Position numbers and translations under genes: made by a program | Assembly: GCA_017409465.1 (NCBI GenBank) | Contig: JAFQSQ010000023.1 | Span: 1-36,242 of the forward strand | Direction: 5' to 3' | Source of the DNA: Akkermansia sp. | GTDB taxonomy: Bacteria > Verrucomicrobiota > Verrucomicrobiia > Verrucomicrobiales > Akkermansiaceae | Length of the DNA: 36,242 nt | In this document: piece after piece, positions 1 through 36,242 of the stretch | Numbering within the stretch: the stretch's first letter is position 1 | Layout of the letters: every line of letters starts with the position of its first letter | Notes under the pieces: generated by a model | Databases searched by the model: none | What the model was told of the DNA's origin: nothing | The model's input: the letters and a program-made list of their open reading frames with translations, nothing else

Positions 1-2
1 AA

Positions 3-89
3 TTAATTCAACGCCGCGCCTATGGCTATCGTAACTTTCAGAACTACCGATTAAGAGTCTTAATTGAATGTGGGCACATTGTGATATGA
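3..89 (+). CDS. ISL3-family transposase, C-terminal fragment (5' end outside window)
   Basis: The reading frame is open from the left edge and ends at a TGA at 87-89. The 28 visible residues include RRAYGYRNFQNYRLRVL, which resembles the conserved C-terminal tail of ISL3-type DDE transposases (KRRAYGFRNF-like). The catalytic residues lie outside the window, so it cannot be said whether the copy is intact. Just downstream is a 19-bp tandem repeat that probably marks the right end of the element. Family assignment rests on the tail motif only. Confidence 0.72.
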   Translation, partial: LIQRRAYGYRNFQNYRLRVLIECGHIVI

Positions 90-103
90 AAATTCAAATT
101 CCA

Positions 104-141
104 CACTTTTTGCTATTGACCCCACTTTTTGCTATTGACCC
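104..141. repeat. 19-bp tandem duplication at presumed IS right end
   Basis: The sequence CACTTTTTGCTATTGACCC occurs twice head to tail, at 104-122 and 123-141, starting 15 bp after the transposase stop. Its reverse complement, GGGTCAATAGCAAAAAGTG, looks like a terminal inverted repeat of the insertion sequence. The left end is outside the window, so this cannot be verified. A duplicated terminus could come from tandem insertion or imprecise rearrangement. Confidence 0.6.
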
Positions 142-208
142 GAAGTGTCCCGGCGGCGCAGGGTCTGCTCGTGCCACCGGCACTCGCAGCCCACTCCCCC
201 TTTGCTGC

Positions 209-239
209 GGGGTCGTGTGTTCGAATCCCTTTTCCGGCA
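209..239 (+). other. tRNA-like 3' remnant (possible integration scar)
   Basis: The stretch contains a T-loop TTCGAAT (220-226) followed by CCCTT and TTCCGGC plus a discriminator-like A, as in the 3' end of a tRNA. It resembles the T-arm region of the neighbouring tRNA-Pro (shared GGGGTCGTG and GTTCGAATCCC). The 5' T-stem does not pair properly, and I find no matching GCCGGAA acceptor strand or anticodon arm upstream. It therefore looks like a remnant rather than a functional gene. Such 3' tRNA copies are typical att scars of integrated elements; that reading is inference. Confidence 0.35.
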
Positions 240-246
240 AAAGTAA

Positions 247-286
247 AACGCTCAGCAACGGTTGTTTCCGTTACTGAGCGTTTTTT
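247..286. terminator. Bidirectional rho-independent terminator
   Basis: A 15-bp stem (247-261 with 268-282, one C:A mismatch) has a six-base loop and is followed by a T-run on the plus strand. On the minus strand it is followed by TTTTACTTTT. It lies 3' of tRNA-Pro on the minus strand and of the tRNA-like remnant on the plus strand, so it can stop transcription from both sides. Confidence 0.85.
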
Positions 287-292
287 GTTATC

Positions 293-366
293 TCGGGCAA
301 GCGGGATTCGAACCCACGACCCCTTGCACCCCATGCAAGTGCGCTACCAGACTGCGCTACTGCCCG
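293..366 (-). tRNA. tRNA-Pro, anticodon GGG
   Basis: Read on the minus strand, the 74 nt fold as a complete cloverleaf. The acceptor CGGGCAG pairs with TTGCCCG (one G-T wobble). The D-arm stem is GCGC/GCGC. The anticodon stem CTTGC/GCAAG encloses the loop ATGGGGT with anticodon GGG. The T-arm is GTGGG-TTCGAAT-CCCGC. The 5' C1 and the GGG anticodon fit tRNA-Pro reading CCC/CCU. The discriminator is A and CCA is not encoded. A strong promoter lies 39 bp upstream and a terminator directly downstream, so it is an independent transcription unit. Confidence 0.95.
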
Positions 367-405
367 TTTCTTGTTTATCTGCCCCCGCAGAGCGGCGACG
401 AGCGC

Positions 406-434
406 AGTATACAGATAGATTTTGTGATTGTCAA
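406..434 (-). promoter_or_regulatory. Promoter of tRNA-Pro
   Basis: On the minus strand, TTGACA (429-434) is separated by 17 bp from TATACT (406-411). This is a near-consensus sigma-70 promoter about 40 bp upstream of the mature tRNA 5' end. Its -35 box overlaps the plus-strand -35 of argC within the palindrome TTGTCAA. Confidence 0.8.
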
Positions 435-456
435 CACATTTTTTTCATGATAGACT
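428..456 (+). promoter_or_regulatory. Promoter of argC
   Basis: TTGTCA (428-433), a 17-bp spacer and TAGACT (451-456) form a good sigma-70 promoter. The argC ATG at 467 is only 10 nt after the -10 box, so transcription would begin within a few nucleotides of the start codon. Positions 428-434 are shared with the divergent tRNA-Pro promoter. Confidence 0.7.
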
Positions 457-466
457 CTTTTTTGTC

Positions 467-1510
467 ATGAAGAAGGTAAAAACCGCAGTTGTGGGAGCCA
501 GTGGCTACACCGGGCAGGAGCTGTTGCGCATCCTGCTTCTCCACCCGGGGGTAGAGCTGGTATGTGTGACGTCGCGCCAGTACGCAGGGAAATCGCTCAG
601 TGAAGTGTTCCCTCGTTTCAAGCATGTTCCCGGAGCCGAGCTGGCATTCACGGATTCGGATGTAGCCGCCATCGCGGCTACCGGTGCAGAGGCAGCTTTC
701 CTGGCTCTGCCGCACGGTGTATCAGCCTCGTACGGGCGTGGGCTTGTAGATGCAGGCATCCGCGTGATTGACCTGTCGGCAGACTTCCGACTGAATGACC
801 CGGCTGTCTATGAAGACTTCTACGGCAAACAGCACCCGGATCCGGAGTTGATGCAGGAAGCGCCCTATGGCATGCCCGAATGGCACCGCAGCGAGATTGA
901 GACGGCGCGCATCGTCGGCTCTCCCGGCTGCTACCCGACAAGTATCATGCTGCCGCTCATTCCCCTGCTGCGTGCCGGGCTGGTGCTGCCGCAGGATATC
1001 GTGGTCAACAGCGGCAGCGGTGTATCCGGCGCCGGGCGCAAGGCCGACATCAGCCTGCTGTTCTGCGAATGCAACGAAAGCATGCGTGCCTATGGTGTCC
1101 CCCGCCACCGCCACCTCTCGGAAATCGAGCAGGAGCTCTCACTGGCTGCCGGCGAACAGGTAACTATTACGTTTACCCCCCACCTCATCCCGGTGAACAC
1201 GGGCATCATGACCACAACGGTGGCCAAACTGAAACCGGGTACCACCATCGAGGAGCTCACCGCCTGCTTCGAATCTGCCTACGCCGGAGCTCCGTTCGTG
1301 CGGCTCATGGGTGCCAACAAACCGGCTGATACCAAAAACGTCACCCGCACCAATTTTGTGGATATCGGCTGGGCAATTGATGAGCGCACCAATCGGGTCG
1401 TGCTGATGAGTGCGGAGGACAACGTCATCAAGGGCGCCGGCGGTCAGGGCGTGCATGCGTTCAACATTATGTTCGGCTTCGAGGAAACCGCCGGACTGTG
1501 GATTATCTGA
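467..1510 (+). CDS. argC: N-acetyl-gamma-glutamyl-phosphate reductase
   Basis: ArgC performs the NADPH-dependent reduction of N-acetylglutamyl-5-phosphate to the semialdehyde, the third step of arginine biosynthesis, in the cytoplasm. The 347-residue protein starts with the dinucleotide-binding motif VVGASGYTGQEL (residues 8-19). It carries the catalytic cysteine in GSPGCYPTS (Cys155) and the family motifs IDLSADFRL and SGVSGAGRK. The length is typical. The ATG at 467 is chosen over an in-frame TTG at 428 because the TTG overlaps the -35 box and the ATG sits just after the -10. No Shine-Dalgarno sequence is visible. No other arg genes are nearby; a response-regulator gene follows 49 bp downstream. 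Confidence 0.95.
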   Translation: MKKVKTAVVGASGYTGQELLRILLLHPGVELVCVTSRQYAGKSLSEVFPRFKHVPGAELAFTDSDVAAIAATGAEAAFLALPHGVSASYGRGLVDAGIRVIDLSADFRLNDPAVYEDFYGKQHPDPELMQEAPYGMPEWHRSEIETARIVGSPGCYPTSIMLPLIPLLRAGLVLPQDIVVNSGSGVSGAGRKADISLLFCECNESMRAYGVPRHRHLSEIEQELSLAAGEQVTITFTPHLIPVNTGIMTTTVAKLKPGTTIEELTACFESAYAGAPFVRLMGANKPADTKNVTRTNFVDIGWAIDERTNRVVLMSAEDNVIKGAGGQGVHAFNIMFGFEETAGLWII

Positions 1511-1559
1511 TAGTTCCCCTGCCCCGCGGTCGGGCATAAACGACCGCACCGCATCTCAC

Positions 1560-2954
1560 ATGAAACCCATCCTGCTGATTGTGGACGATGAGCGGTCCAC
1601 CCGAACGGTTCTCAGCGCTGCGCTGGAGGACTCGTATGAGGTGTTTGCCGCCGGCAACGGCAAGGCAGCAAGGGCTATCATGGAGACGGAACCGGTGGAT
1701 ATCCTGCTGACGGATCTGCGGCTGGGTGGCGAGAGCGGCATGGATCTCATCGACCATGCCCGAGCTCTGCCGAATCCCCCGCTCTGCATCATGATGACGG
1801 CCTATGGAAGCGCCGGCACGGCGGCCGAAGCGCGCCGCCACGGGGCATACTATTTCCTGACGAAGCCGCTGAATCTGGACGAGGTCGAGCTGCTGCTGCG
1901 CCGTGCGGCCCAGACCAGAAGCCTCGAGACGCAGAACCGCGAGCTGACGGAGCGACTGGAGCCTAACTCAGGGCTCGACAAGCTGCTGGGGAACAGCCCG
2001 CAGATGCAGGAGATTTTCAACCGCATCCGCCGCGTGGCACCGAGCAATGCCTCGGTTCTCATCGAGGGCGAAACCGGCACCGGCAAGGAATTGGCGGCAC
2101 GCGCCCTCCACAGGCTCTCCCCGCGCAGCAACGCCAAGTTCGTCGCCGTCAACTGCGCCGCCCTGTCGCCGCAGCTGATGGAAAGCGAGCTGTTCGGCCA
2201 CGAAAAGGGAGCTTTTACCGGAGCGATGCAGCGACGAATCGGGCGTTTTGAAGAGGCCGACGGCGGCACCCTGTTTCTGGATGAAATCGGCGAAATTGAT
2301 ACCGCCACCCAGGTGAAACTGCTGCGTGTGCTGGCAGAGCGGAGCATCGAGCGCGTAGGCAGCAACACCCCCGTAGCCGTCAATGTCCGCGTCATTGCCG
2401 CCACCAACAGGAACCTGGAGCGCATGGTCGCAGAGGGCAGTTTCCGGCTCGACCTCTACCAGCGGCTCAATGTCGTCACCCTGAAACTGCCGCCGCTGCG
2501 TGAGCGCACCGGGGATGTCGTGCTGATGGCGCAGGCCTTCCTGCGCGAGCTGAGCCACGAGAACAAGCGGGGAGAGATGCAGTTCAACCGCGATGCTCTG
2601 GAGCTGCTGCGCCACTATGACTGGCCGGGCAACGTGCGCCAGCTGCGCACAGCCGTAGAGCACGGCGTCGTCATGTGCGCCGGGAACCGCATCGGCCCGG
2701 AGGACTTGCCGGAATACCTCGGCAGCGCTGCGACGACCGCGGCTCCCGTGCAAAATATCTCCCCCATAACAGACTTTGGGCTTGAAAGTCTGCCCTCTCT
2801 TGATTTACAATACGTCGAGCGGCGTGTCATCCTGCTCGCGCTGAAGCGCACCGGCGGCAATCGCACGGCTGCGGCCGACATACTGGGCATCAACCGCCGA
2901 ACACTGCAACGCAAGATGACAGAAGCCCCGGAAGTTTTCAAAGAATACCTCTGA
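1560..2954 (+). CDS. NtrC-family sigma-54-dependent response regulator
   Basis: This 464-residue protein has the full NtrC layout. The receiver domain (about 1-115) has the phospho-acceptor Asp52 (LLTDLRL), Thr80 and Lys102. The AAA+ domain has Walker A GETGTGKE (170-177), the sigma-54 contact loop GAFTGA (217-222) and Walker B TLFLDEIGE (237-245). The C-terminal Fis-like helix-turn-helix includes GGNRTAAADILGINRRTLQ. It should activate sigma-54 promoters after phosphorylation. No histidine kinase is encoded in the window, so its signal and targets are unknown. ATG 1560 is used because the receiver begins directly there; upstream in-frame sequence overlaps argC. Confidence 0.93.
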   Translation: MKPILLIVDDERSTRTVLSAALEDSYEVFAAGNGKAARAIMETEPVDILLTDLRLGGESGMDLIDHARALPNPPLCIMMTAYGSAGTAAEARRHGAYYFLTKPLNLDEVELLLRRAAQTRSLETQNRELTERLEPNSGLDKLLGNSPQMQEIFNRIRRVAPSNASVLIEGETGTGKELAARALHRLSPRSNAKFVAVNCAALSPQLMESELFGHEKGAFTGAMQRRIGRFEEADGGTLFLDEIGEIDTATQVKLLRVLAERSIERVGSNTPVAVNVRVIAATNRNLERMVAEGSFRLDLYQRLNVVTLKLPPLRERTGDVVLMAQAFLRELSHENKRGEMQFNRDALELLRHYDWPGNVRQLRTAVEHGVVMCAGNRIGPEDLPEYLGSAATTAAPVQNISPITDFGLESLPSLDLQYVERRVILLALKRTGGNRTAAADILGINRRTLQRKMTEAPEVFKEYL

Positions 2955-2965
2955 CAGATATTACC

Positions 2966-4813
2966 ATGGACAACGACCAAGCCATTACCTCCAAGAAAAA
3001 TGTCTTTCTGCTGCTTCGCCTCGTTCTGGGGATTGTGCTGACAAGCCTCTGCATGATTCAGCTTTTCGTCACCTTCCGCGGTCTGGATCAGGCGGCGGCG
3101 ATGGATCAGGCTCAGATAGGCCGCCAGATTGCCCGTGGGGAAGGTTTCACGACCAAATATTTCACGCCTTACGATCTTGTCACCCGCAATAAAATCAGCA
3201 AGACTGCGCTTGATTTTTCCAACATCAAAGCCACCAACCATGCCCCCCTGTACCCTCTGGTGCTCTCGGCCGCCATTCGCATGACGGGCTACCACCAGTT
3301 CGATGCAAAACGTATGAAGGATGAGGGCGAGATGGTCTACGACGGCGACCGGGTCATCGCCGGGGTGAGCACCTTCTTCTTCCTGCTCTCGCTGCTGTTG
3401 AGCTACGTCTTATTCCGCAAGATGTTCGACGAGATACTGGCAGCCACGGTAGTCACACTCATGGGATTCAGCGAACTGCTGTTGCAATATGCCGTGAGCG
3501 GGCTGGCACAGCCGATGATGGCCTGTCTCTTTCTCGGAATCGTCATCTTCCTGGTGAAGGCCATAGAGGCTCAGGAGGCTGACCGCGTCAAGGGAGTTGT
3601 TCTCTACAATATCATTGCCCTGGTACTGGCCGTGCTGCTGTGCCTCACCTGCCGCATCAGCATCTGGTGCAGTCTGGGGCTGCTCATTTTCTGCGGGTTC
3701 TACTTCCGCCCCCGTGGTCTCTTTGCGCTCATCGGCGTGGTGATGGGGCTGCTGTTTGTGCTGCTGCCCAACCTGATGACGCTGCAATCCTCCGGCGGTA
3801 TGGGGCACGCCTTCCAGCAGGCTTTCTACGGCGGCTTCGGCAGTGGCGGTCTCGATCATCTGCTGCGCTCGACGGATGCTTTCGGCATCAACTTCGATGC
3901 CAGTAACTTCTTCCTGCGCTTGCTGGGCTACACCTTTGCCCAGACAGACTCGATGTATGTCAACATGGGCTCCATCATCGTGACGCCTTTCTTCCTGCTG
4001 GCACTTTTCAACCGCTATCGCAACCCGATTGTCAACGGGGTGAAGTGGGTCGTCTTCAGCTGCTGGCTGTGCTCATGCGCCGGCATGGCACTCTTCGGCG
4101 AATCCACCGCCATCAGCCCGTCGCAGCTTTCGATTCTTTTCACGCCCTTCTTCGCGGCCTATGGGCTCTCGCTGGTGTTTATCTTCCTGGCGCGCCTGCA
4201 GCTTGCGGACGGTTTCATAGCCGTCCGCAACCTGGCTATCGTGGCTATCATCCTCATCTCATGCGGCATGTTCTTCTTCCAGTTCCCGCAGCAGCTCTAC
4301 TACGGATTTGCCACCAGTGCCCGAGGCATCCCGCACTTCCCGCCTTACTTCCCGCCCAAGCTCAATGTAGAGTTTCATAACATCACCAACGCCGACGATA
4401 TCGTCGTGACGGATCAGCCCTGGGCCGTAGCCTGGTATGCCGACCGCAAAGCGCTGTGGATGCCCCGAACCATCAGCCACTATACGGAGGTGATAGAGCC
4501 CATGCTGACCCGCTCGAAGCAGGGCGTACAGGGGTTCCTCATCACCCCGAGCTCGCACACCATGCCCGAACGCGGCATCAGCGGCGTCATCGCCGAAGCG
4601 GGTGAGTTCGCCCCGCTGGCTCTGGAGGGCAAGCTACTGCAGCTGGTACCCGGGCATAACATGGCTCTGGCAGAGCTCTTCAACAGCCACGGAGACCGCC
4701 AGGCCAATAGCCGCCCGCTGGGCAGTCTCGTCTCCTCACGCGGACAGTTCCCGCACCGCAAGTTCCTGCTGGGGGCAGAGATGGTGTACTACAGCAGCAA
4801 ACCGACCAACTGA
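2966..4813 (+). CDS. Multi-pass membrane protein, GT-C (GT39/ArnT-like) glycosyltransferase candidate
   Basis: The 615-residue protein has an N-terminal membrane segment at about 13-35 and roughly nine to ten further hydrophobic segments up to about residue 440. A soluble C-terminal domain follows. The first extracytoplasmic loop has the pattern AMDQAQIGRQIARGEGFTT, which resembles the Asp-containing loop of polyprenyl-phosphate-sugar-dependent GT-C enzymes such as PMT/ArnT. If so, it would move a sugar from a lipid carrier to a periplasmic acceptor. Assignment is by topology and this loop only, so substrate and acceptor cannot be named. It starts 11 bp after the response-regulator stop and is probably co-transcribed. 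Confidence 0.6.
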   Translation: MDNDQAITSKKNVFLLLRLVLGIVLTSLCMIQLFVTFRGLDQAAAMDQAQIGRQIARGEGFTTKYFTPYDLVTRNKISKTALDFSNIKATNHAPLYPLVLSAAIRMTGYHQFDAKRMKDEGEMVYDGDRVIAGVSTFFFLLSLLLSYVLFRKMFDEILAATVVTLMGFSELLLQYAVSGLAQPMMACLFLGIVIFLVKAIEAQEADRVKGVVLYNIIALVLAVLLCLTCRISIWCSLGLLIFCGFYFRPRGLFALIGVVMGLLFVLLPNLMTLQSSGGMGHAFQQAFYGGFGSGGLDHLLRSTDAFGINFDASNFFLRLLGYTFAQTDSMYVNMGSIIVTPFFLLALFNRYRNPIVNGVKWVVFSCWLCSCAGMALFGESTAISPSQLSILFTPFFAAYGLSLVFIFLARLQLADGFIAVRNLAIVAIILISCGMFFFQFPQQLYYGFATSARGIPHFPPYFPPKLNVEFHNITNADDIVVTDQPWAVAWYADRKALWMPRTISHYTEVIEPMLTRSKQGVQGFLITPSSHTMPERGISGVIAEAGEFAPLALEGKLLQLVPGHNMALAELFNSHGDRQANSRPLGSLVSSRGQFPHRKFLLGAEMVYYSSKPTN

Positions 4814-4844
4814 TTTTACACACACTACAATCATCTTTTGTCAC

Positions 4845-5111
4845 ATGTGCGCCAGTCCCAAAAAAGACAAGATGACATTCGAACAGGCTACCGCCCGGCT
4901 CGAGGATATCGTGGAACGCATCGACAGCCCTGAGACCGGTCTGGAGGAAATGATTTCTCTGGTGGAAGAAGGACTGAAGTTGATACGCAACAGCCGCAAA
5001 CTGCTCAACGATGCAGAGCTGCGTATCCGCCAGCTCGAAACACCGGCTCCCGCGCCTGCGGCAGCTGCAACCCCCGCCCCACAATGCGATGACTCCTTCT
5101 CCCTCATCTGA
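4845..5111 (+). CDS. xseB: Exodeoxyribonuclease VII small subunit
   Basis: The 88-residue protein matches XseB in its helical core: MTFEQATARLEDIVERID, then GLEEMISLVEEGLKLIRN and a short coiled end. XseB binds XseA to form exonuclease VII, which degrades single-stranded DNA to oligonucleotides. The C-terminus carries an Ala/Pro-rich tail. Its end overlaps the dxs start by 23 nt, the classic xseB-dxs neighbourhood. A TACAAT at 4826-4831 could be a -10 box, but no good -35 is seen. The ATG at 4845 is preferred; an internal ATG at 4872 is possible. Confidence 0.9.
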   Translation: MCASPKKDKMTFEQATARLEDIVERIDSPETGLEEMISLVEEGLKLIRNSRKLLNDAELRIRQLETPAPAPAAAATPAPQCDDSFSLI

Positions 5112-6978
5112 CGCCCCCCATCTGCTTGCCGGCATCTGCTCGCCGGAGGATGTCAAAGCCCTGCTCCCGGAGCAACTACCGGAACTGGCACAGGAGATTC
5201 GCCGGACGCTCATCAACACCCTGGCCGAAACCGGCGGCCATCTGGCCCCGAATCTGGGTATCGTGGAACTGAGCATCGCCCTGCACCGCGTGTTCACGAC
5301 ACCGCGCGACAAGATACTCTTCGACGTCTCGCACCAGTGCTACGTGCACAAACTGCTGACCGGACGAGCAGAGCGTTTCCACACGCTGCGCCAGTTTCAG
5401 GGCATATCCGGCTTCTGCAAGCGCAGCGAGTCGGAGCACGATGCCTATGGTGCGGGGCATGCCGGCACGGCACTCTCGGCCGCTCTGGGTATGGCCTCAG
5501 CCCGCGATCTGAGTGGTGATGACTACAATGTGATTGCCGTGGTAGGCGATGGAGCCTTTACCTGCGGCACCACACTGGAGGGGCTCAACAGCATCTCCAC
5601 GACAACCCGTAAATTCATCCTCATCCTCAATGACAACGAGTGGAGCATCGACAAAAATGTCGGGGCTCTCTCGCACTATTTCTCCCAGCTGCAGGAGACC
5701 GACACCTACGCCTGGCTGCGCAGCCGAACCAAGCAGATTATCCAGACCGTCGCCGGCGACAAGGCCAGCAAGCAGGTAGCTCGTCTCGTGCGGGCAGCCC
5801 ATGGCCTCATCACCCCGCTGAGTTTCTTCCAGGAACTGGGACTGGCCTACTATGGCCCCGTCGATGGGCATGATACGGCCAGACTGGAGAAACTGCTCCG
5901 CATCGTGGCGCGTCAGAATACACCCGCGGTCATCCACGTCATCACCGAAAAGGGCCGGGGCTATGAACCGGCGTCGTGTAACCCCACCAAGTTCCACGGT
6001 ATCGGCCAGTACAACGTGGACGACGGCAGCACCAGCAAGGGCGATATCATCACCTACTCCGAGGCCTTCGGCAAGGCCCTCAGCGACATGGCCGCAGATG
6101 ACCCGGCTATCACCGCCATCACCGCCGCGATGCCCTCCGGCACCAAACTGGACATCTTCCGTTCGCGCTTTCCGCGTCGCTTTTTCGACGTAGGTATCGC
6201 GGAGGAACACGCTGCACTCTTTGCCTGCGGTCAGGCCACACAGGGGCTGAAACCCTATCTGGCCGTTTACTCCACGTTCATGCAGCGCTGCGTGGACATG
6301 ATTCAACACGATGCTGCCCTGCAGAAGCTGCCGGTCCGCTTCTGCATGGACAGAGCCGGGCTTTCGCCGGATGACGGCCCCACGCACCACGGGCTGTTCG
6401 ACATCGCCATGCTGCGCGCCATCCCCGGCCTGGTGATGATGCAGCCGCGCGATGAAGCTGAGCTGGTGCACATGCTCCACACGATGAACAGCATCAACGA
6501 CAGGCCAAGTGCCATCCGCTACCCACGCGGCACAGCAGAGGGGGTTCCCATGCCTGAGACTCCCCATCTGCTGCCTGTTGGCAAAGCAGAAATCATCAGC
6601 GAAGGCGACGACGTGATGCTGCTGGCTCTCGGCAATATGAACAGAGTTGCTGCTCGAGTACGCGAGATGCTGCAAACGCAGGGTATCGCGGCGGCACACA
6701 TCAATGCCCGCTTTATCTGCCCGCTGGATACCGACACCATCCTGCGTCTCGCCGGCAAGGTCAAACTCATCGTCACGATGGAAGACCATGGTATCACCGG
6801 GGGATTCGGCTCGGCAGTACTGGAGCTGCTCAGTGCCCACCATTGCCACACCCCGCTGGTGCGCATCGGCTGGCCCCACGAGTTCATCGAGCACGGCAAG
6901 GAAGCGGAACTGCGAGAGAAACACCGTCTTACGCCGCAGGCTATCTGCGATACCATCCTGAACCACTATCCGTCATGA
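5089..6978 (+). CDS. dxs: 1-deoxy-D-xylulose-5-phosphate synthase
   Basis: Dxs condenses pyruvate and glyceraldehyde-3-phosphate using thiamine diphosphate, the entry step of the MEP isoprenoid pathway. In the 629 residues, the ThDP/Mg motif is GDGAFTCG (153-160) with NDNEWSIDKNVGALS (181-195). YYGPVDGHD and the FHGIG segment follow, then the transketolase pyrimidine domain with DVGIAEEHA (catalytic Glu372) and GLSPDDGPTHHGLFD. GTTLEGLN replaces the more common GGMAFEALN. The start at 5089 overlaps xseB; the longer upstream frame would lie inside xseB. The product feeds the squalene/phytoene-type synthase (23101-24000) and undecaprenyl carriers handled by uppP. Confidence 0.95.
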   Translation: MTPSPSSDAPHLLAGICSPEDVKALLPEQLPELAQEIRRTLINTLAETGGHLAPNLGIVELSIALHRVFTTPRDKILFDVSHQCYVHKLLTGRAERFHTLRQFQGISGFCKRSESEHDAYGAGHAGTALSAALGMASARDLSGDDYNVIAVVGDGAFTCGTTLEGLNSISTTTRKFILILNDNEWSIDKNVGALSHYFSQLQETDTYAWLRSRTKQIIQTVAGDKASKQVARLVRAAHGLITPLSFFQELGLAYYGPVDGHDTARLEKLLRIVARQNTPAVIHVITEKGRGYEPASCNPTKFHGIGQYNVDDGSTSKGDIITYSEAFGKALSDMAADDPAITAITAAMPSGTKLDIFRSRFPRRFFDVGIAEEHAALFACGQATQGLKPYLAVYSTFMQRCVDMIQHDAALQKLPVRFCMDRAGLSPDDGPTHHGLFDIAMLRAIPGLVMMQPRDEAELVHMLHTMNSINDRPSAIRYPRGTAEGVPMPETPHLLPVGKAEIISEGDDVMLLALGNMNRVAARVREMLQTQGIAAAHINARFICPLDTDTILRLAGKVKLIVTMEDHGITGGFGSAVLELLSAHHCHTPLVRIGWPHEFIEHGKEAELREKHRLTPQAICDTILNHYPS

Positions 6979-7733
6979 GACTACTGATTGCCGGCTTTCT
7001 CGCCATGCTTTCCCTGACAGCGGCTCCGCTTGCGGCGCAGCAGAGGTCAGACTCCGGAGCAGAGACAAGCATCAGCGAGCTACCCCAATGGCTGATTGAC
7101 TTCTCGAATATCCCCAAAGAGACCCAGCAGAGGTATATCGAGGTGTTCCGTGAAGCAAAAATAGCGTATGCAAGCGGCAACTGGGTACTGTGCTGTACCT
7201 ATCTCAACGAATGCGAGTTCATCTTCAAGGGCAATCCCCATGTATGGAACCTGCGCGCCACCTGCCTGATTGAACAGGCGAACTTCCATGAAGCTGAGCT
7301 CATGCTGAAAAAAGTACAACAGGAGCTGCCGATGGATGAGACGACCATCATGAACCGGGCCAATCTGCACATGGCCAGGGGAGAGTTTGCCGAATGCATC
7401 GAGCTACTCCGAGCCATCATCGATGCACAGGATGCCACTGCGGCGCCTGACCTGACGGATGTCCTGACTTTCCGCATCTATCTCTGCCACCTCATGCTCG
7501 GGCAGCAGAAGGAAGCAGCCGAGCTGGTTCGCCACCTGGGCCCGCTCGATGATACGCCGCTCTACTACTTCAGCCAGGCAGCGCTACACATCAGCAAGGG
7601 CAACCGCACCCGAGCGGTAGAGGACATCAATGCCGCCTCTGCCATCTTCTCCAAAGGCAACGCCATCCAGCCCTACATCCGCAGCATCCAGGCCTCCGGA
7701 CTTGAGAACAAATTCCTGCCCTCCGGCTCATAA
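6975..7733 (+). CDS. Exported tetratricopeptide-repeat protein
   Basis: The 252-residue protein begins with a signal peptide (MRLLIAGFLAMLSLTAAPLAAQQ is split as a charged start, a hydrophobic core and an Ala-X-Ala site near residue 21). The rest is helical with TPR-like spacing, for example NPHVWNLRATCLIEQANFHEAE and TIMNRANLHMARGEFAEC, so it is likely a periplasmic scaffold. The start overlaps the dxs stop as ATGA, indicating translational coupling. No catalytic motif is visible and its partner is unknown. Confidence 0.7.
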   Translation: MRLLIAGFLAMLSLTAAPLAAQQRSDSGAETSISELPQWLIDFSNIPKETQQRYIEVFREAKIAYASGNWVLCCTYLNECEFIFKGNPHVWNLRATCLIEQANFHEAELMLKKVQQELPMDETTIMNRANLHMARGEFAECIELLRAIIDAQDATAAPDLTDVLTFRIYLCHLMLGQQKEAAELVRHLGPLDDTPLYYFSQAALHISKGNRTRAVEDINAASAIFSKGNAIQPYIRSIQASGLENKFLPSGS

Positions 7734-8285
7734 ATGGAAAAAGACATCGGCACAGTCTTACAGCTCTACCCGCTGGGAGAACATGGCCTCATCGTGTGCT
7801 GGTGTACGGCATCGCACGGCATCATTCGCACCGCCGCTCGCAACGCCAGAAAACCCGGCAGCGAACTGAGCGGTCGAATTGACCTCTTCCAGGAGTGCGA
7901 GCTGGTTTTTCGCCCGGCCACCGGGGGCAGTGACCTGCACAGCCTCACCGGTGCCGAGCTGCTCAATCCCCGTCTTCCGCTGCGCAGCCAACTCCTCAAA
8001 CTGCGGCTGTGCAGCTACATGGTTCGACTCCTGCTGGCAACGGTAGAACCCGGGGGAGGAGACGGAGAATGGTACCGGCTCATGGCCGGGGCTCTCGACT
8101 ACGTGGCTGAGCAGCCGGCTCGCCGGGCCATCCTGCGCCATTTCGAAAAGAGACTGGCACAGCTGCACGGCATCTACAGCACCGATGTTCCCGCACACCT
8201 CTGCCTGCTGAGGCATTTTCAGCATCTGCCGACAGGCAGAGCCGAGCTGCTGGCCCAGTTACCCGAAAAACCCGCTGCAAACTGA
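7734..8285 (+). CDS. recO: RecO-like DNA repair protein (short form)
   Basis: The ATG directly follows the TAA of the TPR gene. The N-terminus (GTVLQLYPLGEHGLIVCW, then HGIIRTAARNARKPGSELSG) matches the OB-fold start of RecO, which anneals DNA and loads RecA with RecR in the RecFOR gap-repair pathway. A helical domain follows (about 85-170). At 183 residues it is shorter than the usual 230-260, and the zinc-binding cysteine cluster of many RecO proteins is not recognisable. It may be a compact lineage version. The assignment depends mainly on the N-terminal pattern. Confidence 0.65.
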   Translation: MEKDIGTVLQLYPLGEHGLIVCWCTASHGIIRTAARNARKPGSELSGRIDLFQECELVFRPATGGSDLHSLTGAELLNPRLPLRSQLLKLRLCSYMVRLLLATVEPGGGDGEWYRLMAGALDYVAEQPARRAILRHFEKRLAQLHGIYSTDVPAHLCLLRHFQHLPTGRAELLAQLPEKPAAN

Positions 8286-8307
8286 CGCTTTCGGGTTGAT
8301 TGGCTGC

Positions 8308-8337
8308 TTGACCATTCCAGTGAAATTGTGATATAAA
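8308..8337 (+). promoter_or_regulatory. Promoter of the parC-like gene
   Basis: TTGACC (8308-8313), an 18-bp spacer and TATAAA (8332-8337) precede the ATG at 8348 by 10 nt. This predicts a nearly leaderless mRNA. The promoter lies after the recO stop, so it starts a new transcription unit within the plus-strand run. Confidence 0.65.
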
Positions 8338-8347
8338 TGATAAACGC

Positions 8348-10495
8348 ATGAGCAACGAGCATACACCGATACATTTGATGGAAAACCCGAGCACGATTCA
8401 GAAGATGTTCGGTGATTATTATCTCGAGTATGCTTCCTATGTCATTCTGGAACGAGCCGTTCCCCACATCGCTGACGGACTGAAGCCTGTGCAGCGCCGC
8501 ATACTGCACTCCATGGAGCGCATGGACGACGGCCGCTACAACAAAGTAGCCAACATCGTGGGAGATACCATGAAATACCACCCACACGGCGATGCCTCCA
8601 TCGGCAGTGCGCTCGTCACACTGGGGCAGAAGGGGCTACTCATCGATGCCCAGGGCAACTGGGGCAGTATCATCACCGGCGATTCAGCGGCCGCACCGCG
8701 ATACATCGAAGCCCGCCTGTCGCCCTTTGCCCGCGAGGTTGTCTACAGCCCCAAGGTGACACAGTGGAAACTGAGCTACGACGGGCGCAACAAGGAACCC
8801 GTGTCGCTTCCGGTCAAGTTCCCTCTGCTGCTGGCGCAGGGGGCGCTCGGCATCGCCGTGGGCATGAACTGCCTCATCCTGCCTCACAACTTCAACGAAC
8901 TCATCGAAGCGGCCATTCATTACCTGCGTGGCGAGGAATTCACCCTCTACCCTGATTTCCAGACGGGTGGCCTGCTGGATGTCAGCAACTACAACGACGG
9001 CACCGGCAACAGCCGCCTGCGCTGCCGCGCCAGGATTGAAGTTACCTCCAAAAAACTGCTTCGCATCACCGAAATCCCCTACGGTACCACAACGGAATCC
9101 ATCATCCAGAGCATCGAAAATGCCATGGATAAAGGCAAACTCAAAGTTGCCAAAATCGAGGATAACACCGCCGCTCAGGCTGATATTCTCGTGCATCTCG
9201 CAGCCGGTCAGGATGTGGAGAAACTCTGCAACGCCCTCTACGCCTTTACCGATTGTCAGGTGAGCATCTCGCCCAAGGCGGTCGTCATCGTCGACCGCAA
9301 ACCGGTGTTCATGGGAGTAAGCGAAATCCTGAAGCATAACGTCGATTTGACGAAGGAGACCCTACGGCAGGAGCTGGAGGTACAGCTGGCAGAGCTGCAG
9401 GAGAACTGGATGCAGGCCAGCCTGGAAAAAATCTTCATCGAGAACCGTATCTACAAGGTGCTGGAAGAAAGTGAGAGCTGGGAGCAGTCCCTCACCGAAA
9501 TCGGAGAGCGTCTGGAGCCATTCGTCCGCGATTTCTGGCGTCCCATCACCCGCGATGATATCATCCGCCTCACCGAAATCCGTATCAAAAAGATCGCTCG
9601 CTATGAAATCCATAAGGCCGAAGAGCACATCGCCGGGTTGGAGGCAGAAATAGAGAAAACACGCAAACACCTCGCTCAGCTCACCCGCTATACCATCCGC
9701 TGGTTTGAAAACCTGCGCAAAAAATACGGCGACGCATGGCCCCGCCGCACCGAGCTGACGACCTTCGACAGTATGTCACGCGCAGAAGCCGCCGTGGAGA
9801 ACGAGATGCTCTACCTCGATGAAGAAGGCTTCGCCGGCTATGGGGTACGCAAGGGCGAACCTGTAGAGAAATGCTCTACGCTGAGCGATATTCTCACCAT
9901 CGATAATCAGGGGGTACTCATGGTACGCCGGATTCAGGAAAAATTCTACGTGGGCAAGAAACTGCTCGACATCCGAGTCCTTCGCCCCGGCGATGACTGG
10001 GTATTCAACATGATCTACCGCGACGGCAAGGACGGCATCACCTACGCCAAGCGCTTCCACCTCGGCGGATTCACGCGCGACAAGGAATACCAGCTCACCC
10101 AGGGGACGAAGGGCAGCCGCATCTTCTTCCTCACCGTTCACCCCACGGAGGAAGACAGTGCTACCATGTCGGTGAACGTCTACCTGAAAAATCAGCTCCG
10201 CCGTCTGCGCCGCCCTATCCCCTTTGACTTCGGGAATCTGCGTGTCAAAGGTCGAGCCGTACTGGGCAACATCGTCACCAAAAACCAGGTAGAGCGTATC
10301 GCCCGCATCATGCCAACCGCAGCTGAAGCCGACACCGGACTCCCCGAATCAGGGCAACCCACAGCAGAAGCACCCGCAGAAGCCACCCAGCCACAGGAGC
10401 AGCACTCTGCCCCTGCCACCCCGGCACCGGAATCAGACATACCGGCCATCCTGGAACACCCCGAAGCCACCCAGCTGGATCTCGGTCTGCTGTAA
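8348..10495 (+). CDS. parC: Type IIA topoisomerase subunit A (ParC-like)
   Basis: This 715-residue protein is the DNA-breaking subunit of a gyrase/topoisomerase IV-type enzyme. The winged-helix region has KYHPHGDASIGSALV (76-90), and the catalytic tyrosine lies in APRYIEARL (Arg118-Tyr119). The tower, coiled-coil (about 395-465) and a reduced C-terminal beta domain follow, then a disordered Pro/Ala/Glu-rich tail (about 665-710). HGDASIG and APRYIEARL resemble Bacteroidetes-type ParC more than Proteobacterial GyrA. The residue equivalent to the quinolone-linked GyrA Ser83 is Ala by this alignment. The ATPase partner gene (parE/gyrB) is not in the window. Confidence 0.88.
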   Translation: MSNEHTPIHLMENPSTIQKMFGDYYLEYASYVILERAVPHIADGLKPVQRRILHSMERMDDGRYNKVANIVGDTMKYHPHGDASIGSALVTLGQKGLLIDAQGNWGSIITGDSAAAPRYIEARLSPFAREVVYSPKVTQWKLSYDGRNKEPVSLPVKFPLLLAQGALGIAVGMNCLILPHNFNELIEAAIHYLRGEEFTLYPDFQTGGLLDVSNYNDGTGNSRLRCRARIEVTSKKLLRITEIPYGTTTESIIQSIENAMDKGKLKVAKIEDNTAAQADILVHLAAGQDVEKLCNALYAFTDCQVSISPKAVVIVDRKPVFMGVSEILKHNVDLTKETLRQELEVQLAELQENWMQASLEKIFIENRIYKVLEESESWEQSLTEIGERLEPFVRDFWRPITRDDIIRLTEIRIKKIARYEIHKAEEHIAGLEAEIEKTRKHLAQLTRYTIRWFENLRKKYGDAWPRRTELTTFDSMSRAEAAVENEMLYLDEEGFAGYGVRKGEPVEKCSTLSDILTIDNQGVLMVRRIQEKFYVGKKLLDIRVLRPGDDWVFNMIYRDGKDGITYAKRFHLGGFTRDKEYQLTQGTKGSRIFFLTVHPTEEDSATMSVNVYLKNQLRRLRRPIPFDFGNLRVKGRAVLGNIVTKNQVERIARIMPTAAEADTGLPESGQPTAEAPAEATQPQEQHSAPATPAPESDIPAILEHPEATQLDLGLL

Positions 10496-10504
10496 AGCCC
10501 CCCC

Positions 10505-11263
10505 ATGCACCACCTTCACCGCTGCCTGCTTCTCACGCTTCTTCTGCTGCTGCCATCCTGCCAGCAGCAGAAGGTAGAAATCGCCGTCGGTATAGACCCG
10601 ACACCGGCAGAGGGAATCATCGGTCGCCGCCGCCAGCAGCCGCTGCCCGCCCGACAGGCCGATATGGCCGTCATCTTTGTGGGCGGTTTCAGCGAACAGG
10701 TATTGCTGCACTTCCGCAAAGCCTACGAGCAGATGCCCACCCTGCCCTGCAAAGGCAAGCAGCTGCGTGCCTACTACGCCTGGGACAGCGGCACCGGCAA
10801 CCTGCTCTTCCACAGTACCTGGAAGCTCCAGCGAGACCTCAACGCCTTCTGTCGGGTCAATCCGGGCGCCGATATCGTCCTCATCGGCCACAGCTATGGA
10901 GGCTCGGCTATCATGGATGCCCTGCGACATCTCAAGGAACCGCACGGCCGCATCCTGGTCGCCACCATCGATCCCGTCAGCCGCCGCAGGAAATCACAGC
11001 CTCGCCAGCGTCCCGACGGCGTGGATTACTGGGTGAACACCTACTGCTACCCCTACCGCAACCTGCGCGACGGTGTCGCCCGACTGGGTGGCCCCTGGCG
11101 ACACTGTGACCAAGCGGATGTGAACCTCAACTACCCCGGCACACTGAGGGATGCTGACGGCGACCGCTACGCCCACGTCTACCCCGAACCCATGCTGCTG
11201 GAGCCCCACCCCACCACCGGCAAATCGGTCTACACCCTGCTCTGCGAGCAGTTATCCTCATAA
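10505..11263 (+). CDS. Lipoprotein with alpha/beta-hydrolase fold
   Basis: The 252-residue protein has a lipoprotein signal peptide with lipobox LLPSC (Cys19), so it should be membrane-anchored. The body has the nucleophile elbow GHSYGG (Ser130) after a hydrophobic strand (ADIVLI), and an upstream VIFVGGF strand, as in lipases and esterases. A candidate acid is in ATIDPVSR and a candidate base His lies near the C-terminus, but the triad cannot be fixed by eye. It begins 9 nt after the parC stop and is likely co-transcribed. Substrate unknown. Confidence 0.65.
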   Translation: MHHLHRCLLLTLLLLLPSCQQQKVEIAVGIDPTPAEGIIGRRRQQPLPARQADMAVIFVGGFSEQVLLHFRKAYEQMPTLPCKGKQLRAYYAWDSGTGNLLFHSTWKLQRDLNAFCRVNPGADIVLIGHSYGGSAIMDALRHLKEPHGRILVATIDPVSRRRKSQPRQRPDGVDYWVNTYCYPYRNLRDGVARLGGPWRHCDQADVNLNYPGTLRDADGDRYAHVYPEPMLLEPHPTTGKSVYTLLCEQLSS

Positions 11264-11295
11264 GCCCCCCCTACAGAGCCGCTGTACATTCGTCA

Positions 11296-13704
11296 TCAGC
11301 GCATCCCCCGTCTCCGGCGAGCAAGCAGTCCCGACAGAGCCAGCAGGCTCAGCGTAGCGGATGCAGGCTCCGGCACATTGGCAACCCCTTCCAGATACAC
11401 AACCTTATTAGCAGCATCATAGACCAGAGTCGTAGCATCTGTAATCCGGGCACCACCGAAATAATCTGCCGCCGACAGCGTGTACACCACTCCATCTGTC
11501 GATTTGGCCGTGATACCATCGCTGATGAAGTTGACCGTACTCACATCGCTGAACAACACCACCTGTGCATTCGGGTCATAGTCTGCACTCAGCGTCAGAT
11601 TCAGTTCTATTCTCTCAGCTGTCGAGACAGAAGTCACCGCCAGCGTCAATTCACCGCTGCTCATCGCGAGATGAGCTCCTTGCATATCCAGGACAGCCCC
11701 CTCGGAGAGCGTCAGCAAATCGGCGTCTATCTGCCCACCGGCCAACAAATTGTATGCACGGCTCGCATCATACCCCGTGTTTCTCGTGGTATCCAGAGTG
11801 AACAGCGCCGACTCCTCAATCGCGACACTGTTGGTCGTCACACCCCGTACCGTCAATCCGGCGGCATCGGCAATCACCACGTTCCCGGCACGAAGCAAGG
11901 CCGACTTCAGCACCCCATCCGTCACACCACCCTCCAGCACCAGCTGCGCCGTCTTGTTAACCGTCACATCGTATCCGAGTGCATTCACCTCGGCATTTGC
12001 CACCTTCAGCACAGCCTTGCTTTCCGATGCCACATTGATGGCGTGTGTTTTCAGCACCGCGCTATCCTCCACGCGAAGCGTGCCTCCGTACAGGTTGACA
12101 GTATTGAGCAGTTCGCTCGTGCGTGAAGCAGCGATTTCCGCTGCTGTCCCGTTCGTGCCACCTTTTATTTTCTTCAGGTGGCTTCCCGTCAATTTGCCAC
12201 TGAAAACAATATCACCCGTAGCCTTCTGCGTGACGTCATCAGCATCCTTGTACTCAGCATTCAGGCTCACCGCTGCATTGGCGTAGTTTCCCATGTACAC
12301 GGAGTCATAGAAAGTAATGTGACCTCCGGCTTCGGCAGCAAGCTCCAGCGTATCATCTGCAGCATCCGGAGCCATGTAAATACTGCGAAGCCGGTATGTG
12401 TAAGCTTCATTTCCCAGCCTCGTCGACTCATAATTACCCTCAAAAGTAACGGCCTGATTACCGATGATACGAACACTGTTCTGAGCATAAATCGCACCAC
12501 CCTGAGCTACGGAACCGGCGGTGACGTTCTCATAGGTCGTACTTCCGCTAACGGCGGCTCGGGCATACGCTTCTACATGGTTAGAGGAGAAGGAAACAGT
12601 ATCGTTATTCCGAATACTCAAATCTCCTTTCGCATAGATGGCACCGCCATACGCACCACTCTGAGCTTCTGCTCTGTTGGGTTTTGTATTGCCGGCATGA
12701 GCCTCAGCCACGGCATAATTGCTACTGATACTGATATCACTATTGGCATCCAGACAGATACGGCCATCGGCAAACATCGCGCCGCCCCTACCGGTGGACA
12801 TTGCTCTTAATGTTCCTGATACGTTGCTATAAACCTTGGAAGCATTATCAGCGATTGTTATTTCACCGCCGATATTTCCGCAAACCATTATTTCTCCGGT
12901 TGAATACACAGCACCGCCGGATGCAGACATAGAGGCTCCCTCACTCACCGAGTCCACCGTTGTTGCGCTTGCCCTATTCCCGGAGAAAGACAACTCCTCA
13001 TTATTTGTTATAGAAACGGATTGGCTGTATACAGCTCCTCCCTGAGCGTAACCGCCTGCTCCGGCATTCCCCTTAGCCTGAGCAAAAGCCTCATTGTCAT
13101 CGCATCTGACCTGATTATTGTTTTGCAGGTGAAACTGCTCCGAAAAAACGGCACCTCCATAAGCTGAGGCAGAGGAATACATGCCAAGGACAGGCTCCGG
13201 TTTCGCCAACGCTTTGTTTGATGCTAACTCTACCAAAACATTATTTACCGCAGCAAAATCAGCATTATACAATACAGAACCATGCGAAATCCACACCGTG
13301 TACCAATTATCCCCACTTCCTTGATAACGCCCACTTCCGGAATGCTCATTCGAACTGATTTCGACCGTACCCAATCCATCAATACGGCAGGATGTATCCA
13401 GAAAAACCTGCCCCCCCTCGCTGATGCTCAAATCGTAAGGCGCAGCTTCATTCGAACCTGATGTAAAAGTAAAAGAGCCTCCGCTTATCAGCGGCGTACC
13501 TGCTGTCCACTCTGCATACGAATCCGGGGTATACGCCAAACTCTTTTCGACAACGAACCGCACATTATCTGAAATCTCCCGGTAATCCGATAAATCAGAA
13601 ACAACGGAAAGATACACCGTTGCATCAAACTCCCCTGCCCCGAATGTCGGCAAAACCATCGCACTGAGAGATAAGCTGCACCACACAGAAAAGCATAACT
13701 TCAT
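11296..13704 (-). CDS. Phase-variable PEP-CTERM surface protein with Pmp/autotransporter-like repeats
   Basis: This 802-residue exported protein has a signal peptide (about 1-22) and a C-terminal PEP-CTERM sorting signal: VPEP, a hydrophobic helix and RRRR. Between them are repeats of GGAVYS/GGAIYA followed about 15-25 residues later by FSGN/FSSN. This resembles the GGAI/FxxN pattern of chlamydial polymorphic membrane proteins and predicts a beta-helical passenger (about 180-450). A later Thr/Val/Leu-rich part (about 500-770) looks like autotransporter barrel-side repeats, but no clear beta-barrel is seen. The ATG lies 7 nt after the -10 box of an invertible promoter that is ON here. Likely role is adhesion or surface variation; this is inference. 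Confidence 0.8.
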   Translation of the reverse strand: MKLCFSVWCSLSLSAMVLPTFGAGEFDATVYLSVVSDLSDYREISDNVRFVVEKSLAYTPDSYAEWTAGTPLISGGSFTFTSGSNEAAPYDLSISEGGQVFLDTSCRIDGLGTVEISSNEHSGSGRYQGSGDNWYTVWISHGSVLYNADFAAVNNVLVELASNKALAKPEPVLGMYSSASAYGGAVFSEQFHLQNNNQVRCDDNEAFAQAKGNAGAGGYAQGGAVYSQSVSITNNEELSFSGNRASATTVDSVSEGASMSASGGAVYSTGEIMVCGNIGGEITIADNASKVYSNVSGTLRAMSTGRGGAMFADGRICLDANSDISISSNYAVAEAHAGNTKPNRAEAQSGAYGGAIYAKGDLSIRNNDTVSFSSNHVEAYARAAVSGSTTYENVTAGSVAQGGAIYAQNSVRIIGNQAVTFEGNYESTRLGNEAYTYRLRSIYMAPDAADDTLELAAEAGGHITFYDSVYMGNYANAAVSLNAEYKDADDVTQKATGDIVFSGKLTGSHLKKIKGGTNGTAAEIAASRTSELLNTVNLYGGTLRVEDSAVLKTHAINVASESKAVLKVANAEVNALGYDVTVNKTAQLVLEGGVTDGVLKSALLRAGNVVIADAAGLTVRGVTTNSVAIEESALFTLDTTRNTGYDASRAYNLLAGGQIDADLLTLSEGAVLDMQGAHLAMSSGELTLAVTSVSTAERIELNLTLSADYDPNAQVVLFSDVSTVNFISDGITAKSTDGVVYTLSAADYFGGARITDATTLVYDAANKVVYLEGVANVPEPASATLSLLALSGLLARRRRGMR

Positions 13705-13711
13705 GGCACGG

Positions 13712-13741
13712 ACTATACATCATTGTGGGTGCTGGAGTCAA
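13712..13741 (-). promoter_or_regulatory. Split invertible promoter of the PEP-CTERM gene (ON)
   Basis: On the minus strand, -35 TTGACT (13736-13741) is 18 bp from -10 TATAGT (13712-13717). The gene's ATG (13704) follows after 7 nt. The -35 lies inside the invertible segment and the -10 outside it, with the left inverted-repeat arm filling the spacer. Inversion would remove the -35. Confidence 0.8.
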
Positions 13742-13891
13742 TGTTATTTTGCTCCAAATCTTTGATTTTCTGCAAGATGGTTTATTCGATAGGTTGGGAG
13801 CATTCGCTCTGAAAAGGAGAAAATACGACTTGAAAATGCAGTGATTCATCTCACAATAAGTCAGTAATCCAGGATACAGCACCCACAATGA
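13720..13891. repeat. Invertible DNA switch 1 (15-bp inverted repeats, 142-bp segment)
   Basis: The arms TCATTGTGGGTGCTG (13720-13734) and CAGCACCCACAATGA (13877-13891) are perfect inverted repeats. The 142-bp segment between them (13735-13876) is homologous to the segment of switch 2 (18705-18846) but in the opposite orientation, with about 12 mismatches by hand alignment. The same DNA found in both orientations between matching arms next to a tyrosine recombinase is strong evidence of site-specific inversion. The right arm contains the recombinase start codon. Confidence 0.88.
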
Positions 13892-14892
13892 ATACGGCAA
13901 ACAAGATACTGAAAGAGACAGGGCTCAGGGCAGAAGATGCGGCACGGTTGGCATTGGAATGTCGAGAAGCGTTAGGAGACTTAGCATCAGGCAAGAACCG
14001 TGCAGCTCTCATCCTGCTGCTGAGGCGAGCAATGCAGGAAGGAGCGCGGGTGGTGAGGAATGCAGAGCAGACGGTGACGCTGGAGGAAGCAGCCTGGGCC
14101 AGTGTGGAAGCGAGGCGACATTTGCGGCCGACCACACGGCGGGATCTGCGGCATTTTGTGCGAAGAATTCTGCGGGTGGAGGGAGCCGCGAAGTACCCAC
14201 TGCGGGAGATGCGGACGGATGATTGCCGACGGATTCTGGCAGCAGCATTCGGAAGCAGTCAGAGCAGTTATGAGAAAGGCCGAACGATACTGCACAGCAT
14301 CTTTACCTACGGTATACAGCGGGAATGGTGCGATGCGAATCCGGTGAGCCGTATCGAGACCCCGAGAGTGAAAGAACAGGCGATACTCCCACTGACTCTG
14401 CCGGAGGTAGAGCAGCTGCTGGCGACGGCGCAGATGCCGGAGTTCCGCGACATGCGTTTCTCCCTGAGGCTGATGCTGTATTCCGGGGTGCGCCCGGCAG
14501 AGGTAGAGCGAGTGCAGCCTGAAGATATCCTGCGCCGGGAGCAACAACTCATCATTCGCCCCCGCACGAGCAAGACAGGAGGCGGTCGGATGGTGCCTCT
14601 ACGGCATACCGCTGAGCTGAAAGCAGAGGATTACCGCATACCGCGCAACTGGCAGCGACGGTGGAAAGCGCTACGCCGAGCCGCAGGCTTTCGGCACTGG
14701 GTACCGGATGTCTGCCGCCACACCTTTGCAACCTATCACGCCGCGCACTACCGTAATCTGCCGGCACTGCAGCTGGAGATGGGACACCGGGACAGCACGC
14801 TGCTGCGTACCCGCTACACCACCCCCATGACAGACAGGGTAGCTCGCCAATTCTGGGGTATCAATAAATCAGAGAGTCCGATGAAACCATGA
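13888..14892 (+). CDS. Tyrosine recombinase (probable DNA invertase of the promoter switches)
   Basis: The 334-residue protein has a SAM-like core-binding domain (about 62-155) and a phage-integrase catalytic domain. Catalytic residues are Arg202 (SGVRPAE), Lys229 (TSKTGG), Arg277 (DVCRHTF), His300 (MGHRD) and the nucleophile Tyr310 (RTRYTTP). The first His/Lys of the HxxR box appears to be Asp274. The ATG lies inside the right inverted-repeat arm of switch 1 with no Shine-Dalgarno. The first 60 bp are identical to those of the decayed copy at 18858. It probably inverts switch 1 in cis and perhaps switch 2 in trans. TTGAAA-N16-CACAAT inside the segment might be its promoter, which is weak evidence. 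Confidence 0.9.
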   Translation: MNTANKILKETGLRAEDAARLALECREALGDLASGKNRAALILLLRRAMQEGARVVRNAEQTVTLEEAAWASVEARRHLRPTTRRDLRHFVRRILRVEGAAKYPLREMRTDDCRRILAAAFGSSQSSYEKGRTILHSIFTYGIQREWCDANPVSRIETPRVKEQAILPLTLPEVEQLLATAQMPEFRDMRFSLRLMLYSGVRPAEVERVQPEDILRREQQLIIRPRTSKTGGGRMVPLRHTAELKAEDYRIPRNWQRRWKALRRAAGFRHWVPDVCRHTFATYHAAHYRNLPALQLEMGHRDSTLLRTRYTTPMTDRVARQFWGINKSESPMKP

Positions 14893-15018
14893 AACAAACT
14901 GCTCGGCGATGAACTGACCGCAGAAAACGCACGACAAGACTGGTGCGTTGCAAAGAAAAAGAACATAAGTCAACCACAATCACGTCATAGTCCATATGAA
15001 CAACTGTGACAAAGGGAA

Positions 15019-18000
15019 TTATTTGGCACCTGCCGCTTTTAATAGTTGCACAACTTCGTCGTGTCCTTTATTTTGAGCCATTTGTAAGGCACTTAATCCT
15101 TTTCTATTAACTTTATTGACCTTTATCCCAGGAACTTTCAGCAACAATTGGACGATTTCCTTATTCCCTTTAATTGCAGCTCTCTGTAGTGCTGTTAACT
15201 GAGAATCATCAACTTTATTTACATCTATCCCCGGGAATTCAAGCAGGAGTTTTACAATGGGAAGATTACCTCGCCCCGCAGCTATTGCCAGCGCAGCCCC
15301 CTTATTGATGTCTATTCCCTCCACGGAAAGGAGCAGTTTCACAATTCCGATATTCTCTGCATTACACGCCGTCCACAAGGGATTACCGGCATTGACATCC
15401 GCTCCCGAAGATATCAATTTTTGTACGATATCGTCATGTCCTGCTGATACGGCATAGCATAGTGGCGTTTCCTTATCCCTGCGTATGTTTACATTGATGC
15501 CGGGAACGGACAGCAAGATGTCAACCAGTTCTGTTATTCCGAGAGCGCATGCGTTATGCAGTGCGCTAACACCTGCTCCCCGTTCATCGGAAGGCATATA
15601 ATTGACATCCTTTCCTGCAATGATATCGTTAAGCGTTCGCTGTAATTCGCTTTTACATGAGCCAAGCCACACGTCCCCGGGCAACAGGGAATCCAGCTGC
15701 TCAGCATGTTTTTTTAGTTTTACTTTCACTTCATCGGAAATCCCGGTTCCCTTTTGGGGTGAAGAGGATGTTTTTTGGGGCACTCCGTTTTTTGCCGTTC
15801 GAATGAGCTCTCTAATTTTACCCTCCTGGTCATGACCGATGCATGCTTCTACAGATGCTCCCTTTGCTGTGCGCAATGAACAGTCTGCACCATGCTCCAC
15901 CAGCCATTTGACAATATCATAATGTCCTAACCCGCAGGCATTGTGCAAAGCCGTTGTACCGTTAGCATTTTCCAGTTTTGTATTGACTGATTCCCCCGCT
16001 GCAATACGCGGAAGAATGTCCATCAAGCGCTTTTGGTAGAGTTTGAGAGTCGCATCGTTGTATTCCGTTTGCTTGAGCTTATCAATGAGCGTAGTCAGCG
16101 AATCGGAATCCGGCTCAGCAGACTCTTGCGTGTCTTCAGCCTCAGAAACCGACGAATCGGTGTTTTCCTGTGAGGATACCTCCTCGTTTTGTTCGAGCTT
16201 TTTGCGTTTTGCCGCTTTTAACAACTCGGCAATCTCCGGATACTTTCGAGCGGTTTCGGAATCTATGCGTATATCGGTATCAATTTCAGGTCTTTCGAGC
16301 AATAGCTTCACAATCTCTGTATGTCCACCTCTAGCAGCTGCGGCCAGAGGGGCCTCCTTAGATACATCCGCCCCGGCTGCAATTAACATCTGCACAATCT
16401 CTGTATGCCCTTTTTCAGCAGCTTTTACCAGAGGGGTCCCCTTAGATACATCCGCCCCGGCTGCAATTAACATCTGCACAATCTCTGTATGCCCTTCTCC
16501 GGCTGCACACTCAAGTGCATTGAACTCGCTCCACATATACACAGACCCAAAAGGCCCAGATTTGGAGGACAATGCAGATCCGGAAGCAATGAAAGCAATT
16601 ATTGCCTCTTTGGGGAAGTGCTTCGAAGGCTCCAGACTCCAGCAAAAGTATATGCTCGATACATAAGCGTAATCACTAAGGGCAACGTTACCCTCTTTAA
16701 ACATTTTGTAATTGTACAAGAATTCTTTTGAAATTTTTCCTTTACTATCATCAACTTTACCGGAGAAAATATTCTCCGTAGTTGCGTACTCGTCAATAAT
16801 CTCGCACTTCTGCAGCATCTCAACAGCTTCATCCAGGGATATCAACTTAGTATCACCAAGAGCTTTCTGCATCTTGATGGCTTGTTCATCCCCCAACAGA
16901 GCCAATACCGCCGAGGAGGCTTTCCGTTTCGCTATCGAGAGAGCGGATTGCGCTATACCTGCATCATCTTTCGTTGTCACCTTGGGATCAGCCCCGGCAT
17001 CCAGCAGCAGCTTGACTATCTCAAGATTATTCTTACCCACCGCTGCCATGAGCGGGGTATAGGCAGTAAATTCCTGTACTGCATCCAACGGAGCGCCTGC
17101 ATCCAGCAGCATTTTCAGTCTCTCCGTCTGTCCGTCGTCAATGCAGCGGAAGAGCTTATCTGCCAGCTTGTTCGGGGTAGCCTTGGCTCCGGCTTTGATG
17201 AGGATTCCGGCCATCTCTGCATCATTGTCGCGCCCATCCTGCAGAACCATATCCAGCACGGTCACTTTCTCTCCCCCCAGTTCCGCACGGGTGGCGTTTA
17301 CATTTCCTCCCAGTTCAATGAGCAGATTGAGCATCTTTGTGTTCCCTTTGTCTGCGGCTGCCATCAGAGCAGTATAATCCGTAGCCGATTTCTGCACCTC
17401 CAGACTCATTCCATGGCGAACAAGAGCCCGGAGAAGGTCTTCTTTTTCTTCCAGCGCAGCCTGAACAACATGAGGCTGCTCCATCTCCAGGAATTCCGTC
17501 TTCTTTGCTCCGGCTGAGGCCAGATAATCCAGCATGGCGATGTCTCCCATCTTCACCGCGAGATTCCACGGAGTCTCCCCAAACGCACCGATTTTTGACT
17601 TGGCATTCACATCTGCGCCCAACTCCACCAAGGCGCTGACTACCTCCACGGGAACCATGAATCCCTTGGAATCTGCTACAGTGAGCAGGTTGGCAATATA
17701 GGGGAGCGCATTCAGCTCTGCATCACCATTCAGGTAAGCTTCCACCTGTTTGCAAAACAAACCCTCGTACATATTCGAAGCGTCTCGGGGAGACTTTGCC
17801 AGTTTACCCTGTTCATAAAGAGCTTCCAGCGGATTCGGTCTTGCGAAAACAAAATTGATGAGAACAATCAACCCGACTACCGCTGCGATACCGCCGCTCA
17901 GAATAGCAGCAGTTCTGCCGGGTCTCCGCAACAGGGTAGCAGCTTTGCCAGCAATAGCTGCCACAAACGGCGGCATCTTTTCATCCTCACCGGCCAGCCC

Positions 18001-18630
18001 ATCGGCCTCAGAGCCATACTTATTGGCAGGTGCGGAGGGTTGGATGAAGAAATACAGCAAAATCAATGCACCCACGCCCGGAATGAGCCCCAACAGCAGA
18101 AGTCTCCAATCTCTACCCGTATCGTGCAGACGCCGCACGCAGAGAGAAAGTCCCGGAAGCAACATGAACAAACCGTATACCATTACCAGAATGCTGCACG
18201 CCAGCTGGGGAAGCAGGATTGCGGTCTCTGTATACAAGCACAAAACCGTTGCCACTACATTCAGTAGTGAAACCGACATCACCACGATGAAGTTGCCCAA
18301 AGCCAGATACCAGAATTCGGGGCGGGAAGCACGGCCATCGAATTTAGTGTACCGTTGCAGGCAGGATTTAAAAGCAGTCTTGATTCCCCATTTACCCGGA
18401 ACACCGGAAGGAGACGGTGACTGAGACACGGAAGGTTCCGGAGCAGCCTTCTCTGGTTCGGATATCGCGTCCCCTTTCGCCGCTTCTTTTTCTGCTTTTT
18501 GCTCCGGCTTAGCTTCTGCCGCTTTTTGAGAAGCCAGAGCAGCAGCTACGGCAGCCGCCACGATTTTTTCCATCTCCGGCGTGAGATGAGGCGCGGCAGT
18601 CTCACCCGTATCCTTTGTACGCGTATCCAT
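15019..18630 (-). CDS. DUF805-ankyrin repeat membrane protein, phase-variable (OFF here)
   Basis: This 1203-residue protein begins with an Ala/Lys/Glu-rich charged region (about 20-75). A DUF805 membrane domain follows (about 84-206; hallmarks FDGRASRPEFW, CVRRLHDTGRDW, NKYG), then one more membrane helix (242-262). Three groups of ankyrin repeats follow, with motifs such as TPLMAAVGKNNLEIVKLLLDAGAD, HTEIVQMLIAAGAD and TALHNACGLGHYDIVKWLVEHGAD in shortened form. A low-complexity linker separates the middle and last groups. It likely displays a long protein-binding solenoid from the membrane. The promoter upstream has only a -10; its -35 is turned away. The leader would be about 45 nt. Partner unknown. 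Confidence 0.85.
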   Translation of the reverse strand: MDTRTKDTGETAAPHLTPEMEKIVAAAVAAALASQKAAEAKPEQKAEKEAAKGDAISEPEKAAPEPSVSQSPSPSGVPGKWGIKTAFKSCLQRYTKFDGRASRPEFWYLALGNFIVVMSVSLLNVVATVLCLYTETAILLPQLACSILVMVYGLFMLLPGLSLCVRRLHDTGRDWRLLLLGLIPGVGALILLYFFIQPSAPANKYGSEADGLAGEDEKMPPFVAAIAGKAATLLRRPGRTAAILSGGIAAVVGLIVLINFVFARPNPLEALYEQGKLAKSPRDASNMYEGLFCKQVEAYLNGDAELNALPYIANLLTVADSKGFMVPVEVVSALVELGADVNAKSKIGAFGETPWNLAVKMGDIAMLDYLASAGAKKTEFLEMEQPHVVQAALEEKEDLLRALVRHGMSLEVQKSATDYTALMAAADKGNTKMLNLLIELGGNVNATRAELGGEKVTVLDMVLQDGRDNDAEMAGILIKAGAKATPNKLADKLFRCIDDGQTERLKMLLDAGAPLDAVQEFTAYTPLMAAVGKNNLEIVKLLLDAGADPKVTTKDDAGIAQSALSIAKRKASSAVLALLGDEQAIKMQKALGDTKLISLDEAVEMLQKCEIIDEYATTENIFSGKVDDSKGKISKEFLYNYKMFKEGNVALSDYAYVSSIYFCWSLEPSKHFPKEAIIAFIASGSALSSKSGPFGSVYMWSEFNALECAAGEGHTEIVQMLIAAGADVSKGTPLVKAAEKGHTEIVQMLIAAGADVSKEAPLAAAARGGHTEIVKLLLERPEIDTDIRIDSETARKYPEIAELLKAAKRKKLEQNEEVSSQENTDSSVSEAEDTQESAEPDSDSLTTLIDKLKQTEYNDATLKLYQKRLMDILPRIAAGESVNTKLENANGTTALHNACGLGHYDIVKWLVEHGADCSLRTAKGASVEACIGHDQEGKIRELIRTAKNGVPQKTSSSPQKGTGISDEVKVKLKKHAEQLDSLLPGDVWLGSCKSELQRTLNDIIAGKDVNYMPSDERGAGVSALHNACALGITELVDILLSVPGINVNIRRDKETPLCYAVSAGHDDIVQKLISSGADVNAGNPLWTACNAENIGIVKLLLSVEGIDINKGAALAIAAGRGNLPIVKLLLEFPGIDVNKVDDSQLTALQRAAIKGNKEIVQLLLKVPGIKVNKVNRKGLSALQMAQNKGHDEVVQLLKAAGAK
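16356..16496 (-). repeat. 84-bp tandem repeat within the ankyrin gene
   Basis: A 57-bp core is identical at 16356-16412 and 16440-16496, with an 84-bp period (28 codons). It encodes HTEIVQMLIAAGADVSK twice. Near-perfect DNA identity points to recent duplication and could let the repeat number change by slippage or recombination. The 28-residue period is shorter than the canonical 33-residue ankyrin unit. Confidence 0.8.
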
Positions 18631-18681
18631 ATTCGTTATTTTTCTGAAATTAGAGGTCGCCCAGGTTCTTCACCTGCTCAG

Positions 18682-18687
18682 ACTATA
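18682..18687 (-). promoter_or_regulatory. Orphan -10 box of the ankyrin gene (OFF state)
   Basis: TATAGT on the minus strand sits just outside the left arm of switch 2, exactly as in switch 1. At the position where switch 1 has TTGACT, this locus has CAAGAT, which is no -35. The matching TTGACT lies at the far end of the segment (18840-18845), pointing rightward. Inversion would restore TTGACT-N18-TATAGT. Confidence 0.75.
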
Positions 18688-18689
18688 CA

Positions 18690-18861
18690 TCATTGAGAGT
18701 GCTGTATCTTGGATTACTGACTTATTGTGAGATGAATCACTGCATTTTCAAGGCGTATTTTCTCCTTTTCAGAGCGGGTGTTCCCGATCTGTCGAAGGAA
18801 ATATCTTGCAGAAAATCAAAGATTTGGAGCAAAATAACATTGACTCCAGCACTCTCAATGA
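18690..18861. repeat. Invertible DNA switch 2 (15-bp inverted repeats, 142-bp segment)
   Basis: Arms TCATTGAGAGTGCTG (18690-18704) and CAGCACTCTCAATGA (18847-18861) are perfect inverted repeats around 142 bp. The arm differs from that of switch 1 at two central positions, changed in both arms. The segment is in the opposite orientation to switch 1 relative to the conserved external -10. The right arm contains the start codon of a decayed recombinase. Confidence 0.87.
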
Positions 18862-19094
18862 ATACGGCAAACAAGATACTGAAAGAGACAGGGCTCAGGG
18901 CAGAAGATGCGGCACGGAAGATTGCCGCCGGATTCCGGCAACAGCATTCGGAAGCGGTCAGAGCAGTTATGAAAAAGGCCGAACGATACTGCACAGCATC
19001 TTTACCTACGGTATACAGCGAGAGTAACAGCTTATCATTCGCCCACGCACGACAAGACTGGTGCAATGCAAAGAAAAAATGTTTTTTGCGGTGA
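18858..19094 (+). pseudogene. Decayed tyrosine recombinase (internal deletions)
   Basis: The first 60 bp (18858-18917) are identical to 13888-13947 of the intact recombinase. The sequence then jumps to homology with about 14218-14324, then to a short piece like 14540-14575, and ends with the region like 14929-14956 downstream of the intact gene. All catalytic residues are lost. After about 20 residues the frame shifts, giving a 78-residue ORF of no expected activity. Deletion ends fall at short direct repeats present in the intact copy, such as GATGCGGCACGG/GATGCGGACGG. It is a remnant of a duplicated switch-recombinase module. Confidence 0.85.
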
Positions 19095-19124
19095 GGGAAC
19101 AAATCGGCATCATAGTCTGAGGAT

Positions 19125-20510
19125 ATGAAAATGTTTTCAGACACAGAAACGACGGAATTATTCGGAGCAGCAGACATGGCGCAACCTCTGCCATCAGAAA
19201 GCATACCGGAGCGGGCGATGCGCCCGGCGGATGCCATGGAGCTGATTCGCGAGGAGCTGATGCTGGACGGCAACGCCAGGCAGAATCTGGCGACTTTCTG
19301 CCAGACCTGGGATGACCCGCAGGTGCGGCGGCTCATGGATCTCTGCATCAGCAAAAACATGATTGATAAGGATGAGTACCCGCAATGCGCCGAAATCGAG
19401 CAGCGCTGCGTGCGTATGCTGGCCGCGCTGTGGCACGCGCCGAAACCGGCCGAGAGCATCGGCTGCTCCACCATCGGCTCCAGCGAAGCCTGTATGCTGG
19501 GTGGACTGGCGGCACTGCACCGCTGGCGCGCGCGCCGCAAGGCGGCCGGCAAGCCCTGTGACCGCCCGAATCTGGTCTGCGGGCCGGTGCAGATCTGCTG
19601 GCACAAGTTCTGCCGCTACTGGGACGTCGAGATGCGCGAGGTTCCCATGGCCGAGGGGCGCTACTGCATGACCCCGGAAGAGATGCTCAAGAGGGTGGAT
19701 GAGAACACTATCTGTGTCGTCCCCACCTTCGGCGTCACCTATACCGGACTATTCGAGTACCCGGAGGCCATCTGCCACGCCCTTGACAAGCTGGCCTCCG
19801 CGGGGGGGCCGGATATCGACGTCCACGTAGACGGCGCCAGTGGCGGATTCCTGGCACCGTTCTGCGCACCCAATATCAAGTTTGACTTCCGGCTCAGTCG
19901 CATCAAGTCCATCAGCTCCAGCGGCCACAAGTATGGTCTGGCTCCTCTGGGCTGCGGCTGGGTTGTCTGGCGACACAAAGACGACATGCCCGCCGAACTC
20001 TGTTTTGCCGTCAACTACCTGGGGGGCAGTGTACCCACCATCGCGCTGAACTTTTCACGCCCGGCGGGTCAGGTCATTGCCCAGTATTTCAATTTTGTAC
20101 GGCTGGGGATGCAGGGCTACCGCCGCGTCCACGAAGCCGCCTATAATGTGGCCGCCTATCTGGCGACAGAAATCGCCAAGCTGGGTGAGTTCGAGTTCCT
20201 CTGCACCGGCAGCGTCAAGGAGGGCATACCGGCCGTCTGTTTCCGGCTGAAGCCCGGCTACAGCCCGGGGTATAATCTCTATGAACTCTCCGACCGCCTG
20301 CGCACCCGCGGCTGGCTGGTACCGGCCTTCAGTCTGCCCCGCCCGATTGACCACATCATCGTGATGCGTATCATGGTTCGCCGGGGCTTCACCATGGATA
20401 TGGCCGCACTCCTGCTGCAGGACATCATCCGCAGTATCCATTTTCTGGCGCACCACTCACCGGCACAGCACCTCGAAGAGCATGAAGCCATGAGCTTCAA
20501 ACATACCTGA
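19125..20510 (+). CDS. gadB: Glutamate decarboxylase
   Basis: GadB converts L-glutamate to GABA and CO2 using PLP, consuming a proton, and supports acid resistance. The 461 residues closely follow E. coli Gad[18 protein letters not shown] (48-64), STIGSSEA (115-122), [12 protein letters not shown] (235-246) and the PLP lysine in SSGHKYG (Lys269). The C-terminus ends FKHT as in E. coli, where a histidine in this tail takes part in pH-dependent auto-inhibition. A GAGG lies 4 nt before the ATG. No glutamate/GABA antiporter is visible. It sits directly behind the decayed switch locus, so its regulation may have been affected by that insertion. Confidence 0.95.
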
Positions 20511-20617
20511 TGCCTCGCGGCCCGAGAGCCGTGCGCCGGACTGCCGAGCCGGGAGCAGGGAATACGGTCTTCTCCCTGCATCCCCGGCCACGCAGCGTCC
20601 CCCCGCAGATTTGGCTA

Positions 20618-20929
20618 TCAGAGCTCGTCTCTGTGCCGGATTCTGCGAGGGGTCAATCGTCGGGACGGCGACTCCGGCAGCAGTTCGCGTCGGCACAATT
20701 CCATCGCCCGCTTAGGCTCGTAGGGGTATGCCTCCAGATACGCATACACCTGCTCGCGAACTGCCAGCGCAGCAGCCAGTGCTTCCGCCTCTCCGCCATA
20801 CTCCAGGTCCGAGAAGTAACGGACAAAATTCACATGGTGCCTGCACACCGCCAGCCGCCAACCCTGAAAAGAAGCCGTTTTATAGGTAAAACGCGTTATA
20901 TTTCTGATGGAATTTCTGCGTTTGCTCAT
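20618..20929 (-). CDS. Small AP2-like domain protein
   Basis: The 103-residue basic protein contains GWRLAVCRHHVNFVRYFSD followed by YGGEAEALAAALAVRE. This resembles the AP2/integrase-type DNA-binding pattern (a three-stranded sheet, then a helix with ygG...Al..A). It could bind DNA. The start at 20929 is chosen because GGAG lies 5 nt upstream; an in-frame TTG at 20959 overlaps the -10 box. The gene stands alone. Function unknown; the fold assignment is from a short motif. Confidence 0.6.
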   Translation of the reverse strand: MSKRRNSIRNITRFTYKTASFQGWRLAVCRHHVNFVRYFSDLEYGGEAEALAAALAVREQVYAYLEAYPYEPKRAMELCRRELLPESPSRRLTPRRIRHRDEL

Positions 20930-20958
20930 GTTGTCTCCGCCATATTCTGTCGCCGACA

Positions 20959-20986
20959 AGTATATACCGACACTTCTTTTTTACAA
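20959..20986 (-). promoter_or_regulatory. Promoter of the AP2-like gene
   Basis: On the minus strand TTGTAA (20981-20986), 16 bp and TATACT (20959-20964). Unlike most promoters here, this one leaves a leader of about 20-25 nt with a Shine-Dalgarno-like GGAG. Confidence 0.6.
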
Positions 20987-21070
20987 GAACAAACAGCGCA
21001 TTATTATCTGACTTACAACATTTTGCACTTACGGACAATCTATCCGCAAGCAAAACATCGGCGTCATTCC

Positions 21071-22450
21071 TCAGTCTGAGCACCACTCAGCCAGTTGCGT
21101 GGGGAACAGACACTCGCGGCATATATTGACGGCACAGAAATCAGCCTCAATCTGCAGCAGAGCCTGCTGCACATAGTGTCTGGAGAGTATTTTATTCAGC
21201 TCAGGTCGATTACCGAAGAGCGCATCAGCCGTACGAAGGACGGCTGAAGGAGCCTTCCCGGCAGGAAGAGACAGATAGGTTTGCCAGGCAAAATCGCTAT
21301 CATCGCATGTATAGACAAAGTTGACCAGAAAATCATCCACCCGGCGGTCTCCTATCAGCGACATCGGCTGACGCAGCGCGGCAGACGACATCGTACAGTG
21401 CGAATCCCAGAACGGATGCGAAAGCGACGTGAGGAGCTCACGCAGTCGCGTGGCAGAAGCAGCATTCAACAGCGGAGCAATCGAGCGCCAGCGACGCGCC
21501 GACAGAGCCAGAGCCGCCACGCGCCGGTGCGGGTGATTCAGGGGACGCACCGGCGCCATCACCCAGGGAATCCGGTGTTCATGGCTGAGCTCATACTGCT
21601 CGCGCAGTTCCCACCAGACATCCCAGACAGAGCGATGGTATGCGCGGGCTTCCTCTGAACAGCGAGTCGGCAATACCGGCATGAGGAAGCCGGCGGTTCC
21701 CAGCAGAATCGCCTCAGCACGGGCGCCCAGCTCCTTGAGCGGAGCTCTTCTTACCAGCATCTGCATCGCATTCTTATTAGCAGAGTAGCCCAGAGTCTCG
21801 GCCCAGGCCTCAAACCACGCCTGGTGCTCACCCAGTGCTTCAATCTTGCGGCGAAAGTGCGCACGCTTGCGCTCCGTACGGTGCGCTGCCGCACACCGAA
21901 ACAACGAATCCAGCGCAGCAGGCGAAAACCCGGCAAGCGGAGCCCGACAGCGAGGAACCTCGCTGCGGCAGGGGGGCGACGGCATGCCCAGCGCACGCCG
22001 CCACACCTCCGGAGCCAGGTACAACACCGGTACCTCGATGTGTGCCGCATTGCGCGTGTACCATCCCTCACCCGGCGGGGTGAGAACCACGTGAAGAACA
22101 ACCTGATTGTAGGCGGGGTTGGCCCCGTGTCCGTGGTGTTCCCAATCCTGAGGTGCTGGGTCAATCTCGATATCACCCCGGCGGCGTACGCCGTCTATCT
22201 CGATTTCAGCCCGCAGGAAATCCGGGCCGGCACTGCGATTCCACATCCCCGGATCGAGGATACGAACCGTACCATGCCGATGAGTCAAGCCCTCATTGCC
22301 CAGCAGTCCGGCAGCCCAGCACGCCTGAATCTGCATCTCTGAGGGGGCGGTCGATTCCGCAGCCAGCGACTCCGCAGCCACACCGGAATAAACCCCGGCA
22401 AGCAAACGTTCGTAGGCAGTAGCCAGGCAACGACGGCTCCCGGACGACAT
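21071..22450 (-). CDS. DUF2851 family protein
   Basis: The 459-residue protein matches the DUF2851 family: ERLLAGVYSGV near the start, LDPGMWNRSAGPDFLRAEIEI (residues about 66-86, split here by memory of the family pattern), RRGDIEID, then DWEHHGHGANPAYNQVVLHVV. The conserved GPDF, GDIE and W-x-x-H-x-H residues are intact and suggest an uncharacterised nuclease-like or metal-binding site. That is inference; the family has no settled function. The start at 22450 is 8 nt after the stop of the upstream STAS gene, so the two are probably one operon. Confidence 0.8.
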   Translation of the reverse strand: MSSGSRRCLATAYERLLAGVYSGVAAESLAAESTAPSEMQIQACWAAGLLGNEGLTHRHGTVRILDPGMWNRSAGPDFLRAEIEIDGVRRRGDIEIDPAPQDWEHHGHGANPAYNQVVLHVVLTPPGEGWYTRNAAHIEVPVLYLAPEVWRRALGMPSPPCRSEVPRCRAPLAGFSPAALDSLFRCAAAHRTERKRAHFRRKIEALGEHQAWFEAWAETLGYSANKNAMQMLVRRAPLKELGARAEAILLGTAGFLMPVLPTRCSEEARAYHRSVWDVWWELREQYELSHEHRIPWVMAPVRPLNHPHRRVAALALSARRWRSIAPLLNAASATRLRELLTSLSHPFWDSHCTMSSAALRQPMSLIGDRRVDDFLVNFVYTCDDSDFAWQTYLSLPAGKAPSAVLRTADALFGNRPELNKILSRHYVQQALLQIEADFCAVNICRECLFPTQLAEWCSD

Positions 22451-22458
22451 GGCGATTA

Positions 22459-23001
22459 TCAATCAGCCTGCTCCGTCTGGCGCATGAGGTCTTCCTCCAG
22501 CGTCTCGCAGACGTAGCCGAATGTCTCGTTGTTCTTAAGACTCATGGAACGCAGCGTATTATGAGCCTCCAGCACATGGCGGGTACGCTCCAGTTCCGAG
22601 AGATTCTCCATACCGGAGTTCTGCGCTGCGGCACTACTGCCAATCACGCTTCGACGCGTCTCAACATCCGGCTCCCAGAATGCGCCCATAGGGTCGATAT
22701 CCATCAGCATATCCAGTCCTAGGCTTTCCATCGCTGCGCGGGTGCGGGGAGTGGGAGAGGCCACCTGGATACCGCCGCCGGCAGCCATACACTTGCGTGC
22801 CAGCCCGGCCAGAGTGCCCATGAACGTGGAATCAACCCCCGGACAAAGCTCCAGATCCACCACAATCACCTTCCCTCCGGCGGATAGATATTGGTCACCA
22901 ACTGATTTCAGGACAGGGCTGTTGACGAAGCAACCGCGACCCTCGCAGCGAATCCAGAGGCAGTCGTCGAACTGATGGTGGGTTAAGGAAATGTCAGTCA
23001 T
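22459..23001 (-). CDS. STAS-domain protein (anti-sigma-factor antagonist-like)
   Basis: The 180-residue protein has a STAS fold in its first 115 residues: a strand-rich start (DCLWIRCEGRG), KVIVVDLELCPGVDSTFMGTL with the Asp-Ser pair typical of SpoIIAA-type phospho-switch sites, and MAAGGGIQVAS. A helical C-terminal extension (about 130-175) is Glu/Leu-rich. It may take part in a partner-switching regulatory system. No anti-sigma kinase is encoded nearby. The ATG at 23001 is chosen because it follows a promoter; upstream in-frame sequence overlaps the promoter. Confidence 0.75.
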   Translation of the reverse strand: MTDISLTHHQFDDCLWIRCEGRGCFVNSPVLKSVGDQYLSAGGKVIVVDLELCPGVDSTFMGTLAGLARKCMAAGGGIQVASPTPRTRAAMESLGLDMLMDIDPMGAFWEPDVETRRSVIGSSAAAQNSGMENLSELERTRHVLEAHNTLRSMSLKNNETFGYVCETLEEDLMRQTEQAD

Positions 23002-23015
23002 GGCTAGCGTATACC

Positions 23016-23043
23016 ATTCTAGCGATTCACTCAGGAATAGCAA
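23016..23043 (-). promoter_or_regulatory. Promoter of the STAS-DUF2851 operon
   Basis: On the minus strand TTGCTA (23038-23043), 16 bp and TAGAAT (23016-23021), with the ATG 14 nt further on. It predicts a very short 5' leader. Confidence 0.55.
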
Positions 23044-23065
23044 GAAAAAACGCAGCCGGGCGTGA

Positions 23066-23094
23066 AGAAAAATCACCGCCGGACACGACGGCGG
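23066..23094 (-). terminator. Terminator after the squalene/phytoene-synthase-type gene
   Basis: On the minus strand CCGCCG (23094-23089) and CGGCGG (23081-23076) form a GC-rich stem with a 7-nt loop. TGATTTTTCTT follows. It lies 6 bp after the stop codon of the gene at 23101. Confidence 0.7.
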
Positions 23095-23100
23095 GCGGAC

Positions 23101-24000
23101 TCAATCCTTCCGGTCGTCTCCGCTCTTGAAAAATCCCCAATCTGCCACACTGGGGAAAGAGGGCAGCTCGACCGTCCCCATCTTGGCGCGAAGCATGAAC
23201 CAGAGCTTGCGGAAGTTATTAACACTGTACCGCCGCTCAAAGACACGATACTCATCATCCTGCATTTTCTCCAGGATGGTGTGGTAGATAAGCTTCATCG
23301 CCTGTGCCGGTATCAGGGCATTGCGGTCTTCAACGGAAAGCGCCTGATAGAGCTCCTCCGACTCGCAGAAGAACTTCTCTGCCAGCGCGGCTTCGTAGGT
23401 CAGCAGCAAGCGCATATTGTAGTTGTATCGCTGCTGCCGAATATCCTCACAGCTCACACCGAAGAGCTTCATATCCTCGGACGGCAGGTAGAAACGATTA
23501 TACTTGCGGCAATCCTCCGCAATATCGCGGAGGATATTGACCAACTGCAGCGCATATCCCAGAGCAATGGCGTAGTTCCTTGCCGCCGGAGACGCCCCCA
23601 TCACCGTCGCGCTGGTAATCCCCACACAGGCGGCCACCTTATAGGCATACGCCAGCAACTCCTCGCGAGTGCGTGGCTGTACCGGGGCGATATCACCACG
23701 GCAGCCGGCGATAAGCTCCAGCATGGGCTCCGTATCCAACTGCAACTCCTGCACCATGTGGTGCACCTCATGCTCGATACCCGGCATCGGCTCAACCTTA
23801 TTCGTAACGATATCGGCCCAGCGATCCAGCGCAGCATGGCGCTCTTCCGGAGTCATCCCCGGCTCGTCCACGATATCATCCACGATGCGGCAGAAGGCAT
23901 AGAACTGCGCCATGTGGATACGGGTTTGCTCCGGCAGATCCATCAGGGTGAATGCCAGATTCGATTTTGCGTTGCGAGTGATGGTATCGGATTCCGCCAT
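23101..24000 (-). CDS. Squalene/phytoene synthase family protein
   Basis: The 299-residue protein has both Asp-rich Mg-diphosphate motifs of trans-isoprenyl head-to-head synthases: DDIVDE (41-46) and NILRDIAED (154-162), with YNRFYLP after the second. It should join two prenyl diphosphates to presqualene/squalene or phytoene. Family members HpnC, HpnD and CrtB cannot be separated by eye, and no desaturase, HpnE or hopene cyclase is in the window. The MEP-pathway gene dxs lies in the same window. A TATCAT lies 8 nt before the ATG as a possible -10. Confidence 0.88.
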   Translation of the reverse strand: MAESDTITRNAKSNLAFTLMDLPEQTRIHMAQFYAFCRIVDDIVDEPGMTPEERHAALDRWADIVTNKVEPMPGIEHEVHHMVQELQLDTEPMLELIAGCRGDIAPVQPRTREELLAYAYKVAACVGITSATVMGASPAARNYAIALGYALQLVNILRDIAEDCRKYNRFYLPSEDMKLFGVSCEDIRQQRYNYNMRLLLTYEAALAEKFFCESEELYQALSVEDRNALIPAQAMKLIYHTILEKMQDDEYRVFERRYSVNNFRKLWFMLRAKMGTVELPSFPSVADWGFFKSGDDRKD

Positions 24001-24025
24001 GGCGATTGATGATAGGAAAAATGAG

Positions 24026-25258
24026 TTATTCGATCAGACCCCAGTGCGCCGTAAAGGGCCAGAGGGCAAACGAGGCAGGGCCGACGAGGTTGAACTGGCG
24101 CACCGGTCCCCAGTAGCGGGAATCCAGTGAATTAGTCGTGTTATCCCCCAGCGCGGCATATTCGCGCAGGATGGCTGTACGCGGGTTCCGCAGAGCCATC
24201 GGCGTGAGGTCTGTCAGCCACGCTTCCGGGTGCAGGCGGGACGAAAGCTGCTGATAGCCCTCCCTGTTGTAGGGTTTCTCACCGGCGGCCACCCGGGCAA
24301 TGGTGTGCTCCTCTGCCGGAGCTCCGTTGACCAGCAGCCGGGGAGAGCTGACATACAGCGCATCCCCGGGCAGCCCACACAAACGCTTGATATAGTGTGT
24401 CGCCTCACTCTGGTCAGAAAGCCCTGCCTCTATGGCACCGGTCATTCTGACATCGATTCCGCGCGTATCGAACACGAAGGTCTCGCCTCGACGCGGCTTG
24501 CGAAAATGATACGCGGCCCGATTCACAATCACCATATCGCCGGCATTGGCACGCGCGCGCACAATGGTCTCGCCGGGCTGATAGGGACTCAGGCGCACCC
24601 CGAGCAGGCTTTCCGTCAGCTTGCCCCGGTCTTTGAGGTACTGCAGGACAGCCCCCTTCGCAGAGGGGATACTGACCGTAGACCCATCATCGAAGGTAAG
24701 TACGGTCTCCGTGAACAGAATCCACTTGCGGTGCTCATCGATGGATATAATCCGCTTGCTCCTGTCAGCGACAGCCTCGACATAGGAGCTCCCCAGGGTC
24801 AGCATATCCCACACCCGGGTGGGAAGAGGCGGGAGCGCCTCCACATGCTCCACAATGATACCGTTGAGACTGGGTTGCATCGACCCCGTCGGGATGCGGA
24901 AGGGCTGGGCATAGTAGGTCCGGATACCCAGGAACACGACCATGATGATGAAGAAAGATTCGACGAGCTCCACAAATGCCCCCCGGGAGAAGCCACTCAT
25001 GCCGGAACACTGCATATCAGCCAGCTTTGTCACCCTGACCGTCTCCTCGCGATTCCACGCAAGAAGAGCCGTCTCAAGCTCGGCCACCCGGGCATTGCAT
25101 ACCGCCAGTTCCTCGTCGGTCAGGCAATGGCGGCGCATATGGACATACCGCCGCACCGCCTGCAGCATCTCACACCCCTGACGCCGCCACTTGGGCAGGA
25201 ACCAAGAAAAAGTGCAGTCAAGAAAACCGAACAATATCTTCTTCAGGAAAAGCATCAT
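24026..25258 (-). CDS. lepB: Signal peptidase I with large insertion
   Basis: Signal peptidase I removes signal peptides at the outer face of the inner membrane. In the 410 residues an N-terminal cytoplasmic part (1-95) precedes a membrane helix (about 97-112). The catalytic Ser126 is in PTGSMQPSL and the general-base Lys291 in HYIKRLCGLPGD. The LGDNTTNSLDSRYWG box is near the end. Between Ser and Lys there are about 165 residues, longer than in most family members. Residues about 140-235 form an added domain of unknown role. A GAGGA lies 7 nt before the ATG and TAGAAT upstream looks like its -10. Confidence 0.92.
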   Translation of the reverse strand: MMLFLKKILFGFLDCTFSWFLPKWRRQGCEMLQAVRRYVHMRRHCLTDEELAVCNARVAELETALLAWNREETVRVTKLADMQCSGMSGFSRGAFVELVESFFIIMVVFLGIRTYYAQPFRIPTGSMQPSLNGIIVEHVEALPPLPTRVWDMLTLGSSYVEAVADRSKRIISIDEHRKWILFTETVLTFDDGSTVSIPSAKGAVLQYLKDRGKLTESLLGVRLSPYQPGETIVRARANAGDMVIVNRAAYHFRKPRRGETFVFDTRGIDVRMTGAIEAGLSDQSEATHYIKRLCGLPGDALYVSSPRLLVNGAPAEEHTIARVAAGEKPYNREGYQQLSSRLHPEAWLTDLTPMALRNPRTAILREYAALGDNTTNSLDSRYWGPVRQFNLVGPASFALWPFTAHWGLIE

Positions 25259-25340
25259 GTACGTTCCTCATTCTACACTATCGCCCCATAATGGAAAGCT
25301 CAAAATGCGCTATCCCGGCAAATAGGGGAAACAAAACACC

Positions 25341-26276
25341 TCACGACTTCACAACCGCCGCCGGTTCCGGAGCTTTTGCCGGCTCATCTTCACGCGACAC
25401 CTCCAGTCCGCACAGTATCAGCCCCAGCATCACCGCACCCGCTGCGATACGATACCAGCCAAAGAGCGAGAGGCTGTGTCGATTGAGATAACCGACCATC
25501 CAGCGTACGGCTATCACCGAGCTGAACCAGGCCATCACCGAACCGGCGATAATCGGTCCCCAACCAATGCTCGCCACCATATCACCGCCATATTTGTAGG
25601 CATCATGCACCGTTGCTGCGCCCAGCGTGATAAGCCCCAGCAGGAAACTGAACTCCACAGCAGCGGCCACACTCAGGCCGACCGTCAGGCCGCCCAGCAT
25701 CGTCATCAGGCTCCGACTGGTACCGGGTATCATGGCGATACACTGCATCAGCCCCACTACCAGCGCGCCTCGCCAGGTAAGCTGCGAAAGCTCCTTGCCC
25801 ATCCCGGCATGATTCCGGCGCTGGCGCACATACAGCAGGATAACCACACCGCCGACCACCCACATCACCATCACAGTCGTGGCATTGAACAGGTAGCCCT
25901 TGATGTAATCCGAACAGATGACACCGATGACCGCCGCCGGGATGAAGCCCAGCAGCATATTCCACATCATCCGCAGCCCTGCCGGGTTCTGCCCCACAGA
26001 CTGCGACATCCGGCGGGCGCGTCCCCAGTACCGCCCCAGCAGCGCAAGCACTCCGCCTGCCAGGCCGTGCACCATCTCGCGCACGCGCCTGAAGTATAAC
26101 CCGAGCACCGCCAGAATGGCGCCGCCCTGTATGCAGATTTCAAAAGCATGCATAGCATCGGATTCCGGCAACCCCAGCAGATACTGCGCAATAATCAGGT
26201 GACCGGTAGAGCTGACAGGCAGATACTCGGTCAACCCCTCCACCAGGCCGAGAATAAGAGACTCCAGAATCGTCAT
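25341..26276 (-). CDS. uppP: Undecaprenyl-diphosphatase
   Basis: UppP (BacA) dephosphorylates undecaprenyl diphosphate on the outer face of the inner membrane, recycling the carrier for peptidoglycan and glycan synthesis. The 311-residue protein has EGLTEYLPVSSTGH (13-26) and PGTSRS (184-189), the two signature loops, and about eight hydrophobic segments. The start at 26276 (MTILESLILG) matches the family N-terminus; the longer frame adds 34 unrelated residues. The C-terminus has a short charged tail. It diverges from the prepilin cluster. Confidence 0.95.
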   Translation of the reverse strand: MTILESLILGLVEGLTEYLPVSSTGHLIIAQYLLGLPESDAMHAFEICIQGGAILAVLGLYFRRVREMVHGLAGGVLALLGRYWGRARRMSQSVGQNPAGLRMMWNMLLGFIPAAVIGVICSDYIKGYLFNATTVMVMWVVGGVVILLYVRQRRNHAGMGKELSQLTWRGALVVGLMQCIAMIPGTSRSLMTMLGGLTVGLSVAAAVEFSFLLGLITLGAATVHDAYKYGGDMVASIGWGPIIAGSVMAWFSSVIAVRWMVGYLNRHSLSLFGWYRIAAGAVMLGLILCGLEVSREDEPAKAPEPAAVVKS

Positions 26277-26431
26277 ACGCCAAAACAAGTACCCTATTTC
26301 CCCCAAAAGGTCAATATAAAAAGAAAAAATGTACGCCAGCCCGCGGGAAAGCTGAAAAAAAGGGTTGAAGAGAAGCAAAAAAAGTGCTATCTATGATGTC
26401 GGTATTCTGCACACTCTGTATCTGCGTGTCT

Positions 26432-27163
26432 ATGAAAAAGATTTCCGTTAAGTTCCGCAAAGGGTTCACTCTGGTAGAACTCATGGTGGTGATTGCCATC
26501 ATGGGCATTCTCATGACGATGGCCGCAGGCGTGCTGAGAGACGCCGGCAAGGGGCGCGGCGTCGAGGCCGGCATCGAAACGCTCGAAACGCTGGTTCGTG
26601 AAGCGCGTGCCACAGCACAGGGGAATGACACCTACACCCGCATTGTCATTGTCAACGATCCCCGCGACACCTCGACAGACTCCCGCCACCTGCGATTCAT
26701 CACCGTACAGATGCTCCGCAAGGAGGGCACGCAGTACGATGGCACCGATGTGCGCAAAGAGGGCCGCTGGGTTTCCACCTCTGCCGGTGTGCTACTGCCT
26801 CCCGGCGTCTACTTCAGTCCTTTCTACAGCAAGCCGCTGGAATGGGCCGAAGGCGCCTCCGGCTCCATGATTGGCCAGGGATCCGCCCGACTTACCGGCC
26901 GCGGCACATCGCGCGTGTACTTTGTCGAGTTCGATGAGAAAGGGCGCTTCGTAGCCCCCATGGCAGACCCGCTCACACCGACCCGTCCCCAGCGTCTCGT
27001 CATCATCAACGGTCGCCCCGGCAAGGGCCGCAACGCCCATGACGGCATCGTACCCACCGAGCTGGATTCCCAGAAACGCCCGGTCGGCGCCAAAGGAATC
27101 GTCCTCTGGCCGGGCGGCGAGACCAGCCTGCTGCGCACGATAGACCAGACCATCAACCGCTGA
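26432..27163 (+). CDS. Type IV prepilin-like protein (Verru_Chthon cassette D-like)
   Basis: The 243-residue protein has a prepilin leader MKKISVKFRKG followed by FTLVELMVVIAIMGILMTM, so a prepilin peptidase should cleave after Gly11 and methylate Phe. The remainder is a soluble head. The length and order with the next two genes fit the Verrucomicrobial cassette of pseudopilins; naming it D-like is inference from memory of those families. The start at 26432 gives the short leader; in-frame ATGs at 26393 and 26396 would add 12-13 residues. It likely sits in a pilus or secretion pseudopilus. Spacing to the next gene is 37 bp. Confidence 0.75.
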   Translation: MKKISVKFRKGFTLVELMVVIAIMGILMTMAAGVLRDAGKGRGVEAGIETLETLVREARATAQGNDTYTRIVIVNDPRDTSTDSRHLRFITVQMLRKEGTQYDGTDVRKEGRWVSTSAGVLLPPGVYFSPFYSKPLEWAEGASGSMIGQGSARLTGRGTSRVYFVEFDEKGRFVAPMADPLTPTRPQRLVIINGRPGKGRNAHDGIVPTELDSQKRPVGAKGIVLWPGGETSLLRTIDQTINR

Positions 27164-27200
27164 TAAGCCACACCTGCATCTTTTTCTCTTCCCTTTTTCT

Positions 27201-27950
27201 ATGAAACAGCGTCCTGCGAATCGCCGTCTGCGCGGCTTCACCCTCATGGAGACCCTGCTCGCCATCGGGCTGGTGGGTATTCTTCTTTCTATCTTCCTCA
27301 CTGTTTTTGTGCCGGCTCGCAGCATGGTACGCCAGGCGCTTACCCGCCAGGAGGCCGAGCGCATCTCCGGTATCCTCCGGGCTGAGATGTCCTTCCTGCG
27401 TCCTGACGAGCAAGCATCAGCCGGCACCACGGCGGCCTCCGACGGTCAGTTCCTGAGTCCGTTCGACAAGGCCTTCTTCTGGATGCAGCACTCGCGCACC
27501 CCCTCCAACGCCATCGTCATCTTCTCCTACCGAGCCGACACGACCAAATCGATGCGGGCAGACGGCACCTATCCCCCCGTACCGGCCTCGCGCAACATCC
27601 CCGGCCAGGGCAACCAGCTCATCACCCTGGCCTGCCCGCTCAACGACTCACTGCACAAGGATGACATCAAGGATGCGGTCGGCCCGGTCTTCCTCGTCAA
27701 GATGACCCAGATTGTGGATGCCGGCGGCGGTAAGTACCAGCTCGCGGGGCAACCCGGTTCCATCAGCGGCGCCACCTCTCCTGACAAGTACGTGTCAGAA
27801 GACGGCGAGAAGAATCCCTGGGGCGGCGTTGTCATCTATCGGGCAGACTTCTACCACATGTCGCCGCCCAACCCGGCGCGCTACAAGGGCAAATCCTGGA
27901 AGCGACTCGGGCGACCGATGTTCTCTGTCAACATGTCCTTCCGCCGATAA
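27201..27950 (+). CDS. Type IV prepilin-like protein (Verru_Chthon cassette B-like)
   Basis: The 249-residue protein begins MKQRPANRRLRG followed by FTLMETLLAIGLVGILLSIF, a class of prepilin N-terminus with the +5 Glu conserved. The soluble head contains a Gly/Pro-rich part and ends in MFSVNMSFRR, as in pseudopilins that assemble in short fibres. It lies between two other prepilin-like genes, in the same direction and with short gaps, and should be co-expressed with them. B-like is a tentative label. Confidence 0.72.
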   Translation: MKQRPANRRLRGFTLMETLLAIGLVGILLSIFLTVFVPARSMVRQALTRQEAERISGILRAEMSFLRPDEQASAGTTAASDGQFLSPFDKAFFWMQHSRTPSNAIVIFSYRADTTKSMRADGTYPPVPASRNIPGQGNQLITLACPLNDSLHKDDIKDAVGPVFLVKMTQIVDAGGGKYQLAGQPGSISGATSPDKYVSEDGEKNPWGGVVIYRADFYHMSPPNPARYKGKSWKRLGRPMFSVNMSFRR

Positions 27951-27983
27951 TCCCCCTGTTCTCAACTCGTTTCCTCTCATACC

Positions 27984-28964
27984 ATGAACGTCAGCAAGAA
28001 GATTTTACGCGGCGGTTTCACGCTTATCGAACTCATCGTTGCCATGGCCATCACGGCCATCCTCGTCTACATCATCGGACAGCTTACGCAGCAGGGTGTT
28101 GCCCTCTGGAACAGCGTCCGCCAGGATGTGAGCACCAGCTCTTACTCCCGCTCTGCCCTGCAGGTCATCAGCCATGACCTCGAGGCGTTCCAGATGCGCA
28201 GCAACAACAAATACCAGTGGTTCCACGCCAAGGCCGACAAGACACCGGACAACGCACCGAAAGGGCTCAAGATTCCGCGCTCCGCGCAGTGCGTCTTCTT
28301 CGCCTGTGCGCCGGATCGCAATCCGTCGGTGAGCTCTTCCTCCTCGCTTCGGGGCAACTATCGCGAGGCTCGTTCTCACAATCAGGAGACACAGGGTGAT
28401 GTCAACACCATCTCCTACCGCCTGATGTACCGCGACCAGATTCTCAACCTCCCCGCCAGCAGCAACAGAGACGACACCAGCAGCTTCCCCCTCTTCGCGC
28501 TGTATCGTCAGGTGATTCCGCCGCGCGAAACCTTCGAGCATCTTCTGGGCAAGGATAACCTGGAGCAGGCCTACGCCGGCTATGAGATGAAGGAAACGGA
28601 GAACTTCCTCTGCGAAAACATCGTTGAGATGAACATCATGTTCACCATCCAGTACACCGACAACTCGGCAGATGCCAAGAAAGGACGCGCGGAATACAAG
28701 AGCGTCACGGTACCGGTAGTGGCCTCCTACAGCCGAGGCAGCGTCGTTTCCGTATACGGTGATCGCATCGAGGTGGACGGCACTACCTACAACAATGCGC
28801 GTATCGTTTCCGCCAATGTCAGCATCACCGTTCTGACAGAAGAAGGCATGGCTCTCATCAACCAGATTCGTCTGGGACGTCGTCGTGCGCCCAAGGCGGC
28901 TGACTTCTTTGCGAAGTACACGCGTTCGTTCTCCCGCCTGGTGGCATTGCCCCAGCCCATCTGA
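27984..28964 (+). CDS. Type IV prepilin-like protein (Verru_Chthon cassette C-like)
   Basis: The 326-residue protein begins MNVSKKILRGG followed by FTLIELIVAMAITAILVYII, with +5 Glu conserved. SYSRSALQVISHDLEAFQM near residue 60 resembles the conserved stretch that follows the helix in the C-type cassette proteins and in PulJ/GspJ-like minor pseudopilins. The large A-type protein and the assembly ATPase are not in the window. The next gene begins 8 nt after its stop. Confidence 0.72.
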   Translation: MNVSKKILRGGFTLIELIVAMAITAILVYIIGQLTQQGVALWNSVRQDVSTSSYSRSALQVISHDLEAFQMRSNNKYQWFHAKADKTPDNAPKGLKIPRSAQCVFFACAPDRNPSVSSSSSLRGNYREARSHNQETQGDVNTISYRLMYRDQILNLPASSNRDDTSSFPLFALYRQVIPPRETFEHLLGKDNLEQAYAGYEMKETENFLCENIVEMNIMFTIQYTDNSADAKKGRAEYKSVTVPVVASYSRGSVVSVYGDRIEVDGTTYNNARIVSANVSITVLTEEGMALINQIRLGRRRAPKAADFFAKYTRSFSRLVALPQPI

Positions 28965-28972
28965 TATCGGCT

Positions 28973-29704
28973 ATGTTCACTCAGCCGGAAGTCCCCGCAA
29001 CTGGGCTGCCCCGGACAATCCATCTGTGGGTAGACCCCATCCCCCGGAGCGGTTACCGGAACATGGCAGCGGATGAGCTGCTGGTGAAGCGTCCGGAGTG
29101 CTGGCTGCGCATCTATGGCTGGGAGCTCCCGGCGGTGAGTTTCGGCTATTTTGACACAGCAGTCGAGGCTGCCTCCATCTTTCCCGGTGCGCAGGAGTAT
29201 ATCCGTCGCTGGACCGGTGGCGGCATCGTAGATCACCGCAAGGGCTATACCTACACCGTCACTCTGCCGGCGAGAGAGGGGCTGATGTATCCCACCGCAG
29301 AGCATCTCTATATCTGGATTCACAGCGCCCTCGCTACAGCCCTGAAAGACAGCGGGGTCGACTGCACCCTGCTGACGGAAGATGCGCCTGATGGGGGGAG
29401 AGCCTGCTGGGCCAGCCCGGTCAAGAGCGATATCGTCGATACACAGGGACACAAATTAGCCGGCGCCGGCCAGCGTCGCTACAAGGGCGCCGTCCTGCAC
29501 CAGGGGCTGGTGCAGGAGTGCGAACCCGGCGAGGGCTGGACACAGCGTCTGGCGGCGGCTCTGGCTCCTGAAGTCGTCATCGTGGAGGGTGAAGAGCCCT
29601 ACCCCGGCTTCCGCCAGGAACTGGAGCAACTCTGCCGTGAAAAATACGAAACCCCGGAGTGGAACGATGAATCCCGAGGTCGCAGAAAACCGACGCAGCG
29701 ATAA
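28973..29704 (+). CDS. Lipoate-protein ligase A family protein
   Basis: The 243-residue protein matches the BPL/LplA/LipB catalytic fold. It has RRWTGGGIVDH (78-88), the lipoyl-AMP-binding loop, and GHKLAGAGQRRYKGAVLHQG (159-178) with the catalytic Lys161. It would transfer lipoate or octanoate to lipoyl domains of 2-oxoacid dehydrogenases or GcvH. Lipoate and octanoate transferases cannot be separated here. There is no C-terminal accessory domain. It follows the prepilin genes by 8 nt although unrelated in function. Confidence 0.82.
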   Translation: MFTQPEVPATGLPRTIHLWVDPIPRSGYRNMAADELLVKRPECWLRIYGWELPAVSFGYFDTAVEAASIFPGAQEYIRRWTGGGIVDHRKGYTYTVTLPAREGLMYPTAEHLYIWIHSALATALKDSGVDCTLLTEDAPDGGRACWASPVKSDIVDTQGHKLAGAGQRRYKGAVLHQGLVQECEPGEGWTQRLAAALAPEVVIVEGEEPYPGFRQELEQLCREKYETPEWNDESRGRRKPTQR

Positions 29705-29724
29705 TTGATGATGCCCCATTTCAG

Positions 29725-29753
29725 AAATACGCAGCCCACCGGGCTGCGTATTT
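29725..29753. terminator. Bidirectional terminator between lplA-like gene and purN
   Basis: A perfect 13-bp stem (29725-29737 with 29741-29753) has a 3-nt loop and ends in AAA/TTT runs on both sides. It lies between the convergent genes ending at 29704 and 29782. Confidence 0.85.
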
Positions 29754-29781
29754 TCGTAGACGTACTGTCAAGCGGGGCTTA

Positions 29782-30366
29782 TCATGGCTCCAGACGCGCA
29801 AGCGCCGAGAGGATAGCAGCCGGATAAAGAATATGCTCCTGTACCTGAATACGGGCATGGAGGGACTGCGGCGTGTCATCCGGCAGCACCGGTACATGAG
29901 CCTGCATGATGATTTCACCCGTATCCATACCGGCATCAACATAGTGAACCGTGCAGCCGCTTGTCGAAGCTCCGGCTTCCAGCGCCTGTTTCCAGGCTTC
30001 AACCCCCGGAAACGCCGGCAGCAGAGCCGGGTGGATATTGAGAATACGGTTGGGGAAAGCCCTCAGCAGCGGTTCCTTGACCAGACGCATGAATCCGGCC
30101 AGACACACCATATCAACCTCCAGGGATTTCAGCAGAGCCGCAACCTGCTCCTGGCACTCCAGAGGAAACTTATTCCTGAAGCCGCCGCAATCCATCACTT
30201 CAGCCCTGACGCCGCGACGGCGCGCGCGCTCCAGAATATAGGCATCGGCATGGTCGGAAAGGACGATGACAACCTCGGCATCCAGGCGGCCATCATCTAT
30301 CGCGTTGAAAATAGACTGGCAATTGCTGCCCGAACCCGAACCGAGTACTGCAAGACGAAGACTCAT
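29782..30366 (-). CDS. purN: Phosphoribosylglycinamide formyltransferase
   Basis: PurN transfers a formyl group from 10-formyl-THF to GAR, the third step of de novo purine synthesis. The 194 residues have the phosphate-binding GSGSN (11-15). The catalytic residues are Asn110 and His112 (ILNIHPALLPAFPG), and Asp148 lies in YVDAGMDTGEII. Length is typical. The gene stands alone, with its own promoter and a shared terminator. Confidence 0.95.
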   Translation of the reverse strand: MSLRLAVLGSGSGSNCQSIFNAIDDGRLDAEVVIVLSDHADAYILERARRRGVRAEVMDCGGFRNKFPLECQEQVAALLKSLEVDMVCLAGFMRLVKEPLLRAFPNRILNIHPALLPAFPGVEAWKQALEAGASTSGCTVHYVDAGMDTGEIIMQAHVPVLPDDTPQSLHARIQVQEHILYPAAILSALARLEP

Positions 30367-30375
30367 AACAGAGCC

Positions 30376-30404
30376 AATCTACCCGATAGGCATTCATTTG
30401 TCAA
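30376..30404 (-). promoter_or_regulatory. Promoter of purN
   Basis: On the minus strand TTGACA (30399-30404), 17 bp and TAGATT (30376-30381). The ATG (30366) is 9 nt after the -10, so the mRNA is predicted to be leaderless or nearly so. No PurR-type operator is recognised. Confidence 0.75.
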
Positions 30405-30466
30405 ATCGATTCTTTACGCCGCTGCGGCAAAGCGCGCAGCCGTTCATCTACGAACATGTCTTAAGC

Positions 30467-30494
30467 TTGACAGCTCAGGGTGATTTGGTAGAAT
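30467..30494 (+). promoter_or_regulatory. Promoter of the 30504-33309 operon
   Basis: TTGACA (30467-30472), 16 bp and TAGAAT (30489-30494). The ATG at 30504 follows after 9 nt, again predicting a leaderless transcript. It drives three overlapping genes. Confidence 0.75.
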
Positions 30495-30503
30495 AACGCC
30501 GTC

Positions 30504-31004
30504 ATGTTCATTGCTGTCATTCTGGGCTATGCGCTCGCATCTGTCTTCGCCTTGTGCGGCATCTTCAACTGTGCTGCATACTGTATGGGGGGAGCACAGG
30601 GAGGCGATGCCTCATCATTTCTCAACGGCTTCACCACGGCCGCCATGCCGCTGCTGTATGCCGTCATTCTGCTCATACTCATCCAGATAGCCACCCAGCT
30701 GGAACGCATGGGTATCCAAACAGAGATTTCACTGCTGAAAGGCGCTGCGCCGAAAACGACGACCAGAGAGAAAGCCCCCAAGGCTCATGGTACCGCCTAT
30801 GTTCCGAAGGCAGAAACACACACCCGGCGCTCGCATGACCAGCGCTATTTCGTGACCCACGCAGAGCAAGGCAGCGTTCCCGCCGCTGCTCCGGCTGCCA
30901 CCGGCACTCAACAGACGCAGCAGGCCATGTCCCCTGCTCCCGAGCATCCCCATTCCCACCCCACCCCCCGGGATAACGAACAACAATTCTTCAGGACAAA
31001 CTGA
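30504..31004 (+). CDS. Small inner-membrane protein with disordered tail
   Basis: The 166-residue protein has two membrane segments (about 2-24 and 46-64) and then a basic, Ala/Pro/Thr/His-rich tail (about 85-166) without recognisable fold. I do not recognise its family. Its stop overlaps the next start (TGATG), so it is translationally coupled to the kinase-like gene. First gene of a three-gene operon. Confidence 0.7.
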   Translation: MFIAVILGYALASVFALCGIFNCAAYCMGGAQGGDASSFLNGFTTAAMPLLYAVILLILIQIATQLERMGIQTEISLLKGAAPKTTTREKAPKAHGTAYVPKAETHTRRSHDQRYFVTHAEQGSVPAAAPAATGTQQTQQAMSPAPEHPHSHPTPRDNEQQFFRTN

Positions 31005-31978
31005 TGGCACCTATGAGTCAGCCCGAACAGACACCGGGTATCATCTGCGCTGCGCTGGTAGAGCAATATACGGGTAAGGCCACTTCACCGGATATGCTGG
31101 TCCCCGTTGCCGCCGGAGCTTCCGGCCGCAGCATCATGCGCGCTCATGGTGTCCTGGCGATTCACTGGACGAGTGCTCGGGCTGACAACAACTCCTTCCT
31201 GCCGGCAGCGAAGGGACTGGCAGCAGGGGGCGTCAGGGTACCGCAGATTCTGGCTGAGCTCGCGCTGGGCAATGGCTGCGGCGCCTGCCTGGTCGAGGAT
31301 CTGGGCACCGAGGATTTACTGGGGCTCAGGGATGCCCCGCCGCAGCGACGGATGGAAGCCTATCGCCAGGCACTGGATACCCTCCGCACCCTCAGCATCC
31401 TGACGCCGGACTGGGAATTACAGCCGGCCTTCGATGCGGCGATGTACCGCTGGGAGCAGGAATACTTCGCTGAGCACCTGCTGGGGCGTCATCTGGGCCG
31501 GGTACCCGCTGACTTCCTGAGCCGCCCGGCACTGCGTGAGATGGCTGAGTGGCTGGCCGCCCTGCCCCGTGTGCCGGTGCACCGTGACTGCCAGAGCCAG
31601 AACATCATGCTGCGTGACGGCAAGGCGTGGTTCATCGATTTTCAGGGGATGCGGTATGGCCGAAGCGAATACGACCTGGCTTCCCTGCTCTGCGACCCCT
31701 ACATGGAACTCACCCCGGAGGAGCGAGCCTCCCTCATCAACTACTGGGAGCAGATTACCGGGGCACCTCTTGATGCGTCCATCTACTCAGCCTGTGCCAT
31801 GCAGCGGCTGATGCAGGCACTGGGCGCCTTTGCCAACATCGGCTACAACATGAACAAAAGCTGGTACCTGCAGCAGATTCCCGCCGGCATATCCATCCTT
31901 CGCACCATCGCAGCCGCCACGCCGGCTCACTCACCCGCATACCCCGTCGCGCAATGTCTTCTTTCGAGCGTAAAATAA
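31004..31978 (+). CDS. Aminoglycoside-phosphotransferase-fold sugar kinase (AmgK-like)
   Basis: The 324-residue protein has the APH catalytic loop VHRDCQSQNIML (Asp195, Asn200) and the metal-binding IDFQ (Asp212), with YDLASLLCDPY after it. These features and the gene size resemble AmgK, the anomeric kinase of MurNAc/GlcNAc in cell-wall sugar recycling. A MurU-type nucleotidyltransferase would be expected next to a classical amgK and is not here, so the substrate is uncertain. It overlaps both neighbours. Confidence 0.72.
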   Translation: MAPMSQPEQTPGIICAALVEQYTGKATSPDMLVPVAAGASGRSIMRAHGVLAIHWTSARADNNSFLPAAKGLAAGGVRVPQILAELALGNGCGACLVEDLGTEDLLGLRDAPPQRRMEAYRQALDTLRTLSILTPDWELQPAFDAAMYRWEQEYFAEHLLGRHLGRVPADFLSRPALREMAEWLAALPRVPVHRDCQSQNIMLRDGKAWFIDFQGMRYGRSEYDLASLLCDPYMELTPEERASLINYWEQITGAPLDASIYSACAMQRLMQALGAFANIGYNMNKSWYLQQIPAGISILRTIAAATPAHSPAYPVAQCLLSSVK

Positions 31979-33309
31979 AGCCCCGTCTTAACATCTGGTG
32001 GCTTCTGGTGTGGGCAGCACTCATCGTAGCGGCCTGGTTCACGGTGCGAGCCCATATCAGGGACTACTGGTTCTACGACTACTGCAGCACCGCCGCCGGC
32101 GCACCGCCCCCCGCCGGTGAACACATCCAGCTGCTCTCGACCGGGCAGAAACCGCTCACCGTCCCGCTGACCATCGAACACCGCGAGCTTATCTGCCCGC
32201 AGGTCGGCATGGTCGAGCTCAATGATAAAGCCTGCGCGGCCAGCTTCGCCGCCCTTCCGCTGGGGCCTCAGGATTTCGCGGTTATCCTGCACAGGCTGGC
32301 TCAGGCCGGGGTATCCGACGTCGCCGTATCATCACCGCTTACCTGGCAGCAGGAGACCGGTGACATGTCGCGCGAGATGTTCTGCCGGGTGATGGCCTCG
32401 TTCCCCCATGCTGTCGCCGGTCTGAGAGGCCGTACCGCCGCCCAGCCGGACTTCACCCCGATGGAGCTCAGGAACTCAGCCATCCCGGCCGAGAATGTTC
32501 AGGGCGATGCCCGCGGGCTCCCCATTGCCAACCGCCCACTCCCCAACGGGCTGACTGCCACCCCTGATTCTCTCGCCGTCGTCTGGGCTCCGGACTGGCT
32601 GCAGGATGAGCCGCATACGCACAAGCCCTCTGCCATCGGCGACATGTCATTCCCCCTTCTCGTGAGATGGAACGGCGAGACGATTCCCACGCTGCCCTTC
32701 CGACTGGCTCTCATGCGCCTCGGACTCAGCCCTGCTGACGTGCAGGTACGCATCGGTGAAAGCATCACCTACGGTGGCATTACCCGCCCGCTTGATCGCC
32801 ACGGAAGAACCCGCCTGAAAGAGGCCTCGGTGATTTCCCTGCCCCTCGATGAGATTGTCAGCGGCACGGGAATCAGGGAAAAACTGGGAGACAAGGCATG
32901 TATCGTACTGGAGCAACCGGCTCCCGGCCAGAATACCCCCCAGCGCCTGGAACGCCTGGCGCTGACCGTGTCTCAGCTGGCCGGCACAGAGAAGGTAAGC
33001 TACGAAAACAAAGAACGCATCGTGGGGAACCGTTATCTGGAGGAAGCTTCCCTGTTGAACGATTGGCAGGAATATGCCATCGCTATCAGTGCCCTGTTGC
33101 TGGCCTTGTACATCCTGCCGCGTTTCCACTGGATTCTGCGCTGGCCGCTGCTGTCGGCGATACCCTGCTGGCTGGTATACGAGGCATACAAGGCCTCGCA
33201 CCAGGTCTGGGTTCCCCTGTCGGCGATGCTGATATGCTGGCTGATGTTCTTCATCGCATGCAGCGCGCTCAAACCCGTGCGCCGCGGGCTGTTCGACAAG
33301 GTACGCTAA
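31954..33309 (+). CDS. Membrane protein with CHASE2-like extracytoplasmic domain
   Basis: The 451-residue protein has one N-terminal membrane helix (about 14-31), a long extracytoplasmic region and three C-terminal hydrophobic segments (about 368-440). The pattern PLDRHGRTRLKEASVISLPLDE and the earlier FPLLVRWNGETIPTLPFRLAL resemble CHASE2 sensor domains. There is no kinase, cyclase or other output domain. Perhaps it passes a signal to another protein. The start lies 25 nt inside the kinase gene, and its stop overlaps the convergent gene by 4 nt. Confidence 0.6.
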   Translation: MSSFERKIKPRLNIWWLLVWAALIVAAWFTVRAHIRDYWFYDYCSTAAGAPPPAGEHIQLLSTGQKPLTVPLTIEHRELICPQVGMVELNDKACAASFAALPLGPQDFAVILHRLAQAGVSDVAVSSPLTWQQETGDMSREMFCRVMASFPHAVAGLRGRTAAQPDFTPMELRNSAIPAENVQGDARGLPIANRPLPNGLTATPDSLAVVWAPDWLQDEPHTHKPSAIGDMSFPLLVRWNGETIPTLPFRLALMRLGLSPADVQVRIGESITYGGITRPLDRHGRTRLKEASVISLPLDEIVSGTGIREKLGDKACIVLEQPAPGQNTPQRLERLALTVSQLAGTEKVSYENKERIVGNRYLEEASLLNDWQEYAIAISALLLALYILPRFHWILRWPLLSAIPCWLVYEAYKASHQVWVPLSAMLICWLMFFIACSALKPVRRGLFDKVR

Positions 33310-34106
33310 GCCGCAGGTCGGTAATACAGCCTCCTGCCCGGACCATCGAGCCAGACCTCCAATTGCCTGAGGCTCTCCGTCCCGAGTATCACCATCGGCG
33401 AGTCACTGAACGATTCGCACACCGTCACATCGTGCAGCACCAGCCGGCCTATCCTCAGCGACGGCACCCGCACTACCTCGCGCACAAAATACCCACCGGC
33501 AGCAGGGCTCTCACCATGGAACCACCCCACCCTGGCCTCCGGCACCGTTCGCAGGAAATCCTCCCACCTGTTGCGGGGGATATACACCGCATGCGGCGCC
33601 CCGCTATCCAGCATACAACGCCCCACACCGGGCACCTCTATCATAGCCCGATTACCCGCTACCAGCTTCACGGCAGGCCAGTTCTTCACCTCCGGCGGCA
33701 GCTGTTCGGCAAACTCATGCCGCCCGGACGCGTAGTCCAGGTGCCAGATTTTCTCCCGGAGGACAGGCCAGCCGACAAGCCCATCTGTCGTGGCAAAGAA
33801 CGAATGAACTATCGGACAATCCTGCCGCGTATCCCCACCATCCAGTCGAACATCCAGCTCTGACGGCTGAATAGGCTCACCCCACCGAATCCTGGCACCC
33901 ATCTTACCGGCTGCCACCGGGAAAAGCACCGCCGGCAGCTGGGAGCCGGTATCGGCTCCCATGGTTATTTCTTCACCCTGACACCAGGCTTTCACCTCGG
34001 GTATTTCCTTCGGCGGATTCACCGCAGAGATTCCCATATCAAGCCTGGTGCGACACCCCGGCAGCAAGACGGCTACCGCCAACATCAGCAGACATATCCT
34101 TGTCAT
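33306..34106 (-). CDS. Lipoprotein with retropepsin-like (aspartyl protease) repeats
   Basis: The 266-residue protein has a lipobox (LLPGC, Cys18). Two segments resemble the active-site loop of aspartyl proteases: GADTGSQ (50-56) and LDSGAPH (166-172). The second is followed by ILGTESLRQLEVWLDGPGRR, typical of retropepsin-like proteins. A two-lobed arrangement with one Asp from each lobe is therefore possible. It would act at the cell envelope. It overlaps the end of the convergent CHASE2-like gene by 4 nt. Confidence 0.65.
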   Translation of the reverse strand: MTRICLLMLAVAVLLPGCRTRLDMGISAVNPPKEIPEVKAWCQGEEITMGADTGSQLPAVLFPVAAGKMGARIRWGEPIQPSELDVRLDGGDTRQDCPIVHSFFATTDGLVGWPVLREKIWHLDYASGRHEFAEQLPPEVKNWPAVKLVAGNRAMIEVPGVGRCMLDSGAPHAVYIPRNRWEDFLRTVPEARVGWFHGESPAAGGYFVREVVRVPSLRIGRLVLHDVTVCESFSDSPMVILGTESLRQLEVWLDGPGRRLYYRPAA

Positions 34107-34116
34107 GCCTGATGTG

Positions 34117-34160
34117 ACAAAAATCGCTCCCTAACCGCAGCAAAACGGTTGGGAGCGATT
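34117..34160 (-). terminator. Terminator of pgi
   Basis: On the minus strand a 15-bp stem (34160-34146 with 34137-34122, one bulged base) has an 8-nt loop and is followed by TTTTTG. It lies 24 bp after the pgi stop and just upstream of the lipoprotein gene's start. Confidence 0.8.
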
Positions 34161-34184
34161 GGAAATCAGCTATCAGCAGCTATT

Positions 34185-35720
34185 TTACACAGCGGCAAAG
34201 GTATCGCAGCAGGGGCACTCACCGAGAGTCCACACCGCCTTACCGGATTCCGCTATGTGCACCAGAGCGTGGTAGGTATCTTCCTCATCGGCAGACACCT
34301 TGGCCGCTATCTCTGCCGCCGTGGCGGGGGAAGAACTCAGGGCGGCTTCAGCTGCCGCCAGCAGCTTCAGGAACACATTGGCGGCCAGCTTTCCGGCCTG
34401 CACACCGGGCTGATGGTACGCGTTGATGTGAATCAGGCTGGCATAGAAGCTCACCGCACGCTCAAAGAGAGCAATGAGCTGCCCCAGCGTGTAGGCATTC
34501 ACCGTGGGGATGGAGATGGTGATGTTCTGGCGTCCACTCTCCGTCAGCGCCTTGCGTGTACCACGGAGGAAACCCTGCAGGTAATCCCCGGCGGTGAACT
34601 CGCCCTCCACCTTCACCGTATCAGTGGGTGCCTGGCGCACCTCAATGAAGGTGACGAAGAAATTATTGATACCATCGCGCAGCTGCTGCACATAGGCATG
34701 CTGGTCCGTGGAGCCCTTATTGCCGTACACAGAGATACCCTGGTGCACCGTCTTGCCGTCCAGGTCCAGCTCCTTGCCGAGGGACTCCATGATGAGCTGC
34801 TGGAGGTACTTGGAGAACAACACCAGGCTGTCCTTATACGGCAACACCACCATATCCTTCTTGCCACGCCCCTCGCCGGCAGCATACCAGGCCAGCGCCA
34901 GCTGCATCGACATATTAGTCGCCGTGTCAGCCACACGCGTGCGGGCATCCATGTCTGCCGCACCCTTCAGCAGGCTGTCGATATCCACCCCCTGCAGCGA
35001 TGCAGGCACCAGCCCCACAACCGACGTCTCAGAGGTACGACCGCCCACCCAGTCTTCCATGGGGAAGCGCTTCAGCCACCCCTCAGAAACCGCCACCTTA
35101 TCCAGGGTCGAACCTACGCCGGTCACCGCCACTGCCTGCGGGGCAAAATCCACACCCTTATCCGCAAAATAAGCCTGAGCGCACACCATGCCATTGCGGG
35201 TCTCGGGGGTACCGCCACTCTTGGAGATGACCACCACCAGCGTTTCCGTGAGGGGCAGCGTATCCAGCACCTTGTACATCCCATCGGGATCCGTGTTGTC
35301 CAGGAATGCCATATTCAGCCCCTCGGCGGGCAGCGCATCTGCCACCAGCTCCGGCCCCAGCGCCGAACCACCGATACCGATGACCAGGCAGGTCGTGTAG
35401 GGCTTACCGTTGGGTGCCATAATCTTACCGCCCAGCACATCTGCGGCGAAGGCCTTGAGCTCCTTCAGCGGCTCATCAATAGCAGCGCGCAGCTCGGCGG
35501 TAGGCGCGATGGCGCTGTTGCGCAGCCAATAGTGCCCGACCATACGATTCTCGTCAGGGTTGGCTATCACGCCGCTCTCCAGAGCAGCTATGTCGCTATA
35601 GGCTCGCTCGATGAGCGGCTTCATCTCTGCCAGAAACTCAGGAGTCAGCGGCAGACGGGAAAGATCCAGGGAAATTCCCATATCGGGATAACGCAGAAGT
35701 TGCTGTGCGTACTGTTTCAT
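34185..35720 (-). CDS. pgi: Glucose-6-phosphate isomerase
   Basis: Pgi interconverts glucose-6-phosphate and fructose-6-phosphate in glycolysis and gluconeogenesis. The 511 residues carry the sugar-phosphate-binding GIGGSALGPE (115-124) and SKSGGTPETR (166-175), and NKGSTDQHAYVQQL near the C-terminal third with the conserved Gln/His. An ATG 12 nt upstream (35732) overlaps the -10 box TATAATG and so cannot be transcribed as a start; ATG 35720 is therefore the start. It forms its own transcription unit. Confidence 0.95.
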   Translation of the reverse strand: MKQYAQQLLRYPDMGISLDLSRLPLTPEFLAEMKPLIERAYSDIAALESGVIANPDENRMVGHYWLRNSAIAPTAELRAAIDEPLKELKAFAADVLGGKIMAPNGKPYTTCLVIGIGGSALGPELVADALPAEGLNMAFLDNTDPDGMYKVLDTLPLTETLVVVISKSGGTPETRNGMVCAQAYFADKGVDFAPQAVAVTGVGSTLDKVAVSEGWLKRFPMEDWVGGRTSETSVVGLVPASLQGVDIDSLLKGAADMDARTRVADTATNMSMQLALAWYAAGEGRGKKDMVVLPYKDSLVLFSKYLQQLIMESLGKELDLDGKTVHQGISVYGNKGSTDQHAYVQQLRDGINNFFVTFIEVRQAPTDTVKVEGEFTAGDYLQGFLRGTRKALTESGRQNITISIPTVNAYTLGQLIALFERAVSFYASLIHINAYHQPGVQAGKLAANVFLKLLAAAEAALSSSPATAAEIAAKVSADEEDTYHALVHIAESGKAVWTLGECPCCDTFAAV

Positions 35721-35730
35721 AACGCCGCCC

Positions 35731-35759
35731 ATTATACGCCGACTTTACCCTACAGGCAA
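35731..35759 (-). promoter_or_regulatory. Promoter of pgi
   Basis: On the minus strand TTGCCT (35754-35759), 17 bp and a perfect TATAAT (35731-35736). The chosen ATG is 10 nt downstream. The upstream in-frame ATG overlaps the -10 box. Confidence 0.8.
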
Positions 35760-35765
35760 GCTCAA

Positions 35766-36242
35766 TCAGATACGCTGTGTGTCACGCCACACGCGTGTCC
35801 CAGAGATTTGGGACAAATTGATTGACAATTGAATTCCAGGTTCGCAGCGCTGCGCACAGATGTTTTCGACTAACGATGAGCGTCTGTCATCGTATATGAT
35901 GCGAGCAAGGCGAGCGGAACCTTGCGCCCCGGTGGGGTGCAGGAACAATAGCAGGGGTTAGCGCCCTTGCGGGCTTATTGTTCCGGCAATGAAAGATTGA
36001 TCGGTCGATGGGAATTTGTCGGGCTGAAAGCCCGAGGAATTTTGAGCCCGGAGGGCGGTATAATCGTAGCGAAGGGGCGGAGACGCGTAGCGGCGGAGCC
36101 CCGTTATGCGCAAAAAATTAAGGAGCCCTGAGCGCAGGCGATAGGGCGGCATAAAGCGTTGTCTCCATGTAGGACATCGCTTTATGCCGCCCGCTTTCGC
36201 GGGCTCAGCATTCTCTTTGTCTTCTACGAGGCCCTGACGGGC
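35766..36242. repeat. Hairpin-rich non-coding region
   Basis: No convincing gene is visible in 477 bp, but inverted repeats follow one another: GCAAGG/CCTTGC (35905-35925), GGAACAATA/TATTGTTCC (35942-35984) enclosing GCCC/GGGC, CGGGCT/AGCCCG (36020-36034), GCCC/GGGC (36046-36056), GGGGC/GCCCC (36074-36102), GCCCT/AGGGC (36124-36147), a perfect 15-bp stem (36144-36158 with 36178-36192) and GCCCGC/GCGGGC (36189-36204). It resembles REP-like or transposon-associated repeats or a structured RNA. It continues past the window edge. Confidence 0.55.

What the first reader, a model, noticed from the sequence alone, without database searches (positions are those of the whole stretch)
13711..13891. Split-promoter inversion switch controlling a PEP-CTERM/Pmp-like surface protein
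The -10 (13712-13717) is fixed outside the inverted repeat and the -35 (13736-13741) is inside the 142-bp invertible segment, so the 15-bp recombination arm occupies the promoter spacer. Inversion does not move a whole promoter; it assembles or breaks one. In this sequence it is assembled, with an 18-bp spacer, 7 nt from the ATG. Most well-known invertible promoters (fimS, Hin, Bacteroides polysaccharide loci) carry the full promoter in the invertible DNA. Recombinase bound to the arm would also compete with RNA polymerase.
Basis: partly seen in the sequence, partly recalled or inferred. Interest (0 to 1): 0.95.

Follow-up and report, generated by a model that had tools for sequence, protein, structure and literature searches.

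The report
Flip switch that splits its promoter
In an Akkermansia genome, a short DNA segment between mirror-image repeats carries only one half of a predicted promoter, so that flipping it would assemble or break the promoter of a likely surface-protein gene, and the same layout is found in both orientations beside related recombinase genes in other genomes of the genus.

Summary
Of 95 loci scored in the genus (both window switches included), 60 have a perfect 12-bp inverted repeat at the recombinase start (0 of 95 shuffled). Of 68 kept, 64 have a -10-like hexamer outside the left arm, 2 outside the right; strict TTGAC is at one inner edge in 44, both in 0, neither in 24. The published CGGATT..AATCCG invertons show the layout more weakly; two orthologous pairs of them are inverted between close genomes with collinear flanks. 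Close recombinases often sit beside unrelated genes, so the switch looks like a portable cassette. Transcription, flipping at this very locus and recombinase-polymerase competition are untested. Akkermansia invertible promoters are published; my searches found no description of a split one, but the key 2019 paper was not held. New variant of a known kind.

The parts
11296..13704 (-). 802-aa predicted surface protein: signal peptide by eye, weak Pmp repeats, C-terminal PEP-CTERM-like signal
13712..13717 (-). fixed -10 box TATAGT, outside the repeat
   Evidence: a -10-like hexamer lies outside the left arm in 64 of 68 loci, outside the right in 2
13720..13734 (.). left arm of the inverted repeat; forms 15 of the 18 spacer bases
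13736..13741 (-). -35 box TTGACT, inside the invertible segment
13735..13876 (.). 142-bp predicted invertible segment, here in the ON (assembled) orientation
13877..13891 (.). right arm; contains the recombinase start codon
13888..14892 (+). 334-aa tyrosine recombinase, predicted to flip the segment
   Evidence: PF00589 51.1 bits; catalytic R, K, R, Y in 97 of 97 aligned
18682..18687 (-). fixed -10 box TATAGT of the second switch
18690..18704 (.). left arm of the second switch (two bases different from switch 1)
18705..18846 (.). 142-bp segment of the second switch, in the opposite (OFF) orientation
18840..18845 (+). -35 box TTGACT of the second switch, now at the right end, facing the recombinase remnant
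18847..18861 (.). right arm of the second switch
18859..19027 (+). remnant of a recombinase gene (internally deleted, frame lost)
15019..18630 (-). 1203-aa DUF805/ankyrin-repeat protein, predicted target of the second switch

Best explanation
Window 13720-13891 is a DNA segment between two perfect 15-bp inverted repeats that is predicted to be flipped by the tyrosine recombinase encoded beside it, and flipping would assemble or break the promoter of the likely surface-protein gene on its left, because the predicted -35 box lies inside the segment, the predicted -10 box lies outside it, and the repeat fills the 18-bp spacer. Shown by sequence: the repeat, the two hexamers, the spacing, the recombinase beside it, a second copy in the opposite orientation, and the same one-sided layout in most related loci examined in the genus. 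Inferred: that the recombinase acts on these arms, that RNA polymerase uses these boxes, and that the protein is phase-variable. On the recombinase side only a poor hexamer (TACGGC) stands near the right spacing, so the moved -35 should be nearly silent there. The switch looks like a portable cassette, running from the -10 to the recombinase, that has come to sit upstream of unrelated genes (surface proteins, ankyrin proteins, restriction-modification genes).
For: Repeat, boxes and spacing. Second copy inverted, 91% identical over 172 bases, both pairs of arms perfect although the two copies differ at 2 arm positions. Perfect 12-bp repeat at the recombinase start in 60 of 95 loci scored (both window switches included) against 0 of 95 shuffled. 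-10-like score of 9 or more outside the left arm in 64 of 68, outside the right in 2 of 68, 26% in shuffles; promoter score of 22 or more on the left in 42 of 68, right 2 of 68, shuffles 0.6%; strict TTGAC at the left inner edge in 9, right in 35, both in 0, neither in 24 of 68. Among the 62 loci scoring 19 or more, 12 are ON and 50 OFF. A second inverted paralogue pair in one genome, L085/L080, 89% over 159 bases. Orthologous CGGATT-class switches inverted with collinear flanks: L163/L178 and L168/L134; in that class the better side has a -10 score of 9 or more in 21 of 40 distinct sites against 16% in shuffles. An ATG ORF of 150 aa or more, with a stop before it, starts within 120 nt of the left arm in 40 of 62 loci, against 77 of 1220 random points. 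Arm sequence tracks recombinase sequence in 61 loci, r 0.20, reached by 5 of 2000 permutations. Published flipping and capsule ON/OFF for one CGGATT-class switch (PMC13343947, passages).
Against: No reads were available, so flipping at this locus is not shown; switches 1 and 2 are paralogues, not two states of one place. In switch 2, scored OFF, the scan finds two weak sites (9 of 12, 16-bp spacer) facing the ankyrin gene, one wholly inside the segment (18751-18724) and one from the right arm inwards (18858-18831); shuffles give 0.4. So OFF may not be silent. 22 of 95 loci have no repeat above the shuffled level (10 of 12 or less), among them two of the five recombinase genes of this genome (L122, L005). 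24 of 68 lack strict TTGAC at either edge. Rows are not independent: L112-L116 are orthologues, L045 and L081 identical. L073 and L085 were both scored ON although their segments are inverted to each other (L073 scores under 19), so single calls can be wrong. Of 33 rows with recombinases of 41% identity or less (some places twice, no control run), 11 have a perfect 12-bp repeat, with left promoter scores of only 17-20. A looser ORF count, 51 of 62, is not far above random points, 57%. The cps1 switch would get a poor -10 on flipping, TAATTA. In switch 1 the predicted start lies about one base before the ATG, a nearly leaderless message.
Confidence: 0.8

Rival explanations
1. Ordinary whole-promoter inversion: a complete promoter lies inside the segment and drives the left gene in one orientation; the hexamers at the arm are coincidence.
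For: Each switch has a weak site inside the segment (9 of 12, TTGAAA-16-CACAAT): 13830-13857 facing the recombinase in switch 1, 18751-18724 facing the ankyrin gene in switch 2. Most well-known invertible promoters carry the whole promoter (recalled; PMC11892184 says promoters are often embedded within invertons, passages).
Against: That site is weaker than the arm-spanning one (9 against 10 of 12). The -10 outside one arm only and the -35 inside one edge only, across 68 loci, have no reason under this view. It was not checked in the other loci.
Confidence: 0.1
2. The TTGAC and TATA flanks are extended recombinase-binding sequence, not promoter boxes.
For: Both hexamers lie within a plausible recombinase footprint around a short arm (inference).
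Against: Two recombination sites should carry the same flanks; here -10-like flanks sit almost always on one arm (64 against 2 of 68) and strict TTGAC never on both inner edges.
Confidence: 0.05
3. A relic: the repeat and recombinase were once a working switch but this copy is locked.
For: A neighbouring recombinase copy is broken; a 501-base DNA query found no orthologue of this very locus in either state.
Against: The recombinase here is an open frame with its catalytic residues, and both switches keep perfectly matching arms although the arms have diverged between them.
Confidence: 0.05

Closest known systems
Akkermansia invertons of the CGGATT..AATCCG class (Jiang et al. 2019, not held; seen through PMC13343947 and PMC11892184, passages)
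   Same: Same genus, short inverted repeats, loops of 102-322 bp in the loci examined, TTGAC just inside one arm and, on the better side, a -10-like hexamer more often than in shuffles; PEP-CTERM genes enriched nearby according to PMC11892184
   Different: The window's arms lack CGGATT, and TTGAC with that arm does not occur in this genome (G000: 0); the window's switch has its recombinase at the arm
fimS, Hin and Bacteroides capsule promoter inversions (recalled)
   Same: Site-specific inversion turns a surface gene on or off
   Different: There the whole promoter lies in the invertible DNA; here only the -35 does
IS911/IS2 circle-junction promoters (recalled)
   Same: A promoter is assembled by recombination from a -35 on one side and a -10 on the other
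   Different: Transposon circle formation, not reversible inversion

Membership tests
CGGATT-class Akkermansia invertons | Arms with CGGATT..AATCCG | tested here: not met
   Arms are CAGCACCCACAATGA; the TTGAC plus CGGATT pattern occurs 0 times in G000
CGGATT-class Akkermansia invertons | Both orientations found in a population | not testable with these tools
   No reads; a paralogue in the opposite orientation only
Whole-promoter inversion switches (fimS, Hin type) | The driving promoter, -35 and -10, lies inside the invertible segment | tested here: not met
   The best promoter-like site has its -10 at 13712-13717, outside the arm; a weaker site lies inside
Tyrosine recombinases | Phage_integrase domain and catalytic R, K, HxxR, H/W, Y | tested here: met
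   PF00589 51.1 bits, cut-off 27.1; R, K, R and Y in 97 of 97, H/W position H in 96 of 97, but the first H of HxxR is D in 97 of 97
XerC/XerD equivalogs | NCBIfam equivalog cut-off | tested here: not met
   XerD 52 bits against 329.6, XerC 51.7 against 335.15
PEP-CTERM proteins | C-terminal PEP-CTERM motif over the curated cut-off | tested here: inconclusive
   Pfam 18.9 bits against 20.7, NCBIfam 15 against 16, residues 777-799; motif visible, exosortase present
Pmp/autotransporter proteins | Autotransporter beta-domain | tested here: not met
   No PF03797 row at E up to 10

The most novel reading that the evidence does not exclude
Akkermansia uses a genus-wide, portable phase-variation cassette in which the recombination site is the promoter spacer: recombinase and RNA polymerase compete for the same 30 bases, so that a transcribed promoter protects itself from flipping, and the cassette spreads from gene to gene, bringing surface proteins and restriction-modification systems under the same on/off logic.
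Probability: 0.35. Interest if true: 0.82.

Novelty: new variant of a known kind. Interest (0 to 1): 0.68.

Why it matters
If true, inversion does not move a promoter but builds or breaks one, with the recombination site as the spacer. That ties recombination and transcription to the same DNA and makes the ON/OFF state readable from any assembly or read. It would let the phase states of many Akkermansia genes, restriction-modification genes among them, be called from existing metagenomes, and it offers a simple design for a recombinase-controlled promoter.

Tried and rejected
Orthologues of this very locus by a 501-base DNA query: in the 58 other genomes only three short pieces (27-83 bases, at the right arm or in the recombinase); this is not a deep search. 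Viral contigs: no relative. Genome contigs: only 4 loci. A published inverton coordinate of strain BAA-835 (2092093-2092283, PMC11892184) did not fall on a repeat in G005, perhaps a differently numbered assembly; dropped. Literature searches aimed at a split, partial or hybrid promoter in an invertible element gave nothing to the point. Whether the recombinase has its own promoter in the segment: one weak site, left open. Outside the genus: of 189 genomes of the order, 28 match at E 1e-20, of which 27 are of this genus and 1 is not, so the family looks nearly genus-bound.

Rows dropped: of 99 loci, 4 had too little upstream sequence (L014, L047, L051, L100); of 73 with 11 or 12 matching bases, 5 were dropped for loop or arm length (L028, L059, L097, L102, L107), leaving 68; 6 of these scored below 19 and were left out of the neighbour counts. 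The loci came from the upper part of the list, itself cut off, so they are not all matches. Of the 62 left proteins, 51 were family-scanned, the two window proteins included: two short ones were dropped, eight that have a relative in the set were left out, and L069 by oversight.

Full report
What is there. The window belongs to a 2.03-Mb, 77% complete genome. Its genus is Akkermansia: a locus of a genome that the tool puts in the same genus (L081, G022) is identical to one in a record titled Akkermansia sp. (L045). At 13720-13734 and 13877-13891 lie perfect 15-bp inverted repeats, 142 bp apart. On the minus strand, TTGACT (13741-13736) lies just inside the left arm and TATAGT (13717-13712) just outside it, 18 bp apart; the 802-aa ORF 13704-11296 begins 7 nt later. 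The predicted start (about 13705, by the usual distance, recalled) leaves almost no leader. The protein has a signal peptide by eye, weak Pmp repeats, and the C-terminus VPEPASATLSLLALSGLLARRRR, just under the PEP-CTERM cut-offs; an exosortase is in the genome.

On the other side, the right arm holds the ATG of a 334-aa tyrosine recombinase. In 97 aligned sequences the catalytic R, K, R and Y are invariant, the H/W-position H is kept in 96, and the first H of the HxxR motif is D in all 97; the match to XerD (1a0p) places these residues.

A second switch. At 18690-18861 the same element occurs again, arms CAGCACTCTCAATGA, with TATAGT outside its left arm (18682-18687), 51 nt before an ankyrin/DUF805 gene. 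Its middle is the reverse complement of the first: 91% identity over 172 bases on opposite strands, while the right flank, arm and first 20 codons of the recombinase, is collinear at 97% over 71 bases. By promoter score the first is ON and the second OFF. In the second, TTGACT sits at 18840-18845, facing right. The recombinase copy there is a remnant. Both copies keep perfect arms although they differ at two arm positions; of 16 differences over 172 bases, 10 lie at 13779-13804. Against a clean OFF state: the scan of switch 2 finds two weak sites (9 of 12) facing the ankyrin gene, one wholly inside the segment; the first switch has the mirror of that inner site, facing the recombinase.

Relatives. 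The recombinase family has a match in 75 of 76 genomes of the genus, but in the order beyond the genus only one genome matched at E 1e-20 (189 genomes). I took loci from the upper part of the list. In 95 with enough upstream DNA, the two window switches among them, the best 12-bp repeat was perfect in 60, one short in 13, and no better than chance in 22; mononucleotide-shuffled controls gave 0, 4 and 91. Of the five recombinase genes of this genome, three have a perfect repeat (the window's, L109, L121) and two do not (L122, L005). Arms vary, around CAGCATT..AATGC. In the 68 kept, the -10-like hexamer is outside the left arm (64 against 2 on the right; shuffled 26%), and strict TTGAC is at one inner edge or the other, never both (9 left, 35 right, 24 neither; with TTGC and TTGAT allowed 12, 50, 1 both, 5 neither). 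The best left promoter beats the best right one in 62 of 68. By score 17 are ON and 51 OFF; in the 62 more certain ones 12 and 50. The OFF excess may be real or reflect what the sampled cells were doing. Orthologues and a duplicate are among these rows, so they are not 68 independent events. A second paralogue pair within one genome is inverted, L085 against L080; L073, scored ON with a low score, must be miscalled, because its segment is inverted to that of L085, also ON.

Targets. An ATG ORF of 150 aa or more, with an in-frame stop before it, starts within 120 nt of the left arm in 40 of 62 loci, against 77 of 1220 random points in the flanks; a looser count (51 of 62 against 57%) says little. 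In 51 left proteins scanned, Pfam families include ankyrin (4 members), ResIII (3), MmeI methyltransferase (2), N6 methylase and HsdM (2 each), Mrr-like (2), outer-membrane barrel (2), autotransporter (1), acyltransferase (1); 25 of 44 families were shown; NCBIfam and PADLOC also list type I and IIG restriction-modification families. The tables do not name members, so where I name a locus it is by eye. Among the 22 pairs of recombinases 82% or more identical, 9 have left genes without any blastp match, for example L121/L090, L104/L103, L085/L080, L110/L049, L082/L078; the other 13 are mostly orthologues. In 18 of the 25 unmatched pairs of the top 40, chosen from the top, plus the window pair, identity before the -10 is 8 to 17 of 19 per position, 15 of 19 at its last base, then 3 and 3, and 1 to 9 further on. 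The -10 positions were picked by a score that favours TA...T, and loci recur among the pairs, so only the drop after the -10 should be read as evidence. I read this as a portable cassette whose edge is the -10; the alternative, exchange of the gene behind a fixed switch, is not excluded.

The published class. PMC13343947 (passages) reports an inverton by cps1, the motif CGGATT..AATCCG (credited to Jiang et al. 2019), both orientations in culture, mice and people, and capsule following the ON orientation. PMC11892184 (passages) reports the same group, a promoter motif and PEP-CTERM genes nearby, and says nothing on a split promoter in the passages I saw. TTGAC followed by that arm occurs in 26 of 76 genomes, the backward control in none. 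Of 30 loci fetched, 28 have the partner arm; 24 score OFF and 4 ON. Of 16 sites in G005 (Muc-T by its length, recalled), 15 have a partner arm, 7 ON and 8 OFF, several by narrow margins. A control on 40 distinct sites of the two sets: the better side has a -10 score of 9 or more in 21 against 16% in shuffles, mean 8.8 against 7.0, reached by 0 of 200 shuffled sets; the worse side has it in 1. So the layout is there, but the -10 is weaker than in the window's class. Two orthologous pairs are natural inversions: L163 (G005) against L178 (G006), and L168 (G005) against L134 (G007); both flanks collinear, the middle reversed, the TTGAC changing arms while the TA-rich hexamer stays with its flank. 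A third pair, L166/L177, has the same orientation. Near wza (ORF from 2526716) a repeat at 2526109-2526292, probably the published cps1 inverton, has TTGACA inside the far arm; flipping would place it 17 bp from TAATTA, a poor -10, some 420 bases before the ORF. This supports the layout only weakly. More distant recombinases (41% identity or less) gave a mixed picture: 11 of 33 rows with a perfect repeat, promoter scores 17-20, no control.

Mechanism. Likely: the recombinase pairs the two arms and exchanges strands within them; the segment flips; TTGACT then lies 18 bp from TATAGT (ON) or faces the recombinase, where only TACGGC stands near that spacing (OFF). Because each arm is the promoter spacer, recombinase and polymerase would contend for it. 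Steps shown: anatomy, conservation, both orientations among relatives. Steps inferred: enzyme, transcription, competition, phase-variable surface.

Novelty. Inversion switches, and Akkermansia invertons as such, are known. The split architecture and the cassette behaviour I did not find in the library with ten searches, of whose listed papers I opened five and saw passages only. Jiang et al. 2019 was not held and supplements could not be read, so priority is open. I rate it a new variant of a known kind.

Noticed in passing
window 13888-14892 and 97 aligned recombinases (itself included): The first histidine of the tyrosine recombinase HxxR motif is aspartate in all 97 aligned members of this Akkermansia family.
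   Followed up: partly
window 13735-13778 and 13805-13871: Two stretches inside the invertible segment are unchanged or have one change between the two switches while 13779-13804 has ten; they may hold accessory or regulatory sites.
   Followed up: no
L121, L087, L055, L026, L090, L103, L078 (assigned by eye): Genes that look like restriction-modification genes (HsdM, MmeI-like, ResIII/Mrr-like; families counted) lie behind switches of the same kind, which suggests phase-variable restriction in Akkermansia.
   Followed up: partly
L102: The repeat there has 81-bp arms that reach into the recombinase start, near a contig end; either a mirror duplication or an assembly artefact.
   Followed up: no
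G005:C1:2526109-2526292 (L181): Repeat upstream of wza, probably the published cps1 inverton; after flipping its -10 would be poor, TAATTA.
   Followed up: partly
window 19125-20510: A glutamate decarboxylase gene (TIGR01788, 613 bits) starts about 100 bases after the recombinase remnant of the second switch.
   Followed up: no
L210, L211, L212 (G005): More distant recombinases (32-37% identity) also have perfect inverted repeats upstream, with less clear promoter boxes.
   Followed up: partly
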